A DNA stretch of 64,000 nt from an uncultured Rhodospirillales bacterium (GTDB lineage: Bacteria > Pseudomonadota > Alphaproteobacteria > Azospirillales > Azospirillaceae), in assembly GCA_903927615.1 (NCBI GenBank), contig CAIYNU010000063.1, forward strand, positions 1-64,000. The letters are read 5' to 3'. Shown here piece by piece: positions 1-64,000 of this stretch (position 1 is the stretch's first letter; each line of letters begins with the position of its first letter). Position numbers and translations under genes: made by a program. Under the pieces are notes generated by a model. It was given only the letters and a program-made list of their open reading frames with translations, was not told where the DNA came from and ran no database searches.

Positions 1-124
1 CCCGTTCCATCCGGGCAAAGTCAACGCCCGCCGCCAGAACCTCCGGCACAAACTCCCGCACCAGCCCCTCGATCATGAGCGGATGGGAGAACAACCGGTG
101 ATACAGAGAATCCGAATCGGTCAT
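1..124 (-). CDS. Rpn-family recombination-promoting nuclease/putative transposase, N-terminal part only
   Basis: The reading frame starts at the ATG complementary to 122-124 and runs off the left edge, so only 41 residues are visible. They read MTDSDSLYHRLFSHP, then LVREFVPEVL and DFARMER. This is the usual opening of YhgA/Rpn-type proteins (PD-(D/E)XK nuclease fold) common in Rhodospirillales. Members are DNA endonucleases linked to RecA-independent recombination. The catalytic part lies outside the window, so activity cannot be judged. The assignment rests on recall of the family N-terminus. Confidence 0.55.
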   Translation of the reverse strand, partial: MTDSDSLYHRLFSHPLMIEGLVREFVPEVLAAGVDFARMER

Positions 125-327
125 CGGGGTCGGCCGTCACGACTTGAGCCGGCAGAATAGCACGCCGACCGCGGCCATCGGGAAAAAGCTGTATAGGGCA
201 CAATTTCAATAAATTTGCCGCGAAGTGTGACGATGCGCACTGTCGGACCGTCCGGGCGATGGCATGCTTCATTCATGGAACGGTGAGGAGCGGTCGGCTC
301 CTCCTCCCCCAGCCACGGAGCGGTGCC

Positions 328-537
328 ATGGTGCTTGTCGATAACGAAACCCTTGCCGCGGTTCACCTGGCCTTTAGGACCGGCGGGAAAGCTGCGGCGG
401 TGACCGAACTGCGGCGCCGGTTCTGGCTGCTCGACACGGCGGCCGGCGACGCGGCAGACCGGGTGCTGGCGTGGCCGCCCGAAGGCTCGGCTTGGCATCG
501 CCCCTCGCTGGCGACCGAGCCTTCCCTGGCCGCCTGA
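328..537 (+). CDS. small hypothetical protein, 69 aa
   Basis: I do not recognise a named family. The ATG at 328 is chosen because a GGAG motif sits about 8 nt upstream; the frame could open as early as 259. The product begins MVLVDNETLAAVHLAFRTGG and has a helical segment, AAVTELRRRFWLLD, typical of small conserved Rhodospirillales proteins. It has no signal peptide or membrane segment. Codon use is GC-rich like its neighbours. It stands alone between the Rpn fragment and another small gene. Confidence 0.5.
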   Translation: MVLVDNETLAAVHLAFRTGGKAAAVTELRRRFWLLDTAAGDAADRVLAWPPEGSAWHRPSLATEPSLAA

Positions 538-634
538 TCCTCGACACCCCGCGGGCCGGGGCACCGGAAAGAACGCTGCCATCGGCAGCCGTCGTCGCTA
601 TGATCGGCCATCGAGCGATCACGCCGGAGCCGCG

Positions 635-970
635 ATGACTGACGATCTGCTGTTGACCACCGCCGAACGCGACCTGATTCGCCACGAATTCATGACCCGG
701 TTCGGCGATGCCCCCAGCGTCATGGAAGGGTTTCATCTCAAACGATGGGCAACCGGACCGAAAAAAGGGCAACCCAAACTCTCGGGCACCGTTCAGGGCC
801 TGCTCGATCGTGGCCTGATCACCGTGGCCGATGAAGGCCACTGGCCAAAGGCCCTGTTTACCGCCAAAGGCTTGCAGGCGCTCAAACGGCTGCTGTCACA
901 ACCGCGGGCGTTGGATCCCGAACGATATCAGGTGCTGATCGACGAACTGACGCATCTGCCCGAGCCCTAA
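635..970 (+). CDS. hypothetical protein, 111 aa, winged-helix-like
   Basis: The start ATG at 635 follows GGAG with suitable spacing. The soluble product begins MTDDLLLTTAERDLIRHEF. A central basic stretch (KRWATGPKKGQPKL) is followed by alternating short helices and a segment VQGLLDRGLITVADEGHWP, then LFTAKGLQALKRLL. This pattern resembles a small winged helix-turn-helix, but no specific family is recognised and no function is claimed. The downstream gene is convergent, ending 10 bp away. Confidence 0.55.
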   Translation: MTDDLLLTTAERDLIRHEFMTRFGDAPSVMEGFHLKRWATGPKKGQPKLSGTVQGLLDRGLITVADEGHWPKALFTAKGLQALKRLLSQPRALDPERYQVLIDELTHLPEP

Positions 971-979
971 GCCCCCCCC

Positions 980-3064
980 TCACGTCCCCTCACGCCGCCA
1001 GGCCGCCAGCAAGGCGCCCAGCACCAGGGCCAGCAGGGGCGCCAGCGGCACCAGCGGTGTGTCGGTCACGCCCGTGACCAGATAGGCGCCGTTGGCCCGC
1101 AGGCCGATCCAGCCCGGCCCGGCCTGATCCCGATCCGGACGCGGGCGGCGCACCACCAAGCCGCCGGGCTGATGCTCCAGGTCGACCAACCACAGGATGC
1201 CGCCGCCGGTGGCGCGGGCGACCCCGGCAAGCCGGTCGGGGGTGGTGCGCATGTCGGCCAATTCCGGCATGTTGACACTGCCGACCAGCGCCACCGTGTG
1301 GCGCTCGCCGTCGGAGATGCGATACAGGCCGGGGTCCGGCGCCGCCACCACGGCGCGGGCGAGCCCTGCTTCGTCCTCCTTCAGCACCACCGTCCGCACC
1401 TCGTCCGACGGTGAAACCCACTGCACCGAGCGGGTATCGCCTTGAAGGCTGCGCCGTTCGATGGTGATTCGGTTGCCCTCGACGGTGGCACGAAGATCGT
1501 TTTCCTCCAGCTCCGGTTCCTTCATCAGCCAGTGAGCCAGCCTGCGCAGCAGCTCGGCTTGCGGACCGCCGCCTTCAAAGCCGCGCGACCACAGCCAGAT
1601 CTGGTCCGAAGCCAATTGCGCCACCCGCCCCTCGCCGACCCGATCCAGGATCAGCAGCGGCCGGCCCTCGGCACCGGTCATCACCACGGTGCCGCGAACC
1701 GCCGCCAGTTCCGTCTGATGCCGCCACCGGCCCCAAGCCGGCGGCCCGGCGGCATTATCGCCGGGCAAGCCGGCGGTCACCGGGTGACGCCGGCCCAGCG
1801 CCGTCACGGTGGGTCTGAAGGGGCGGTCGATCACCGCGCCCGAGGGCTCGCCGGGCAGCACATCGCCAAGCGCGGTCCCCGGCATCCCCAACGACGTCCC
1901 CAGGCCACAGCCGCCGGCCTCCAGCAAGGCCCCGCCGCGGCGGACATAGCGGGCAATATTGTCCAGGTAGGCCAAGGGCAGCACGCCCCGCTGACGATAG
2001 CGGTCGAAGATAACCAGATCGAATTCAGACAGTTTGACTTCGAACAGTTCCCGGATCGGAAAAGCGATCAGAGACAGCTCGCGAATCGGCGTGGCATCCT
2101 GCTTTTCGGGCGGGCGCAGGATGGTGAAATGCACCAGATCCACCGCAGGATCAGCCTTCAGGGTGTTACGCCAGGTCCGTTCACCGGTATAGGGCTCTCC
2201 GGAAACCAGCAGCACCCGCAAACGGTCCCGCACCGCATTGATCACCACCCCGGCCCGATTGTTGGCCAGGGTCAGCTCCTGGGCCGCCGGCTCCACCGTC
2301 AACTCGACCACATTCTGGCCCGCGTGAGCCAGCATCACCTCCAGGTTCACGTCACGCCCGACCGGCACCGACACCCGGCTCGGCGGGCCGCCGTCCTGAC
2401 GAATGGTGACCAGAGCCGAGGCCGACTGGGGCTTGGGCAGGTCGTCGACCCGATAGGTCAGCGTGACCGGCTTGCCGACCAATCCGAAGGACGGCGCCTC
2501 GACGACGGTCATCCGCCGGTCGGCCTCGTCATGCTCGCCGCTGAGCAGGGTATGGACCGGCCCATAGGCTTGGGCGACCTTGGGGTCGCTGGGAACGTCA
2601 TGGACCTGACCGTCGGTGATCAGGACCACCCCGGCCCGCCGCCCCGCCGGCACATCGGCCATGGCCCGGTCCAGAGCGTCGAACAGCCGGGTCTCGGTGA
2701 CGGCGCCCGCCCCCTGGCTGCCGGGTCCGCCCGCCCGCACCACCCGCACGTCCAGGTCCGGCAGTGCCCCCAACCGGGCCTGGAGGTCTGCCAGCGCCCG
2801 CTCGGTGCGGGCTGTCCGGGCGCCCAGCGCCTGGCTTGGCGACTGGTCCACCACCACGGCCGCCACATCGCGAACCGGCTCCCGGGTTTCCGAGACCATC
2901 GACGGATTGAGCAGCACCAGCGCCAGCGCCGAGAAGCCAGCCAACCGCCACCAGGCCCCCCGAGCCCGGCGAACCAGCGCATAGACCACCAGCACCAGGG
3001 CCAGCGCCAGGACAGGCACCAGCACCGGCCAGGGCAGCAACGGCGCGAGGGCGAGCGTGGTCAT
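980..3064 (-). CDS. membrane-anchored VWA/glutamine-amidotransferase-like protein of the MoxR/BatA-type cluster
   Basis: This 694-residue protein begins MTTLALAPLLPWPVL, with two N-terminal membrane helices (about 5-22 and 31-50). A von Willebrand-A-like segment follows (AAVVVDQSPSQ, later GVVLITDGQVHD). Further on is a class I glutamine-amidotransferase-like fold (LVIFDRYRQRGVLP, then GGALLEAGGCGLGTS), and the protein ends in a membrane helix before the C-terminus RREGT. In alphaproteobacteria such proteins usually follow a DUF4159/BatA protein, as here, in clusters with a MoxR ATPase and a DUF58 protein; those two are not in this window. The frame is open to 3172, but 3064 starts right at the hydrophobic segment. 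The exact role in the envelope is unknown. Confidence 0.75.
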   Translation of the reverse strand: MTTLALAPLLPWPVLVPVLALALVLVVYALVRRARGAWWRLAGFSALALVLLNPSMVSETREPVRDVAAVVVDQSPSQALGARTARTERALADLQARLGALPDLDVRVVRAGGPGSQGAGAVTETRLFDALDRAMADVPAGRRAGVVLITDGQVHDVPSDPKVAQAYGPVHTLLSGEHDEADRRMTVVEAPSFGLVGKPVTLTYRVDDLPKPQSASALVTIRQDGGPPSRVSVPVGRDVNLEVMLAHAGQNVVELTVEPAAQELTLANNRAGVVINAVRDRLRVLLVSGEPYTGERTWRNTLKADPAVDLVHFTILRPPEKQDATPIRELSLIAFPIRELFEVKLSEFDLVIFDRYRQRGVLPLAYLDNIARYVRRGGALLEAGGCGLGTSLGMPGTALGDVLPGEPSGAVIDRPFRPTVTALGRRHPVTAGLPGDNAAGPPAWGRWRHQTELAAVRGTVVMTGAEGRPLLILDRVGEGRVAQLASDQIWLWSRGFEGGGPQAELLRRLAHWLMKEPELEENDLRATVEGNRITIERRSLQGDTRSVQWVSPSDEVRTVVLKEDEAGLARAVVAAPDPGLYRISDGERHTVALVGSVNMPELADMRTTPDRLAGVARATGGGILWLVDLEHQPGGLVVRRPRPDRDQAGPGWIGLRANGAYLVTGVTDTPLVPLAPLLALVLGALLAAWRREGT

Positions 3065-3137
3065 GACAAGCCTGGGGCTTCGGCCCTGAACGCCGGACGG
3101 GGGCACCCGCCGGGACCCAGTCCCGTTGGCCGAACAT

Positions 3138-5928
3138 TCATTGGCCGATCCTCTGCAAAATTGCCGGCACATGCACCTGATCGGCTTTATAGTTACCGGT
3201 CAACGCGTACATCACCAGATTGACGCCGAAGCGATACGCCATCTCCCGCTGGTTCTCGCCGCCGGGGATCACGGCGTAAAGCGGCCGGCCCTGGCCGTCC
3301 ACCGCCCAGGCCGCAGCCCAGTCGTTGCCGCCCACGATCACCGACGACACGCCATCCAGCCGCCGCTCCTCCCGGGCCTCGACCCAGACGTCGCCGCCGC
3401 CGGTCCGCCCGGGAAAGTCCTGGAGCAGGTAAAATGATCGGGTCAGCACATGGTCCGAGGGCAGCGGCATCAACGGCGGAATGTCCAACCCCGCGGTCAG
3501 CGTGCGCAGTGGCACCGTCCCCGGGCTCTGGTCATCCCGGCTGTCGAACAGGATGGTGCCGCCGTGATGCAGGTAATCGTTGACCCGACGGCGCGCCGCC
3601 TCGGACAATGCCGGTTGGGTCGCCGAGACCGGCCAGTAGAGCAACGGAAAGAACGCCAGTTCATCGGTTTCGGGATTCACCGCTGCCACCCCCCCGGTGT
3701 CGACCGAGGTCCGACGGATCAGCATCTGGGACAATCCCTCGAGACCGGCCCGGCTGATCTGATCCAACGCGGAATCGCCCGTCGCCACATATGCCAGCCA
3801 GGTGCTGGCCGTGGCGCGGTCGGCAAAGTCGCCGTTTTCAGCGGCCAGGACCGGAGCCGGGATCAGCAGCGGCAGTCCGGCCACCAGCAATACACCCAGA
3901 ACGGCCGCCCGCCGCCGGGCGCCTCGGATCAGAACGCGCGGAGAGACCAGCAGGCCCCGCAGCACCAGGGCCACCACCATGTCCACCAGCAGCAGCAGCA
4001 GCGCCGCCAGCAGCAACGGGGGCTTCAGCGCCTGCTCGCCGGCCCGGGCATAGCCGGTCACGGTCACGCCGGGGGGGGGGCGCCAACGGCGGCGGGAGCC
4101 GATCCAGACCGGCGGTCAGATTGAGCGCCCGCCGGGTCTCGGCCGTGCCGTAAAAGCCCGGCGGATGGACCGGTCCGACCCGCGTCCCGGCCAGGGCCTG
4201 AACCGGAATCGGCAACGCCGAGGCCGGCGGCTCGCCCAGCCGGCCCAACCCGTCGAGCAAGGCCAGCGGCGCCAGCGGCCCGCCCTGCCCCTCGCCGCCA
4301 ACCCCGGCACCCAGGGCGACCAACCGGTGCAGCATGTCGACAAACAGCCCCGACATGGCCAGATTCGACCAGTCGGGGCTGGCGGTGGTGTGGACCAGCA
4401 CGATGGTGCCCGACCCCCGCCGCTGGGCCGTCACCAGGGGCGTACCGTCGGTCAGCCGCGCCCAGGTGTGATCGCCCAGGTCCAGGGTCGGCTCGGCCAG
4501 GACCTGACGGTCGACGGTCACGTCCGGGGGAATGGCCAGCCCGGCAAAGGGCGAGCCGGGATCGAACGGCGCCAGATGCAGCGGCTTGGCCCAGGACAGG
4601 GCTCCGCCCAGCACCCGGTCGCCCAGCCGCAGCCGCACCGGCAACAGGGCATCGGGGTCATGGGCCAGCCGCGGCCCGGCAAAGCGCACCAACAGGCCGC
4701 CCCGGCCGACCCAGTCGCCGAGCGCCCTGACCTCGGCGTCGCCCGGCGCCCCCCCGACAACCCCGACATCGGACAGGATCAGCACCGAAACGTCCCGGGT
4801 CAGCAGTTCCGACAGGCTGCCCCGCCGGACCTCGCTGGTGGGCGCCAGCGCCCGGTCCAGGTAATAAAGGTCGTTCAGCAGCGGTTGCAGCTCGCTGCCC
4901 GACCGGCCGGTGACCAGCCCCACCGGCCGGCGCTTCCAGCGTTCGTCCAGCAGCACCGTCGCCGCCACCGTCGCCTGGCCCTCGAGGCTCAGGCGCGCCG
5001 CCTGATTGCGCAATTCCAACGGCAACGCGAAGCGCACCTGGGCGGTGGCGCTGCCGGCGCCGAAGGTTGCGGTCTCTTGGGCCAGCAACCGGTCGTCACC
5101 CGCTGACAGCCGCACCGCCACCGTCCGTTCCGGGCCCGGCACCGCCCGCACCAACCCCGCCACCAGCGCCTCGCCGTCGGTCACCGGCGGTCGCAGCAGA
5201 TCGGGCAGCGCCCCGGGCAGCGCCATCTGAAGCCCCCCCAAACTTCTCAGATAAGCGATCAGCGGCGCCGCGCCGGGGTCGTCGAAGCCGTTGCTCAACC
5301 ACACCGAGTAGATCGCACCGCTGAGCCGCAACGCCTTCAGCGCCGTCAGAGTGGCCACCCGATCCTCGGGCCACGGCCGCGGCTCCAGCCCCTGCACCAG
5401 CCGGCGGGCATCGGCCACGGCCATCGGCCCCAGCACCCGCGGCCCGCCCGCTTCCCCGCCGGCCCCGGTCCCGTCGGCCCCGGTCCCGTCGGCCCCGGTC
5501 CCACCGAGCGTGGCCACCGGCGCCGTGGCCGCCACCACCACCGGACGCCCCTGACGTTCGGCCCGAGTCAGCAGTTCGGCCAAAAGCGTCTGACGGGCCG
5601 GCCAGTCGCGGGCGGCGCTCCAGCCATCGTCGATCACCAGCACCACCGGCCCGCCGCCGGGCAAGGCCGCGTTGGAGTGCAGCACCGGCCCGGCCAGCGC
5701 CACGATCACCAGCGCCCCGATGGCCAGCCGCAGCACCAGCAGCCAGGGCGGGGTCTGGGCCGGGGTTTCTTCCCGCGCCATCAGGTCGCGCAGCAACCGC
5801 ACCGCCGGAAACCGCACCAGCCGGGGCACCGGCGGCGTCAGGCGCAGCAGCCACCACACCACCGGCAACACCACCACGGCGCCCAGCAGCCACGGCGCGG
5901 CAAAAGCGATCGGACCCAAAGCCAGCAT
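3138..5928 (-). pseudogene. DUF4159 / BatA N-terminal domain membrane protein, split by a frameshift
   Basis: Two overlapping frames together form one protein of about 929 aa, the usual family length. The upstream frame starts at 5928 (MLALGPIAFAAPWLLG). It has a BatA-type N-terminal pair of membrane helices (LLGAVVVLPVVWWLLRLTPP) and a VWA-like segment (VVLVIDDGWSAARDWP). The downstream frame ends at 3138 and holds two more membrane helices and the DUF4159 domain (WLAYVATGDSALDQISRAG, HHGGTILFDSRDD). The frames meet at a run of ten C (minus strand, 4071-4080). Nine C would give one continuous frame, so one extra base is present. This could be a sequencing error, phase variation or a true inactivating mutation. 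The companion membrane protein lies 73 bp downstream. Confidence 0.75.
5461..5502 (-). repeat. in-frame 15-bp tandem repeat inside the BatA/DUF4159 gene
   Basis: The plus-strand unit ggccccggtcccgtc occurs twice exactly, at 5461-5475 and 5476-5490, followed by a 12-bp partial third copy. On the coding strand this gives a five-residue repeat (GADGT). Because 15 is a multiple of three, copy-number change would alter only a flexible Gly/Asp-rich loop. Confidence 0.8.
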
Positions 5929-6330
5929 GTCACCCTGTCCGGGCGGAGCAAGTGAGGAAAGCAACCAGCGCCAAAACGCCCCCGCCGCCACGACCCTAAG
6001 CCAACCCACGGGCGCTCGCAACCGATGCCGGGGGGGATGCCGGGGTGGGAGGCTCCCTGCCCGCGCAACCAAAACCGCAAACCCGTCTGTTCCAAGAGGG
6101 GAAGAAGTGCCGCGCCCCCCACAATGGACGTCGACCGCCGCACTCGCGGTCTCAATGATGACGATTGTATGCGTTATGGCTATATCGGCGGGATGATAGC
6201 CAGACGGATGGAGGAATAAAGGACGTCTAGGTGATGATGTCCGCGAAAAATAAATAACACTTGACCGTGATGGTATTGCTATTATACGAATTAATAGCAC
6301 AAAATGACACTTACCACGCGAGGCTAGGGC
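5929..6330. other. non-coding interval upstream of the DUF4159 gene
   Basis: No convincing gene is visible. The first 200 bp are GC-rich and lie before the minus-strand envelope gene. From about 6140 the sequence becomes more AT-rich and leads into the DUF4145 gene. The MoxR and DUF58 genes expected upstream of such a cluster are absent here. Confidence 0.5.
6261..6288 (+). promoter_or_regulatory. possible sigma70-type promoter for the DUF4145 gene
   Basis: TTGACC at 6261-6266 is separated by 16 bp from TATACG at 6283-6288, in locally AT-rich DNA 42 bp before the start codon at 6331. It was found by eye only. Confidence 0.3.
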
Positions 6331-6948
6331 ATGAAGTGCTCACATTGTATGGTTGAATTTCACGATAAAATTTACAAAACCCACATTGCGTGGTGTGAAT
6401 CATATACTGGTTGGTATGTGCTGGCTTGCAGATGCCCTTCATGCCAGAAGTTTATAATCCATCTTCAGGAAGATGAAAAGCGGCCATTCATGGTCTTTCC
6501 GAGCGGCCATTCCCGCCCGCCCGTTCAATCTGAAGTCCCGCCTGGACTAGCGCAGGACTATACCGAGGCCTGTCAGGTCTTACCGATTAGTCCGAAGGCA
6601 TCCGCCGCCCTCGCGCGCCGGGCGCTGCAATACGTCTTGCGGGACAAAGGCTACAAGGGCCGCGACTTAAACGCCGAGATTGATCTTCTGCTCAACAATG
6701 AGGCGACGCCCAGCGCTATTCGCACAAGCGTCGATGCCATTCGCAACTTTGGCAACTTTTCCGCTCATCCCGTCACCGATCAAACTACACTGCAAGTGAT
6801 TGATGTCGAAGACCATGAAGCCGAATGGTGTCTCGATATTCTGTATGATTTGTTCGATCACTTTTACGTCAAGCCCGCCGCGGCGGCCCAACGCAAGGCC
6901 GTCCTCGACCTGAAACTCAAGGCCGCCGGGAAGCTCCCGTCCAAATAA
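6331..6948 (+). CDS. DUF4145 domain-containing protein with N-terminal zinc-ribbon cysteines
   Basis: The 205-residue protein has an N-terminal cysteine cluster (C3, C6, C22, C33, C35, C38), likely a zinc ribbon. The DUF4145 core follows: SPKASAALARRALQYVLRDK, IRTSVDAIRNFGNFSAHP, and an acidic-aromatic stretch DHEAEWCLDILYDLF. The basic tail is LKAAGKLPSK. DUF4145 proteins are widespread, often in defence or restriction contexts, but their biochemical role is not established. The first third of the gene is less GC-rich than its neighbours. Next to it is a toxin-antitoxin pair, consistent with a small accessory segment. Confidence 0.8.
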   Translation: MKCSHCMVEFHDKIYKTHIAWCESYTGWYVLACRCPSCQKFIIHLQEDEKRPFMVFPSGHSRPPVQSEVPPGLAQDYTEACQVLPISPKASAALARRALQYVLRDKGYKGRDLNAEIDLLLNNEATPSAIRTSVDAIRNFGNFSAHPVTDQTTLQVIDVEDHEAEWCLDILYDLFDHFYVKPAAAAQRKAVLDLKLKAAGKLPSK

Positions 6949-6966
6949 CCGGTCCGGTCGGCGCGG

Positions 6967-7263
6967 TCACAGTCCTGCGGCCTTGCGCAACACAGCATTG
7001 GCACGGGACTGCCACTCCTCGCCGCTGGCGCGCAGGTGCTCCAGCAAATCGGCATCCAGCCGCAAGCTGACCAGCTTTTTTGTCGCCGCCACCTTCGGGC
7101 GTCCGCGCGGCTTCAGCGCCTTGGCTACCGCAGCGGCGGGCAGCAGGCCAGGCAGAACCTCGGCAGCGGGGCGCGCCCTGGAGAACCAGACATCGTCGGC
7201 CTCCGGTGCATCATCGTCAATCAGGATAGGGTTTGGCCGGGTTGGATTGGGTTTCGGCGTCAT
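6967..7263 (-). CDS. brnA: BrnA family antitoxin
   Basis: The 98-residue antitoxin starts MTPKPNPTRPNP and ends with the DUF4415-type DNA-binding part: GRPKVAATKKLVSLRLDADL followed by HLRASGEEWQSRANAVLRKA. This is a ribbon-helix-helix-like segment that binds the operon's own promoter and neutralises BrnT. It lies downstream of brnT on the same strand, with its start 47 bp inside the toxin gene. The overlap implies translational coupling and is longer than usual, so a later start (for example at a residue near ADDVWFSRA) is possible. Confidence 0.85.
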   Translation of the reverse strand: MTPKPNPTRPNPILIDDDAPEADDVWFSRARPAAEVLPGLLPAAAVAKALKPRGRPKVAATKKLVSLRLDADLLEHLRASGEEWQSRANAVLRKAAGL

Positions 7264-7516
7264 AACGGGCAACCTCCCGATCATTGGCTTTTCGCAGGCT
7301 GATGACTCGAATGCCACCATCGCGCGGGGTGAAGACCAGCATATGCAAACGGCTTTCAATGATGCCAAGGGCCTGATAACGGTCTTCGCTGTAACTGGTC
7401 CGGTTGTCTTTCGCCACCAAAGCACTCGCCCATTCAAAGCGATTCGCCCTGGCAAAGGAGATCCCCCGCGTCTTGATGTTGTGCGCGTTCTTCGCAGGGT
7501 CAAAGGTCACGATCAT
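7217..7516 (-). CDS. brnT: BrnT family ribonuclease toxin
   Basis: The 99-residue product begins MIVTFDPAKNAHNIKTRGIS, the characteristic BrnT (DUF497) opening FDPxKxxxNxxKHGISF, with Thr-Arg in place of Lys-His. It continues with DRYQALGIIESRLHMLVFTP and RVISLRKANDREVARY, both typical of the RelE-like RNase fold. The start at 7516 is preferred because the family motif begins at once; the frame is open to 7552. Family members cleave RNA under stress and are held inactive by BrnA, encoded just downstream. The pair is divergent from proS. Confidence 0.88.
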   Translation of the reverse strand: MIVTFDPAKNAHNIKTRGISFARANRFEWASALVAKDNRTSYSEDRYQALGIIESRLHMLVFTPRDGGIRVISLRKANDREVARYDAETQSNPAKPYPD

Positions 7517-7713
7517 GGCGACCGCTATAGCGACACCAACGCGCCCTGACAATATTTATTGCAGATACGATAAATAGCACCCCTCTCCGTCCTCGGACCG
7601 AGGCCCTTCGCCCCTCGCCTGGCCATGGTGCCCCGTGCGGTGGTCTGGACAGCCCCCCCGCCTTTCCCTAAAGTCTCCGGGTTCGCCTCCCCTGTCCAAT
7701 CGAGACCCCTCCC
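7517..7713. promoter_or_regulatory. divergent promoter region of brnTA and proS
   Basis: About 200 bp separate the two divergent genes. An AT-rich patch near 7550-7580 (tgacaatatttattgcag, then cgataaatagcac) contains an imperfect ATTTAT/ATAAAT inverted repeat and lies at promoter distance upstream of brnT. It is a plausible BrnA operator, not demonstrated. Confidence 0.35.
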
Positions 7714-9030
7714 ATGCGCCTTTCCGCTTATTTCCTGCCGACGCTCAAGGACAACCCGACCGAGGCGCAGATTCTGTCCCATCGGTTGATGCTGCGGGCC
7801 GGCATGATCCGCCAGACCAGCGCCGGGATCTATGCCTGGCTGCCGCTGGGCCACCGGGTGCTGCGCAAGATCGAACAGATCGTGCGGTCGGAACAGGACG
7901 CGGCCGGGGCGGTGGAATTGTTGATGCCGACCATCCAGTCGGCCGAGTTGTGGCGGGCCTCGGGCCGCTACGAGGATTACGGCAAGGAGATGCTGCGCAT
8001 CCGCGATCGCCATGACCGCGAGATGCTGTTCGGGCCGACCGCTGAAGAAGTCATCACCGACATCGTCAAGGGCGCCATCAAAAGCTATCGCGACCTGCCC
8101 CGCAATCTTTACAATATCCAGTGGAAATTCCGTGACGAGATCAGGCCGCGGTTCGGGGTCATGCGCGGTCGCGAATTCCTGATGAAGGACGCTTATTCCT
8201 TTGACCTGGACTTTGCCGGGGCCAAACGCGCCTATCAAAAGATGTTCCTGGCCTATCTGCGCACCTTTGCCCGGATGGGGCTGCGGGCGATCCCGATGAA
8301 GGCCGAAAGCGGCCCCATCGGCGGCGATATGAGCCACGAATTCATCATCCTGGCCGAAACCGGCGAGAGTGCGGTGTTCTGCGACCGCCGCTGGGTGGAA
8401 TGGGACGTGCTGGCCACGGCGCCGGCCTACGACCAGGACCTGGAGCCGTTCTTCGCCGACGCCACCGGCATCTACGCCGCCACCGAGGAAAAACACGACC
8501 CCGCCACCTGCCCGCTCCCGGCCGAGCAGCTCGTCACCGCCCGGGGGATCGAAGTCGGGCACATCTTCTACTTCGGCACCAAATATTCCAAACCGCTGGG
8601 CGCCGTGGTGGCCGGACCCGACGGCAATCCGGTCACGCTGGAGATGGGCTCTTACGGCATCGGCGTGTCCCGGTTGGTCGCAGCGGTGATCGAGGCCAGC
8701 CATGACGACGCCGGCATCATCTGGCCCGAAAGCGTGGCGCCGTTCAAAGTCGGCCTGATCAACCTGAAATCCGGTGACGCCGCCTGCGATAAGGTCTGCG
8801 CCGATCTCTACACCAACCTCGGCACCGCCGGGGTCGAGGTGCTGTATGACGACCGTGAGGACCGGCCGGGCGTCAAATTCGCCGATATGGACCTGATCGG
8901 CCTGCCCTGGCAGCTTGTGGTCGGCCCGCGCGGGCTGAAAACTGGAACAGTGGAACTCAAGAACCGCGCCACCGGGGAACGGGTTGAACTGTCCCAGGAT
9001 AGCGCCCTGGGGAGGTTAACTTCCCCCTAG
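7714..9030 (+). CDS. proS: proline--tRNA ligase, short alphaproteobacterial type
   Basis: This class II aminoacyl-tRNA synthetase charges tRNA-Pro with proline. The 438-residue length and the lack of an insertion (editing) domain between motifs 2 and 3 match the short alphaproteobacterial ProRS rather than the roughly 570-residue enterobacterial form. Visible landmarks are the N-terminal [12 protein letters not shown], motif 2 around [21 protein letters not shown], motif 3 around [16 protein letters not shown], and the C-terminal anticodon-binding domain ([20 protein letters not shown]). The gene is monocistronic and followed by tandem hairpins. It appears intact. Confidence 0.96.
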
Positions 9031-9051
9031 GGAGTTGAAGCCAAACGTAGT

Positions 9052-9068
9052 TGTGGGCGCTGCCCACA
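9052..9068 (+). terminator. hairpin downstream of proS
   Basis: TGTGGGC and GCCCACA form perfect 7-bp arms around a GCT loop, 22 bp after the proS stop. There is no long T run, so it may be part of a dispersed hairpin element rather than a classical terminator. Confidence 0.5.
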
Positions 9069-9073
9069 CCCGC

Positions 9074-9093
9074 AAAGGGCCAGTCGGCCCTTT
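9074..9093 (+). terminator. second hairpin downstream of proS
   Basis: AAAGGGCC and GGCCCTTT are perfect 8-bp arms around AGTC, only 5 bp after the first hairpin, ending in TTT. This is the more terminator-like of the pair. Confidence 0.55.
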
Positions 9094-9346
9094 GAACCCG
9101 TGACGTTAACGGGACCGGACAAGCCTGCCCCCCATCATCAAACCCGAGACGGGAAGCTAGAGCCGAGCTTCCTGGATCGGACGCCGGTTCGGCCCGGCGG
9201 TGTGATTCCCGTCACCGCCGGGGACGGTGCGCGCTGCTATCCTGGTCATACCATCGTCTCCGATGGGATTCGCCTGAGAAGACCTCAAGAGGAGAGACCT
9301 CAACGAAACCCCCGGACAGTCGGACGAGACAGTAGGGAGAGATGAA
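9094..9346. other. non-coding leader of the OmpA-family gene
   Basis: No gene is seen. A further short inverted repeat (CCCGT/ACGGG, about 9097-9113) follows the proS hairpins. AGGGAG at about 9333 is the likely ribosome-binding site for the gene at 9347. Confidence 0.4.
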
Positions 9347-10009
9347 ATGCGCGCCGCTACCTCATTCGTGCTTCTTTGTGCCGTCGCTGCCCTGGGGCTG
9401 ATCTCCGGAGCAACGCCGGTAGCCGCCGAGACCCCGGCCCTGATTAACGACAATGCCAGCGAGTGCGATATCGCCGGAGCCCTCGGCATCGGCAAACCCA
9501 GTTGCCCCGGGCCGGTGGTCCCAAGCGTGGCCACGCCCAACCCACCGACACCATTAGGGTCCCGCGGCCTCCGGATGGGCAACCTGACCCAGATGACCGA
9601 AATGCCGCCCGTGCCGGGTCCGGCCCAACCCCAGACGACAACGGCGACCCCCGCGAAGCCCCACGCGTACGCGGCGGCCTTTCAGATCAATTTTGCCTTC
9701 GGCACCGCCACCCTAACCGACGATGCCCGCCGCATGCTCGATCGGATCGGATCGGTGCTGACCTCGCCCGGGACCGAAAGCGCCACGTTCCGCATCACCG
9801 GCCACACCGACGGCATCGGTTCGCCCAGCCGCAACCTGCGGCTTTCCGCGGCACGGGCCGAAGCGGTCAAGGAGTACTTTATCCGCACCTATCGGATCGA
9901 CCCATCACGCCTTCAGGCGGTGGGTCGGGGCGCCAGCGCCCTGCTGAACCCCGACAATCCCGCCGCCCCGGAAAACCGCCGGGTTGAGATCACCCATCTG
10001 ACCAACTGA
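9347..10009 (+). CDS. OmpA family peptidoglycan-associated protein
   Basis: The 220-residue exported protein has an N-terminal signal peptide (hydrophobic core SFVLLCAVAALGLISG, cleavage near VAAE). A Pro/Thr-rich linker follows to about residue 105, then a C-terminal OmpA domain: FQINFAFGTATLTDDARRML, then RITGHTDGIGSPSRNLRLSA with the conserved Asp and Arg-type contacts, and GRGASALLNPDN before NRRVEI. Such domains bind peptidoglycan non-covalently in the periplasm. There is no lipobox and no beta-barrel, so it is a soluble periplasmic member. It appears to be transcribed alone. Confidence 0.88.
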   Translation: MRAATSFVLLCAVAALGLISGATPVAAETPALINDNASECDIAGALGIGKPSCPGPVVPSVATPNPPTPLGSRGLRMGNLTQMTEMPPVPGPAQPQTTTATPAKPHAYAAAFQINFAFGTATLTDDARRMLDRIGSVLTSPGTESATFRITGHTDGIGSPSRNLRLSAARAEAVKEYFIRTYRIDPSRLQAVGRGASALLNPDNPAAPENRRVEITHLTN

Positions 10010-10147
10010 CGAACGGAAGTTCGGAGATCAGGCCCCGCCCCACCAGCGGCCCGGCACACCGGTTTGCGCCGCTGGAGGGACAGGTCCCCTATGGTGGTGG
10101 TGACGCCCTGACCCGGCAGGAGGTTCGCGCCTTGGGACGCGCCGGCA

Positions 10148-10843
10148 TCAGTCGTTGGCCATGGCGATGTTTTTATCGCGCAAGGCCCGAAGAAAGGCGT
10201 CGATGTTGCCGCCTTTGGCCTGGATCACCGAAGCAAATTCCTGACGCTGGGTCACGCTCATGCTCACCCCGTCAATCACCACATCGATAATGCGCATGCC
10301 GATGTCACGGGTCCGCACCCGCCACTCGACGCGAACCGGGGGGCCCTTCGGTTGAAGCACCTCGCTGGCGACGATCACGTCGCCGTTCGCTTCTTTCCGG
10401 TTCGACAGCACCCGGAACGTTTGCCCGTCATAGCTATCGAACATCAGGGCATAGCTGCGGGTCACCATCTCCTCGAACAGAGGGAGATAGTCATGCTGCT
10501 GGGCCGGAGTCGCCACCACCCAATAACGTCCCAGCACAAACCGCCCGATGGTTGGCAGATCGAAGCCGCGGTTCAGCAGAACCCGGTACCTTTCCAGTCG
10601 CTCGGCCTTGCCGAGACTCTTGGCGGCCATGACCGAAATGGCATCCCGGCCAAGGGCGTCGATGAAGCTGCTGGCCTGGACCGTCTGATCGGCGCTTTGG
10701 GCCAGAACCGGGGGTCCGAAGCCCATCTGAACCGCCAGCAACACCAGGCACAGGGCGACGCACCGGCAACTCCGGCGCGCAGACCAAGAGGCGCCAACCA
10801 CGGCATCAATGCAACGCTTCCAATATTTCCGTAAGACAGTCAT
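10148..10843 (-). CDS. MlaC/Ttg2D-like phospholipid-binding ABC transporter accessory protein
   Basis: The 231-residue protein has a basic N-region and signal peptide (cleavage near VLAQS). The MlaC fold follows: FIDALGRDAISVMA, then RFVLGRYWVVATPAQQHDYLPLFEEM, VEWRVRTRDIGMRIIDVVIDGVSMSV and FASVIQAKGGNIDAFLRALR. MlaC-type proteins carry phospholipids or hopanoid-related lipids across the periplasm. No Mla permease or ATPase gene is adjacent, so it may serve a transporter encoded elsewhere or be HpnM-like. AAGGAG lies upstream of the chosen ATG. Confidence 0.88.
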   Translation of the reverse strand: MTVLRKYWKRCIDAVVGASWSARRSCRCVALCLVLLAVQMGFGPPVLAQSADQTVQASSFIDALGRDAISVMAAKSLGKAERLERYRVLLNRGFDLPTIGRFVLGRYWVVATPAQQHDYLPLFEEMVTRSYALMFDSYDGQTFRVLSNRKEANGDVIVASEVLQPKGPPVRVEWRVRTRDIGMRIIDVVIDGVSMSVTQRQEFASVIQAKGGNIDAFLRALRDKNIAMAND

Positions 10844-11007
10844 GGCCTGTACGTTCTCCTTTTCCTGGCAATCGCCGCACCAGCGTCCTCACTCCCACCG
10901 ACCGTTGCCACCCTGACTGGCCGAAACACTCACGTGTTCGAGATATTTTAACCTTTATAGTATACCCACACCATGATGGTCAGGAACCAAGCGTCTCGGT
11001 CCCCGCC

Positions 11008-12462
11008 CTAGCACCCTGGGCGCAACCGCCGGTACAGGTCGGCATAAGCCTGAGCCGATGCCTCCCAGCCGAAGTCGCGGGCCATGGCGTGGCGCTGGAT
11101 TCTTTGCCAACGCGGCCGGTCCTGGAACAAATCAATGGCGCGGCGAACCGTCCAGGTCAAGGCGCCTGGGGTCGGCTCGTCAAAGGCAAAACCGGTGGCG
11201 CAGCCATCGGCCAGCGCCGCCGGGGTGGCGTCAATCACGGTATCCTCCAGACCGCCGGTCCGCCGCACCAGCGGCAGGGTACCGTAGCGCATGGCGTAAA
11301 GTTGCGTCAGGCCGCAGGGTTCGGCCCGGGACGGCACCATCAGGACATCGGCCCCGGCCTGGATGCGGTGGGCGAGCGCCTCGTCGTAGCCGATATGGAC
11401 GCCGGCGACCTGGGGATGGCTGCCGGCGACGCGCAGCAGCGCCGCCTCCAGGCTCTTGTCACCGGTTCCCAACACCACCAGTTGGCCACCCCGCGCAAAG
11501 AGGGTCGGCAGCGACTCCACCAGCAAATCGGCGCCCTTGTGCCAGGTCAGGCGGCTGATCAGGGCGAACAGCGGGGCATCAAGCCTCGGCTCCAGCCCGA
11601 ATTCGGCCTGAAGCGCCGCCTTGTTGGCGACCTTGGCATCGAGTCGGTCCGGGCTAAAGGCGCTGGTCAGATGCGGATCGGTGCTCGGATTCCAGATGCC
11701 GTAGTCCACGCCATTGAGAATGCCCTCCAAATGGTCGGTCCGGTGGGCAAGCAGACCTTCCAGACCGCACCCATAGGCGGGGGACTGGATTTCCCGGGCA
11801 TAGGTCGGACTGACCGTGGTCAGGCGGTCGGCGTAATAAAGCCCGGCTTTCAGGAAACCAATGCCGCCGTAGTACTCGACGCCCTCCATTTGGAAGCTGT
11901 GCGCCGGCAGTTGCAGGGCCGACAGGGTGTGCGGCGAAAACTGCCCCTGATACGCGATGTTATGGACGGTCATGACCGTCCCCGGCCGCCGGCCGCCCTG
12001 GAACGCCACATAGGCCGGCATCAAGCCGGCTTGCCAGTCATGGCCATGCAGGATGTCGGGCTGCCATTGGTGACTGGACCCGGTGTGGGCGAACTCTGCT
12101 GCAACCCAGCCGAGGGTGCCGAAGCGCACGTCGTTGTCGGCCCAATCGGCGCCCCCGGGCGCCAGATAGGGGTTGCCCGGGCGCTCGAACAGTTCGGGCT
12201 GCTCGATGGCGTACGCGGTCACGCCATTGGCGAGTTGTCCCACGATCAGACGCCCACTTTTACCGCCGGGCAGGCCGGAGAGCGTCCGCACCACGCGGCG
12301 CCCGTCCAACCCGTCGATCACCGCCGGGTAGCCGGGCAGCAGCATCCGGACATCGACGCCCCGTTCCGTGAGCGCCAGTGGCAGCGCCGCGCTGACATCG
12401 GCCAGACCCCCGGTCTTGATCAGCGGAAAACATTCGGAAGTAACGAACAACACACGCATCAT
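11008..12462 (-). CDS. glgA: glycogen synthase (ADP-glucose), GT5
   Basis: This enzyme transfers glucose from ADP-glucose to the non-reducing end of alpha-1,4-glucan. The 484-residue GT-B protein shows the N-terminal KTGGLADV motif (ADP-glucose-binding Lys at about residue 16), HGHDWQAGLMP, and the C-terminal donor site EPCGLTQLYAMRYGTLPLVR with RRTGGLEDTV. Two adjacent ATGs (12462 and 12459) are possible starts. It lies 69 bp downstream of glgC on the same strand, so the two very likely form an operon for glycogen storage. Confidence 0.96.
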   Translation of the reverse strand: MMRVLFVTSECFPLIKTGGLADVSAALPLALTERGVDVRMLLPGYPAVIDGLDGRRVVRTLSGLPGGKSGRLIVGQLANGVTAYAIEQPELFERPGNPYLAPGGADWADNDVRFGTLGWVAAEFAHTGSSHQWQPDILHGHDWQAGLMPAYVAFQGGRRPGTVMTVHNIAYQGQFSPHTLSALQLPAHSFQMEGVEYYGGIGFLKAGLYYADRLTTVSPTYAREIQSPAYGCGLEGLLAHRTDHLEGILNGVDYGIWNPSTDPHLTSAFSPDRLDAKVANKAALQAEFGLEPRLDAPLFALISRLTWHKGADLLVESLPTLFARGGQLVVLGTGDKSLEAALLRVAGSHPQVAGVHIGYDEALAHRIQAGADVLMVPSRAEPCGLTQLYAMRYGTLPLVRRTGGLEDTVIDATPAALADGCATGFAFDEPTPGALTWTVRRAIDLFQDRPRWQRIQRHAMARDFGWEASAQAYADLYRRLRPGC

Positions 12463-12531
12463 GTCGCCGGGAATCGCTTGAGAAGAGGGAAAGCCTGGCC
12501 GAAGGCCCGGCCCGGCCCGGCTCGGACCGGA

Positions 12532-13797
12532 TCAGCGCCTGAGCCGGTCAAGGTCATCCTGGCAGATCAGGGTAACCCCATTTTCAGTGCGGTGGAACCG
12601 CCGCTCGTCCTCTTCCGGGTCCTCGCCCACCACCAACCCGTCAGGAATACGGCAGCCACGGTCGATCACCACCTTGGTCAGCCGACTGTGGCGGCCGATG
12701 CTGCATTCCGGCAAGACCACCGCCTGTTCCAGGGTACAGTAGGAATTGACCCGAACCTGGGAGAACAACAGCGAGCGGCGCACCAGCGAACCCGAGACGA
12801 TGCAACCGCCCGACACCAGACTGTCCACGGCCATGCCGCGGCGGTCGGCGCGGTCGAACACGAATTTGGCCGGGGGGAGCTGTTCCTGATACGTGAAGAT
12901 CGGCCAGTTGCGGTCGTACATATTCAGCGCCGGCGTCACACTGGTCAGATCAAGATTGGCTTCCCAGTAGGCGTCCACAGTGCCCACGTCGCGCCAATAG
13001 GGTTCGCAGGGCGCGTCGTTCGTGACGCAACTGTCGACGAACTGATGAGCCATCACCTTTGCTCTCGGCACCAGATAGGGAATGATATCCTTGCCAAAGT
13101 CGCGCGACGAGTCCTGATCCGCGGCGTCACGCTCCAACTGGTCGAACAGGAAGTTGGCATTGAAGACATAAATGCCCATGGAGGCCAGGGCCCGCTCGGG
13201 CTTGTCCGGCATGCCCGGCGGATCCGCGGGCTTTTCCAGGAAATTCACCACCTGCCCCTGATCGTTGACATCCATCACCCCAAAGCCGGTGGCGTCCAAC
13301 CGGGGCACTTCCACGCACGGGACGGTCAGGTCGGCGCTGCTGGCGATGTGATCCAGCAGCATCGCGGCATAATCCATCTTATAGATGTGATCACCCGCAA
13401 GGATCAGCACGTATTCAGGGTTATGGGCACGCAGAATATCCAAATTCTGGTACACGGCATCGGCGGTCCCCTGGTACCAGGACGTCTCGTCGATGCGTTG
13501 CTGGGCCGGCAACAAATCACAGAACTCATTCATTTCGCCGCGCAGGAAACCCCAGCCCCGCTGTAGGTGGCGCAGCAGGCTGTGTGACTTATATTGCGTA
13601 ATGACGCTGATCCGCCGGAAGCCGGAATTCATGCAATTGGACAGGGCGAAGTCGATAATCCGGAACTTGCCGCCGAAGTGCACCGCCGGCTTGGCGCGGC
13701 GCGCCGTCAGATGTTTCAGGCGGCTACCCCGGCCGCCAGCCAGCACCAGGGCAATCGCCCGCCTAGGCGCCAGGCGTAGATCCCGTTTATCGTGCAT
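12532..13797 (-). CDS. glgC: glucose-1-phosphate adenylyltransferase
   Basis: This enzyme makes ADP-glucose from ATP and glucose-1-phosphate, the committed step of bacterial glycogen synthesis. The 421-residue protein shows the nucleotidyl-transferase opening [16 protein letters not shown], then [20 protein letters not shown], the sugar-phosphate region [12 protein letters not shown], and a C-terminal left-handed beta-helix ([19 protein letters not shown]). It is first in the glgC-glgA pair. Branching enzyme and phosphorylase genes are not in this window. Confidence 0.97.
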
Positions 13798-14120
13798 CGA
13801 TTCTGCCTTTGGCTGTTTTCAGTCGGCATCGCCCTCCCCAGCGCCACGGGTCTCCCACCCCGGCGCCCGGCGCCCGTGACCAAAGTGTGCCACAGAACAG
13901 TGCGATGCACCATAGCGGGCCATGGGCGACGAGGGGTTTTGATCCGACCGCACAGGGGGCCGGTCTGGGGATTGGCCGTTATGGGCGTCACGGCGCCGCC
14001 GGCACCGCCCCGGGTGGCCCGCGCCAGAGTCCTCGCCGATGGCGTGCGCCCCCATGATAGAAGATTTCCCCAGGAATTTTAGCTAGGCTGAGGTCCAGGT
14101 CACGACATCCGGATGATCCC
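13798..14120. other. divergent intergenic region glgC / DUF599 gene
   Basis: About 320 bp of GC-rich sequence separate the two divergent starts. No additional gene or clear operator was seen. Both promoters must lie here. Confidence 0.4.
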
Positions 14121-14837
14121 ATGCCGCCCGACATGACGCCGCTCGACTTTGCCGCCCTGCTTTGGTTCGTGGCAATCTGGCTGGGCTACACCATCGGGCA
14201 GGACCTGCCGTGGCGGTGGGCGGGGGGAATCAACCACCATCTGCGGCGGCTGCGGGTGCTGTGGATGCGCAGAACCCTCGAGCGCGACATCCGGCTGATG
14301 GACAGTCAACTGGTCGGGCACACCATGAACAGCGTCACGTTCTTTGCCTCGACCACCATGTTGATTCTGGCCGGACTGCTGGGCCTGCTCGGCAACGTCG
14401 ACCGGGTCTATACCGCGGCCGACCGGTTGACCTTCACGGTCAGAACCTCGCCCGAATTGTTCGAGACCAAGCTCCTGGTCCTGATGGCGATTTTTATTTA
14501 TGCGTTTTTTCAGTTCACCTGGGCCTTGCGCCAGTTCAACTATACCTGCGCACTGCTCGGGTCGGCCCCGGCCGCCCCCCTCGCGACCCACCACCGCGAC
14601 GCCCTGGCCGAAACCATGGCGACGGTGATGACTCACGCGGTGACCTCGCTGAATGGCGGCCTCCGGGCTTACTACTTTGCGCTGGCGATTCTCACATGGT
14701 TCATCCAGCCTTGGATGTTCCTGGTGACGAGCAATCTGGTGGTGGGCATCCTGGTCTGGCGGCAACTGTGGTCAGGCGCCGCCGGAGCCATCAACCGGCA
14801 TATCGAGATTTTGGACGAGGCCGAGCGGCGGCCGTAG
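14121..14837 (+). CDS. DUF599 family membrane protein
   Basis: The protein has 238 residues with about four membrane helices. The DUF599 pattern is clear: LDFAALLWFVAIWLGYT near the N-terminus, MRRTLERDIRLMDSQLVGHTM, FFASTTMLILAGLLGLLG, then LLVLMAIFIYAFFQFTWALR followed by FNYTCALLG. The function of the family is unknown. The start could also be the ATG at 14133, just before the first helix. Its last 47 bp overlap, tail to tail, the convergent helicase gene. Confidence 0.85.
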   Translation: MPPDMTPLDFAALLWFVAIWLGYTIGQDLPWRWAGGINHHLRRLRVLWMRRTLERDIRLMDSQLVGHTMNSVTFFASTTMLILAGLLGLLGNVDRVYTAADRLTFTVRTSPELFETKLLVLMAIFIYAFFQFTWALRQFNYTCALLGSAPAAPLATHHRDALAETMATVMTHAVTSLNGGLRAYYFALAILTWFIQPWMFLVTSNLVVGILVWRQLWSGAAGAINRHIEILDEAERRP

Positions 14838-16065
14838 CCGGCCGGCCGGCGCTGAAGCCCCGGCGTTCCGGGGCGCCGCCGGGGCTGCGACGGTCCGCCG
14901 GCGCCGATGCCGGTGACGATACCGCGACGGCGGCGGGATGGCCGGCAACCACCGACAGGGGGCGACGGGTCAGCTTTTCGATGTCCCGCAGATAGGGGCG
15001 CTCGGATGGATCGCAGAAGGACAGCGCGATGCCGCGGGCCCCGGCCCTGGCCGTGCGACCGACCCGGTGAACGTAGCTTTCCGGGATATTCGGCAACTCG
15101 TAATTGATGACATGGGTCACGTCGTCCACATCAATGCCCCGGGCCGCAATGTCGGTGGCCACCAACACCCGGGCGTCGCCCGAACGGAAGCGCGCCAAGG
15201 CCCGCTGGCGGGCGCTTTGGGACTTGTTGCCGTGCAGCGCCTCGGCAACCACTCCGGCCTTGTCCAGTTGTTCCACCACCCGGTTGGCGCCGTGCTTGGT
15301 GCGGGTGAACACGATCACCCGCGCCAGGTCCCGATCATCCAGCAAGGCATTCAGCAGGGCGCGCTTGCTGGCGGTCTCAACGAAAAACACCCGTTGATCG
15401 ATGGCCTCGACGGTGACGACCGCGGGCGTGACTTCGACCCGGACCGGTTCGGTCAGCATATCCTCGGCCAAGCGGGTGATATCCGGCGGCATGGTGGCCG
15501 AAAACAGCAACGACTGCCGTTGCTTCGGCAGGGTCGCGATGATCCTGCGGACGTCCCGGATAAAGCCCATATCGAGCATCCGGTCGGCTTCGTCGAGCAC
15601 CAGGATGCCGGTTCGCTCCAACCGGATGTGCCGCTGGTTGATCAGGTCGAGCAAACGCCCGGGCGTCGCCACCAGGATGTCGACGCCGCGCGCCATCGCC
15701 TTGACCTGGGGGTCCTGGCCGACGCCGCCGAAGATCACGGCATGGCGCAGGCTGAGATTCCGACCATAGGTGGCAATGGCATCGGCGATCTGGATGGCCA
15801 GCTCCCGGGTGGGGGCCAGAATCAGCGCCCGAGCGGTCCCGGGCGGGGTCTGAACCCGGACTTCGGACAGGCGCTGAAGAATCGGCAAGGCAAAGGCTGC
15901 CGTCTTCCCGGTGCCGGTTTGGGCGATGCCCACCACGTCCCGCCCGGCGAGCAACGGCGGAATCGCCTGGGCCTGGATCGGGGTCGGGGTGTGGTAATTT
16001 TCGGCCACAAGGGCGCGCAACAAGGGCTCGGCGACACCGAGCGCAGAAAAATCGGGTGTGGTCAC
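14791..16065 (-). CDS. DEAD-box ATP-dependent RNA helicase, RhlE-type
   Basis: This superfamily 2 RNA helicase unwinds short RNA duplexes, for example in ribosome assembly or mRNA decay. Numbered from a GTG start at 16065, motifs are Q (TPIQAQAIPP), I (AQTGTGKT, residues 48-55), Ia (PTRELA), Ib (TPGRLLD), DEAD (LDEADRMLDMGF), SAT and the C-terminal VATDIAARGIDV with HRVGRTARAG. The tail is Pro/Ala/Arg-rich and low complexity (RPATAAARPRPKSRYAG), as in RhlE proteins. AAGGA lies 11 nt before the GTG; the frame is open to 16098. The stop lies inside the end of the convergent DUF599 gene. Confidence 0.93.
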   Translation of the reverse strand: MTTPDFSALGVAEPLLRALVAENYHTPTPIQAQAIPPLLAGRDVVGIAQTGTGKTAAFALPILQRLSEVRVQTPPGTARALILAPTRELAIQIADAIATYGRNLSLRHAVIFGGVGQDPQVKAMARGVDILVATPGRLLDLINQRHIRLERTGILVLDEADRMLDMGFIRDVRRIIATLPKQRQSLLFSATMPPDITRLAEDMLTEPVRVEVTPAVVTVEAIDQRVFFVETASKRALLNALLDDRDLARVIVFTRTKHGANRVVEQLDKAGVVAEALHGNKSQSARQRALARFRSGDARVLVATDIAARGIDVDDVTHVINYELPNIPESYVHRVGRTARAGARGIALSFCDPSERPYLRDIEKLTRRPLSVVAGHPAAVAVSSPASAPADRRSPGGAPERRGFSAGRPATAAARPRPKSRYAG

Positions 16066-16417
16066 GGAGATTATGGTCCTTCGGCGCCCGGAATCCACGG
16101 GACACGGCCTCAGCCGGTCAAGATCGGCGGCGCCTTGATTATCGGGTGCGGCGGCTCCACGCGCTTTGGCCGCTGCGGATTACAGGGAATTGTCCCAGGA
16201 TTAAGCTTTGCCGTAATATGACGACATCGCGTCGCGCGATCGCGAGAGAATTCGATGAGCCTTCATGAAGGAAAAATTGGCCGCTGTCAAGGGCGATTCA
16301 ACTTTCCCGTGGCACAATCAGGCAAACCGGGCCGACCGTGGCGGATGGTATGGTGAAAGCCGCCGCACAGCGGGCATTCATCTGGCGTGCCGGCCACTGC
16401 CGGCCGAGGAGGTGTTC
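16066..16417. other. divergent intergenic region between the helicase gene and a membrane-protein gene
   Basis: This stretch has no convincing gene. A promoter-like pair, TTGTCC at 16190-16195 and TAATAT at 16214-16219 (18-bp spacer), points rightward. An ATG at 16265 opens the frame of the downstream gene earlier, but the AGGAGG before 16418 argues for the later start. Confidence 0.4.
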
Positions 16418-16987
16418 TTGAGCATAAACCTACGGGCCCGGAAGGCGCTGACCCTGCCGCTGATGGTGCTGGCCGCGTGCCTGATCCTGTTCGAGGACTT
16501 TGTTTGGAGCCGGATCACGGTCCTGGTCGGCATCATCTCGCGCTGGCAACTGGTGGCGCGCCTTGAACGGTGGGTGCTGGCGCGCGATCGCACCACCACG
16601 CTGGCGCTGTTCGCCATACCGATTTCCGCCCTGATCCCGATCAAGCTGATCGCGGTCTATCTGATCGTCTCGGGCCGGGTGACGACCGGCATTCTGGTGA
16701 TCGTCGCGGCCAAACTCATCGGCACCGCCATTTCGGCCAGACTGTTCATCATCGCGAAACCCAAGCTGATGACCTTCGCGATGTTCGTTCAGCTCTATGA
16801 CAAGGTGCTCGACTTCAAGGCCTGGGCGCATCAGGTCTTGGACATCCCGGGCCTCCGGGCAGCCATCACGCGCGCCAGGGCCACGCTCCATCGGTTGCGC
16901 GGCGATCAGGTCCCGGGGACCCGCAAGCCCAAATGGCTACTCGATCGGCTGCTGGCGGCCCGTCGGCTGCTTCGAAAGCCCGACTGA
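16418..16987 (+). CDS. small integral membrane protein, function unknown
   Basis: A TTG start at 16418 is favoured because AGGAGGTG sits about 5 nt upstream and the product then opens directly with SINLRARKALTLPLMVLA. GTG at 16412 or ATG at 16265 are alternatives. The roughly 189-residue protein has three or four hydrophobic segments (LPLMVLAACLILFEDFVW; TTTLALFAIPISALIPIKLI; TTGILVIVAAKLIGTAISA). A basic amphipathic C-terminus follows (TRARATLHRLRGDQ, RLLAARRLLRKPD). It resembles hypothetical proteins of Rhodospirillales; no function can be assigned. Confidence 0.65.
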   Translation: MSINLRARKALTLPLMVLAACLILFEDFVWSRITVLVGIISRWQLVARLERWVLARDRTTTLALFAIPISALIPIKLIAVYLIVSGRVTTGILVIVAAKLIGTAISARLFIIAKPKLMTFAMFVQLYDKVLDFKAWAHQVLDIPGLRAAITRARATLHRLRGDQVPGTRKPKWLLDRLLAARRLLRKPD

Positions 16988-17063
16988 TCCCGGCGGGGGG
17001 AACGACCGACCCGAGCTATGGCCGACGGCGCCGGACAACCATGACTGAACGGGCAGCCTCGCC

Positions 17064-17261
17064 TCAGTTCGGGTAACGGCGCGCAAACAGGTGCCAGTCA
17101 AGGACGTTAGGCCGGGTGCCCCCGCCCAACAGGGCCTCCATTTCAGATTCCGAAAGAAACCCGCGTCCGCGACAAATCTGGCAGGCCTTGTCGAGATCCT
17201 TGTCCTTGGCCACCAGCCGGGTTCCTTTGCCGTTGCAGCTTTCGCAAACATACTTGTTCAT
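17064..17261 (-). CDS. 65-aa zinc-finger protein with two CxxCxGxG motifs
   Basis: This tiny protein contains two DnaJ-type zinc-binding repeats, C6-x2-C9-x-G-x-G and C27-x2-C30-x-G-x-G (YVCESCNGKGTRL and KACQICRGRGF). The acidic C-terminal half carries a LLGGGTRPNVLDWHLF segment. One zinc ion is expected between the two motifs. It starts 24 bp after the end of the permease gene on the same strand and is probably the last gene of that operon. It has no J domain, so it is not a DnaJ chaperone. Its role is unknown. Confidence 0.7.
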   Translation of the reverse strand: MNKYVCESCNGKGTRLVAKDKDLDKACQICRGRGFLSESEMEALLGGGTRPNVLDWHLFARRYPN

Positions 17262-17285
17262 GCGCGCCCCATGGGGTTCCTCGCC

Positions 17286-18137
17286 TCATCGTGGTTCCCA
17301 CAGACTCCGGCCAGGCCATTGAGGATCCGTCACATCACGAACTTCGTCGGCCAGGAGTGTGAAGGTAAGGGCAATCAAAAAAATAATCGACGTTGTTGCA
17401 ATGATCAGGTGGGGACCGCTCCGCAGACCGAACAAACCGTCGCGGACCAGCGTCCCCAGGCTGGCGGCGGGATCTTGAACACCGATACCGAGAAAACTAA
17501 GCGCCGCCTCGGCCTGAACCAGGGGACCGATGATCGCCGCGCTGCGAACCGCAAGGGGCCCCGCGATATTCGGCAGGATGTGTGTGACCAGGACGTGGAA
17601 GGGTGGGGCCCCGAGCGCCACCGCGGCCAACACATGGGCTTGCCCGCGCTGGACCAGAGCCAGGGACCGCACAAAGCGGATCAGGGACGGCGAACACCCC
17701 AAGCCCAAGATGAGGACGATGGCGGCCGGGCTGGGCCCGATCAACACGGCAATGATGACGGCCAGCGCCAACTCGCGAATGCCCATCAGCAGGTCGGCCC
17801 CCCGCATGATCACCGAATCGATCCAGCCGCCGCACCAACCGGCGGCACCGCCGAACACCACGCCAAGGGTCAGGGCGAGCCCAAGGGACATCACCGCGAT
17901 GCCGCAGGACGTCCCGGTCCCGATCAGTAACCGCGCCCCCAGATCCCGGCCAAGGCCGTCGCGACCACACGGGGAGCCGAACGAGGGTCCGTCCCAGGCA
18001 TGCCCCAGATCCAGGCCGGACGGGTCAAGCGGCAGGCAAAACCCCGCCAGCGCCAACGCGCCGAACCCCAGCCCCAGCGCCGCGCAAATCAAGCCCCGGG
18101 GCGAACGCCAGAGCCGGTAGCGGCCGCCGCGTTTCAT
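17286..18137 (-). CDS. dipeptide/oligopeptide-type ABC transporter permease, DppC-like
   Basis: The 283-residue inner-membrane permease has an N-terminal helix (GLICAALGLGFGALALAGF) and the binding-protein-dependent transport domain (LGLALTLGVVFGGAAGWCGG; ELALAVIIAVLIGPSPAAIV). The EAA loop AVALGAPPFHVLVTHILPN contacts the ATPase. EAALSFLGIGVQDPAASLG is the usual DppC/OppC signature. Its ATG overlaps the stop of the upstream permease (ATGA, 18134-18137), indicating translational coupling. No ATPase gene is present in this operon, so the transporter must borrow ATPases encoded elsewhere. Confidence 0.92.
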   Translation of the reverse strand: MKRGGRYRLWRSPRGLICAALGLGFGALALAGFCLPLDPSGLDLGHAWDGPSFGSPCGRDGLGRDLGARLLIGTGTSCGIAVMSLGLALTLGVVFGGAAGWCGGWIDSVIMRGADLLMGIRELALAVIIAVLIGPSPAAIVLILGLGCSPSLIRFVRSLALVQRGQAHVLAAVALGAPPFHVLVTHILPNIAGPLAVRSAAIIGPLVQAEAALSFLGIGVQDPAASLGTLVRDGLFGLRSGPHLIIATTSIIFLIALTFTLLADEVRDVTDPQWPGRSLWEPR

Positions 18138-19099
18138 CGTCCGATCCCCGGATGTCGACTGCGCGGGTCGATGGCGACGATCAGCACATCCACCAGGACA
18201 CTGAACAAAGCCTGGAGTCCCACGAAGATGAGGATCACGGCGCCGGTCAACGGATAGTCCCGCGCCAGTACGGCAAAAATGGCCAGCCGTCCGAGCCCCG
18301 GCAGGTCAAAGACCGTCTCCACCACCGCCGTCGAGGTCAGCACGGCACCGCCCAGCATCCCCACCACCGCCCACACCGCCACCATGGCATTGGGCAGGGC
18401 GTGCCGGATCAGAACTGCCAGTTCCGCGAGACCCTTGGCGCGGGCGCAGCGCACGTAATCCTGGCCCAGCACATCCAGAATCTGCGTCCGGGTCACCCGC
18501 GCGATCAGCCCCACCGGCGGAATCGCCAGCACCAGGACGGGCGCGGCCAGCGCGGCGAGCCCCCCATCGCCGCCAACCGATGAAACACCCCAAACCGCCA
18601 CCGCCGTCAGCATCACCCAGGTGGCCAGCACAACCGGGGGCAGCGACAACGCCAGCACCGATCCGACGGTCAACAGGCCATCCCACCATGTCCCGTATCG
18701 GTAGGCCGAGACCACGCCGGCGGCGATGCCGACGGGAATCGCCACCCCCAGGGCCGACACCACCAACACCAGCGTCACCGGCGCCGCCTCGCCGATCAGG
18801 GTGGTGACCGGGGTGCCGCCATATCTCAACGAAAGCCCCAGATCACCGTGGAGCAAGCCCCACACGTAATCAAGGAACTGGCGCCACACCGGCAGGTCCA
18901 CCCCACTTGCCAGCCGCAGCCGCCGGGCAAACTCCGGGTCGCCGCCCTGTCCGTCCACCAACAGCGCGACCGGGTCGCCCGGGATCAGTCTGGTGACGAC
19001 AAAGGCGAACACCACGGCCAGCCCCAGCGCCAACATGGCTTCCCCGACGCGGCGGCCGACCGGCCCCCACCACCCCGACGGCCCCGGTCCCTGAGTCAC
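18134..19099 (-). CDS. dipeptide/oligopeptide-type ABC transporter permease, DppB-like
   Basis: The 321-residue permease starts at GTG 19099, which overlaps the stop of the substrate-binding gene (GTGA). The frame continues upstream, but that part has no membrane character. The order of features is typical: an N-terminal helix (MLALGLAVVFAFVVTRLIPGD, just over one membrane span), the conserved VDLPVWRQFLDYVWGLLHGDLG region, transport domain helices, and an EAA loop near RCARAKGLAELAVLIRHALPN. GLLTVGSVLALSLPPVVLATW is the first core helix. It forms the transmembrane channel with the DppC-like partner encoded just downstream. Confidence 0.92.
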   Translation of the reverse strand: MTQGPGPSGWWGPVGRRVGEAMLALGLAVVFAFVVTRLIPGDPVALLVDGQGGDPEFARRLRLASGVDLPVWRQFLDYVWGLLHGDLGLSLRYGGTPVTTLIGEAAPVTLVLVVSALGVAIPVGIAAGVVSAYRYGTWWDGLLTVGSVLALSLPPVVLATWVMLTAVAVWGVSSVGGDGGLAALAAPVLVLAIPPVGLIARVTRTQILDVLGQDYVRCARAKGLAELAVLIRHALPNAMVAVWAVVGMLGGAVLTSTAVVETVFDLPGLGRLAIFAVLARDYPLTGAVILIFVGLQALFSVLVDVLIVAIDPRSRHPGIGR

Positions 19100-20643
19100 G
19101 GGAGCGCGGCATTCCGATAGTCGACGGCGCCCATGGGCATCACGTGAACACCCGTCACGCCGGTCCGGGCCAAAGCGACAATCATGGGCACCGGCAGCGG
19201 AACCATGGTCCGATCGGACATCAACACCCGCTCGGCCTCCTGGCACAGCAGGTGGCGCCGGTTGGCATCGGGCACGGTCTTCGCCTCGTCGATCAACCGG
19301 TCAAACGCCGGATTCTGCCAGCGGGAGCGATTGAACGGGCTGGCGCCATACCACACCGGCAGCAAAATCGTCAGAGCATCGGGATAATCGGCGGTCCACC
19401 CGGTGACGAACAAGGCCAGCTTGCCCTTGTTGGCGGCCGTGACCAGTGCGCCCCGTTCCATGATGCGAATGCTCACCGGAATCCCCAGCACGGCACTCAA
19501 CTGTTCGGCGTAGACGGTCACTTCGTCCCGAACATTATCGGATCCCGCCAGTTCCAGGGGGGGCAGAACCCGCCCACCGCCATACCCGGCTTCGGCCAGC
19601 AATTGCCGGGCCCGGGCCGGATCATAACGCAGCGGCGGCACATTGCCCGCCCGATAGCCGCCGAGACCGGGGGGACTGGCGCCATCCATGCCCACCGCGG
19701 CGCCGCGATAAAGACCGGTGACCACGCTTTCCCGATCCAGGGCCAGCCCCACCGCCTCCCGCACCCGAATATCGCGGAAGGGCGGATAAAGCGCCTGGGT
19801 CATGCCCAGATACCGCACCTGGCTGCGGGGAAAGGTCAGCCGCCGGTCGGCGTATCGGGGATCAGCCAGAACGGTGCGCGCCGAGGTTTCGGGCACGACG
19901 ACGAAGTCCAACCCACCCGCGTCGAAGCGGACCAGCAGCGTCTCGATATGGGGAATGACCATCAGCCGCGCTCCGTCCACCGACGGGACCCCGCCCCAAT
20001 AATCGTGATGGGCGGCCAGCACCACCTCCTGATTCCGGCGCCAGTTCGTCAATTGGAACGGGCCGGTGCCGGCGGAGCCATGGCTGAGCCAATCGGCGCC
20101 GTATTCCGCCACAATCCCCGAGTCGACAAAGAAGAAGGGCACCAGGGGGAACAGCGCGTCAGGCTCGGTGAACCGGACATCCACCGTGTAGCGATCGATC
20201 ACGGTCACGCCGGCCAATTGGGCGCTCCGCCCCTCCTCCACATCGCGCGCCCCAACCACCCGCCGAAGTTCGAAGGCGCCAAGGCTGGGCTGCGGACGCG
20301 GCTTCAGCAACTGTTCGAAAGTCCACCGGACGTCGTCAGCCGAGAACTCCCGGCCGCTGTGAAAGCGAACCCCCGGACGCAAACCAATTCGCCATGTGTA
20401 GCCGCCATCCGGCGTGTGCCAGAACGTGGCCAGCGCCGGCATGACCCGCCCGTCCGGCGCCAGGGCGGTGAAGCCCTCATAGACTTGAGAGAGAACGTTA
20501 TAGGTGGTCAGACTGGTAAAAGAGAAAGGGTCCGTCGTCTGCAAGTCATCATTGAGATTGGCCCGAAAGACCTTGCCGGTTTCGGCCGCGACGCCCCCCT
20601 CGGTCACGACCACCATCAACAGCGCCAGCAATCCAACGATCAT
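19096..20643 (-). CDS. ABC transporter substrate-binding protein, family 5 (DppA/OppA)
   Basis: This is a periplasmic binding protein of about 515 residues. The start at 20643 is chosen because a hydrophobic signal segment (LLALLMVVVTEGG, cleavage near VAAE) follows at once. It lacks a clear ribosome-binding site, and the frame is open to 20805, so the start is uncertain. Family landmarks are NVLSQVYEGFTALAPDG, WRIGLRPGVRFHSGREFSADDV, GTGPFQLTNWRRNQEV, then ALYPPFRDIRVREAVGLALD and GWTADYPDALTILLPVWYG. The ligand is likely a peptide or similar small molecule. It heads the transporter genes, downstream of an RHH protein. Confidence 0.9.
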   Translation of the reverse strand: MIVGLLALLMVVVTEGGVAAETGKVFRANLNDDLQTTDPFSFTSLTTYNVLSQVYEGFTALAPDGRVMPALATFWHTPDGGYTWRIGLRPGVRFHSGREFSADDVRWTFEQLLKPRPQPSLGAFELRRVVGARDVEEGRSAQLAGVTVIDRYTVDVRFTEPDALFPLVPFFFVDSGIVAEYGADWLSHGSAGTGPFQLTNWRRNQEVVLAAHHDYWGGVPSVDGARLMVIPHIETLLVRFDAGGLDFVVVPETSARTVLADPRYADRRLTFPRSQVRYLGMTQALYPPFRDIRVREAVGLALDRESVVTGLYRGAAVGMDGASPPGLGGYRAGNVPPLRYDPARARQLLAEAGYGGGRVLPPLELAGSDNVRDEVTVYAEQLSAVLGIPVSIRIMERGALVTAANKGKLALFVTGWTADYPDALTILLPVWYGASPFNRSRWQNPAFDRLIDEAKTVPDANRRHLLCQEAERVLMSDRTMVPLPVPMIVALARTGVTGVHVMPMGAVDYRNAALP

Positions 20644-20728
20644 CAGATGACACGGGTTCGCCCGGCCATCGGGCCGGCACCGCCAGCCCCCTCCCCTTTG
20701 CGGACAGCCCGTCGCGGGTACCGTCAGG

Positions 20729-21160
20729 TCAAGCCGCGACGCCCCCTGCGCCTTGCGCGCTGGATGTGAGATGATTTTGTCCCTCATGCGCTGGAGCCAC
20801 ACCATGAGCCAATCGACGAAAGTAATTCATTATGAACACACGGATCGCCGCGGTCAATGTAACCGTCCCCCCGCCCTTAACCTTCTGCTCCACCTCGGCT
20901 TCCCCGAACGGTTCGGCGCCCTCGGCAGCCGTCGGTTCCGGACTCGAATCGGCCTCTCTCTGCTTCCGCCAGTCACCAATATTATCGGAAACGAAAATGC
21001 ATAATTCGTTCACCGTGAGCTGCTCCCGCTCGCCGATTTCATGAAGAGCATCCCAAATGTCCATTTCCATACGCAAACTCGTGCGCCGGCCATCGATCGT
21101 AACGTTCATGCACTTCAGCCGGCGAGGCTGAATGTTGGCCAGCAGATGATCATGGTCCAT
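20729..21160 (-). CDS. ribbon-helix-helix (RHH_4) domain protein
   Basis: Numbering starts at ATG 21160, which has GGAG 7 nt upstream; the frame is open far beyond but is not coding-like there. The 143-residue protein has an RHH_4 domain. VTIDGRRTSLRMEMDIWDAL gives the DNA-contacting strand and first helix, EIGEREQLTVNELCIFVSDN the second helix, and TLTAAIRVFIMNYFRRLA the closing segment. An acidic linker (about residues 75-95) interrupts the domain. RHH proteins are usually dimeric repressors. It is divergent from the unknown-family gene at 21363 and may also govern the transporter genes 86 bp downstream. Confidence 0.82.
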   Translation of the reverse strand: MDHDHLLANIQPRRLKCMNVTIDGRRTSLRMEMDIWDALHEIGEREQLTVNELCIFVSDNIGDWRKQREADSSPEPTAAEGAEPFGEAEVEQKVKGGGTVTLTAAIRVFIMNYFRRLAHGVAPAHEGQNHLTSSAQGAGGVAA

Positions 21161-21239
21161 GCTCTTCTCCATCCGGAAGCGTCGTTGCGCCGCCCAAGTG
21201 CCATATGCCGGTATTCTTGATCCGGAACGACCCGGGCCG

Positions 21240-21259
21240 CATTGCCAAATATGGTAATG
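21240..21259. promoter_or_regulatory. imperfect inverted repeat in the divergent RHH / unknown-gene promoter region
   Basis: CATTGCCAAATATGGTAATG has CATTGCC and GGTAATG arms with one mismatch. It lies about 80 bp before the RHH start codon and about 100 bp before the rightward gene. Seventeen of 20 bases match a second copy at 22383-22402 in the equivalent position of the neighbouring duplicated module. A likely RHH operator. Confidence 0.6.
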
Positions 21260-21362
21260 AACGCTATCCAATAGAGGCCGCAGGGATTCGGCCCGACCGG
21301 ATGCCGAACCGCCCCTTCCAACCTCGCCCGCCCCTTCCAACCTCGAAGAAGAGGCCCAGCCC

Positions 21363-22007
21363 ATGACACGCTCCGACACCATGGCCGAGACCGCGAACGG
21401 GCTAACCGCCTGCGACCCGGTCATGGTTCCGATGTCCGACTGGCTGTGCGCCGCGATTCCCGAAGCCACCCGGCGGGAGCCGTTGCTGGCGGCCGAGGAC
21501 GCGATCATGCTGCTCGACATCTTTATCGCCCTGTCGCGCGCCACCCTGACCCTGCCTCGGGTGATGTCCAATCCCATGATTGGCGGTTGGTTGAAGCGCG
21601 CCATCACCGACAATCTGGCGCGCCCCCTGGACGATGTCCTGCGGGACACCGAGTTCCTGCGCGACCTGCTGGTCATGACTTTGTTCAGGAACTACCGGAA
21701 GGGGCACCTGTCAGACACAGATCACGAAATGAGGTTAATCAACATTATCAATATGATTTCCGGTGTTGGGACATCGGTCGTGGCCCAATGGTCATGTCAC
21801 ACCGCGGCCCATTTGCAGCGACTCGCCGAGTCGGCCGACGGCGGTTTGTCGGAATTTCAGGATTGCGCGGCCGCCGAAAGCGCCGGCGGTCACCGGGAAA
21901 TTGCCGAGATCTTCGAACGGCTGTGCGATCTGAGCGAGGCCGAGTTGAAAGACCAACTGCACGCCATGTCCCATACCCTGCTGGCCGCCAAGACCCAGAT
22001 TCAGTAG
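21363..22007 (+). CDS. protein of unrecognised family, copy A of a tandem paralogous pair
   Basis: This 214-residue soluble protein belongs to no family I recognise. Its core is shared with the gene at 22489: PMSDWLCAAIPEATRREPLL, then AAEDAIMLLDIFIALSRATL, MSNPMIGGWLKRAITDN, and later LSEFQDCAAAESAGGHREIA with an acidic-amphipathic C-terminus. It is predicted mainly alpha-helical, with no signal peptide, no membrane helix and few cysteines. GAAGAGG lies about 10 nt before the ATG. It is divergent from an RHH_4 regulator with an inverted repeat between them, suggesting control by that protein. Confidence 0.6.
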   Translation: MTRSDTMAETANGLTACDPVMVPMSDWLCAAIPEATRREPLLAAEDAIMLLDIFIALSRATLTLPRVMSNPMIGGWLKRAITDNLARPLDDVLRDTEFLRDLLVMTLFRNYRKGHLSDTDHEMRLINIINMISGVGTSVVAQWSCHTAAHLQRLAESADGGLSEFQDCAAAESAGGHREIAEIFERLCDLSEAELKDQLHAMSHTLLAAKTQIQ

Positions 22008-22098
22008 ATTCAGTAGCGACTCGAGATCGGCGCACCGGCACGGCCCGACTCGAGGCCCCGGCCGGAACCGCGCGGCACGGCGGCGGTCCGCGACCCGA

Positions 22099-22290
22099 TC
22101 ACTCCTCAAGCAGCCCGCGGACCCGCCGGCGTGGCTCCCGGGGCTGTGGCGTGCTCAGGGCCAGCGTGCGGAAGGTGCGCATGGCGTAGATGCGAACCGC
22201 GGCGCTCAGCGTGAACAATCCCAGGTCCTTTAGCTCCCAGCCCGGCCCCCCCAGCTCTCCCAAGGTCGACTCGACTCCAGGCTCCGCCAT
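22099..22290 (-). pseudogene. remnant of an RHH_4 gene: C-terminal segment behind a strong ribosome-binding site
   Basis: A 63-codon frame starts at 22290, with GAGGAGG ideally placed 7 nt upstream. Its LFTLSAAVRIYAMRTFRTLA matches the closing segment of the RHH protein at 20729-21160 (TLTAAIRVFIMNYFRRLA), but the DNA-binding strand and first helices are absent. It occupies the same divergent position relative to copy B as the full RHH gene does to copy A. It is either an internally deleted duplicate or a short protein retaining only one interface. Transcription is plausible; DNA binding is not. Confidence 0.55.
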
Positions 22291-22382
22291 CAGGTTCCTC
22301 CTCGGGGCACGGTCCTACACGGCACGGCGTTTCGGGCTTGGGATCATACCCATGCAGTCTTGCCGGGTAAAAAAGCGGGCGG

Positions 22383-22402
22383 CATTGCCAAATTTAGCAA
22401 TG
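22383..22402. promoter_or_regulatory. inverted repeat in the second divergent region (copy of 21240-21259)
   Basis: CATTGCCAAATTTAGCAATG has perfect CATTGC/GCAATG arms, extended by GG and CC on the flanks. It sits 93 bp from the RHH-remnant start and 87 bp from the copy-B start, the same geometry as the first copy. Likely bound by the RHH protein of the neighbouring module. Confidence 0.62.
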
Positions 22403-22488
22403 CCGGGGCCGTTACCGGCCTTGATGGCCGCCGGAAAATCCCGGACACTCGCGACAGGTGCCCCCGAGCGAGACCAGGCAACAGGCCG

Positions 22489-23166
22489 ATGGCGACCAAC
22501 AGTCCGGACGTTTCTCAAACTTCCGACCCCGCGGGCGACTCGGGCGACGACTCGAGCCCCGACTCGAGCCCCGACTCGGCAATGCCCCCGATGTCCGACT
22601 GGCTGCGCCTCGCCATCCCCGAAGCCCTCCGGCGCGAGCCGCTGCTGGCCGCCGAGGATGGGGTCATGCTGGTCGATATCGTCACCGCCCTATCCAAGAA
22701 TACCTTGACCGTCGATGCCGTACTTTCAAATCCCATGGTCGGGCTTTGGTTGCAGAGAGCCATCACCGACAGTATCGGTATGCCATACCCAATATTAATC
22801 CAGGAAACGAGCCTACTTCGTGACCTGCTGATCGGCAATACACTACGACTATATCAAGACGGACTGCTCCGCGGGGTTGATATTGATATCCGATTGTGTA
22901 ATATCGTCGATATGGTCTGGGGCGTCGGGGCTGACGCCGTGGTCACGTGGTCGGCCAGCGCGGCCCCCCAGTTGAAAGCCTTGTCCCAAGCAAAAGACGG
23001 CGGTCAGTCCGAATTCGAACAGTGCGCCGAAGCCGAAACCGCCAGAGGACGGCTGGAACTGGCCGATATCATCGAAAATATCGCCTGCATGACCCGCAAG
23101 GACTTGAAAAAACAACTCATCCGAATCTCGGAAACCTTGGGCGCCTTCAAACGACAACGCCACTAA
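22489..23166 (+). CDS. protein of unrecognised family, copy B of a tandem paralogous pair
   Basis: The 225-residue paralogue of the 21363 gene starts at ATG 22489. It has a Ser/Asp-rich N-terminal tail (SPDSSPDSAMPP) and then the shared core: PMSDWLRLAIPEALRREPLL, AAEDGVMLVDIVTALSKNTL, LSNPMVGLWLQRAITDS, GQSEFEQCAEAETARGRLEL, and KKQLIRISETLGAF at the end. The centre (about residues 105-165) has diverged most. It has no signal peptide or membrane helix. It ends just before two tandem hairpins. Function is unknown. Conservation of the core in both copies suggests both are maintained. Confidence 0.6.
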   Translation: MATNSPDVSQTSDPAGDSGDDSSPDSSPDSAMPPMSDWLRLAIPEALRREPLLAAEDGVMLVDIVTALSKNTLTVDAVLSNPMVGLWLQRAITDSIGMPYPILIQETSLLRDLLIGNTLRLYQDGLLRGVDIDIRLCNIVDMVWGVGADAVVTWSASAAPQLKALSQAKDGGQSEFEQCAEAETARGRLELADIIENIACMTRKDLKKQLIRISETLGAFKRQRH

Positions 23167-23176
23167 CCGTGGAAGA

Positions 23177-23195
23177 CCAGGGGCTTCGCCCCTGG
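23177..23195 (+). terminator. hairpin after copy B
   Basis: CCAGGGGC and GCCCCTGG are perfect 8-bp arms around a TTC loop, 11 bp after the stop codon at 23166. Confidence 0.6.
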
Positions 23196-23201
23196 ACCCC
23201 A

Positions 23202-23220
23202 CTGGGACCTCAGGTCCCAG
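23202..23220 (+). terminator. second tandem hairpin after copy B
   Basis: CTGGGACCT and AGGTCCCAG are perfect 9-bp arms around a single C. Like the double hairpin after proS, it follows the first within a few bases and is followed by a short T run (accctttaac). Confidence 0.6.
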
Positions 23221-23407
23221 ACCCTTTAACAGTCAATCGCATCCGGTCCTGCCCAGCCCGGAAGCAAGCGGTGAGCACGATGCAACGTCCCTGAAGCAGA
23301 CGCTCTCCACTCGCCCTCGCTGGCGCACGAGCCTCCCCGGGACCTGCCGATCAATGCAGGTTTCGGTGGAGTGCCGGTTTCAGACCAACATCCTGCGACT
23401 GTGACGA

Positions 23408-23815
23408 CTAGGCAGCGCGCTTTTGCTCGATCGCAATGGTGCAAATCGCAAAGGCCTCGATTCCAAGCCCAAAGTGTTCGAGGAACACCTGACGCGTAAA
23501 TTCACGTCTCTCCTCGCTGGTCGCATCGGGCTCATGGTGAAGGAATCGGCCAAAAATCGACTGCATGTCCTCGGCATACCGCCGGGTTTGCAGAATATGC
23601 GCATGCAAGGCGCGATCAGCCGGCGCCGGCGGCACCAGCGCATGATCCGGATACATGGCCTGAAGCGTCAGCAGACGCCGATAACAATCGGTCGCCTCGC
23701 GGGCGTCTTCCGGGCTGCATCCCTCAACATTGACAAGACGACGCTCAACCGCAGACAAATCCATATCCTGAATCTTCTGCTTGGCATCCTCGGCACTCAA
23801 GTGAACAGGCTGCAT
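23408..23815 (-). CDS. glycine-rich-domain-like conserved protein, 135 aa
   Basis: Start 23815 is chosen because GGAGAG lies 5 nt upstream of MQPVHL; the frame is open to 23833. The helical protein carries MDLSAVERRLVNVEGCSPED, YRRLLTLQAMYPDHALVPP, and the pattern ADRALHAHILQTRRYAEDMQ followed by FGRFLHHEPD. This resembles the glycine-rich domain-containing protein-like family, where the His residues are conserved. Biochemical role is unknown. It is 41 bp downstream of a PAS-LuxR regulator on the same strand and probably co-transcribed. Confidence 0.6.
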   Translation of the reverse strand: MQPVHLSAEDAKQKIQDMDLSAVERRLVNVEGCSPEDAREATDCYRRLLTLQAMYPDHALVPPAPADRALHAHILQTRRYAEDMQSIFGRFLHHEPDATSEERREFTRQVFLEHFGLGIEAFAICTIAIEQKRAA

Positions 23816-23856
23816 CTTTCTCTCCAACAGCAATGTAATGCACTGCCGCGCAGCAG

Positions 23857-24915
23857 CTACCGGCGTCCGAAGACCCGGGCAATATCTGAGACGCGACGGG
23901 CAATATCAGCCTGTCCTTTGTACCCTGTTTTTTCAACAATTTTCTTAATTTGTGCGTGAATTGTATTGACTTGAACCCCCCGTCGTTCGGCAATACCTAC
24001 TATAGTATGTCCGGCCCCCAGCGCCGCAGCCACCTCCGCCTCGGCAAAGGTGATGCCGAAGAACTCCATCAGCATTCTCGGGTCAATGGACGGCGTGACG
24101 GCAGGCGTTGCCACCGTCAACACCCCGATATGGCCGTTGTCCCAGGTCTCCCGGCCCTGTCCGAGCAGGGGTGACACATTCAGAAAATAGGCCTCCTCGG
24201 ACTCTTGCCGGGAAATCCGCATGGTCACCGGCCTCCGCTGCTTCACCGGCCCGAAAAAACAGTCCAGGCGCTTCAGAAACTCGTCCTGTTCGGAATGATT
24301 CCGTGCCGCGACCCGATCATTCACTCTCAACAACCCGTCGCCTTCGAGCAACAGCGCCAGCAACGCCTTGTTGGCATCCAGAAGCTTGCCTCGGGCCATA
24401 ATCAATCCGGCCGCCGCCGGCATCGCATCCAGGACGTTACCGATCGGAACGGTGGTGTTTCGGGCCATGGGCGAAAAGGTGCCATCCCAGCAGGCCGGCC
24501 CCAGCAGGGCACTGTCTTTGCTAAATCGCGCCTTAACATCCAGGGTAATATCAATCCGAGCTTGATATGACCAATTTATTGCCCCTCTTAACTTCTCATA
24601 ACAGACAAACATAACTTTCCCGTCCGTGTGCCGCGTAATAAATTGGGTATAGTCACAATATTGCCTATATCGTGCAACGCTTTGAACCCACGCGTGCGGA
24701 TCTTGATAAACACTTTGATTTGCCATTTTTCGACTATTAATACTACCCCATAAGAATTCTTCAAAAGTCGGCTGCATCGAATAATCGGCGAAATCATAAA
24801 TTTGCAAATGCGCACTGTTAACCCGGACAATGCGGTCCTGTTCGTCACAAATCAATAACGCCGCCCCGGCGCGCTCGGCGCGATCCAGAAGGTTGCTCAT
24901 GGCACTATTCATCAT
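23857..24915 (-). CDS. PAS-domain LuxR-type transcriptional regulator, copy 1
   Basis: The start at 24915 has GGAGGA about 9 nt upstream; the frame is open to 25053. The 352-residue protein has an N-terminal PAS-like sensor (LLICDEQDRIVRVNSAHLQI), a second PAS-like region from about residue 165, and a C-terminal LuxR-type helix-turn-helix (GITFAEAEVAAALGAGHTIV, then GVQVNTIHAQIKKIVEKTGY). No receiver or HD domain is present, so sensing is probably direct through PAS. It is a tandem paralogue of the gene at 25071. The segment at 24540-24820 is noticeably AT-richer than copy 2, hinting at different histories. Confidence 0.83.
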   Translation of the reverse strand: MMNSAMSNLLDRAERAGAALLICDEQDRIVRVNSAHLQIYDFADYSMQPTFEEFLWGSINSRKMANQSVYQDPHAWVQSVARYRQYCDYTQFITRHTDGKVMFVCYEKLRGAINWSYQARIDITLDVKARFSKDSALLGPACWDGTFSPMARNTTVPIGNVLDAMPAAAGLIMARGKLLDANKALLALLLEGDGLLRVNDRVAARNHSEQDEFLKRLDCFFGPVKQRRPVTMRISRQESEEAYFLNVSPLLGQGRETWDNGHIGVLTVATPAVTPSIDPRMLMEFFGITFAEAEVAAALGAGHTIVGIAERRGVQVNTIHAQIKKIVEKTGYKGQADIARRVSDIARVFGRR

Positions 24916-25070
24916 ATCCCCATTCCTCCATCGTGACGAACCGATCGACCGCAAGACAGCCATCGCATCCGACTGACCCGCTTCCGGTCCGTCATATCCG
25001 ACCGCGTGATCCTTCCCCGACATCTCCCAGAGAATGCATCGACCTGTGTTCACACCATAAGTCGGCGGTA

Positions 25071-26150
25071 TCAGCGAATCCCTGTTCGGCTGCCAAAGAT
25101 GCGGGCAATATCCGCTACCCGGCGCGCGATATCGGCCTGCCCGGTGTACCCGGTTTTCTTGACGATACTCTTGATGTGCGCATGGATCGTATTAACCTGC
25201 ACGCCCCGGCGCCGGGCAATGGCGGCCGTCGAGTCCCCGGCCCCCAGGGCCGCCGCCACCACCGCCTCCGCCACGGTAATCCCAAAAAACTCCACCAGCA
25301 GGCTGGGATCGACGGCGGGCGCAAGCGATGGATTCGCCACCGTCAGCACCCCGATCTGCCCCGCCATCGGGCTGTCGTTCCCGGTCGCCCGGCCCTGATC
25401 CGGCAACGGCGTGACGGTCAGAAAATAGGCATCTTCCGAGTCCAGCCGGGAAATCCGCATGGTCACCGGTGTGCAACCGCGGGCCGGACCAAAGAAGCGA
25501 TCAAGGCGCTTCAAGAACTCCACCTGCTGCGACCCTATTCGCGCCGCCACCCGACCATCCACCTTCCACAAGCCGTCGCCATCCCGAAGCAGCGCCAACA
25601 AAGCCCGATTCGCGTCCACCAGTTTACCCCGGGCCATGATCAGTCCCGCCGCCGTCGGCATCGCCTCCAAAAAATGGCTGCCCGGGACGATGGTCTTGTG
25701 GGCCAGCGGCGCAAAGGTTCCATCCCAACCGGCCGGGCCCAGCAACCGACTGTCCTGACCGAATCGGGCTTTGACGTCGTTGGTAATATCAATCCGCGCC
25801 TGATACGACCAGTTGGTCGCCCCCCTCAATTTTTCATAAGAAACGAACAGTATCGTGCCGTCCGTGTGGCGGGTGATGAACTGAGTGTAGTCACAATATT
25901 GCCGGTAGCTGGCGACGCTCTGAACCCAGGCATGGGGATCCCGGTACACACTCTGATTTGCCAATTTGCGACAGCTTATTCCACCCCACAAAAATTCTTC
26001 GAAGGTCGGCCGCGCGGCATAATCGGTGAAGTTGTAGATCTTTAAATGCGCGCCATTGACTCGAACAATCCGGTCCCGATCATCGCAAACCAACAGTGCC
26101 GCCCCGGTGCGCTCGGCACGATCGGACAGTGTGCCGATAATCGTATCCAT
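25071..26150 (-). CDS. PAS-domain LuxR-type transcriptional regulator, copy 2
   Basis: The 359-residue paralogue of the downstream gene has the same architecture and long identical motifs: PTFEEFLWGGIS, DPHAWVQSVASYRQYCDYTQ, FITRHTDGTILFVSYEKLRG, GLIMARGKLVDANRALLALL. The C-terminal LuxR-type helix-turn-helix includes RRRGVQVNTIHAHIKSIVKK and YTGQADIARRVADIARIFGS. GGGGGAGGG precedes the ATG. The pattern of PAS plus LuxR helix-turn-helix without a receiver suggests a one-component regulator. Copies 1 and 2, then the small gene at 23408, are in one orientation with gaps of 155 and 41 bp. Confidence 0.85.
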   Translation of the reverse strand: MDTIIGTLSDRAERTGAALLVCDDRDRIVRVNGAHLKIYNFTDYAARPTFEEFLWGGISCRKLANQSVYRDPHAWVQSVASYRQYCDYTQFITRHTDGTILFVSYEKLRGATNWSYQARIDITNDVKARFGQDSRLLGPAGWDGTFAPLAHKTIVPGSHFLEAMPTAAGLIMARGKLVDANRALLALLRDGDGLWKVDGRVAARIGSQQVEFLKRLDRFFGPARGCTPVTMRISRLDSEDAYFLTVTPLPDQGRATGNDSPMAGQIGVLTVANPSLAPAVDPSLLVEFFGITVAEAVVAAALGAGDSTAAIARRRGVQVNTIHAHIKSIVKKTGYTGQADIARRVADIARIFGSRTGIR

Positions 26151-26442
26151 GACCGCGTCCCTCCCCCATCGCCACGCATCGGCCAGTTACACCGCCGTCT
26201 TCAGACGATCCTTGCATACATCTCTATCATGCCGAACTCCACACTTGAACATCATTGTCGCACAAACCGATATGATTTTCGCGGATGTAGCATAACCAAA
26301 CAAGTCACTCGCTCGAAAGCGGTCGGCAGCTCACATGTCAAATCCACCGAGCGCCCGGGATCGACACCAGCCCAGAGATGGGATTCCCAGGACAAGGCCC
26401 ATCAAAACCTGTCCACGGGTACCACACCCGGTATTGTGGCAA

Positions 26443-27720
26443 TCAGAATGTTATCTGCGTCTTCCACAGGCAGAGATTGGCATCGCCACTAAATTTTCGA
26501 TTAAATCCCAACGCATCATTGACGAACCCCGCTTCGGTATGGGTGGCACTGCGCACCGCCTCCAGCGCCGTGCTCAACCCCGGCGCCAAACGGTAGGTCA
26601 CGCCCACCGCATAAAGTCGGGCGGTCCGGGCGCCCGGCACCGTCAGGTCCCCGGCGTCGTGGCCGAACTCGTAATTGAACCCTACTGAAAGGGGACCGGT
26701 CTCGTAAGAAATCCCGGCCGTCCAGGTATATTGATCATCCAGATAGAGCGGTCCCGTCGCGGCCGACCGGCGGGGATAGGCCGACCGCCCGGCATCGGCA
26801 AAACTGCCGCCGATCGCAACCCCGCGGTAGCCCAGTTGCAGTCCCGCCTGCCAGGCCGACAGGTCGTAGAAGCTTTGCAGGGTGCCAAAATTGGTTTGGC
26901 CGGAGGTGCCGCCGAGATAGGCGACGCCGCTGCTGACGGTCACGCCGGCGACGGTTTCGTCGTCGCGCAGACTCAGTTCGTAAACGTCATGGTAGTCGCA
27001 CCCCAGGGGCTTACCCCCGCCCAGGCAATTGGAATAGGCCCGGGTCCGGCCGTAGCCATAGGGCCGGTTGCCCACCGAATCGGTGTTGAGCATGGTCCGG
27101 TCCACGCCGGTGAAGACGTCGCGGTTGGCGGGCGCGTAACTCACGGCGCCGAGCAGCCCCTGGTTCGGGTCGCCCTCGGAGAACAGGCGCGGTGTGATGT
27201 AGTCGATTCGATTCGCGCTTTTGACAAAGGTGGTTATGGTATAACCGCCGCCAAAATAGGGCTCCATGAAGGTCAGTTGATTCTGAATCCAGCCGGCATC
27301 GCCGATCGCCCAATCGCCGTCAATCCCACCGGTCCCGAAATTGGACGGGGCAATGACATGGTAATACATGTTCGGATTGAGCTGGGTACCCAATTCGACC
27401 AAACCAAAGGCCCCCTTGGCAAAGACGTAAGCCTGGTCGCCATCAATCACCCCGGTTCCCAGGGACGCCCGCAGGCGCAACCGGGCGCCATAGGTCAGGC
27501 CATTATCGGCGTTGGCGGTAGGCGTCACGGTCAGGCGGAACCGATTCATGAACTCGACACTGCGAGCTCCAGCGTCGGTATTCTGACTCATCACCCCCGC
27601 GGTAAAAAAGACATCGCCTTTGATCACGACGTCAAAATTAGCGGGCGTTTGCGCCCAAGCACTACTCCAAGCAAGGGCAAGTAGGCCGGTGCCACCCACG
27701 GCAATAATGATTTTTTTCAT
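26443..27720 (-). CDS. outer-membrane porin
   Basis: The 425-residue protein starts MKKIIIAVGGTGLLALAWSS, with signal-peptide cleavage near AWAQ. Alternating amphipathic strands follow, as in gram-negative trimeric porins of Rhodospirillales. Examples are SVEFMNRFRLTVTPTANADN, LTYGARLRLRAS, FGLVELGTQLNPNM (constriction-loop region), and the final strand ending in phenylalanine (LCLWKTQITF), the sorting signal for the BAM machinery. It forms a passive channel for small solutes. The frame is open to 27759, but the signal peptide fixes the start. Confidence 0.88.
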   Translation of the reverse strand: MKKIIIAVGGTGLLALAWSSAWAQTPANFDVVIKGDVFFTAGVMSQNTDAGARSVEFMNRFRLTVTPTANADNGLTYGARLRLRASLGTGVIDGDQAYVFAKGAFGLVELGTQLNPNMYYHVIAPSNFGTGGIDGDWAIGDAGWIQNQLTFMEPYFGGGYTITTFVKSANRIDYITPRLFSEGDPNQGLLGAVSYAPANRDVFTGVDRTMLNTDSVGNRPYGYGRTRAYSNCLGGGKPLGCDYHDVYELSLRDDETVAGVTVSSGVAYLGGTSGQTNFGTLQSFYDLSAWQAGLQLGYRGVAIGGSFADAGRSAYPRRSAATGPLYLDDQYTWTAGISYETGPLSVGFNYEFGHDAGDLTVPGARTARLYAVGVTYRLAPGLSTALEAVRSATHTEAGFVNDALGFNRKFSGDANLCLWKTQITF

Positions 27721-27824
27721 ATAAGCACGCGCTTTCCAAATCGCCAAGCGCGCAAGCATTAGCCGGGAAGAGTTAAAAAATCAATTTTATAAACTTCGTT
27801 CGACGTCTAACTATTCAAGCAGCA

Positions 27825-27848
27825 GCGACCGGGGGGGCGCCCGGTCGC
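27825..27848 (-). terminator. hairpin downstream of prfB
   Basis: GCGACCGGG (27825-27833) and CCCGGTCGC (27840-27848) are perfect 9-bp arms 33 bp beyond the prfB stop. A likely terminator between prfB and the porin gene. Confidence 0.6.
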
Positions 27849-27850
27849 CA

Positions 27851-27871
27851 CCAAAGGCCGTTAACCTTTGG
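27851..27871 (-). terminator. proximal hairpin downstream of prfB
   Basis: CCAAAGG and CCTTTGG are 7-bp arms around a 7-nt loop, directly adjacent to the stronger hairpin. Together they repeat the double-hairpin pattern seen after other genes in this window. Confidence 0.5.
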
Positions 27872-27880
27872 AAATCATGC

Positions 27881-29003
27881 TTATTGGTCCATCTCTTCAG
27901 CCTGCCCTTTAATTCTTGCCGCCAGCGCCGCTTCCAGGAAGCGGTCGATGTCGCCGTCCAACACCGCACCCGAGTTCGACGTCTCGACGCCTGTCCGCAG
28001 GTCTTTGACCATCTGATACGGTTGAAGCACGTAACTGCGAATCTGGTGTCCCCAGCCGATGTCGGTCTTGGTGGCTTCCAAAGCCGCCGAGGCTTCCTCA
28101 CGCTTCTTTAATTCCGCCTCGAAAAGCCGCGCCCGCAACATGTCCCAGGCCTTGGCCCGATTCTTGTGCTGGCTGCGTTCCTGTTGGCATTGCACCACAA
28201 TATTGGTCGGCAAGTGGGTAATGCGCACCGCCGAATCGGTCTTGTTGATGTGCTGACCACCGGCACCGCTGGCCCGGTAGGTGTCAATGCGGCAGTCCTT
28301 TTCATTGATTTCGACCACAATTTTGTCGTCGATCACCGGACTGACGGCAATACTGGCAAAACTGGTGTGGCGGCGGGCCTGGCTGTCGAACGGACTGATC
28401 CGCACCAGCCGATGCACACCGGCCTCGGTCTTCAGCCAGCCATAGGCATTGGTTCCCTTAATCTGCACCGTCGCCGACTTCAGCCCGGCCTCTTCACCGG
28501 CGCTCTCCTCCAGCCACTCGGTTTTGCAACCGTGAGCTTCGGCCCAGCGCAGATACATCCGCAGCAGCATCTCCGCCCAGTCCTGGGCCTCGGTGCCGCC
28601 GGCGCCGGCATTGACCTCCAGAAAACAGTCATTGGCGTCCGCTTCTCCGGACAGCAGGCTTTCCAATTCCAGCTTGGCCGCCTTGGCCTTCAGCCCGGCC
28701 AGCACCCGCTCGGCCTCCGCCGCCACCTCGGTATCGCCTTCGGCATCGGCCATCTCGATCAACTCAAGGGTTTCGTTCAATTCCCCCTCAAGCCGGCGAT
28801 AACCCGACACCGCGGTTTCCAGGTGGGTCCGCTCGCGCATCAGCGTCTGAGCGCGCGTCGGATCATCCCAAAGTTTGGGCGCCTCGGCGAGAGTATTCAG
28901 TTCATCGAGACGACGGAGGGCATTATCCCAGTCAAAGATGCCTCCTCAGCAGGGTCAACGAGTCTCTGATCTCGCTGGCCGCCGCTTCAATTTCCGCACG
29001 CAT
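27881..29003 (-). CDS. prfB: peptide chain release factor 2, with programmed +1 frameshift
   Basis: RF2 terminates translation at UGA and UAA. The first frame starts at 29003 ([19 protein letters not shown]) and stops after 23 codons at an in-frame UGA. A +1 shift at CTTTGAC (28931-28937) joins it to the main frame, giving 373 residues. AGGAGG lies 3 nt before the shift codon, the classic stimulator. The main frame shows [20 protein letters not shown] (GGT for GGQ is in the first domain), the RF2 tripeptide SPF ([11 protein letters not shown]), and the catalytic GGQ in [17 protein letters not shown]. Expression is therefore autoregulated by RF2 level. Confidence 0.97.
28931..28937 (-). other. 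prfB: prfB programmed frameshift site
   Basis: CTTTGAC on the minus strand with AGGAGG just upstream. The UGA (28932-28934) is codon 24 of the short frame. Slippage of peptidyl-tRNA-Leu from CUU to UUU resumes at GAC. Confidence 0.95.
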
Positions 29004-29087
29004 CGCGGTCTCCTTTTCACTTTTTAGCTAGAATCGACACCCAGAGGTATCGCGCCGCCGGAAGCTATACCGACCTCCGCGTCGCGG

Positions 29088-31619
29088 TCAATACACCCCT
29101 TCGACCGTCGGATCGCTGTCCGGATTGGACCGGGTCTCGGTGGTATCGCCACCGCCGCTGGTGTCGCCGTCGCCGACATTGCCGCCCAACACCGAGCCCT
29201 CTTCTTCGGCGCCGGGTTCGGTCCCGGGCAAAAAGGCCTCCCAAATCGCCTTCTTGTCGCCGAGATCCGCCAGCCGCCCGGTCTCGGGGTTGACCCGGAC
29301 CAGCCGCACCCCGGGCGGCACCCGGAACGGTGTTCCCGGTGCGTCCTGAAGCGCGTCGACGATGAACTTTTCAAAGATCGGCACCGCGGTCGAACCACCG
29401 GTTTCCCGATCCCCCAAGGATTGGGGCTGGTCGAACCCGACATAGAGCCCCACCACCAGATCGGGGGTAAAACCCATAAACCAGGCATCGTTGCTGTCGT
29501 TGGTGGTGCCGGTCTTGCCGCCCAACGGCCGCCCCAGCGCCGCCAGCCGTTGAGCCGTACCCCGTTGCACCACGCCGGTCATGATATTGACGATCTGATA
29601 GCAGGTGCGCGGGTCTTCGATCTGTTCCCGGTTGTCGGGAATCGCCGGCGTATCGATGCCCGGCTTCCAGGCCAGACCGACGCAATCGGGACAAGGCCGC
29701 TCATCATGGCGATAGATGGTCTTGCCGTTGCGATCCTGAACCCGGTCAATGAACGTCGGGGTAATGCGTTTGCCGCCATTGACCAGCATGGCATAGGCCG
29801 TGGTCAGTCGAAGGACCGTCGTTTCCCCGGCCCCCAGCGCCATCGGCAGATAAGGTTGGAAATTGTCGATAATCCCGAACTTTTCGACGGTGGCTTTGAC
29901 CTTATCCATGCCGATCTTTTGGGCGAGCCGGACCGTCATGACGTTGCGCGATTTTTCGATGCCGACGCGAAGCGGCGTCGGACCAAAGAATTTCTGATGG
30001 TAATTTTCCGGTCGCCAAATCGGCTGGCCAAACCCAGGATCGAATTCAAAGGGCGCGTCGAGCACCAGGGACGACGGGGTGAAGCCGTTGTCCAACGCCG
30101 TCAGATAGACGAACGGCTTGAACGCCGAACCGGGCTGGCGACTGGCCTGAGTCGCGCGGTCGAACTGACTCATGGCCGGACTGAAACCACCGCTGATGGC
30201 CAGCACCCGCCCGGTGTGCGGATCCATGGCCACCAGTCCGCCCTGCACCTCGGGAATCTGGCGAAGTGCGAAAACGTCGGGCGGCGGGGCCGCCGCCGGC
30301 GCTGGCTCCTTATCCTTACCAGCCGCATCTTTACCGGCCGCCGCTTTCTTTTCGACCAGTTGGTCGGTGCCGGGGCGGTCCACCAGCACCACGTCCCCCA
30401 CCTTCACGACATCGCCGGGACGATGGGGCTCCGGACCGAGCCCGCCGTCGTCCCGGGCTTCCCGCGCCCACCGCATCTCGGAAAACGGCAGCCGCGCCTT
30501 TTGCCCCTTCGACCCGTCGGCCAGACCGATGACCGCGTCGGCGCCCTTGGTGTCGAGCACCACCGCCAGTCGCCAGCCTTCTCCGCCCTTCGGCACCGCC
30601 ACCCCGGCCACCTGGGTCGCCCAACTGTCAAGAGTGGCCAGGTGCGTCACCGGACCCCGCCAGCCGTGACGACGGTCGTAAGCCATCAGGCCCGCCCGCA
30701 ACGCCCGGGTGGCAATGTCCTGGAGCCTGGTGTCCAGCGGCGTCCGCACCGACAGGCCGCCCAGGGGCTCCTTATCGCCGAAAAGCTGTATTACCTTGCG
30801 CCGGACTTCCTCGGAATAATATTCAGCCGTAACCTGCTCGGTGTTATCCCGGTGGCGCATTTCCAGCGGCACCTGAATGGCACTCGCCGCCTCGGCCGCG
30901 GTGATGTAGCCGTCCTCGGCCATCCGCCCGATCACCCAATTGCGCCGGGTGACGGCGGCATCGTGCTGGCGGTCCAGGCTGTAATTGTTGGGCGCCTTGG
31001 GCAAGGCCGCCAGATAGGCGGCCTCGGCGATGGTCAGTTCGTCGAGCGCCTTGTTGAAGTAATTGAGCGCCGCCGCCGCGACGCCGTAAGAGCGGTTACC
31101 CAAAAATATCTGGTTCAGGTACAATTCGAGGATGCGATCTTTCGGCAGCGCCTGTTCGATCCGCAGCGCCAGGATCGCCTCCTTGACCTTGCGACTCACC
31201 GACATCTCGTTGGTCAGCAGGAAGTTCTTGGCCACTTGCTGGGTGATGGTCGAGGCGCCCTTTGGCCGGCGATCACTATGCATGTGTTCAACATTGCTGA
31301 TCGCCGCCCGCAGAATACCCACCACGTCGATCCCATGGTGGTCGTAAAAATTCTTGTCCTCGGCTGCCAGAAAGGCATGGACCACCCGCTTCGGCATGGC
31401 CGTGATGGGCACAAAGACCCGATGCTCGGAAGCGAATTCTGCCAGCAGGCGGCCATCGCCGGCGTGAACCCGGGTGACGGTTGGGGGCTCGTAGTCGGCC
31501 AGACGGTAGTAGTCCGGCAAATCACGCCCATAATGATAGAGCACCCAATAGAGTCCGCCCACCCCGGCCAAAGCCAGGAAGAACAGCAGCGCACCCAGTC
31601 TCAGCAGAATTTTCAGCAT
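29088..31619 (-). CDS. mrcA: penicillin-binding protein 1A, bifunctional transglycosylase/transpeptidase
   Basis: This class A PBP polymerises glycan strands from lipid II and cross-links them at the inner membrane. The 843-residue protein has one N-terminal membrane helix (9-30). A GT51 domain follows with the catalytic motif AFLAAEDKNFYDHHGID and GASTITQQVAKNFLL. The PBP1A-type OB insert region is Lys/Ala/Asp-rich. The transpeptidase has S-A-F-K with the active serine near residue 497, SRN near 555, and KTGT near 700. The C-terminus is Gly/Asp/Thr-rich. The gene appears intact and alone. Confidence 0.96.
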   Translation of the reverse strand: MLKILLRLGALLFFLALAGVGGLYWVLYHYGRDLPDYYRLADYEPPTVTRVHAGDGRLLAEFASEHRVFVPITAMPKRVVHAFLAAEDKNFYDHHGIDVVGILRAAISNVEHMHSDRRPKGASTITQQVAKNFLLTNEMSVSRKVKEAILALRIEQALPKDRILELYLNQIFLGNRSYGVAAAALNYFNKALDELTIAEAAYLAALPKAPNNYSLDRQHDAAVTRRNWVIGRMAEDGYITAAEAASAIQVPLEMRHRDNTEQVTAEYYSEEVRRKVIQLFGDKEPLGGLSVRTPLDTRLQDIATRALRAGLMAYDRRHGWRGPVTHLATLDSWATQVAGVAVPKGGEGWRLAVVLDTKGADAVIGLADGSKGQKARLPFSEMRWAREARDDGGLGPEPHRPGDVVKVGDVVLVDRPGTDQLVEKKAAAGKDAAGKDKEPAPAAAPPPDVFALRQIPEVQGGLVAMDPHTGRVLAISGGFSPAMSQFDRATQASRQPGSAFKPFVYLTALDNGFTPSSLVLDAPFEFDPGFGQPIWRPENYHQKFFGPTPLRVGIEKSRNVMTVRLAQKIGMDKVKATVEKFGIIDNFQPYLPMALGAGETTVLRLTTAYAMLVNGGKRITPTFIDRVQDRNGKTIYRHDERPCPDCVGLAWKPGIDTPAIPDNREQIEDPRTCYQIVNIMTGVVQRGTAQRLAALGRPLGGKTGTTNDSNDAWFMGFTPDLVVGLYVGFDQPQSLGDRETGGSTAVPIFEKFIVDALQDAPGTPFRVPPGVRLVRVNPETGRLADLGDKKAIWEAFLPGTEPGAEEEGSVLGGNVGDGDTSGGGDTTETRSNPDSDPTVEGVY

Positions 31620-31772
31620 GCCTGATCCAAGAATGGCCCGAACGCTGCGGTCAGCAGCCCGGCACGGCCGAACGCGGGCCGCCTCGATCGGTTATAGCGC
31701 AGCACGGTGAGAAATCTACCGTCGATTCGGTATGGGTGGCCCCGCCCCGCGGTCACGGGCCGGCGGCGACGG

Positions 31773-33371
31773 TCACGACCGGCGACCGCCGCCCAGCCAC
31801 CCGAAATAGCCATCGATGGCATGCACCAGCGACGCGGCCAGCCGTTGGCGGTGATCCGCTTGGGTTAACAGGCCGGCATCCTCGGGACTCGACAGGTACC
31901 CCATTTCGATCAACACCGAGGGCACGTCGGGGGCGGTCAGCACCGCGAAGCCCGCCGAACGGTCGGCCTTGGGCAGCAGTTTTTGAATGTGGCCGACCTC
32001 ATGCAGGACCAACCCGGCGAAATGGCGCGAGTGATTGCGGGTATCCCGTTGCGCCAGGTCGATCAGGATGGTGGCAACCTGATCATTTTCGTGACTGAGG
32101 TCGATGCCGCCGATGGCATCGGAGCGGTTTTCCTTGGCCGCCAGGGTCTCCGCCTCGTGGTCCGAAGCCTTATCCGAGAGCGTGTAGATGGACATGCCGC
32201 GAATCTGGCTGCCGACGATGCTATCGGCGTGCAAGGAAATAAACAGTTGGGCATCGGCCTCCCGCGCCCGCGCCACCCGTTCGCGCAAGGGGATGAATTC
32301 GTCTTCGTCGCGCGTCATCATCACCCGATAGCGGCCGGTGGCCTCGAGCTGGCGCCGAACCTCACGCGCCGTGGCCAGGGTAATGTCCTTTTCGTGGATG
32401 CCGTTATAGCCAGTGGCCCCCGGATCGACGCCGCCATGCCCCGGATCCAGCGCAATCACCGGCTTACCGGTCGGCGCGCCCCGGCGCGGCTTGCCCGGAA
32501 CGGCCGCGGGCGTCACCAGCGCGGCCAGTTGCGCCGGCGGTGTCAGAGGCGCCGCCGCCGGCGCCGGCGGCTGCCGGTCCCCGGCATTCGAGACCGGGTT
32601 GACCGGCGGGTCGGCCGGCCGCCCGGAGGTCGGGTCTTCAGGATCCGCCGAGGCCTCCGGAGCCGGGGCCGACGGCGGCTTGGGACCGGTGTCCGGTTCG
32701 GAAGCGGGTTGAGGGGGTAGCGAAGGCGACGTCAAGGCCACCGGCACGGGTGGTGTCACGGGCGGCGGCGCCGAAGCCGCGGCCGGAACCGGAGGGCTGG
32801 CGGGCGCCGCCGCCCGGCCAACCGGCTTCGGCCCTTCCGGCGGCGGACGGGCGGCGTGTTCGGAGGGAGGCACCACACCGGGCGCCGCACCACGGCCCCG
32901 GCCATGGTCCTGTTCCCGCGCGAACGCTTCGCGCGAGATCGGTTCGACATCAAGCACCAACCGGGTGCGATGCCCTTCCGACGGCTCGATCACCATGGCG
33001 CCGCGGATACGCGCCGGGCCGGTGGTGTCCAGAACCAGTCGGGCCGCCCCCGGCCGCAACCGCTCCATATGATAGCTTCGGATCACCCCGACGCCGGCCT
33101 TGGCGGTCTCGCCCCCCGGCCAGACCACATCGGGCAGGTCCACCACCACCCGGTAAGGATCGCCCAGCGTCGCCGCCCGGAAATGCACCCGCCCACCAAT
33201 TTCCAGCACAAACCGGGTCATCTCGGGATGAACGCCCAACCGGGCGCCGATCACCGGAAGGGCAGTGTCGGCACCAGCCACCGGCGGCGCCGCAACCAAC
33301 GGCAGCGCCACCCCGATCATCACTGCCAACATGCTGGCAACCACCAGCATCCCCCTCAAGCTCGGATGCAT
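31773..33371 (-). CDS. N-acetylmuramoyl-L-alanine amidase, AMIN plus Amidase_3
   Basis: This periplasmic zinc amidase cleaves the bond between MurNAc and L-Ala and is needed for daughter-cell separation. The 532-residue protein has a signal peptide (cleavage near VAGADT) and an AMIN domain (MTRFVLEIGGRVHFRAATLG, then PYRVVVDLPDVVWP). A long Pro/Ala-rich linker spans about 165-300. The Amidase_3 domain has zinc ligands in DPGHGGVDPGA (His near 309), EKDITLA (Glu), SLHAD (His near 380) and the catalytic Glu in VLIEMGYLSSPEDA. The domain order is that of AmiC. Upstream is a triplicated 14-bp repeat. Confidence 0.94.
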   Translation of the reverse strand: MHPSLRGMLVVASMLAVMIGVALPLVAAPPVAGADTALPVIGARLGVHPEMTRFVLEIGGRVHFRAATLGDPYRVVVDLPDVVWPGGETAKAGVGVIRSYHMERLRPGAARLVLDTTGPARIRGAMVIEPSEGHRTRLVLDVEPISREAFAREQDHGRGRGAAPGVVPPSEHAARPPPEGPKPVGRAAAPASPPVPAAASAPPPVTPPVPVALTSPSLPPQPASEPDTGPKPPSAPAPEASADPEDPTSGRPADPPVNPVSNAGDRQPPAPAAAPLTPPAQLAALVTPAAVPGKPRRGAPTGKPVIALDPGHGGVDPGATGYNGIHEKDITLATAREVRRQLEATGRYRVMMTRDEDEFIPLRERVARAREADAQLFISLHADSIVGSQIRGMSIYTLSDKASDHEAETLAAKENRSDAIGGIDLSHENDQVATILIDLAQRDTRNHSRHFAGLVLHEVGHIQKLLPKADRSAGFAVLTAPDVPSVLIEMGYLSSPEDAGLLTQADHRQRLAASLVHAIDGYFGWLGGGRRS

Positions 33372-33385
33372 GCCGTTCGTGTGTC

Positions 33386-33427
33386 CCGTTGCCTCAAACC
33401 CGTTGCCTCAAACCCGTTGCCTCAAAC
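33386..33427. repeat. three exact 14-bp tandem repeats upstream of the amidase gene
   Basis: The unit CCGTTGCCTCAAAC occurs at 33386-33399, 33400-33413 and 33414-33427, 15 bp before the amidase start codon (33371, minus strand). It therefore lies within the leader or ribosome-binding region. Copy number may be variable. Confidence 0.9.
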
Positions 33428-33650
33428 CCGCCACCCCGACCGTCACGCTTCAATTCCCGGACATCAAATTCCCGAACATTAAGGTCGCGGCGGCCACCCG
33501 GTACTGGACATAGCGCAACAAATTCAAGGCATTCAACGAAAAAACCCAGCCGCCGGCCTCAGTCGCTCCCGGCTGTGGCGACAATGACACGTTCACCCGG
33601 CCGAAGTCCACAGCCCCATGGTCCGCCGCCGGCGTCACGGCGAAGCGGGT

Positions 33651-34514
33651 TCAGCGGAAAACCACGGTCCGGGTGCCGTTCAACAGCACCCGGTGCTCGA
33701 CATGGTATTTGACCGCCCGCGCCAGCACGACATTCTCGATATCGCGGCCAACGGCGACCAGTTCATCCGGAGCGAGTGTGTGGTCGACCCGTTGGACCTC
33801 CTGCTCGATGATCGGGCCTTCGTCCAGTTCCTTCGCGACATAATGAGCGGTCGCGCCAATCAATTTCACGCCACGATTGTAGGCCTGGTGGTAGGGCTTG
33901 GCCCCCCGGAAGCTCGGCAGGAACGAGTGATGAATGTTGATCGCCCGATCGGCCAGCCTGGCGCACAGGGCGGGCGACAACACCTGCATGTAACGGGCCA
34001 GGACCACCAGATCGATGCGCTCGCTATCGATGATTTCCAACAGCCGGGATTCCTGCTGAAGCTTGGTCTCGGCGGTGACCGGCAGATAGTGGAACGGCAC
34101 ATTGTGCCAGGCCGCCAGTTGATAGAAATCGCGATGATTGGAAACGATCGCCGGAATCTCGATTTCCAGGCTGCCGATACGGTACCGGTACAGCAAGTCG
34201 TTCAGACAATGCCCGAACCTTGACACCAGGATCAGCACCCGTTGCTTGCGCGCGGCATCATTCAGCCGCCAGTTCATGCAAAAACGGTCCCCAATCGGCG
34301 CGAACGCGGCCTCCAGCGCCGCCATTCCCGGTCCGTCCGACGGCGCGGTAAAGGACATCCGCAGAAAGAACAGGCCGCTGTCGCGGTCGCCGAACTGGGC
34401 GCTATCGACGATGTTGCAGTTTCGCTCGGCCAGGAAACCCGAAACCGCGAAGACGATGCCGACGGTGTCCGGACAGGAAATGGTCAGGATATAGGTGGGG
34501 CCTTCGGACTGCAT
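33651..34514 (-). CDS. purU: formyltetrahydrofolate deformylase
   Basis: This enzyme hydrolyses 10-formyl-THF to formate and THF, balancing one-carbon pools and supplying formate for PurT. The 287-residue protein starts MQSEGPTYILTISCPDTVGI, with AAGGA 8 nt upstream. It has an N-terminal ACT domain (VFAVSGFLAERNCNIVDSAQ). The formyl-transferase-like domain has LVSRFGHCLNDLLYRYR, VSNHRDFYQLAAW, NIHHSFLPSFRGAKPYHQA (catalytic His) and GATAHYVAKELDEGPIIEQ with the catalytic Asp. The gene appears complete. Confidence 0.96.
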   Translation of the reverse strand: MQSEGPTYILTISCPDTVGIVFAVSGFLAERNCNIVDSAQFGDRDSGLFFLRMSFTAPSDGPGMAALEAAFAPIGDRFCMNWRLNDAARKQRVLILVSRFGHCLNDLLYRYRIGSLEIEIPAIVSNHRDFYQLAAWHNVPFHYLPVTAETKLQQESRLLEIIDSERIDLVVLARYMQVLSPALCARLADRAINIHHSFLPSFRGAKPYHQAYNRGVKLIGATAHYVAKELDEGPIIEQEVQRVDHTLAPDELVAVGRDIENVVLARAVKYHVEHRVLLNGTRTVVFR

Positions 34515-34707
34515 GATGGTCGGTCCTTGGTCAGGGGGCAAAAGGTCCGGAGCGCGCCGGCTCTGCGTCCTGATGTGTATCACATTGACCACAAACGGGC
34601 AAAACCAAGGTCAAGCGCCCAACGCCCCCATCCCTCGCCCAACGCTCCCCCCCCACCAAAAGTGCTTGATTCGACGCGGCAGTTTCGCTACCTCTGTCTC
34701 GCCCGCG

Positions 34708-34783
34708 GTCCCCATCGTCTAGAGGCCTAGGACACCGCCCTTTCACGGCGGTAACAGGGGTTCGAATCCCCTTGGGGACGCCA
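34708..34783 (+). tRNA. tRNA-Glu (anticodon UUC)
   Basis: The cloverleaf is visible by eye. The acceptor is GTCCCCA pairing with TGGGGAC, followed by G and an encoded CCA (34781-34783). The anticodon stem CCGCC/GGCGG closes the loop CTTTCAC, with anticodon TTC at 34742-34744. The T arm is AGGGG-TTCGAAT-CCCCT. The DNA to its right is a patchwork of remnants and an AT-rich gene, so this tRNA may have served as an integration site. Confidence 0.97.
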
Positions 34784-35007
34784 ATCTTTTCAATGGGTTA
34801 TGGACTTGGGATTTCCCAGTGTCCCGTTTGTGTCCCGCCGAAAAGGGTGGGTCGCTCCGGATGGCTATGGACACTCTGTTGCAGCGTCCCCGACGAGACA
34901 CTGGACGAGTCTTCGGGGAGCGTGGCTTCCAGCGCTTCGAACTGGAACTCGAGTTGATCGAGCAGAGGGCGACTGCGCTCGGAGCGATTGCCCCGAAACA
35001 CGAACAA
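34784..35007. other. non-coding/degenerate sequence next to tRNA-Glu
   Basis: No intact gene. On the minus strand one frame reads NRSERSRPLLDQLEFQFEAL, which faintly recalls the N-terminal region of IS66-type transposases (SER then a DQL-LEDLE helix). The similarity is weak and could be chance. Confidence 0.3.
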
Positions 35008-35200
35008 ATCTGGGCCGCCTGATTGCGCAATTCGGGCACCGCCGTGATCTCCCACCAGGCCCCGCGAGTCAATGGCCCCAGGGCGTAAAGGCCGGACACC
35101 GATTGTCTGGCCCGATCGATTAGGGCGCAGTCGTCCGAAACATCAAGGCCCATGGCCAGCGGGTCGGGTCTGACCAGGCCGCGCTCCAGGAGTTCGCCAC
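35008..35200 (-). pseudogene. C-terminal remnant of an FAD/NAD(P)-binding protein
   Basis: An open stretch encodes LLERGLVRPDPLAMGLDVSD, then DCALIDRARQSVSGLYALGP and LTRGAWWEITAVPELRNQAA. This is the C-terminal signature of the FAD-NAD(P)-binding family (YALGPLTRGxxWEITAVPxxRxQ). The N-terminal nucleotide-binding part is missing. It is the relic of a roughly 450-residue gene and lies 7 bp downstream of the permease remnant on the same strand. Confidence 0.6.
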
Positions 35201-35207
35201 CTGACGC

Positions 35208-35390
35208 TTAACGGGCCAGCGCCGTCGACCACGGCAGCAACCGGGCGGCGAGGTGGCGGATGCCGACCACAATGATATCGGTGCGCAACAAAGAGCGGGC
35301 GTCGTTAATCAGAAAGCCCAGGCCGTCGCTGGCCCCGATCAGCTCGGCGGCGACCAGGGCCATCCGGCCGACCGGATTTGTCGGCCGGTC
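35208..35390 (-). pseudogene. C-terminal remnant of a SsuC/TauC-type ABC permease
   Basis: The frame ending at the TAA at 35208-35210 reads GRMALVAAELIGASDGLGFL, then INDARSLLRTDIIVVGIRHL and LLPWSTALAR. VAAELIGASxGLGxLI and RTDIIVVG are hallmarks of NitT/TauT-family permeases (nitrate, sulfonate or taurine uptake). The usual final helix after VVGI is deleted and the upstream half is gone. It points to a former ABC transporter/FAD-protein operon that was interrupted here. Confidence 0.62.
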
Positions 35391-35469
35391 GTCATTGTAG
35401 GGAGAGTTGTAGAATCTTTCGTGCCGTTATATGTTGGAAATTGAAAACTTGCCATGAGGTTTCGGGCTT

Positions 35470-36408
35470 ATGATTGTCGGCGAAAATAAGGGGGAAACCA
35501 AAGCCATTGTCATTAAGACAGGCGAAGACTTATTAGCTGTCGTCAAAGACTTATATCGCATAAGCAGACAAACAAATGCTGATGTTCTTATAGAAAATGT
35601 AGAAAAATGTGTCGAAGCCATGATTTGTGCAAAAGCTTTGTCTCCACAAATTGCGTATTATATCTTACACGACTTTCTTTATTTTCGAAGGATTGCAATA
35701 TCTAGAACACTTATAGAATATTGTGGTTTATTTAATGATTTGTCACTGACCCATGGTGGGCTTATGTTGAAATATTTACGAGAAATACTATCTTACAACG
35801 AAGCAAATGAAGATTGTATTATTAGAGCACTTTATTTAATTAAGTCTTTAAATTTTAGATACGAAGAAAGAAGCTACAATGTTTTTAGAAGGGTTTGCTC
35901 GCCGATAAAAATGAACAAAATAAATAACATTCTTGACCTTGGATGCGGCACAGGCTGGGCCGGAAAATTTTACAGAGATAATGGCTTTGCCGGGCTGCTT
36001 ACTGGTGTTGATTTGTCAAAAGATATGATTGAGATAGCAAGTTATTGTGGTTACTATAATAAACTTGTTAATCAAAACATTGTCGAATACCTCTCGTCAT
36101 GCGATACAAAATATGATTTAGTAAGTATGATGTGGGTTTCCGCTCATTTATCAAAGGATACATTTATAAGCATTGTTAAATCAACGCACTCTGTGTTAAG
36201 AAAAAGCGGATATTTAATATTTGATGCCGATATATATAAAGAGTGTTCACCCGCATTGACTGCAAACCACGGCACATACAAAATATCCGCTGATGATATT
36301 CAAAAAACATTACGGACCATAGGATTCTCAGTTAGATACCTTGACGATCATGAAACTCGCTATTACCGATGTGTAACTTCGCTCGACGGCCACCTAGCAC
36401 ACTCCTAG
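35470..36408 (+). CDS. class I SAM-dependent methyltransferase, AT-rich, probably acquired
   Basis: The 312-residue protein has an N-terminal helical region of about 140 residues of unknown role. A Rossmann methyltransferase domain follows: motif I INNILDLGCGTGWAGKFYRD, motif II LLTGVDLSKDMIEIASY (acidic residue for the ribose), and a motif IV-like DLVSMMWVSAHLSKD. The C-terminal half includes GYLIFDADIYKECSP. The substrate is unknown. Base composition is strikingly AT-rich, with codons such as TTA, AAA and ATA, unlike the GC-rich surroundings. It lies in the scrap zone beside tRNA-Glu, so recent horizontal transfer is likely. Confidence 0.82.
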   Translation: MIVGENKGETKAIVIKTGEDLLAVVKDLYRISRQTNADVLIENVEKCVEAMICAKALSPQIAYYILHDFLYFRRIAISRTLIEYCGLFNDLSLTHGGLMLKYLREILSYNEANEDCIIRALYLIKSLNFRYEERSYNVFRRVCSPIKMNKINNILDLGCGTGWAGKFYRDNGFAGLLTGVDLSKDMIEIASYCGYYNKLVNQNIVEYLSSCDTKYDLVSMMWVSAHLSKDTFISIVKSTHSVLRKSGYLIFDADIYKECSPALTANHGTYKISADDIQKTLRTIGFSVRYLDDHETRYYRCVTSLDGHLAHS

Positions 36409-36808
36409 TGTTGTGAACGAGACGCTTCATTCCTGACGATGGTGTCGAGGGCACAACGCAACCCCTTGAACAGGCTCGTGTTCCGGCCCAACGGGGTCGG
36501 AACACGAGCACAGATCAAAAAACAATTAATATTCTTAATGGAATATACATCATCGTCTACAACTTAAAGGGTAGCGGTCGCTTGGGTAACGGCACGGCGT
36601 TGATTCCGCCTGGCCCCGAGCTTGGTGGCGCCATTCCGCTTGGCCTCGTGCGGTACCCGTGGATCACACGCCGCCTGGTGGCTGGCACGCTCGCTCAAAA
36701 ACCAGCCCCGAACCCGTGAATGATCAAAAACCGGCGGCCTTCGTGGCCGAAGGCGGGGGTGCGACCCGTTGACTCGGGGGGATTCCAATTTTTCGTCGGT
36801 TGTGAGTT
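36409..36808. other. non-coding interval after the methyltransferase gene
   Basis: No gene was recognised. It contains the hairpin at 36474-36509, a short AT-rich patch to about 36570, and then a return to GC-rich sequence. Two phrases (aaaaccagccccgaacccg and aaaaaccggcggcc) suggest shuffled fragments. Confidence 0.4.
36474..36509 (+). terminator. strong hairpin after the methyltransferase gene
   Basis: GCTCGTGTTCCG (36474-36485) and CGGAACACGAGC (36498-36509) are perfect 12-bp arms with a 12-nt loop, 65 bp after the stop codon. Confidence 0.6.
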
Positions 36809-37000
36809 CCCCTCGACACCAACGTCTCCGAGCACGACGTCCGAGACCCCGTCACCCTGCGCAAGATCAGCGGCGGCACCAAAAGCGACGACGGCCGACG
36901 TTGCCGCGACTCATTCCTGTCGTTGAAAAAGACCTGCCAGAAGAACGTTCTCTCGTTTTGCGCCCATCTCGGCGACCGCCTCGGCATCGCCGCAAACTCC
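36809..37000 (+). pseudogene. C-terminal remnant of an IS66-type transposase
   Basis: A frame reads PLDTNVSEHDVRDPVTLRKI, then SGGTKSDDGRRCRDSFLSLK and KTCQKNVLSFCAHLGDRL. This matches the C-terminal region of IS66-type transposases (NxSERDIRxxVKxRKISGxTRSxxGRRCRDTFASLKKTCRK). The catalytic DDE part upstream is absent or in other frames, and the downstream reading is low complexity. It is evidence of past insertion-sequence activity in this segment. Confidence 0.65.
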
Positions 37001-37270
37001 GTCGCCAGCCTGACCGACATCATCAGGGTCAGAACCGCACCCCCGTCAACCTGCTCCAGCGAACCCAGCCCCCAAAAAGAAAGAGCGTCCGCGCCAAGCG
37101 CGGCCTCGCCGCCATCAGCGATGATGTCCTTGCCACCGTCCTCACCGCTCCATGACGCCTTCAAGCGATTCCCATGACCGGACCATCCGCTTGTTGGTCG
37201 AGACCGAGTCGGCTATGTTATCATGCGCCGGTCCGCCTTTGGGGACCCGAAAAGTCCGGGGGGTAAGCCA

Positions 37271-38128
37271 ATGGTCAGAACTTTACTGCTCTTGCTCGTC
37301 TTATCAGTGTTAGAGGTGACCGGTGGCCGGGCCGCGCAGGCTCAGGAAACCTATAAATTCATGGTGCCGCCCTGGCAACGAGGACAGGAAATAGACGACA
37401 TCCGGCGCCTTTACCGGCCCATGCTGGACTACCTGTCGGCCCGGATCGGGGCGCAGATCGTTCTGGTGAGCGCGCGCAGCTATGAAGACGCCATAGATTA
37501 CCTAGCCACGGGCCGGGTTGATTTCGCAACGATGTCGCCGGTACCCTACGTCAAGGCGCAAGCGATGAACCCGGGTGTTCACATGCTGGTGACGGAGCTG
37601 AGTTGGACCGAAGATCATAGTGCCCGGCACGACAGCTATTTGGGGATGCTGATAACCTTGAAGTCCCGCGCCGACATCGAGACTCTTCAAGACCTGAAGG
37701 GAAAGAGTTTCGCGTTCGTTAATCGCGATTCCAGCAGCGGTTTCGTGTTTCCGACCGCGGTCCTGGCGCGAAACCAGATCGACTACAGCACATTTTTTTC
37801 GAAATTCGACTTTCTCGGGAGCCATCCCCGGGTCACCGATGCCGTCGCCGCGGGCAGCGTCGATGCCGGGGCGACCTGGGACTACAATTTGGCCCAGGCG
37901 ACCGCCAAACATGGCAACATCTTCAAGGTCATTAGTGATGTCGCGATTCCCAATCTAGGTATCGCGATCCACCCGCATCTCCCGGCCGAGGTCGCGGCCA
38001 AAATAAAAGAGGCCCTTCTGACAATAGATACGACCTTGCTGGTGGGCTTACCAACCGCCGGTTACGTAGAGCGACCCGAGAGTTTCTATGATATTGTTAG
38101 GACTGTGGTCGAGATGAATATACATTGA
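37271..38128 (+). CDS. PhnD-like periplasmic substrate-binding protein
   Basis: The 285-residue exported protein starts at ATG 37271 after GGGGGG, with signal peptide LLLLLVLSVLEVTGG and cleavage near AQAQ. It belongs to the phosphate/phosphite/phosphonate-binding (PhnD) family: YRPMLDYLSARIGAQIVLVS, YEDAIDYLATGRVDFATMSP, LKGKSFAFVNRDSSSGFVFP, and AGATWDYNLAQATAKHGNIF. There is no permease or ATPase gene nearby. Instead it is followed 25 bp later by a sensor kinase, so it may deliver a ligand signal to that kinase rather than transport. Confidence 0.85.
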   Translation: MVRTLLLLLVLSVLEVTGGRAAQAQETYKFMVPPWQRGQEIDDIRRLYRPMLDYLSARIGAQIVLVSARSYEDAIDYLATGRVDFATMSPVPYVKAQAMNPGVHMLVTELSWTEDHSARHDSYLGMLITLKSRADIETLQDLKGKSFAFVNRDSSSGFVFPTAVLARNQIDYSTFFSKFDFLGSHPRVTDAVAAGSVDAGATWDYNLAQATAKHGNIFKVISDVAIPNLGIAIHPHLPAEVAAKIKEALLTIDTTLLVGLPTAGYVERPESFYDIVRTVVEMNIH

Positions 38129-38153
38129 TGATGTTATAGGACGCTGAACCTGA

Positions 38154-40427
38154 ATGGTTGCCCCATCGATCTGGCGTAGCGTCGGCTTTCGGCTATTCGC
38201 GCCCATCGCAGCTTTCGCGATACTGCTGATGGGGCTTATATTTCTCGTCATTATTTCCAACTACCTCGATTTTTCGAACCAGAGTCGGGAGCGCCTGGTG
38301 GCCAGCGTGGCCGCCGCCGGCGAGAGTTTCATGGACAAGGCCATTCAGGCGCGCGGCTTCGCCCGCATGGTAGCCCGAATGCCGGATCTGGCTGACGCCA
38401 TCGACGCGCGAGATCAGCGGGTGCTGATCGATACCGCCGTACCCTACGTTCAATTTACCAGCTTGCAGCGCCTGACCATTTATGATCCGGGCGGCGTCGT
38501 GTTGGCCCGAGCCGACGCGCCCGCGGTTTTCGGCCGAACCGACGCGCTGGCGCCGTGGCTGACCGCGCTGGCCGGTCCGTCCGGCCCGGGCATGCTGACC
38601 AGCACGATTTTGCCGTTGGATCAGCGCCTGTTCTACCTGACCGCGGTTCCGGTACGAACGCTTAATCGCGCCTTGGGCGCATTCGTGGTGGCGGGTTTTC
38701 CTATCGATGCCGATTTCCTGACCGGTCTCAAGGCCCGCAGCGGCGCCGACACCGCGGTCAGCTATCGCGGCCAGCCGGTGGCCTCGTCGCTGCCGGCGGA
38801 GCGGGAGGCGATGCCGACGATTCAACGGATGCCGGTGCCGCTGCCCGCGGTGATTCCGGCCGAGGCCGGATTCACCTTGTCGGTGTGTAGCGACGGCAGC
38901 CTGGAGCTAGCCCGCTTCCGCACCCGCCTGACCCTGCTGGGCGCCCTGCTGACCCTCGCGACGATCACGGTTACGCTGTTTTCAGTCTGGAGCACCCGTC
39001 GAACGGTCACGGTGCCTCTGGAGGATATGACCGTAGCCATGATGCGTCTGGCCGAGGGCGAGCGCGGAGTCAACATCCCCCACTGCGGCCGCCTCGACGA
39101 AATCGGAGCGATGGGGCGGGCGGCCGAGGTGTTCCAGCGCGCCATGAACCAGGCCGCCGAACTGCGGGTCGCCCGCGAACGGGCCGAAGCGGCCGCCAAG
39201 GCGGCGGCGGAGACCTCGCGGCAACTTCATCTGGTGATCGCCGCCGCCCCGGCCTGCCTGCTGCTCTGCCGAGGCGACCCGCCGCGAGTCGTGCTCAGCA
39301 ATTCCGCGACCTGCGACCTCTTCGGCGCCAGCGAGGAGACCTTGCGTGACACCAGCCTGTTCGACCTGATCGACGACGCGGAGCGCCGGCGTCTGGAAGT
39401 CGCGTTCCAGGGCGACGGAAGCCTGGACGAGGTTGATGCCGGCTGCCGAGTCTTGTCGGGACCGCCGCGGTGGGGATCGTTTTCGACCCGCCGCATCCAG
39501 TCCGGCGACGGTCCCGCCCTGCTGGTCGGCGTCACCGACATCACCCGGCGCCGCCAGAGCGAGATCGCGCTCCGGCAGGCCAAGGACGCCGCCGAGCGTA
39601 CGCTCGACCAACTGCGCCGTACCCAGCAAAGCCTGATCCAGGCCGAAAAACTCGCGGCGACCAGCTTGCTGGTCGCCGGTGTCGCCCACGAGATCAACAC
39701 GCCGGTCGGCGTCGCCCTCACCGGCGCCACCTACTTGGTCGGCAAGACACGCGCATTGCGCGGCCTGTTCGACACCGACGCCATGCGCTACAGCGATCTC
39801 GACGGCTATCTGGTCACCGCCACCGAAACCCTGGCGCTGGTGGAATACAACGTGAACCGCGCCACCGAGTTGGTGAGGTCGTTCAAGCAGGTGGCGGTCG
39901 ACCAGACCAGCCAGGACCGCCGACGCTTCGATGTGCCCGGTTATGTTCAGGAGGTACTGATCAGCCTAGGGCCGCGGCTGCGCAAGGCGGGCCATCCGGT
40001 CGCGCTGTCGGGCCCACCGGCGCTTGAGGTGGACAATTTTCCGGGCGCCCTCGCCCAGATCCTGACCAATCTGGTCATCAACGCCACTGTCCACGCCTTC
40101 GAACCTGGACAAACCGGGCGCATCGCCATCGAGATCGCCGACGCGGGTGACGCGGTGACGCTAACCTGCGCCGATAACGGCAAAGGGATTCCCGTCACCC
40201 ATGTCGACCGGGTGTTCGACGCTTTCTTCACCACCCGCCGCGGGAGTGGCGGCACTGGCCTTGGGCTGCATATCACCTACCATCTGGCAACGACGGTGAT
40301 GGGTGGAAGCATTGCCGTCATCAGCGAACCCGGCCAGGGCACGGTGTTCACGCTGAACTTCCCCAAGGTGGCGCCGGAACACGCGCCGGGCGGCGGCGGC
40401 GACGGACGCGAGGACCTGGCAACCTGA
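38154..40427 (+). CDS. hybrid-type membrane sensor histidine kinase (HAMP-PAS-HisKA-HATPase)
   Basis: The 757-residue inner-membrane kinase has a first membrane helix at about 17-37, a periplasmic sensor region to about 260, and a second helix near 265-285. HAMP, a PAS-like domain (APACLLLCRGDPPRVVLSNS) and a coiled coil follow. The phosphoacceptor H512 lies in LLVAGVAHEINTPVGVAL, then the ATPase domain has N (LTNLVINATVHAF), G1 (CADNGKGIP) and G2 (GSGGTGLGLHI). It is co-transcribed with the PhnD-like gene and the REC/HD-GYP gene that follows. It strongly resembles the kinase at 43669-45339. Confidence 0.92.
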   Translation: MVAPSIWRSVGFRLFAPIAAFAILLMGLIFLVIISNYLDFSNQSRERLVASVAAAGESFMDKAIQARGFARMVARMPDLADAIDARDQRVLIDTAVPYVQFTSLQRLTIYDPGGVVLARADAPAVFGRTDALAPWLTALAGPSGPGMLTSTILPLDQRLFYLTAVPVRTLNRALGAFVVAGFPIDADFLTGLKARSGADTAVSYRGQPVASSLPAEREAMPTIQRMPVPLPAVIPAEAGFTLSVCSDGSLELARFRTRLTLLGALLTLATITVTLFSVWSTRRTVTVPLEDMTVAMMRLAEGERGVNIPHCGRLDEIGAMGRAAEVFQRAMNQAAELRVARERAEAAAKAAAETSRQLHLVIAAAPACLLLCRGDPPRVVLSNSATCDLFGASEETLRDTSLFDLIDDAERRRLEVAFQGDGSLDEVDAGCRVLSGPPRWGSFSTRRIQSGDGPALLVGVTDITRRRQSEIALRQAKDAAERTLDQLRRTQQSLIQAEKLAATSLLVAGVAHEINTPVGVALTGATYLVGKTRALRGLFDTDAMRYSDLDGYLVTATETLALVEYNVNRATELVRSFKQVAVDQTSQDRRRFDVPGYVQEVLISLGPRLRKAGHPVALSGPPALEVDNFPGALAQILTNLVINATVHAFEPGQTGRIAIEIADAGDAVTLTCADNGKGIPVTHVDRVFDAFFTTRRGSGGTGLGLHITYHLATTVMGGSIAVISEPGQGTVFTLNFPKVAPEHAPGGGGDGREDLAT

Positions 40428-40493
40428 GGGCGGCTTGTCGGGCCCCTGTCGACGGCATATTCTCCTTGGTGACCTGGGAAGGCGGGAGGTGAC

Positions 40494-42071
40494 ATGACCA
40501 TCGCACAAGGGGCCCGAGGTGACTCGCTGATCCGTTTCGCAAAGGAGAAGCCGGCGCCGGCGCCAACACTGGAAACGTCCACCCCCCCCTGGAAGGTCTT
40601 GATCGTTGACGACGACGATCAGGTGCATCTGGTCACGCGCATGGTCCTGGCCGACCTCGTCGTTGACAACCGGCGTCCCCGGTTCATCAGCGCGTTCAGC
40701 GGCGCCGAGGCTAGGCACCTGCTTGGCCAGCACAACGATATCGCGGTGATCTTACTCGACGTCGTGATGGAAAGCGACCATGCCGGGCTCATGCTGGCCC
40801 GCCATGTCCGCGAGGAGTTGAGCAACGAGCGGGTGCGGATCATCCTGCGAACCGGGCAACCGGGCCAGGCGCCCGAGCGGCATGTCATCGACCACTACGA
40901 TATCAACGATTACCGCGCCAAGGCCGATCTGACCGCGGAAAAGCTGTATACCGCGGCGGCGACCGCTCTGCGTTCGTACCGCGACATTGAGGCCATCGAC
41001 GACCGGCGCCGCGGTTTCGAACGGATCATCGCCGCGTCGGCCGGCCTCTATCGAAAGAAGACGGTGGCGGCGTTCGTGGAGGCGCTGATCCCTGCCCTCC
41101 ACTCGGTTATCCCGGGCATGACGGGTTTCCTGGTCTGCGCTGACACCGCCGAGGGCGTGCGCGTGGTTGCGGCCGAGGGTGAGGTGGCGGCGCGGGCGGG
41201 CGACCCGCTGGCCGTCGGCCTGCCCCCGGGGCGATGCCGGGAAATCGAGGGCGTGTTCGCCGACCAGACCAGCGTCTTTCACGACGGCTACTGCGTGATC
41301 CTGTTGCGATCGCGGACGGGCGCGCACCGGGCGGCCTACCTGACCGGCTATCGGGGGGCACAGTCGGTCGACCGGTCGCTGCTGGAACTGTTTTGCGACA
41401 AGGCCGCCACCGCCTTCGACAACGCCTACCTCAACGAACAGGTCCTGGCCGCGCAGCATGCCACGGTTTATGCCCTGGGCAAGTTGGCCGACTATAAGGA
41501 CGAGGTGGATAGCGGGCATCCGGCGCTGGGAATCGGCACCCTGGCCTCGCGAACCGCACGACGGCTGAAGGAAACCGGCCACCACGTCGACCTGATCGAC
41601 GACGACTGGTTCGAAAAAATCGAACTGGCCAGCATTCTTCACGATGTCGGCAAGGTGGCCATTCCGGATGCCATCCTTCAGAAGCCAGGGCCACTGGCCC
41701 CGGAAGAACGGGTGATCATCCAGCGCCACGTCGCCGTCGGCACCAGTCTCCTCCGCGAAGCGGCGGCCATGGTCGATCGTCCGACCTATCTGTCGATGAG
41801 CGTCGACGTTGCCCGGCATCACCACGAACGCTTCGACGGCAAGGGCTACCCCCAGGGGTTGGCCGGGCATGCCATTCCGCTGTCGGCACAGATCGTGGCC
41901 ATCGCCGATGTCTATGACGCTCTGCGCCGTGCCCGCCACTATAAGAAGGCTTGGCCGCGCGACCAGGCGATGGCCTTCATCCGGGAAGAGAGCGGCAACC
42001 ATTTTGCGCCCGAGATCGTCGAGGCGTTTCTCGCGGTGGTCACTGAGGTCGACTCGCTATCCGCCGCTTGA
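40494..42071 (+). CDS. response regulator with REC, DUF3369 and HD-GYP domains, copy 1
   Basis: The 525-residue protein has an N-terminal receiver (VLIVDDDDQVHLVTRMVL; phosphoacceptor D89 in ILLDVV). A DUF3369 middle region follows (RDIEAIDDRRRGFERIIAAS). The C-terminal HD-GYP phosphodiesterase has ILHDVGKVAIPDAILQKPGP (H383, D384), IQRHVAVG, HHHERFDGKGYPQGL and VAIADVYDAL. It should hydrolyse cyclic-di-GMP and is probably controlled by phosphorylation from the kinase upstream. It lies 66 bp after that kinase gene. Its paralogue lies head-on at 42087-43679. Confidence 0.93.
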   Translation: MTIAQGARGDSLIRFAKEKPAPAPTLETSTPPWKVLIVDDDDQVHLVTRMVLADLVVDNRRPRFISAFSGAEARHLLGQHNDIAVILLDVVMESDHAGLMLARHVREELSNERVRIILRTGQPGQAPERHVIDHYDINDYRAKADLTAEKLYTAAATALRSYRDIEAIDDRRRGFERIIAASAGLYRKKTVAAFVEALIPALHSVIPGMTGFLVCADTAEGVRVVAAEGEVAARAGDPLAVGLPPGRCREIEGVFADQTSVFHDGYCVILLRSRTGAHRAAYLTGYRGAQSVDRSLLELFCDKAATAFDNAYLNEQVLAAQHATVYALGKLADYKDEVDSGHPALGIGTLASRTARRLKETGHHVDLIDDDWFEKIELASILHDVGKVAIPDAILQKPGPLAPEERVIIQRHVAVGTSLLREAAAMVDRPTYLSMSVDVARHHHERFDGKGYPQGLAGHAIPLSAQIVAIADVYDALRRARHYKKAWPRDQAMAFIREESGNHFAPEIVEAFLAVVTEVDSLSAA

Positions 42072-42086
42072 GCAACCGGCCGGCGC

Positions 42087-43679
42087 TCAGGGGTCTTCCA
42101 CCAGCGCCAGGAACGCTTCGACGACCGTCGGGTCAAAGTGCCGACCATTCTCCTCGCGGATGAGCGCCAACGCCTTTTCTTTGGGCCAAGCCGGTTTGTA
42201 CTGTCGTTCATGGATCAGGGCGTCGTAGATGTCGGCAACCGCGGTGATCCGCCCGGATAGCGGGATATCCTGTCCGCCGAGGCCCTGTGGATACCCCTTG
42301 CCGTCGAAGCGTTCGTGGTGTCCCTGGGCGATTTCCGCGCCCATCGACAGATAGGTTGGGCGATCGACCCGCCGCGCCGCATCCATCAGAATCGCGCCGC
42401 CGACCGAGGCGTGACGCTGCATAGTGCTCCGTTGCTCGGGGTCCAGGGGCCCCGGCTTCTGAAGGATGGCGTCCGGAACGGCCACTTTGCCAACGTCATG
42501 GAGCATGGCGGCCAGTTCGATCTGCTCAATGTAGTCGTCGCTCAGGATATCGACGTAGTTCCCGTTGACGCGCAACCGCTCGGCGATCCGCCTGGACATC
42601 AGGCCGACGCGCTGGACATGGTTACCGGTGATCTCGTCCTTGTATTCGGCCAGTTTGCCCAGCGCATGGACCGTGGCCCGCTGGGTCGCGAGCAGTTCTT
42701 CGTGCAAGTAGACGTTGTCAAATCCCAAGGCGATCTTGCTGCAGAATATCTCCAGAAGTTGGCGGTCTATGGCTTCCAGGGGCGGGTGGCCGGCCAGATA
42801 GACGGCGCTGGCGGCGCATTCCTGTGACCAGAACATGATGACGCAGCGGTCGGCGAGATAGCGGTTGCTGCGGGTCTGGTGCGCCTCCAGGATTTCACGG
42901 CAAATATCGGGGGACAGGGCGTCTTCGATACGGCGGCCCTGGCACTTCTCAAAGGCGCCCTCCCCCGCGACCACCTGGAAATGGGGCGGTGCGGTTGGAT
43001 CGGGCGCCGCCCTGGTCGCCGAGGTGCACAGGAGCAGGCCGCGGGTCCCCGGGATCAGGGAGCGGAGTTGCATGACGACGCCCTCGATGAACCGAGCCAT
43101 CGAGGGCTCCTTGAACAGCGACGCCGACGCGTCGATGATTTTCTCCAGGCCGCGACGGCTGGTTTCAAGGGCCGTGATATAACGATAGGAGCGTAGCGCG
43201 GTCGCCGCGGTGGTATAGAGCTTGTCGGCCGTCAGTTCGCCCTTGGCCTTGTAGTCGTTAATTTCGTATTGGTCGATGATCTGGCGTTCCGGCGCGTGAC
43301 CGGGTTGGCCCGTGCGCAGGATGATCCGAATCGCCTGGTTGTTCAGGGTCTCCCGGATGTACCGGGCGACCCGAAGTCCGGCATCGTCAGTCTCCATCAC
43401 CACGTCGAGGAAGACAACGGCGATGTCGGGCTGTTCACTCAGAACCGTCATGGCCTCGGCGCCGCTGTAGACGCTGGTGAACGCGACCGGTCGGCCCTGA
43501 TAGGCCATGTCGGCCAGCACCAGGCGGGTCACGCTGTGAACCTGACGGTCGTCGTCAACGATCAGGATGCGCCATGGTACGGCCGCGGGCTGCGGCGCCG
43601 GCGGCGCGACACCGGTCTCGTCCTGTTCCGGATACCAGTCTTCGTCGGCGCCCTGATGATCGTCGGTGTTACAGACCAT
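42087..43679 (-). CDS. response regulator with REC, DUF3369 and HD-GYP domains, copy 2
   Basis: The 530-residue paralogue of the 40494 gene has a receiver (RILIVDDDRQVHSVTRLVLA; phosphoacceptor D92), DUF3369 (RYITALETSRRGLEKIIDAS), and HD-GYP with LHDVGKVAVPDAILQKPGPL, HHERFDGKGYPQGLGGQDIP and AVADIYDALIHERQY. All metal ligands seen in copy 1 are present. The start at 43679 overlaps the end of its kinase gene by 11 bp, implying coupled translation. It converges on copy 1 with a gap of only 15 bp. Confidence 0.93.
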   Translation of the reverse strand: MVCNTDDHQGADEDWYPEQDETGVAPPAPQPAAVPWRILIVDDDRQVHSVTRLVLADMAYQGRPVAFTSVYSGAEAMTVLSEQPDIAVVFLDVVMETDDAGLRVARYIRETLNNQAIRIILRTGQPGHAPERQIIDQYEINDYKAKGELTADKLYTTAATALRSYRYITALETSRRGLEKIIDASASLFKEPSMARFIEGVVMQLRSLIPGTRGLLLCTSATRAAPDPTAPPHFQVVAGEGAFEKCQGRRIEDALSPDICREILEAHQTRSNRYLADRCVIMFWSQECAASAVYLAGHPPLEAIDRQLLEIFCSKIALGFDNVYLHEELLATQRATVHALGKLAEYKDEITGNHVQRVGLMSRRIAERLRVNGNYVDILSDDYIEQIELAAMLHDVGKVAVPDAILQKPGPLDPEQRSTMQRHASVGGAILMDAARRVDRPTYLSMGAEIAQGHHERFDGKGYPQGLGGQDIPLSGRITAVADIYDALIHERQYKPAWPKEKALALIREENGRHFDPTVVEAFLALVEDP

Positions 43680-45339
43680 TGCCGCTCTCTCCTGACGTCG
43701 TCGGTGCCACACGCGGGAAAAGGAGGACGAATCGGGTGCCGGTTCCGACCGTGCTCTCGACGGTGATGGTCCCGCCGAGGCGCTGGGTGACGATGTTGTA
43801 TACGATATGGAGGCCGAGGCCCGAACCGCCACTGCCACGGCGAGTCGTAAAGAACGGCTCGAAGATGTGGGCGACATGCTCCGCGGCGATGCCGTTGCCA
43901 TCGTCGGCAACCGCCAGTTCGATATTGTCTGCGTCGTCCGCGCGGGCCGTGACGGCGATGGTGCCGGCGGCAACCCCGTCGAAGGCGTGGATCAGAGCAT
44001 TGATGATCAGGTTGGTCAGTATTTGGGCCAAGCCGCCCGCGAACTGATCCAATTCCAGCTTGGGCGGACAATCGACCGTCACCCGATGCGAGCCCTTCTT
44101 CAGCCGGGGTTTGAGACTGGTCAGCACATCATCGATGTAGACCGCCAGGTCAAAGCGTCGACGGCGGTCGCTGGTCTGGTCGACTGCCACCTGTTTAAAG
44201 CTCTGAACCAGTTCGTCAGCCCGGATAAGGTTCGAGTTGATGATCTCGGCAGCTTCTTCGGCGGTCTTGAAATAGAGTTCGGCATCGCTTTTCCTGAGTT
44301 TCGCCGAGCCAACCAGCGACAATATCTCGCGAGTCCGGCGCGATAGATGGGTCGAGGCCCCCAGGGCATTGCCCAGCGGCGTATTGATCTCGTGCGCCAC
44401 TCCCGCCACCAACCCTCCCAGGGACGCCATCTTTTCGGCTTCGATCAGTTGCGCCTGGGTCGCACGCAGTTCGTCCAGGGCCTGCTCGGCACGAATGCGC
44501 GATTTCGCCGAGGCGTTGGCCAGCGCGGTCATGACCTCCGCACGTTCACGCTCCAACTGTATCTCTTCCTCGGCGCGGCGACGGTCGGCCTCCAACCGTT
44601 CGCGCAGGCGTCGGCGCATGACATCCATCGCGCGCAACACCTTGCCGGCCTCGTCGGTACGCGTCACCGGCACCGTTTGATCGAGGTTGCCGGCCGCGAT
44701 GGCGTCGGAGACAACCATCGCGGTGCGCAGCGGCCTCAGGATATCCGCCGCGAGCACCACCGACACCAGCAGCCCGCCCAGGATCAGCACGAGGGACACG
44801 ACGAGAATGCTGGAGCGGGCGTCGGCCGCGACGCCGCGGGCATTGACGACGAAGGCGAAGCCGTCGGCTTTGGCATCCTCAACCGCGCGATCGATTTCGG
44901 CCTGGATTTCCTTGGTCAGCGCTTCGATGCCGGCCTCATCGGCATTGGCGGTCCCATCGGCCGACACCAGGCGATCCCAGCGTTCCAGTTCCGAGAGCAC
45001 CCGGGCCAAGCGCCCGGCCACCGCCGGGCTGGCGGCCCGGCGGTGCGCCACGTCAAGGTCTTCTCCCAGTACCGTACGCGCCCGGCGGAACTCGGCGCGG
45101 GCTTCGTCGGCCCGTGCCGGGTCGGCGATCATGCGCCGGGCCGAGGCCAGGTCGCGGAAATCAATTTGCGCGACCCGTCCGAAATCGACCGATTGCAAGG
45201 GCTTGTCGTAAAGATCGGTGGCGAGGCGTCCGACCATCTGCATCTTGTCGACGGCGACCAAACCATTCACCCCGGACAAGGTGATGCTGATAAGGAACCC
45301 TAAGATTAATTTGGTCCTGATCGATATTCTTCCCAGCAT
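43669..45339 (-). CDS. membrane sensor histidine kinase, partner of HD-GYP copy 2
   Basis: The start ATG at 45339 has GGAG 8 nt upstream (a GTG at 45342 is also in frame). The 556-residue protein has a first membrane helix (KLILGFLISITLSGVNGLVA) and a helical, 4HB_MCP-like periplasmic domain. A second helix (SSILVVSLVLILGGLLVSVV) precedes HAMP and a coiled coil. The phosphoacceptor H316 lies in GLVAGVAHEINTPLGNALGA, followed by the N, G1 (VADDGNGIA) and G2 (GSGGSGLGLHI) boxes. The catalytic core is close to that of the 38154 kinase, but the sensor domains differ, so the two pairs probably read different signals. Confidence 0.93.
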   Translation of the reverse strand: MLGRISIRTKLILGFLISITLSGVNGLVAVDKMQMVGRLATDLYDKPLQSVDFGRVAQIDFRDLASARRMIADPARADEARAEFRRARTVLGEDLDVAHRRAASPAVAGRLARVLSELERWDRLVSADGTANADEAGIEALTKEIQAEIDRAVEDAKADGFAFVVNARGVAADARSSILVVSLVLILGGLLVSVVLAADILRPLRTAMVVSDAIAAGNLDQTVPVTRTDEAGKVLRAMDVMRRRLRERLEADRRRAEEEIQLERERAEVMTALANASAKSRIRAEQALDELRATQAQLIEAEKMASLGGLVAGVAHEINTPLGNALGASTHLSRRTREILSLVGSAKLRKSDAELYFKTAEEAAEIINSNLIRADELVQSFKQVAVDQTSDRRRRFDLAVYIDDVLTSLKPRLKKGSHRVTVDCPPKLELDQFAGGLAQILTNLIINALIHAFDGVAAGTIAVTARADDADNIELAVADDGNGIAAEHVAHIFEPFFTTRRGSGGSGLGLHIVYNIVTQRLGGTITVESTVGTGTRFVLLFPRVAPTTSGESGNGL

Positions 45340-45386
45340 CACCTCATCTCCGCGGCACCGACCGGCCGCTTCGCCATGCTATCCCG

Positions 45387-45701
45387 TCATTTGACGTCGA
45401 TCCTCAAGGGCATCTTGGGATGGATTTCGCACTGGACGTCGATGGTTCCCCGTTCATGGAGCGTGACCCCGCCCTGTTGTCCCGGCTTTCGAGTGCCGAG
45501 ATCGAAGGTGGCCTGGGGTGATTCGGAGCAGACATTGTGGGTCGCCTCGTCCTCGTTGGAGAACCGCACACGCTCTCCCACATGGCCGGTGAGGGTGGTC
45601 GGCAGACAGCCGCGATCCTTCTGGACCACGACCAGATCCTCGGCGACCACCGGAACCGCCACCCGGCCGATCCGGAGCCCGACGCCCGATCCCAGGCTCA
45701 T
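45387..45701 (-). CDS. small cupredoxin (plastocyanin-like, methylamine-utilization type)
   Basis: The 104-residue protein carries a type-1 copper site: H55 in EATHNVCSE, then C91, H94 and M97 in QCEIHPKMPL. It has the beta-sandwich pattern VGERVRFSNEDEATHN, then GGVTLHERGTIDVQC. A typical signal peptide is not evident, although the N-terminus is moderately hydrophobic. Its ATG overlaps the stop of the cytochrome c peroxidase-like gene (ATGA), so the two are made together. A role as periplasmic electron carrier to or from that protein is the simplest idea. Confidence 0.8.
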   Translation of the reverse strand: MSLGSGVGLRIGRVAVPVVAEDLVVVQKDRGCLPTTLTGHVGERVRFSNEDEATHNVCSESPQATFDLGTRKPGQQGGVTLHERGTIDVQCEIHPKMPLRIDVK

Positions 45702-46543
45702 GGTGGCACCGGAACCGTGAACTCGGCGTCCTGCCGCCCCGTGAGACTGGGCAGGAAAGCCACAAGCGCCGAGTGCTCCTCGGGCGACAGCGTCAGCGGC
45801 TTGATCTCGTCAGCCCGGCTGGGTCGCGCCTCATCGCCGCTCGCATAGAAATCCACAACCGCGGTCAGCGTCGGCAAAGAACCGTCGTGCCTGTAGGGCG
45901 GCTGGAGCGCCACGTCGCGCAGACCCGGAGTCCGGAAGGCGTTTCGCATCTTGACCGAGTTGGGGACCTGCTTGCCGCGCCCCAGGTCGCCGGTATCGGG
46001 CAGGCCGGTATCGTGAAAGCCACCGTCGCTGAACGTCCATCCGCCACGGCAGGCGGAGCATCCGGCCCGGCCGGTGAACAGGGCGAAGCCCTGTTTGGCC
46101 CCGGCCCCGATAGCGGTGTCATCACCCCCGACCCAGCAGTCGAACGGCGCGCGGCCCGAGACCAGGGATCTTTGGAAGGCCGCCGGGATCAGCGTTTCCA
46201 GGGAGGAAAAGCGGCCGTCCCCCAGGAGCCTTGGCATTTCCGTCAGATTGACCGTGGGTAAGGTCCGGCGCGCCATCAAGGTACCGCCGTCGTTGAAGGG
46301 CCGGGCCACCCGGTCGGCCCCCCCCAAAGACGGCAGGTGACAGGAGGCGCAGGCCACCGACCCGGTTTTCGATAGCCGCCGGTCGAAAAACAGCACCTTC
46401 CCCAGTGCCATCACGGGCGCGGCGGCGGTATCCACGGCCGGGAGCGGCGGACGCCGAAAGTCGTTCGGGCCGCTTTGGGCGTCCGCCGACCCCGCAAGAA
46501 CGGCGAGGGCCGGCATAACGAACAACAGCCGCCAAGCCGTCAT
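45698..46543 (-). CDS. cytochrome c peroxidase / MauG-like protein with an altered second heme motif
   Basis: The 281-residue exported protein starts at ATG 46543 (GGAAGGGAA upstream; the frame is open to 46654), with signal cleavage near SADAQ. The first c-type heme motif is canonical, C65-A-S-C68-H69. The usual second motif reads C162-S-A-C165-R166, so the axial histidine is replaced by arginine (codon CGT at 46046-46048). The rest of the region (GCSACRGGWTFSDGGFHDTG) is well conserved, as is FRTPGLRDVALQPPYRHDGS. It may be mono-heme and catalytically altered. It is coupled to a cupredoxin gene. Confidence 0.85.
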   Translation of the reverse strand: MTAWRLLFVMPALAVLAGSADAQSGPNDFRRPPLPAVDTAAAPVMALGKVLFFDRRLSKTGSVACASCHLPSLGGADRVARPFNDGGTLMARRTLPTVNLTEMPRLLGDGRFSSLETLIPAAFQRSLVSGRAPFDCWVGGDDTAIGAGAKQGFALFTGRAGCSACRGGWTFSDGGFHDTGLPDTGDLGRGKQVPNSVKMRNAFRTPGLRDVALQPPYRHDGSLPTLTAVVDFYASGDEARPSRADEIKPLTLSPEEHSALVAFLPSLTGRQDAEFTVPVPP

Positions 46544-47036
46544 CGCACCAGTTCCCTTCCAAGCGGAGATCAGGGCCCTTGATCCGCAGTAGATATGGCG
46601 CGTTACTCTCCAGCTCGCTTCCGTCAATGTACCAAGCCGCTTGCCGACTTTCAAGCCCGACCGGTGGCTTGGCCGCGCCCCCGCTCGCCTTGGCGAGGCC
46701 AGGGATTAATTTACTGATCTAGTGTTGTTGATCTGTCGCCCCGGAGCCATCTGACCAATACTCATCCGATGAATTTTCTGTTGCGATGGCGAATGTAGGC
46801 GGGGGCGAACAGCGCCTTAACCTTTTCTAAACAATGTCAGGGGCAAATAGCCATGCCCGCGCGCAGCTTCTAGGGTGTTGGCATCGTAATGTTCATTTCG
46901 CTTGGTGCGTCGGCCACAAATGAGCACTGCTCGGAAGTGGCCATGGGCGTAGGCGGTTACGCAAGAGCTATTACATAAAACATAAAATATCGTTTGGCGA
47001 CATCAAAAGACTAATCACTCACTGCGGAGATTCTAC
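46544..47036. other. intergenic region before the GNAT gene
   Basis: No gene is seen. The right half becomes AT-richer (for example ttattacataaaacataaaatatcg before 47037), marking the start of a lower-GC segment. Confidence 0.4.
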
Positions 47037-47906
47037 ATGAAAATATATCGGTTTTTAACAGAAGCGGATGCAGGCGAGTATCAAAATCATCTACTTAGAC
47101 TTGATCACGATTCAAGATGGGCACGTTTTAACTGTAATGCGTCTGACATGATTATTGGCCGTTACGTTGCGAGCATTGCTTGGGACGCTTGTGATATTAT
47201 TGGGTTTTTCAGTGACGACTATATGCGTGTGGCTGTCGAAATTCGTCGCGAGGCTTCTAGTCATGCTTTAATGGCAGAAATTGCATTTACGGTTGAGCGC
47301 GAGTACCAAAATTGCCGTGTTGGCACAAATTTAATGATTCAGTCTCTTATTACTTTGCATGAGAGGCGTATTTTACAAGCGAGTGTCGTTTGCCTGCTCT
47401 CTAACCGCAGAATGCAGAAGCTCGCCTTAAAGTATCGAAGTGATGTAGTCGCTGATAGTGGTGAGGTTTTTATTACCATTGATATCAACAGCGCAGTGAG
47501 CGATTCGCGTTTAACAGAGATGTTGAACAACGAGTGCATGAACATTCATGATATCCGCAGCTATCTTATAAATAGTGGCATGGCGCACTACAGTCTTGAG
47601 CTACATGAGCATAGCTTCAGTCATGCCGTCAAACTACCAACCGAAATCGTTTATGTAAGTACTCAGGAAAGCGAGGACGATAAGCAATCACATCTATTAA
47701 TTCCCACATTGGATCTGGGGAGCATTTATGGAGTCCGTGGCAGATACAAAAAATATGGCCGTGGCGTTGCTGCGGCGTGGCTTCGCTCCCAATACAAAGG
47801 CGTATCAAACGCTGTTGCTTCCAATATGGTCGACAAGATAGTTACAGCTCAGAATACAACGAGCTTATTTTCCAGAAATACCAATATAGGAGTTCATGAC
47901 CGCTAA
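47037..47906 (+). CDS. GNAT-family N-acetyltransferase-like protein
   Basis: The 289-residue protein has an N-terminal GNAT fold: MKIYRFLTEADAGEYQNHLL, then ALMAEIAFTVEREYQNCRVG corresponding to motif A, followed by TNLMIQSLITLHERRILQAS and LLSNRRMQKLALKY. The C-terminal half (from about 165) is not recognised. Substrate is unknown. Base composition and codon use are less GC-rich than the surrounding chromosome, which with the following oxidase segment suggests acquired DNA. The start follows a weak GGAG (cggagattctac). Confidence 0.72.
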   Translation: MKIYRFLTEADAGEYQNHLLRLDHDSRWARFNCNASDMIIGRYVASIAWDACDIIGFFSDDYMRVAVEIRREASSHALMAEIAFTVEREYQNCRVGTNLMIQSLITLHERRILQASVVCLLSNRRMQKLALKYRSDVVADSGEVFITIDINSAVSDSRLTEMLNNECMNIHDIRSYLINSGMAHYSLELHEHSFSHAVKLPTEIVYVSTQESEDDKQSHLLIPTLDLGSIYGVRGRYKKYGRGVAAAWLRSQYKGVSNAVASNMVDKIVTAQNTTSLFSRNTNIGVHDR

Positions 47907-48887
47907 AAATTGCCGGACAGCTTCTTGTCAAGCACAATGAAAGGTCGATGCCAACGGAAGACGGTGGCAAAGGACGATGGGAGGTCATTATCACGGCAAG
48001 GCAGGATATTCGGAACCGTAACGGCCGGTTGGTCGGAAGGGGAGACATACTGCCGGCGTTGATGGTCGCACCGTGATCCAAGAAAAGGTGGACCGTGGCG
48101 AAACGGTCGGTCATCGTGGCACTGGAAACGGTGAACGGCCAAGCGCCAGAAAACGACAGCCAAGGTCGCGGTCAGACATGACGGCCACCACGCCGGTGAA
48201 TGGGGGCACAACAACTTCGCCGCCGCCACGCAATGCCGGGTATCGCGCGATGACTAATCACAGAACAAACTACGAATATTGAATAGCTTATGGTTCTCCT
48301 GAATGGCGCTATCGTGGCAAGTGTTATTAGACATGTACGATACAATACTGACCGTGCTATATACGAACACTATAAGCGATAGCATCAGACAAATCCCAAA
48401 TACTCTTCTGGTGATTCTGTGCGTTAGCAGAGTTATGATAAGGGCCATAACCAGCAGTGGAATGATAAGCTCGATTGCGATGAATAACTTGATCAGAGCC
48501 ATTGCGTTCACCATGCATGCAAGGTTATAATGGAGCTAAACTACACCGCTTGCCGTTCATACGCCAGCGGTTTCTTGCGCCCGCATGATTGTCACGATGT
48601 CAGCTAGTGTCAGCATCACAACCAATCATCTCCGCCGGGCCGGAATAAGCTGAATCTGCATGTCGTGCCACACCTGGTCAACGCCTATCGCCCGGCTCCC
48701 GGATCAATGGCCGACCGTGGGATATCGGTCGGCCATCTTGTGAACGGCGGCGGTGATGACCAAGTGCCAGGGAGGCGACGGCTCAGGCGGTGACTGCTCC
48801 GCTGGTGACTTGACGAATATCCCAAGATCGGAGTAGTTTGCCTGCCTGGGTGGGCTTTCCAATTGTGAGAGGGCCTCTGGGATACAC
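47907..48887. other. long stretch with no convincing gene
   Basis: About 980 bp separate the GNAT gene and the oxidase genes. I see no recognisable protein in either strand. Mixed composition (GC-rich 47950-48250, AT-rich 48250-48530, intermediate after) suggests joined fragments. A minus-strand frame at 48254-48514 is listed separately as a weak candidate. Confidence 0.4.
48254..48514 (-). CDS. possible small membrane protein, 86 aa
   Basis: This is a weak candidate. The frame encodes two hydrophobic segments (LIKLFIAIELIIPLLVMALI and FGICLMLSLIVFVYSTVSIV) separated by a short basic loop (THRITRRV). It is AT-rich and has no clear ribosome-binding site. It could be a small transmembrane protein of an acquired segment or a chance frame. 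Confidence 0.3.
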   Translation of the reverse strand: MVNAMALIKLFIAIELIIPLLVMALIITLLTHRITRRVFGICLMLSLIVFVYSTVSIVSYMSNNTCHDSAIQENHKLFNIRSLFCD

Positions 48888-49202
48888 ATGAAGCAGGTCG
48901 GGCAGGTATCAGTCATAGTGGTAATCACCATGGCTTTGTTGTTCGGCTTCGGCTGCAACTGCATGGCAAGGTCGGCGGTGCCGGTTTCTGGACACCACCA
49001 TCACCATTGCTCGGACGGCCCTAACCATGGTTGCGCGATCCTGATACATGCATCGTGTTGTGCTTCGCTGCCGTCTCCGACCGGCTTGGCAGCTATCGTC
49101 TTTGTCCACAGCCAGCGCGCGAGTTGGATGCCGCCGGTCGAAGTCATTCCTCCAGGCCAGCGCATCTCACCAGACCCTCGCCCACCGAAATGTGTCCTCT
49201 GA
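48888..49202 (+). CDS. small exported His/Cys-rich protein next to the oxidase genes
   Basis: The 104-residue product begins with a hydrophobic segment (VSVIVVITMALLFGFGCNCM) that is a signal peptide or lipoprotein signal. A metal-binding-like stretch GHHHHHCSDGPNHGCAI follows, then SCCASLPSPTGLAAIVFVHS and the end PPGQRISPDPRPPKCVL. The run of five histidines plus cysteines suggests copper or another metal ligand. It lies 42 bp before the CuA subunit gene and may help metallate it. The family is not one I can name. Confidence 0.6.
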   Translation: MKQVGQVSVIVVITMALLFGFGCNCMARSAVPVSGHHHHHCSDGPNHGCAILIHASCCASLPSPTGLAAIVFVHSQRASWMPPVEVIPPGQRISPDPRPPKCVL

Positions 49203-49244
49203 TCGCTCGCGAAGTTTTTCGTCACGACGACAAGAGGGACAACG

Positions 49245-49967
49245 ATGTCTGAAAACAGGCATTTTACGACCCGCCGCAGCTTCATCACAGGGATGGGCTT
49301 TGGCGCTGTCGGTCTATACGGCGTTTGGGCAGCTTATGGAGCCGCTCCACTGCCGTTCAGCACCCATCATGAGGGTCTTCATGACGGACACGGCGAACCA
49401 GCCGAGGCTGTGGGACATGAAGGCATGGTGCATGGCGCTCGTCTCGGTATGACACCAGAGACCTTCCGCCGCGAACACGCCGCCTTCGTTGATAAGTTCA
49501 AACGACCTGACGGTAGCGTTGAGCCAGGTCCACAGGCAGCTATTGCTCACGACATGAGCAACCATCTGATGATGGGAGATGACACGGCAACTCATGACAT
49601 GTCTGATCACGGCATGGGACCTCATGAGATGTCACATATGTCTCACGACTCTGGTACCGATCAGCCAGTTGACTTGTATTTACTGGCGTTCATGTGGGGC
49701 TATAATCCAGACACCCTGCGGCTACGGACTGGTGTTCGCTATCGGTTGCGCATGATGGCCGATGATATTACGCACGGCGCTTCACTCCAACTTGGGACAG
49801 CCAGTCGGATCATCCGGCTTCGACCGGATATTGTTAGTGAGCAGATCATCACCTTCACCAAACCGGGGAACGTCCTGATCTACTGCACCGTCTATTGCGG
49901 CCCTGGTCACGACCGGATGCAAGGGAAAATTATCGTCACTGGCTCTGAACCGGGAGGCCAGTCATGA
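49245..49967 (+). CDS. CuA-domain subunit II of a ba3-like heme-copper oxidase, with a His/Met-rich insert
   Basis: The 240-residue protein has a twin-arginine-like N-terminus (TTRRSFITGMGFGAVGLYGV, R10-R11). A long His/Met-rich stretch follows (about 41-65 and 102-135, for example HDMSDHGMGPHEMSHMSHDS). The C-terminal cupredoxin has a complete CuA site: H177 (DDITHGAS) and C214-x3-C218-x3-H222-x2-M225 (YCTVYCGPGHDRMQ), close to the Thermus ba3 pattern. CuA accepts electrons from a cytochrome or cupredoxin. Its stop overlaps the start of the subunit I gene (ATGA). Confidence 0.85.
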   Translation: MSENRHFTTRRSFITGMGFGAVGLYGVWAAYGAAPLPFSTHHEGLHDGHGEPAEAVGHEGMVHGARLGMTPETFRREHAAFVDKFKRPDGSVEPGPQAAIAHDMSNHLMMGDDTATHDMSDHGMGPHEMSHMSHDSGTDQPVDLYLLAFMWGYNPDTLRLRTGVRYRLRMMADDITHGASLQLGTASRIIRLRPDIVSEQIITFTKPGNVLIYCTVYCGPGHDRMQGKIIVTGSEPGGQS

Positions 49968-51637
49968 GCGATACCATGCCCTCTCTGACAGATCGCATCG
50001 CGGCTTTGCCCGGTTGCGACAAGACACTGGCGCGTGTGTTGTTTGGTTCAGCACTTCTGGCATTGCTCCTTGGCCTCGGCTTTGGTTGGTTGACCGCGCT
50101 GGGCCGGGCTGGCGTAACAGGTTTCGAGCCGCTGCTGGCGGCCCGATTGCTGACGCTGCACGGAGTCACCGTGTTCTTCTACTGGCTTTATCTGGCCCAG
50201 GCTGCATTGCTGCTGGTGTTGGCCGGTGCGGAACAGAACTGCGGTGGACTGGCATTGCGTCCTTTGGCCTGGGTCGGTTGTGTCCTGATGCTGGCAGGCT
50301 TTGCCGTCAGCGAGATCTCCAGCATCATCGGAACACCGCTGCTCTATGACGGCGGGCCGGCGCTCGGTCGCGACGACCCGGCAGCGGTGGGCTGGTTCTC
50401 GCTTGGTTATCTGCTTCTTGGTGCCGGGTTGGCGGTGAGTTCGGTCAGCGTAATCGCCACTGTACTCTCTCGCCCAAACAGCGGCACAAGTGAACCGCTC
50501 TCCGCAGTCGGGTTCGCGCTCTTCGCATGGGCGGGCTTCTTGATTGTCAGCGCCATCGCTTCGGTCAACGCCTTTCTGCCGTCAGTCCTTTGGGCACTCG
50601 GCCTCGGCGCGTTTCCGGCGAATCAGCCAACCGAATGGCACATCCTGTTCCACAATTTGCACTACCTTCCGCTGATGGCGACGGTGGTGGTCTGGTATGT
50701 ACTGGTTCAGGCGCTGACCGGCGTCTCGTCGATGCACGGCTCTCGGTTCTCCAAAATCGTGTTTGCGTCGTACCTGCTGTTTGTGCCCCCAACCTCGCTT
50801 TACCACATGTTTCTGGAGCCCAATCTGGCAGAGGGAGTCCGGGTGGTTGGCTCATTGCTGTCACTGTTTGTCGCCGTTCCGACGGTAATGGCGTTCCTGA
50901 TCATCGTATCGTCGCTTGAAGCCCACGGCCGCTCTCACAGCAGTTCTGGTGGGTTTTCCTGGGTTAGAGCCTTGCCGTGGAAAAATCCGGTCATGTCAGC
51001 GATAGCATGTTCGGCTCTCAACCTGGCGCTCGGCATGACTTTCGCCTTCGTACTTATACAGGAAAAAGTGGCGCCGCTGCTTAGTGACACATTCTTCGTG
51101 CCAGGCTATTTTCACTTCTTCGCCGTCGGCACCGTGTCATTGAGTTTTCTTGCTGCCATGATGGTAGTTTTGCCAGCCCTGACGGGAACATTACCGTGGC
51201 GCCCCTCTTTGCTGAACCGTATGCCCGCATTGATCAGTGTTGGCCTATTGATCTTCGGAGCCGCAGGCATTGCGGCTGGTTTTGTAGGTGTGCCCAGGCG
51301 CACCTTCGACATCAGCTATGGAGGGGACGCTCCCGCACTTTGGCACACACTGATGTCAGCCGTTGGCATTGGTGGAACTGTTTTTGCCATTGGCCTTACG
51401 GTGTTGGTGATTGGGGTTGCGCGAAGCCTGTTTCAAAAGATTGGCGACGTCACAAACCAGCAACCCGAGGTGTCATGGGGGAACACGCCGGCTCGGGCTT
51501 CAGCCGCTGCTTGGGTAGGACCGCTCGGCGTGTTGGTCATGGTCTTGGCAATGGCAGTCTTCACCGTTGTTGCCTTCGAACTGATGAATGCCCTGCCGCT
51601 GATTGTAATTGGCGGAAGCGGCGGCCATAGCCATTGA
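49964..51637 (+). CDS. ba3-like heme-copper oxidase subunit I homologue with altered active-site ligands
   Basis: The 557-residue protein with about 13 membrane helices aligns well with B-family (ba3) subunit I, for example LTLHGVTVFFYW, RALPWKNP, LPALTG and GVPRRTF. The low-spin heme ligands are kept: H66 and H384. The usual HPxVY is H230-N-L-H-Y234, keeping the first CuB His and the Tyr. The CuB pair HH reads Y280-H281. The HFH motif reads Y382-F-H384, so the high-spin heme proximal His appears lost. Electron entry through CuA and low-spin heme may persist while oxygen reduction is doubtful. Confidence 0.85.
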   Translation: MSDTMPSLTDRIAALPGCDKTLARVLFGSALLALLLGLGFGWLTALGRAGVTGFEPLLAARLLTLHGVTVFFYWLYLAQAALLLVLAGAEQNCGGLALRPLAWVGCVLMLAGFAVSEISSIIGTPLLYDGGPALGRDDPAAVGWFSLGYLLLGAGLAVSSVSVIATVLSRPNSGTSEPLSAVGFALFAWAGFLIVSAIASVNAFLPSVLWALGLGAFPANQPTEWHILFHNLHYLPLMATVVVWYVLVQALTGVSSMHGSRFSKIVFASYLLFVPPTSLYHMFLEPNLAEGVRVVGSLLSLFVAVPTVMAFLIIVSSLEAHGRSHSSSGGFSWVRALPWKNPVMSAIACSALNLALGMTFAFVLIQEKVAPLLSDTFFVPGYFHFFAVGTVSLSFLAAMMVVLPALTGTLPWRPSLLNRMPALISVGLLIFGAAGIAAGFVGVPRRTFDISYGGDAPALWHTLMSAVGIGGTVFAIGLTVLVIGVARSLFQKIGDVTNQQPEVSWGNTPARASAAAWVGPLGVLVMVLAMAVFTVVAFELMNALPLIVIGGSGGHSH

Positions 51638-51652
51638 GCGGAGGGTGGTGAC

Positions 51653-51823
51653 ATGAAAGAGGATGCGCTGTTGATCTTGCTGGTGTTTGTCGTTTGGGCG
51701 GCGCTGGCACTAATCTATGCACTGGTTCCCAGTCTCGGTATGCCCGGTTATGTTCGCGTGTGGGGGGCTGGAGCCGCCTTATTTTTAGGACTGGCTGGGC
51801 TGTTGACCGCTGTTCGTCGCTAA
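51653..51823 (+). CDS. 56-aa membrane protein, probable small oxidase subunit
   Basis: This short gene begins MKEDALLILLVFVVWAALAL, with an excellent GGAGGG before the ATG, 15 bp after the subunit I stop. It has two hydrophobic segments (LLILLVFVVWAALALIYALV and VWGAGAALFLGLAGLLTAV) joined by VPSLGMPGYVR, and a basic end VRR. Size, position and topology fit the small accessory (subunit IIa-like) polypeptide of ba3-type oxidases, although I cannot confirm homology. Confidence 0.65.
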   Translation: MKEDALLILLVFVVWAALALIYALVPSLGMPGYVRVWGAGAALFLGLAGLLTAVRR

Positions 51824-52104
51824 ATATATCCCATCGGATAAAACGATGACTTTCGGTCGAGTTATAGATGCTCGACCGAAAGTCTTATACCAATATTTTT
51901 CTGCGAAAATACAATAATAACCAAGATGCTCGGTTAACTTATCATGTATTTCCTGGCCCAGCCTCTTATCAAAGATCTCATGCCCATCATCTTGAACAAC
52001 ATTGCTGGAAACCAATATGGGTTAGCTCAGAATGGTCGCTGATGGCGTTCCGATCACCTCAGCAGCGAACATTGGCTACCGAGGTGGTCGGGCTGTTACT
52101 TAGT
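51824..52104. other. intergenic region between the oxidase and lactate permease genes
   Basis: No gene is seen. The left part holds a strong hairpin. The DNA is AT-rich up to about 52030 and then returns to the GC-rich character of the lactate operon, so it marks the right edge of the lower-GC segment. Confidence 0.4.
51848..51884 (+). terminator. terminator hairpin after the oxidase operon
   Basis: GACTTTCGGTCGAG (51848-51861) and CTCGACCGAAAGTC (51871-51884) are perfect 14-bp arms with a 9-nt AT-rich loop, followed by ttataccaatattttt. Confidence 0.75.
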
Positions 52105-53748
52105 TTAGGGGATCATCCAGGGTACGACATAGGCCTGGAGCATGGTGATGATGCCGATGAAGGTCACGAACACCAGGCTGTGCTTGAGGGTGAAGCGGAA
52201 CAGGTTGGATTCGTGGCCGACCAAGCCGACCGCGGCGCAGGCCACGGCGATGGACTGGGGCGAGATCATTTTGCCGGTGCCGCCGCCGGTGGTGTTGGCG
52301 GCGACCATCAGGATGTCGCTGACCCCGATCTGGTGGGCGGTGTTGGCCTGGAGCGCGCAGAACAGCGCGTTGGACGAGGTGTCGGACCCGGTCAGAAACA
52401 CCCCGATCCAGCCCAGCACCGGCGAGAAGAACGGGAAGGTATTGCCGGCGCCGGCGAGGAGCAGGGCCAGGGTGCTGGCCAGGCCCGAGGCATTGGCGAT
52501 GTAGGCGAAGGCCAGCACGGTGCCGATGGTGTAGATCGGGAACTTCAGCTCGTTGAGGGTCGCGCCCAGGGTCTTGAGACCCTCCGACGCCCGCAAGGAG
52601 AGGAAGATGATGGCGATAATGGCGGCGATCATGATGGCCGTGCCGGTGGCCGACAGCAGGTTAAGGGTATAGACCGCAGGCGCCGCCTTCATGGCCGAGA
52701 CGATCGGCGGCATCTTTTCGACCAGATTGTGCAGGTAGGGAATCTGCCAGTTGATGTTGGTAAAGGCCAGGTCGCCGCCGGTCGCGAACAGCGCCTTGAA
52801 GGGCTTCAGGCTCCAGATTGTGACCACGGCGGTCAGGATCAGGAACGGCGACCACGCCCGCAGCACCTGCCCGGTGGTGTACGTGTGGGCTTGCTTTTCT
52901 TCCTCGGTTTCGGTCTTGAAGCGGAAGATGGTCTTGGGCTTCCAGAATTTCAGGAAGACCGTGATGGAAAACAGGCTGAAGAGGGCGCCCGCGATGCCCG
53001 GCAACTCGGGGCCGACCAGATTGGAGGTGATGAAGACGCCGATCGCGAAGCTGGCACCGGCGACCACGATGGCCGGCCAGGTTTCCTTGATGCCCTTCCA
53101 GCCATCCATGACGCCGACCAGCCAGAACGGCACCAGCATGGCCAGCAGCGGCAACTGGCGGCCGGCCATGGCACCGATCTTGAACGTGTCTAGGCCGGAA
53201 ACCTGACCCGCGACGATGATCGGGATGCCGATCGCGCCATAGGCCACCGGGGCGGTGTTGGCGATCAGGCAGAGGCCGGCGGCGTAGAGCGGATTGAAGC
53301 CCAGGCCCACCAACAACGCGGCGGTGATCGCGACCGGGGCGCCGAAGCCGGCGGCACCTTCCAGGAAGGCGCCGAAGGAGAAGCCGATCATCAGCATCTG
53401 GAGGCGCTGATCGGCGGTGATCGAGACCACCGAGGCCCGGATGATCTCGAACTGGCCGGTCTTGACGGTGATCTTATACAGGAACACCGCGGCCAGGATA
53501 ATCCAGGCGATCGGCCACAGGCCGAAGAGAAAGCCCTGGAGGGTGGCCATCAGCGCCGACGCCAACGGCATCTGGTAGAAGAACACGGCGATGGCCAAGG
53601 CCAGCAGGACCGTGATGGTGCCGGCGATGTGCCCCTTCATGCGCAGCACGGCCAGACCGACGAAGAAGAAAATAATGGGAATGGCGGCGATCAGGGCCGA
53701 AAGGGTCAGATTGCCGAGCGGATCGTAGTTTTGTATCCAGGGCTGCAT
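52105..53748 (-). CDS. lldP: L-lactate permease
   Basis: The 547-residue inner-membrane lactate/glycolate:proton symporter of the LctP family has about 12-14 hydrophobic segments. Family landmarks are [56 protein letters not shown] and [19 protein letters not shown]. The N-terminus [20 protein letters not shown] is typical. It is the last gene of the lut-dld operon, 42 bp after the lactate dehydrogenase gene, and supplies the substrate for the preceding enzymes. Confidence 0.95.
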
Positions 53749-53790
53749 GTTTCCTCCGGTATCTACGCGGTTATGGGCGGGTGGTCGCGT

Positions 53791-56639
<2,849 letters not shown>

Positions 56640-56643
<4 letters not shown>

Positions 56644-57314
56644 CCAATCACCATCACGATGAGTTCTTTGGGGCCATGGACGCCGTAGGCCAGCGTCTGT
56701 TCGATGTCGGCGGTCTTGGAGGGACCCGAGACCAGCACGGCGTTGGTCGGCATTCCGTCGGTCCAGCGTTCCGCCGTGATCACCGCGCTCAGGCTGTCGG
56801 CAACCGTCCCCCGGTCCACCACCACGGCGTGGATCGGCGGCAGCAGGCTCATCAGCCGGGGTTCCTCGGGAGTCGGCCACAGGACCAGGGTCCCGGTATG
56901 GGCGATGCCGCCCAGCGCGGCGGTCACCGCGGCATCGATCCGTTCCACCAGCATCGGCTTCACCTGTTCCACCGGACGGTCATAGGCGACCAGGGCCGGC
57001 GTCGGCGCCGGGGCGTCGGCCCAGGCCTCGGCCAGCCGGCGTCCGGTGGCGGTGTTCGGGGCGTACAGCACCGAACCGACGCCTTTGGCTGCGAGAATCG
57101 TCCGCAGGATTTCCGGCCAGTCTTCGGCCCCGGCCTCGTGGACCTCGGCCCGGGAGGCTTCGAGCATGGCGCGGAAGCGGGTGAGGCGGGCGTCGCCATG
57201 GACCGGCGGCGCCCACACCGGCCCGCCCGGCGCCGGATCGGCGGGCAAGGCGCGGGCGGGGGCCGCCCGCAGGCGGGACAGGATGCGCTCTCGGGCGGGC
57301 TGGGGCTCAGGCAT
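56640..57314 (-). CDS. lutC: lactate utilization protein C (LUD domain)
   Basis: The 224-residue LUD-domain (DUF162) protein is the C subunit of the LutABC L-lactate oxidation complex. The N-terminus ERILSRLRAAPARALPADPA is followed by the LUD core: ILRTILAAKGVGSVLYAPNT, AALGGIAHTGTLVLWPTPEE, and LVSGPSKTADIEQTLAYGVH with GPKELIVMVIG at the end. It overlaps lutB by 8 bp and dld by 4 bp. It lacks cysteine clusters and probably acts as a structural or assembly subunit. Confidence 0.93.
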
Positions 57315-58740
57315 CGGGATATCCCCTCTCTTTTGCCAACCGGTGCAGGCTTTTGGCCGCGAATTTGGGTTTGCTGCGAGTCCGGGTCCATCGGTCCAGC
57401 CCGGGCAGCCAGGCCGGGGCGAGATGGCCGAACCAACCCATCAGACGGGACCCGGCCCCATAGAGCCGGGGCGAGGTGAACATCAGGGTGGTCGCCCGCC
57501 AGATCAGGGTCTCCATCAGCGACCCGCCGGTGCCGCCCCCCTTGACCGCGGTCGAGGTCGGCGACACCGCTTCCTGGCGCAAGCGGACCAGGAGCTGGGG
57601 AATGGGGATCCCGACCGGACAGACCTCGGCGCAGGCGCCGCAGAGGGACGAGGCGTGGGGCTGCTCGCCGGCGCAGTCCAACCCCTCGATCTGGGGCGTC
57701 AGAATTTTCCCGATCGGGCCGGGATAGGTGAAGGTATAGGTGTGGCCGCCGACCCGGGTGTAGACCGGGCAATGATTCATGCAGGCGGCGCAACGGATGC
57801 AGCGCAGGGTGTCGCGCAATTCGGGATCGCAGTAGACCCGGGAGCGGCCGTTGTCCAGGAGCACCAGATGCACCGCGGTCGGCCCGTCCAGTTCGCCGGG
57901 CTGGCGCGGCTTGGTGATCATGTTGACGTAGGTGGTGATCGGCTGGCCGGTGGCCGACCGGGACAAGAGAGAGAGCAGGGGCGGCAGGTCGTCCAGGCGC
58001 TCCAGCACCTTTTCGATGCCGGTGACCGCGATATGGAGCGGCGGCAGGGTGGTCGATAGCCGGCCGTTGCCCTCGTTTTCGATCAGCACCAGGGTGCCGG
58101 TCTCGGCCACCGCGAAATTGACCCCCGAGATGCCGGCGTCGGCGCTGGCGAACGCGCCCCGCAACGCGCGCCGGGCGGCGGCGGTCAACTGGTCCACGTC
58201 CTCGGTATAGGGCTGGCCCGGAATGCGGTCGGCGAAGAGGGCCGCGACCTCGGCTTTGTTCTTGTGGATGCAGGGCATGACGATGTGGGAGGGCGCCTCG
58301 CCGGCGAGCTGGATGATGTATTCGCCCAGGTCCGATTCCATGGTCGCGATGCCGTGGGCGTTCAGGTGGGCGTTGAGGTGCATCTCCTCGCTGACCATGG
58401 ACTTGCCCTTGATCACCCGCCGGGCGCCGGCCGCCTGGAGAATGTCCAGGACGATGGCGTTGGCCTCCTGGGTGGTCTCGGCCCAATGGACCTGGATGCC
58501 GTTTTCGGCGCAGCGCCGCTCCAACTGTTCCAGAAGCTCGGGCAGGCGGGCCAGGGAGCCGGCGCGGGCAGCGATGCCGCGGGCGCGCAAGGCCGCCCAT
58601 TCCACGGGATCGGCGAACTGGGCCCCGCGCTTGGCCATCAGCCCGTCCATGGCCCGGCGGAAATTAGCGCGCAGCTTGGGGTCGTCGAGGGCGATCCGGG
58701 CCTTGCCGGTGAAGTCGGATTGGCGGGGTTCAGCACTCAT
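57307..58740 (-). CDS. lutB: lactate utilization iron-sulfur protein B
   Basis: The 477-residue LutB/LldF protein has an N-terminal LUD-like domain (VINGV-type segment MVSEEMHLNAHLNAHGIATM, then AGISGVNFAVAETGTLVLIE). Two [4Fe-4S] motifs follow: CIRCAACMNHCPVYTRVGGH and CGACAEVCPVGIPIPQLLV. The C-terminal tail is hydrophobic-basic (WLPGLDRWTRTRSKPKFAAK). It transfers electrons from L-lactate oxidation towards the membrane. It overlaps lutA by 11 bp and lutC by 8 bp. Confidence 0.95.
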   Translation of the reverse strand: MSAEPRQSDFTGKARIALDDPKLRANFRRAMDGLMAKRGAQFADPVEWAALRARGIAARAGSLARLPELLEQLERRCAENGIQVHWAETTQEANAIVLDILQAAGARRVIKGKSMVSEEMHLNAHLNAHGIATMESDLGEYIIQLAGEAPSHIVMPCIHKNKAEVAALFADRIPGQPYTEDVDQLTAAARRALRGAFASADAGISGVNFAVAETGTLVLIENEGNGRLSTTLPPLHIAVTGIEKVLERLDDLPPLLSLLSRSATGQPITTYVNMITKPRQPGELDGPTAVHLVLLDNGRSRVYCDPELRDTLRCIRCAACMNHCPVYTRVGGHTYTFTYPGPIGKILTPQIEGLDCAGEQPHASSLCGACAEVCPVGIPIPQLLVRLRQEAVSPTSTAVKGGGTGGSLMETLIWRATTLMFTSPRLYGAGSRLMGWFGHLAPAWLPGLDRWTRTRSKPKFAAKSLHRLAKERGYPDA

Positions 58741-59485
58741 GGCTGCGCTCCAGCAGGAATTCGGCGATGTGGCGGGCGCGCACCGGCGAGCCGGCCTTGT
58801 CCATGGCGCCCGCGATGTTCATCAGGCAGCCGCAATCGCCCGAGAGCAGTTCGTCGGCGCCGGCCGCGGTCACGTCGGCCACCTTGTCCCGGACCATGGC
58901 GCCCGAGATGTCGGGCTGCTTGACGGAAAAGGTGCCGCCGAAGCCGCAGCATTCGGCCGGGCGCTGGAGGTCGAGCAGGGTGACGTTGGCGAGGGCGCGC
59001 AGCAATTGGCGGGGCTCCTCATGGACGCCCATCTCGCGCCGACTGTGGCAGGAGGCGTGGAACGCCACCTTGACCGGCCGTCCATGGTCGGTGAGCCGCA
59101 TCCGGCAGACATGGACCAGGAACCACGTCAGCTCGTAGACCCGGGCCGAAAAGGCCCGCGCCTGGGCCTCATCGGGCTGGCCCACGAACAGCTCGGGATA
59201 ATGCTCGCGCATCATGCCGGCGCAACTCCCCGACGGCACCACGATGGGAATGGCCTTGGGAAAGCTCTTGATCTGCTGGCGCGCCACCGCCCGGGCCTCG
59301 TCGGGCCGGCCGTTGTTGCGGGCTGGCTGGCCGCAACAGCTCTGATCGGGTGGAAAGATCACCCGAATGCCCTGGCTCTTGAGCAGTTCCATACCGGCTA
59401 GCCCGGCCTCGGGAAAGAACAGGTCGACAAGGCACGTGCCAAAGAAATAGACGGCCTCGGGCCACTCAGGAACATCACGATTCAT
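58730..59485 (-). CDS. lutA: lactate utilization protein A (CCG-domain)
   Basis: The 251-residue LutA/LldE protein is built from two cysteine-rich CCG domains (FFGTCLVDLFFPEAGLAGME, SCCGQPARNNG; FHASCHSRREMG, ECCGFGGTFSVK), which bind Fe-S or related clusters. It is the first gene of the lactate operon. GGGAGGGGG lies just upstream of ATG 59485. It works with LutB and LutC to oxidise L-lactate to pyruvate. Its promoter lies in the divergent region shared with the GntR-family regulator, where an operator-like palindrome is present. Confidence 0.94.
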   Translation of the reverse strand: MNRDVPEWPEAVYFFGTCLVDLFFPEAGLAGMELLKSQGIRVIFPPDQSCCGQPARNNGRPDEARAVARQQIKSFPKAIPIVVPSGSCAGMMREHYPELFVGQPDEAQARAFSARVYELTWFLVHVCRMRLTDHGRPVKVAFHASCHSRREMGVHEEPRQLLRALANVTLLDLQRPAECCGFGGTFSVKQPDISGAMVRDKVADVTAAGADELLSGDCGCLMNIAGAMDKAGSPVRARHIAEFLLERSHEC

Positions 59486-59883
59486 TTCACCCCCTCCCGT
59501 CCGGCGACGGTCCCAAGACCGCGGCCGAAATCAGTCACCCATTGCTGCCGATGCCATCGACAGCGGACGCGTGAGAGGTGCAGCACCGGCCTTGACCCCA
59601 AGGCTCGGGCGCTCTGCGAAATGCTGTTCCTCCCACTGGCGGCGGTGCCTTGATCCTAGCCCCGCTCGTTCCAATTTGTTGGTAAAATCGTATGACCACA
59701 TTAAGCCATGGTCAACACCTTTCTTGCGCCGGGGGCTACAGCAAGGATACCCTGAGTGGCGAAACGATCGCCATGCCGGGTCACCGGGACGCCTCGCAGG
59801 GGGCAAAGCTCGGAGCGAGGCGACCTGAGGACGCAGGCACTGGGCAGCAGCCTGAACGCCGCATTTGGTTGGATGAGGATGCG
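59486..59883. promoter_or_regulatory. divergent control region lutA / GntR regulator
   Basis: About 400 bp contain no gene. The central feature is the palindrome at 59680-59698. AT-rich flanks (ccaatttgttggtaaaa, then accacattaag) are the likely promoter cores for both directions. Confidence 0.5.
59680..59698. promoter_or_regulatory. operator-like palindrome upstream of the lut operon and its regulator
   Basis: TGGTAAAATCGTATGACCA has TGGT/ACCA ends. It also contains TCGTATGACCA, which fits the FadR-subfamily GntR consensus TNGTNNNACNA. It differs at only three of 19 positions from the site at 60720-60738. Confidence 0.65.
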
Positions 59884-60705
59884 ATGAGCGAGCAGCTCAA
59901 AACGGCACGTATAGCCGAAACGATCGCGAAGCATTTGGAACAATTGATTTTCGAGGGCGCGCTGCATCCGGGCGAAAGGTTGTTGCCCGAGCGCGAACTG
60001 GCTCTAAAGCTCGACGTGTCGCGGCCGTCGCTGCGTGATGCCTTGGCGGGCATGGAACGGCGCGGCCTGATCGTCACCGACCGCCAGGGCTCCCGGGTGG
60101 CCGAATTCCTTCGGCCGCTGACCCAACCCCTGGAACTGCTGATCCAGAGCAATACCCAAGCTTCCTTCGATTATTTGGAATTTCGCGGGGTGATTGAGGC
60201 CGCGACCGCGGAAATGGCGTGTGCCCGCGCGACCGACCTGGACCGTGCCGCCATTCGCGATATTCTCGGGCGCATGGAGCAGGCCCACAGCCAGGACGAC
60301 TCGCGAGAGGAGGCGGATGCGGACGCCGAGTTGCACTTTGCGACCTATGAGGCTGCACACAATGTGGTGATTCTCCACATGATGCGGGCCTTTTCAGAAT
60401 TGCTTCGCCGCGACGTTTTTTACAATCGCGCACAACTTTATGCCCAGCCTAACGTGCGCGATACCCTACTTCAGCAGCATAAGGCGATTGGAGAAGCCAT
60501 CATCACGGGCGATGCCTTCGCCGCGCGCCGTGCTGCCGAGAGCCATATCGCCTTCACCCGCAAGACCATCTGGGAGATTCGTCAGGCCGATGCCCGGATG
60601 GCGGTCTCTCTGCGGCGGGTCGGTCGCCGTGATCTGTTGGCCCCAAACCGCGAATCCGGGTTATCCGTGTCCCACAAAGGCACCGGTGCCGAAGGTTCTA
60701 GTTGA
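59884..60705 (+). CDS. GntR-family transcriptional regulator, FadR subfamily (LldR/PdhR-like)
   Basis: The 273-residue regulator starts at ATG 59884 (GAGGAT upstream; the frame is open to 59692). The N-terminal winged helix has EGALHPGERLLPERELALKL and DVSRPSLRDALAGMERRGLI. The C-terminal FCD ligand domain has FRGVIEAATAEMACARATDL, AELHFATYEAAHNVVILHMM and QHKAIGEAIITGDAFAARRA, with the Asp/His residues that bind metal in this family. The tail after 245 is unusually long. Position opposite lutA indicates it senses lactate or a related acid and controls that operon. Confidence 0.9.
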   Translation: MSEQLKTARIAETIAKHLEQLIFEGALHPGERLLPERELALKLDVSRPSLRDALAGMERRGLIVTDRQGSRVAEFLRPLTQPLELLIQSNTQASFDYLEFRGVIEAATAEMACARATDLDRAAIRDILGRMEQAHSQDDSREEADADAELHFATYEAAHNVVILHMMRAFSELLRRDVFYNRAQLYAQPNVRDTLLQQHKAIGEAIITGDAFAARRAAESHIAFTRKTIWEIRQADARMAVSLRRVGRRDLLAPNRESGLSVSHKGTGAEGSS

Positions 60706-60731
60706 CAGCCGGGACCCCGTGGTAATATCTT
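60702..60731 (+). promoter_or_regulatory. promoter-like sequence before the transcarboxylase genes
   Basis: TTGACA at 60702-60707 is followed after 18 bp by TATCTT at 60726-60731, which lies inside the palindrome at 60719-60739. Repressor binding there would block this promoter. Confidence 0.45.
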
Positions 60732-60739
60732 ATTACCAC
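60719..60739. promoter_or_regulatory. second operator-like palindrome (copy of 59680-59698)
   Basis: GTGGTAATA and TATTACCAC are perfect 9-bp arms around TCT. The inner 19 bp, TGGTAATATCTTATTACCA, match the lut-side site at 16 of 19 positions. Confidence 0.65.
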
Positions 60740-61039
60740 AAAAAAACGGGAGGAGTCCGGCGGACCCCGGTCGGCCGGATCGGTTCAAAACAACGGTGCA
60801 GCGCCCCCTCGCCCCACGCCGGTGCAGCGTCACGCTTCACCGCAGAGAGAGGCTGCGGGCTAAACCGGACACAAGATGGGTGCGGCTCATGGCTCAATCA
60901 GGCCAGCGCAGTGTGTTCAATGCCGAATTCGGGCCGTCGCTGTGCGGCCTGTTCCAATCGGAGCGCGAGTCCGACTACAGTTTCGCGGGGTCCAACACCC
61001 GCAACGCTGCGGTCGTCATGCGTGACGGTGCCGGCATGT

Positions 61040-61346
61040 CGATGCCATCGGAGGCATCACCGCCACCATCGACAATGTCAGTGCCATGACCGGCGGCACG
61101 CCCCTTGCCGTAGGGACTCAAGCCGCTGCCACCGTCGACATCAACCTGGGTGTCCTGGCGACCTTGATCAGTGCCGGCGACCGAGGGCAGACCCCGCGCA
61201 TGGCGTCGCGGCAGGCCGGGTCCGTCCACCGACAGGGCGTCGCGCTGGCGAGCCAAGCCGAGCACCCCGGTCGTGACCTGGAAGAGGCGTTCGCGAGACT
61301 CGTTCGGTTTGTCCGCGCGACCGAAACAGTACAACAGCATGCCTGA
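61040..61346 (+). pseudogene. remnant of a methyl-accepting chemotaxis protein C-terminus
   Basis: One frame reads DAIGGITATIDNVSAMTGGT, then GTQAAATVDINLGVLATLIS, and later SQAEHPGRDLEEAFARLVRF. This is the shape of the final part of MCP signalling domains (AIxxIxATIxxVSxIxxxIAxAVEEQGAATxEI, then LSxQAExLRxEVxxFL), but with many substitutions and no signalling hairpin tip. It is a degraded fragment, probably not functional. Confidence 0.45.
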
Positions 61347-61384
61347 TCCTGGCTACCGCCGGGTCACTGACACGAGGATCGACT

Positions 61385-62911
61385 ATGGGACGGATAATCG
61401 AGATCACCGATGTGATTCTGAGAGATGCCCACCAAAGCCTGTTGGCGACGCGGATGGCCATGGAAGATATGGTGCCGGCCTGCGAAGACCTGGACAATGC
61501 CGGCTACTGGTCGCTGGAATGCTGGGGCGGGGCGACCTTCGATTCGTGCATCCGGTTCCTCAACGAGGATCCGTGGGAACGTCTGCGCCTGTTCCGTAAG
61601 CTTCTGCCCAAGACCCGCCTTCAGATGCTACTTCGCGGCCAGAATCTCCTTGGCTATCGGCATTATGAAGACGCCGTGGTTGAGCGGTTCGTCGACAAAG
61701 CCGCCGAAAATGGCATGGACGTTTTCCGAGTTTTCGATGCGCTGAACGATCTGCGCAATCTGAAAACTGCCGTCGCCGCGGTCCGCAAGACCGAAAAGCA
61801 CGCCCAGGGCACGATTTGCTACACGGTCAGCCCGGTTCACACCATCGCATCCTTCGTGGAGATGGCCCAGCGCCTGCGAGACCTTGGGGTTGACTCGATC
61901 TGCGTCAAGGACATGGCCGCGCTCCTGAAGCCGCAACCGGCCTTCGAACTCATTCGCGGCATCAAGGAAGCCTGTGGCGAAGAGATGCAGGTGCACCTCC
62001 ATACGCACGCCACAACCGGCGTGACCCTGGTGTCCCTGATGAAAGCGATAGAAGCAGGGTGCGACATTGTTGACTGCGCGATCAGTTCTCTGGCCCTCGG
62101 CTCGGGCCACAACCCGACTGAGGCGGTGGTTGAGATGCTCGAAGGAACCGGCTATGAGACGCGACTCGACAAAGAGCGACTGCTCAAGGTTAAGAACCAC
62201 TTTGCGCAGATACGCAACCGCTATCGCGAATTCATGAGCGATTTCACCGGCGTCGATACCGAAATCTTCAAGAGCCAAATCCCCGGGGGCATGATCTCGA
62301 ACATGGAGAACCAGCTCAAGGGTCAGGGCGCTGGAGACCGCCTTCAAGAGGTTCTGGTGGAAGTGCCCAAGGTCCGCACCGACTGCGGATATCCCCCCCT
62401 GGTAACGCCCTCGAGCCAGATCGTCGGAACCCAGGCCGTCTTCAACGTATTGATGGGTAAATATAAGGTTCTGACCGGCGAGTTCGCCGACCTGATGCTG
62501 GGCTATTACGGCGGCACCCTGGGGGAGAAGAATCCTGACGTCCTGGCGAGGGCTGAAGACCACGCCAAAAAACCGGTGATTACCGGGCGTCCAGCCGACC
62601 TGTTGTCTCCGGAATGGGAAACTCTGAAGACCGAAGCCCTCGCCTCTGGGGGCGCCGCCGGCAGCGACGAAGACACCCTGACCTATGCGATGTTTCCACA
62701 AGTCGCCGCAAAATTCTTCAAGTCTCGCCCCGAAGGACCGAAGAATCTCGGAAAAGACCCGGTTATGAAACCGCCTATGCTTCCGGTTCCGGCCAAGCCC
62801 GAGGAAAAGACCGCCGTCGAAGGGAAGGTGTTCAGACAGACCGCTCCCGTGACATATGCCGTTACGATCAACGGTAAGGAACACAAAGTGAGAGTTGCCC
62901 CTGGCGCTTGA
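61385..62911 (+). CDS. methylmalonyl-CoA carboxytransferase 5S-type subunit (pyruvate/oxaloacetate carboxyltransferase)
   Basis: The 508-residue TIM-barrel carboxyltransferase moves a carboxyl group between biotin and pyruvate/oxaloacetate. Metal and catalytic residues are visible: D14 in ILRDAHQSLLATRM, K175 in SICVKDMAAL (the carbamylated lysine), and H206 and H208 in HLHTHATTG. These correspond, with a constant offset of nine, to the ligands known in the Propionibacterium 5S subunit. The LLRGQNLLGYRHY segment is typical. No biotinyl Lys (AMKM) is present, so a separate biotin carrier is needed. OadA or PycB roles are alternatives. Confidence 0.9.
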   Translation: MGRIIEITDVILRDAHQSLLATRMAMEDMVPACEDLDNAGYWSLECWGGATFDSCIRFLNEDPWERLRLFRKLLPKTRLQMLLRGQNLLGYRHYEDAVVERFVDKAAENGMDVFRVFDALNDLRNLKTAVAAVRKTEKHAQGTICYTVSPVHTIASFVEMAQRLRDLGVDSICVKDMAALLKPQPAFELIRGIKEACGEEMQVHLHTHATTGVTLVSLMKAIEAGCDIVDCAISSLALGSGHNPTEAVVEMLEGTGYETRLDKERLLKVKNHFAQIRNRYREFMSDFTGVDTEIFKSQIPGGMISNMENQLKGQGAGDRLQEVLVEVPKVRTDCGYPPLVTPSSQIVGTQAVFNVLMGKYKVLTGEFADLMLGYYGGTLGEKNPDVLARAEDHAKKPVITGRPADLLSPEWETLKTEALASGGAAGSDEDTLTYAMFPQVAAKFFKSRPEGPKNLGKDPVMKPPMLPVPAKPEEKTAVEGKVFRQTAPVTYAVTINGKEHKVRVAPGA

Positions 62912-62977
62912 CGCCTCAGAAACCGGGCTCGTCAGAGGGCCTGATTTGCTGTGTTTGGACCCCGGAAGCGAGGAAAG

Positions 62978-64000
62978 ATGACGAAAGACGGATCGCATGC
63001 GCCCAAGACCATCGACGAGCGGCTTACGGAATTGCACGCCCGTCGCGCCCGGCTTGAACTCGGCGGCGGACAGGCTCAGATGGACAAGCAGCACGCTGCC
63101 GGTAAGCTGAGCGCCCGGGAACGCATTGGCCGTCTGGCCGATGCAGGCAGCTTCCAGGAGGTCGGTCTGTTTGCTCAGCACCAATGCACGGCGTTCGGAC
63201 TGGGCCACCGGGAACTGCCGGCGGACGGCGTGGTCACCGGTTGCGGCAAGGTCGACGGTCGGATCGTTCATCTCGCCAGCCAGGACTTCACGGTTTCGGG
63301 CGGTGCAGCCGGCGAGGTGCACAGTCTCAAGGTCGCCGAGATGCAGGAATTGTCCCTTAAGACCGGGTCACCTTTCATCTTCATCAATGATTCGGGCGGG
63401 GCGCGGGTTCAGGAAGGCATCGGGAGTCTCTCTGGCTATGGCAAGGTGTTCCACAATAATGTTAGGTTGTCCGGGTCTGTGCCGCAAATCTCGCTGATCT
63501 GTGGACCGTGCGCCGGTGGCGCAGCCTACAGCCCGGCGCTGACTGACTTCATCATCCAGACAAAACGCGCCCAGATGTTCATCACCGGTCCCCAGGTGAT
63601 TAAGCAGGTGACGGGTGAGGTCGTGACCGCCGAGGAGTTGGGCGGGCCGCACGCGCAAATGAACATATCAGGGGTGGTTCACCTAGTCGCCGATGATGAT
63701 GAGCATGCAATCTATCTTTGCCGGCGCCTACTGAGCTTCCTGCCATCCAACAATCTCGAAGACCCGCCCCGGCTACCCTTTGCCGAAACGATCGAGACGG
63801 ATCCCGATTTGAACCACCTGGTGCCGATCGACCTTAAACAGGGCTATGACGTACGCACTATTCTGTCCCGGATTATCGATTATCAGGACTTCCTGGAGAT
63901 CCAACCGGGTTTCGCATCTAACATTGTGGTTGGCTTCGCCCGCATAGCGGGGCGGTCGGCGGGGATCGTCGCAAACCAGCCCTGCGTTATGGCCGGCGCG
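62978..64000 (+). CDS. acyl-CoA carboxyltransferase 12S-type subunit (methylmalonyl-/propionyl-CoA), truncated by window end
   Basis: The first 341 residues of a carboxyl transferase of about 510 are visible. The start at ATG 62978 has AGGAAAG upstream. It opens with TIDERLTELHARRARLELGG, the usual PccB/MmdA N-terminus. The acyl-CoA oxyanion motif is SGGAAGEVHS with DSGGARVQEGIGSLSGYG, and CGPCAGGAAYSPALTDFIIQ lies at the crotonase-like core. KQVTGEVVTAEELGG follows. Together with the 5S gene 66 bp upstream it forms the two catalytic subunits of transcarboxylase, exchanging carboxyl groups between methylmalonyl-CoA and pyruvate through a biotin carrier encoded beyond the window. Confidence 0.92.
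   Translation, partial: MTKDGSHAPKTIDERLTELHARRARLELGGGQAQMDKQHAAGKLSARERIGRLADAGSFQEVGLFAQHQCTAFGLGHRELPADGVVTGCGKVDGRIVHLASQDFTVSGGAAGEVHSLKVAEMQELSLKTGSPFIFINDSGGARVQEGIGSLSGYGKVFHNNVRLSGSVPQISLICGPCAGGAAYSPALTDFIIQTKRAQMFITGPQVIKQVTGEVVTAEELGGPHAQMNISGVVHLVADDDEHAIYLCRRLLSFLPSNNLEDPPRLPFAETIETDPDLNHLVPIDLKQGYDVRTILSRIIDYQDFLEIQPGFASNIVVGFARIAGRSAGIVANQPCVMAGA

Follow-up and report, generated by a model that had tools for sequence, protein, structure and literature searches.

A homologue of the heme-copper oxidases (HCOs) that appears to have lost ligands of its active site raises the question of what such a protein can still do. The window analysed here, 64,000 nucleotides from an uncultured Rhodospirillales bacterium, carries an operon in the order CuA subunit, subunit I, small one-helix subunit. 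A preliminary description of the locus had proposed that subunit I lacks the proximal ligand of the high-spin heme and one CuB ligand. The features used below are as follows (positions in the window, all on the plus strand).

48888..49202 (+): small secreted protein rich in His and Cys, resembling cluster c13 of Azospirillum (neighbour comparison)
49245..49967 (+): subunit II, 240 aa, with N-terminal TTRRxF anchor, His/Met-rich linker and CuA domain (invariant CuA ligands, AF2 model)
49964..51637 (+): subunit I, 557 aa, remodelled B-type heme-copper-oxidase fold (ORF, profile, alignment, model)
50159..50161 (+): His66, low-spin heme ligand, equivalent to ba3 H72 (80 of 81 rows, one gap)
50651..50665 (+): H230-N-L-H233-Y234, a kept CuB His, a new invariant His (H233, at ba3 V236) and a kept Tyr (81/81)
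50801..50809 (+): Y280-H281-M282, Tyr for CuB ligand H282, H283 kept, new Met (Y280 and H281 81/81, M282 80/81)
51107..51115 (+): Y382-F-H384, Tyr for the proximal high-spin heme ligand H384, low-spin ligand H386 kept (81/81)
51653..51823 (+): small one-helix subunit, 56 aa (homologue directly downstream of subunit I in 79/81 loci, window included)

The gene for the His/Cys-rich protein, which gave no Pfam match, may stand first in the operon.

Subunit I, its pocket and its partners

Subunit I belongs to the HCO superfamily by its COX1 fold and by its match to the PF00115 profile (E = 1.5e-34, residues 23–472, 120 bits against a cut-off of 34.8). Among PDB sequences it matches T. thermophilus ba3 entries best (E = 3.6e-19), and the proposal that it can be aligned with ba3 along its full length holds on both the PDB sequence alignment and the profile. 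The AlphaFold2 model (built from 73 aligned members of the family described below; pLDDT 85.6, pTM 0.90; cofactor-free) matches ba3 1ehk with Z 33.2 and an rmsd of 2.5 over 469 residues, and oxidase 7deg ties with 1ehk (Z 34.1, rmsd 2.5, 474 residues). The key motifs align without gaps (FHNLHY in subunit I with GHPxxYF in ba3, YHMFLEP with HHQFADP and PGYFHF with PGHFHL), and this rules out a shift in register by which the histidines would be regained. The equivalent positions, subunit I first, are H66/H72, H230/H233, Y234/Y237, Y280/H282, H281/H283, Y382/H384 and H384/H386. The preliminary description had thus read the locus correctly in that HPxVY has become HNLHY with H230 and Y234 kept, in placing Tyr280-His281 at 50801–50806 and Tyr382-Phe-His384 at 51107–51115, and in concluding that the proximal ligand of the high-spin heme and one CuB ligand are missing, Tyr382 and Tyr280 standing in their places. 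It was also right that both low-spin heme ligands are intact; the one in TM2, to which it had given no number, is H66 and the other is H384.

A search of the genome collection found 106 relatives, the best 80 of which were kept (48–83% identity to the window protein across most of its length) and, with the window but after removal of one locus that was the window again (L003), make 81 rows. In this set of the best 80 of 106 relatives and the window, H230, N231, H233, Y234, Y280, H281, Y382 and H384 are invariant (81/81), so that four of the six histidines of the HCO set are kept and the equivalents of H384 and H282 are Tyr in every row; the homologues conserving both Y280 and Y382 for which the preliminary description had proposed to search thus exist. 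The 81/81 count was partly favoured by the search, as two of the six search peptides contain Y280 or Y382. For this reason members were also collected without peptide patterns, three by whole-protein search and eight by HMM (own copy not counted), and all 11 have the same ligands, nine being already among the 81 loci and two being new. Fixation of the Tyr substitutions in 81/81 members is more than chance would give.

The pocket was compared between 73 aligned members (alignment A1, with eight of the 81 rows left out) and 33 outgroup sequences. Changes shared by all 73 members include Y382, Y280, H233 (ba3 V236) and N231 (ba3 P234), and F229 at ba3 G232 and M282 at ba3 Q284 were each found in 72/73; L364 at ba3 N366 is a further shared change. 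Both partners of a heme-a3 propionate in ba3, D372 and H376, are altered in every aligned member (A370 and S374, 73/73). The family does not have the ba3-type K-channel residues: ba3 Y244 is V241 in 71/73 members (V is also found in 26/33 outgroup rows), S261 is G259 and T312 is A, V or L310 in 73/73, and only Y248 is kept (72/73). The aligned members keep the Arg pair R445/R446 and the low-spin heme ligands, and the changes that they share cluster at the former binuclear centre, which now consists of three His (H230, H233, H281), three Tyr (Y234, Y280, Y382) and M282. Judged from this arrangement of residues, the invariant new H233 may replace the one lost CuB-side histidine, and because H230, H233 and H281 remain on the CuB side copper is still possible there; the high-spin heme would be either absent or ligated by Tyr382. 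In short, the family resembles ba3 oxidase of T. thermophilus in its fold, CuA subunit, low-spin heme ligands, equivalents of H233, H283 and Y237 and the Arg pair (R449/R450 in ba3), and differs from it in the Tyr residues at H384 and H282, in the new H233, N231 and M282, and in the changed K-path residues and D372/H376.

The CuA subunit had been described as intact, and the ligands H177, C214, C218, H222 and M225 are indeed invariant in 68/68 subunits II in one count and in 56/56 aligned subunits II in another (these counts cover 68 or 56 of the 81 loci, crude gene calling having missed or lost the others). The AF2 model of subunit II (pLDDT 77.2) is closest to 2cua, the CuA domain of ba3 (Z 14.9, rmsd 2.5, 118 residues); like the ba3-type oxygen reductases, the family has a CuA subunit II. 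Many members have a His- and Met-rich linker ahead of the CuA domain, and in some it is poor in these residues (His+Met fraction 0.05 to 0.32, median 0.12, in 66/68 subunits II, two being left out). The gene for the small subunit lies downstream in the family, whereas 7/8 plasmid operons of B-/Q-type relatives that were viewed have a small ORF immediately before the subunit II gene.

A separate clade of B-type oxidase relatives

A score gap from 183 to 794 bits separates the family from its lower-scoring relatives. Of the latter 31 were examined (33 matches minus two without a locus), and 31/31 keep all six histidines, with HSSQQ, in which the Tyr has become Gln, in 26 and a normal HxxxY in five; none of these 31 is an intermediate that has His at just one of the substituted sites. 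In a quick maximum-likelihood tree 43 members fall on one side of a branch with SH-aLRT 100, on a stem 1.82 changes per column long, separate from the Q-type and Y-type B sequences (12 rows each); the tree program warned that long branches, that of the family included, may mislead the deeper joins. The family is thus shown to be a distinct clade related to the B-type heme-copper oxidases. Its members come from Azospirillum, Rhodobacterales, Burkholderiales, Gammaproteobacteria and other taxa, Azospirillum brasilense ATCC 49958 (L015) among them, and its distribution is taxonomically broad and patchy: in a phylum sample of 398 genomes the window's own genome was the only one with a member, and in a sample of near relatives 4/39 genomes had one, own included (identity at least 55%). 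In the phylum-sample and HMM searches at most the first three or five candidates per genome were scored, and some members may have been missed. A side observation concerns a Q-type relative on a plasmid of Thermus thermophilus TF24 (L142:3785-5470), which lies near nirS and has Lys for the low-spin heme His (GHFK).

B-family oxidases without the catalytic tyrosine have been termed degenerate in an earlier study, whose authors doubted that they reduce O2 (PMC6431628). Judged by motif these are probably the HSSQQ-type relatives found here, which share the B-type fold with the family. The two form separate branches and have lost opposite parts of the site, since all six His but no Tyr are present in the HSSQQ types, whereas the family has the Tyr but not two of the His. 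The candidate NO dismutases are also HCO-superfamily proteins with an altered set of metal ligands and a proposed new function; as that report describes them, they are qNOR-like, with one coordinating His replaced by Asn and the others kept (PMC3413370), a ligand set that the family does not have, as it combines two His to Tyr changes with a B-type fold and a CuA subunit. The same report calls the six-histidine set a signature of the HCOs (PMC3413370), and one standard HCO classifier is described as discarding sequences without the six histidines (PMC3084760), which may explain why the family stayed unseen. Searches of an open-access library gave no description of this ligand set or family. 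A strictly conserved clade without two signature His, the proximal heme ligand included, means that the HCO fold can be re-tooled.

Copper-resistance neighbours and FNR-type boxes

Recurrent neighbours of the operon, assigned by Pfam except for the HMA marker, which was assigned by eye, are a P-type ATPase with YHS/HMBD, an RND pump, CusF, a multicopper oxidase, DUF411, DUF305 and DUF2933. At least one strict metal marker was found at 44/81 loci and at least two at 26/81. In ten of the 44 the marking comes solely from P-type ATPase or RND pump genes of unproven metal specificity, and without these pump-only loci the count is 34/81; DUF411, CusF or a multicopper oxidase is found at only 16/81. 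Markers were present at 0/20 loci of related oxidases and at 0/19 nosZ loci from member genomes, compared with 15/20 member loci in the 20 genomes of this nosZ control (Fisher p = 3.7e-6; L177 was excluded because it is on the same contig as the member locus L078), a contrast biased somewhat towards the copper claim, as the markers were picked from member neighbourhoods. The loci are also related to each other, and neighbourhood is association, not chemistry. Where a DUF411 gene was called (eight loci), it is always located upstream in the same orientation, in seven cases within 1.4 kb of subunit I; we take DUF411 to be CopG from its CxCC motif. The family is thus genetically linked to copper-resistance genes, but the window's own locus is one of the 37/81 at which no strict marker was found. 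A Pfam scan of 143 (of 153) neighbours of such unmarked loci gave nothing more frequent than ABC transporters (six), response regulators (four) and hemerythrin (three) among the 25 of 202 families listed. Upstream of the operon CueR-type sites were no more frequent than in shuffled sequence (2/67 and 3/67 loci compared with 2.2 and 2.0). A CusR-like pattern was found at 18/67 loci, window included, compared with 7.0, and a loosely chosen TTACAN4TGTAA pattern at 6/67 compared with 0.6.

FNR/Dnr-type boxes (TTGATN4ATCAA, at most one mismatch) were sought 0.5–2.0 kb before subunit I, with the expectation taken from the rest of the loci. They are present upstream in 31/79 loci (two of the 81 were too short), in total 32 boxes against 4.0 expected, about eightfold enriched, with exact boxes at 15 against 0.73. 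Within 600 bp of subunit II they occur at 16/67 loci compared with 0.2 in mononucleotide shuffles (67 of the 81 loci entered the shuffle test). The loci concerned are from Azospirillum, Rhodobacterales-type and Burkholderiales-type genomes and unclassified MAGs; as members are related, the Poisson P of 1e-18 overstates certainty. With at most one mismatch, no box was found upstream in the window or in its 83% relative L005.

A possible copper redox complex and its rivals

The reading that we favour, with a probability of roughly 0.4, is that the family forms a periplasm-facing redox complex for copper under low oxygen and is no oxygen or NO reductase, a function that we infer from sequence and genome context. 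Metal-resistance neighbours and FNR-type boxes together point to copper redox chemistry under O2 scarcity, most likely the oxidation of Cu(I), whose electrons would travel through CuA and heme b. Cu(I), bound to the His/Met-rich tail of subunit II or delivered by partners such as CopG (DUF411), would be oxidised, the electron entering CuA and then heme b, from where it might move on to the rebuilt site or return to cytochrome c and the anaerobic chain (in which direction electrons flow, and to which final acceptor, is a guess); the high-spin heme would be either absent or Tyr-ligated. Such a complex would be the O2-independent counterpart of what the multicopper oxidases CueO and PcoA do with O2. 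Counting against this reading are the unmarked loci, the window's among them, the loci marked by pumps only, the denitrification genes that some loci have beside them instead, the missing FNR-type box in the window and L005, a genome of the window with neither nosZ nor nirK, and the linkers with little His and Met. CueO-type oxidases use O2, and neither CueO/PcoA nor CopG is known to have a fold related to the family or to be an integral membrane complex; the likeness lies in the proposed periplasmic Cu(I) oxidation, and genes of these kinds neighbour some of the loci. According to a review, CopG-like proteins contribute to anaerobic copper resistance and have a proposed role in Cu(I) oxidation (PMC7558416). 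In its most complete form, in which the HCO fold has been rebuilt as an O2-independent membrane cuprous oxidase, with Cu(I) electrons passing via CuA and heme b, either no high-spin heme or one ligated by Tyr, CuB replaced by a new three-His site, and FNR/Dnr-type switching in many of its copper-stressed facultative anaerobe hosts, the proposal is doubtful and offered as a tentative scheme. The operon could make it testable how cells handle toxic Cu(I) without oxygen. The preliminary description had offered an electron device of CuA and heme b or a new class of reductase, and the loss of two ligands, the conservation across the family and the intact low-spin heme and CuA ligands make such a device, or a new class of enzyme, reasonable; what may now be added is H233 for the lost CuB-side His, the wider rebuilding of the pocket and the copper and low-oxygen genome context.

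The main rival of copper redox work is a passive electron or copper carrier, that is, a CuA/heme-b protein without catalysis that would serve as an electron wire, as a buffer or carrier of copper, or as a helper in the assembly of other copper enzymes, and in which the old site has been filled and there is no high-spin heme. The missing proximal His, the missing D372 and H376 (the propionate partners), Phe in place of Gly at ba3 G232 and the changed K-path residues all fit such a protein, which we regard as possible and somewhat unlikely; against it, the invariance of H230, H233, H281, Y234, Y280 and Y382 in 81/81 rows suggests a selected site and not a filled hole. The same losses at the proximal ligand and at D372/H376 in 73/73 members, with the K-path changes in nearly all, argue against O2 reduction, so that a functional O2 reductase, with Tyr382 as ligand of the high-spin heme and H233 in place of the lost CuB ligand, is improbable in spite of the kept cross-link tyrosine Y234 and the three His on the CuB side. 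Nor did we see SCO, CtaG or heme synthase (by eye) among the recurrent neighbour clusters, and the FNR-type boxes also speak against this reading. That the gene is simply a decayed, pseudogene-like oxidase we consider scarcely credible: ligands have been lost, and a COX1-like protein without metal ligands is reported from Acetobacter (PMC10715153), but the 73 aligned members, at 48–84% identity to the window protein, share 76 invariant columns and the three-gene order is conserved, and conservation across the family refutes a pseudogene reading of subunit I.

An unlikely reading, with more in its favour than the last two, is that of a new N-oxide enzyme with a Tyr-ligated heme, acting in NO reduction or dismutation or as a helper of nitrous oxide reductase, comparable to the NO-active HCO variants. 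Besides the FNR/Dnr-type boxes, nosZ scored above the cut-off in 24/40 member genomes tested (40 chosen of 80 found), in 4/4 non-centre members of one sampled family (63/247 genomes overall, p = 0.004) and in 2/2 members of another (50/249 overall, p = 0.04), and the operon adjoins denitrification genes in three loci, namely L078 (nosR-nosZ, NsrR-like), L056 (nirK) and L084 (narG, narK); L078, a Pseudotabrizicola MAG, has the operon directly before nosR-nosZ. However, nosZ was found in only 1/4 members of the sample around the window's own genome, which has neither nosZ nor nirK. VHLWVEG, a NorB motif, is present in at least 16/41 member genomes (exact pattern, a lower bound), so that a normal NOR is probable there and the role of a missing NOR unlikely in those genomes. 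The linkage to metal-resistance genes would also be left unexplained, and the protein itself lacks the NOR motifs: these are given in PMC3084760 as H-X-Arom-X-E and HHX-Arom-Arom-X17-E, and subunit I reads H230-N-L-H-Y and Y280-H-M-F.

Some other features of the window and its genome were observed in passing. An acetyltransferase-like ORF just before the operon (47037–47906) has a G+C content of 0.433 and a GC3 of 0.417, most of the window being at 0.56–0.69, and is perhaps a recent transfer; at 45387–46654, on the strand opposite to the operon, lie genes for a MauG-like di-heme protein and a small cupredoxin-like protein. Elsewhere in the genome, visual inspection of a 483-aa protein with the COX1 fold (G000:C100:61431-62636, minus strand, L002) revealed no His motif of the usual kinds. 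A further oxidase-like subunit I (G000:C6:204123-205280, minus strand, L004), in a 659-aa frame with a terminal CuA domain, has HVLQF and SHYH motifs and lies near a CtaA-like frame, both again by eye.
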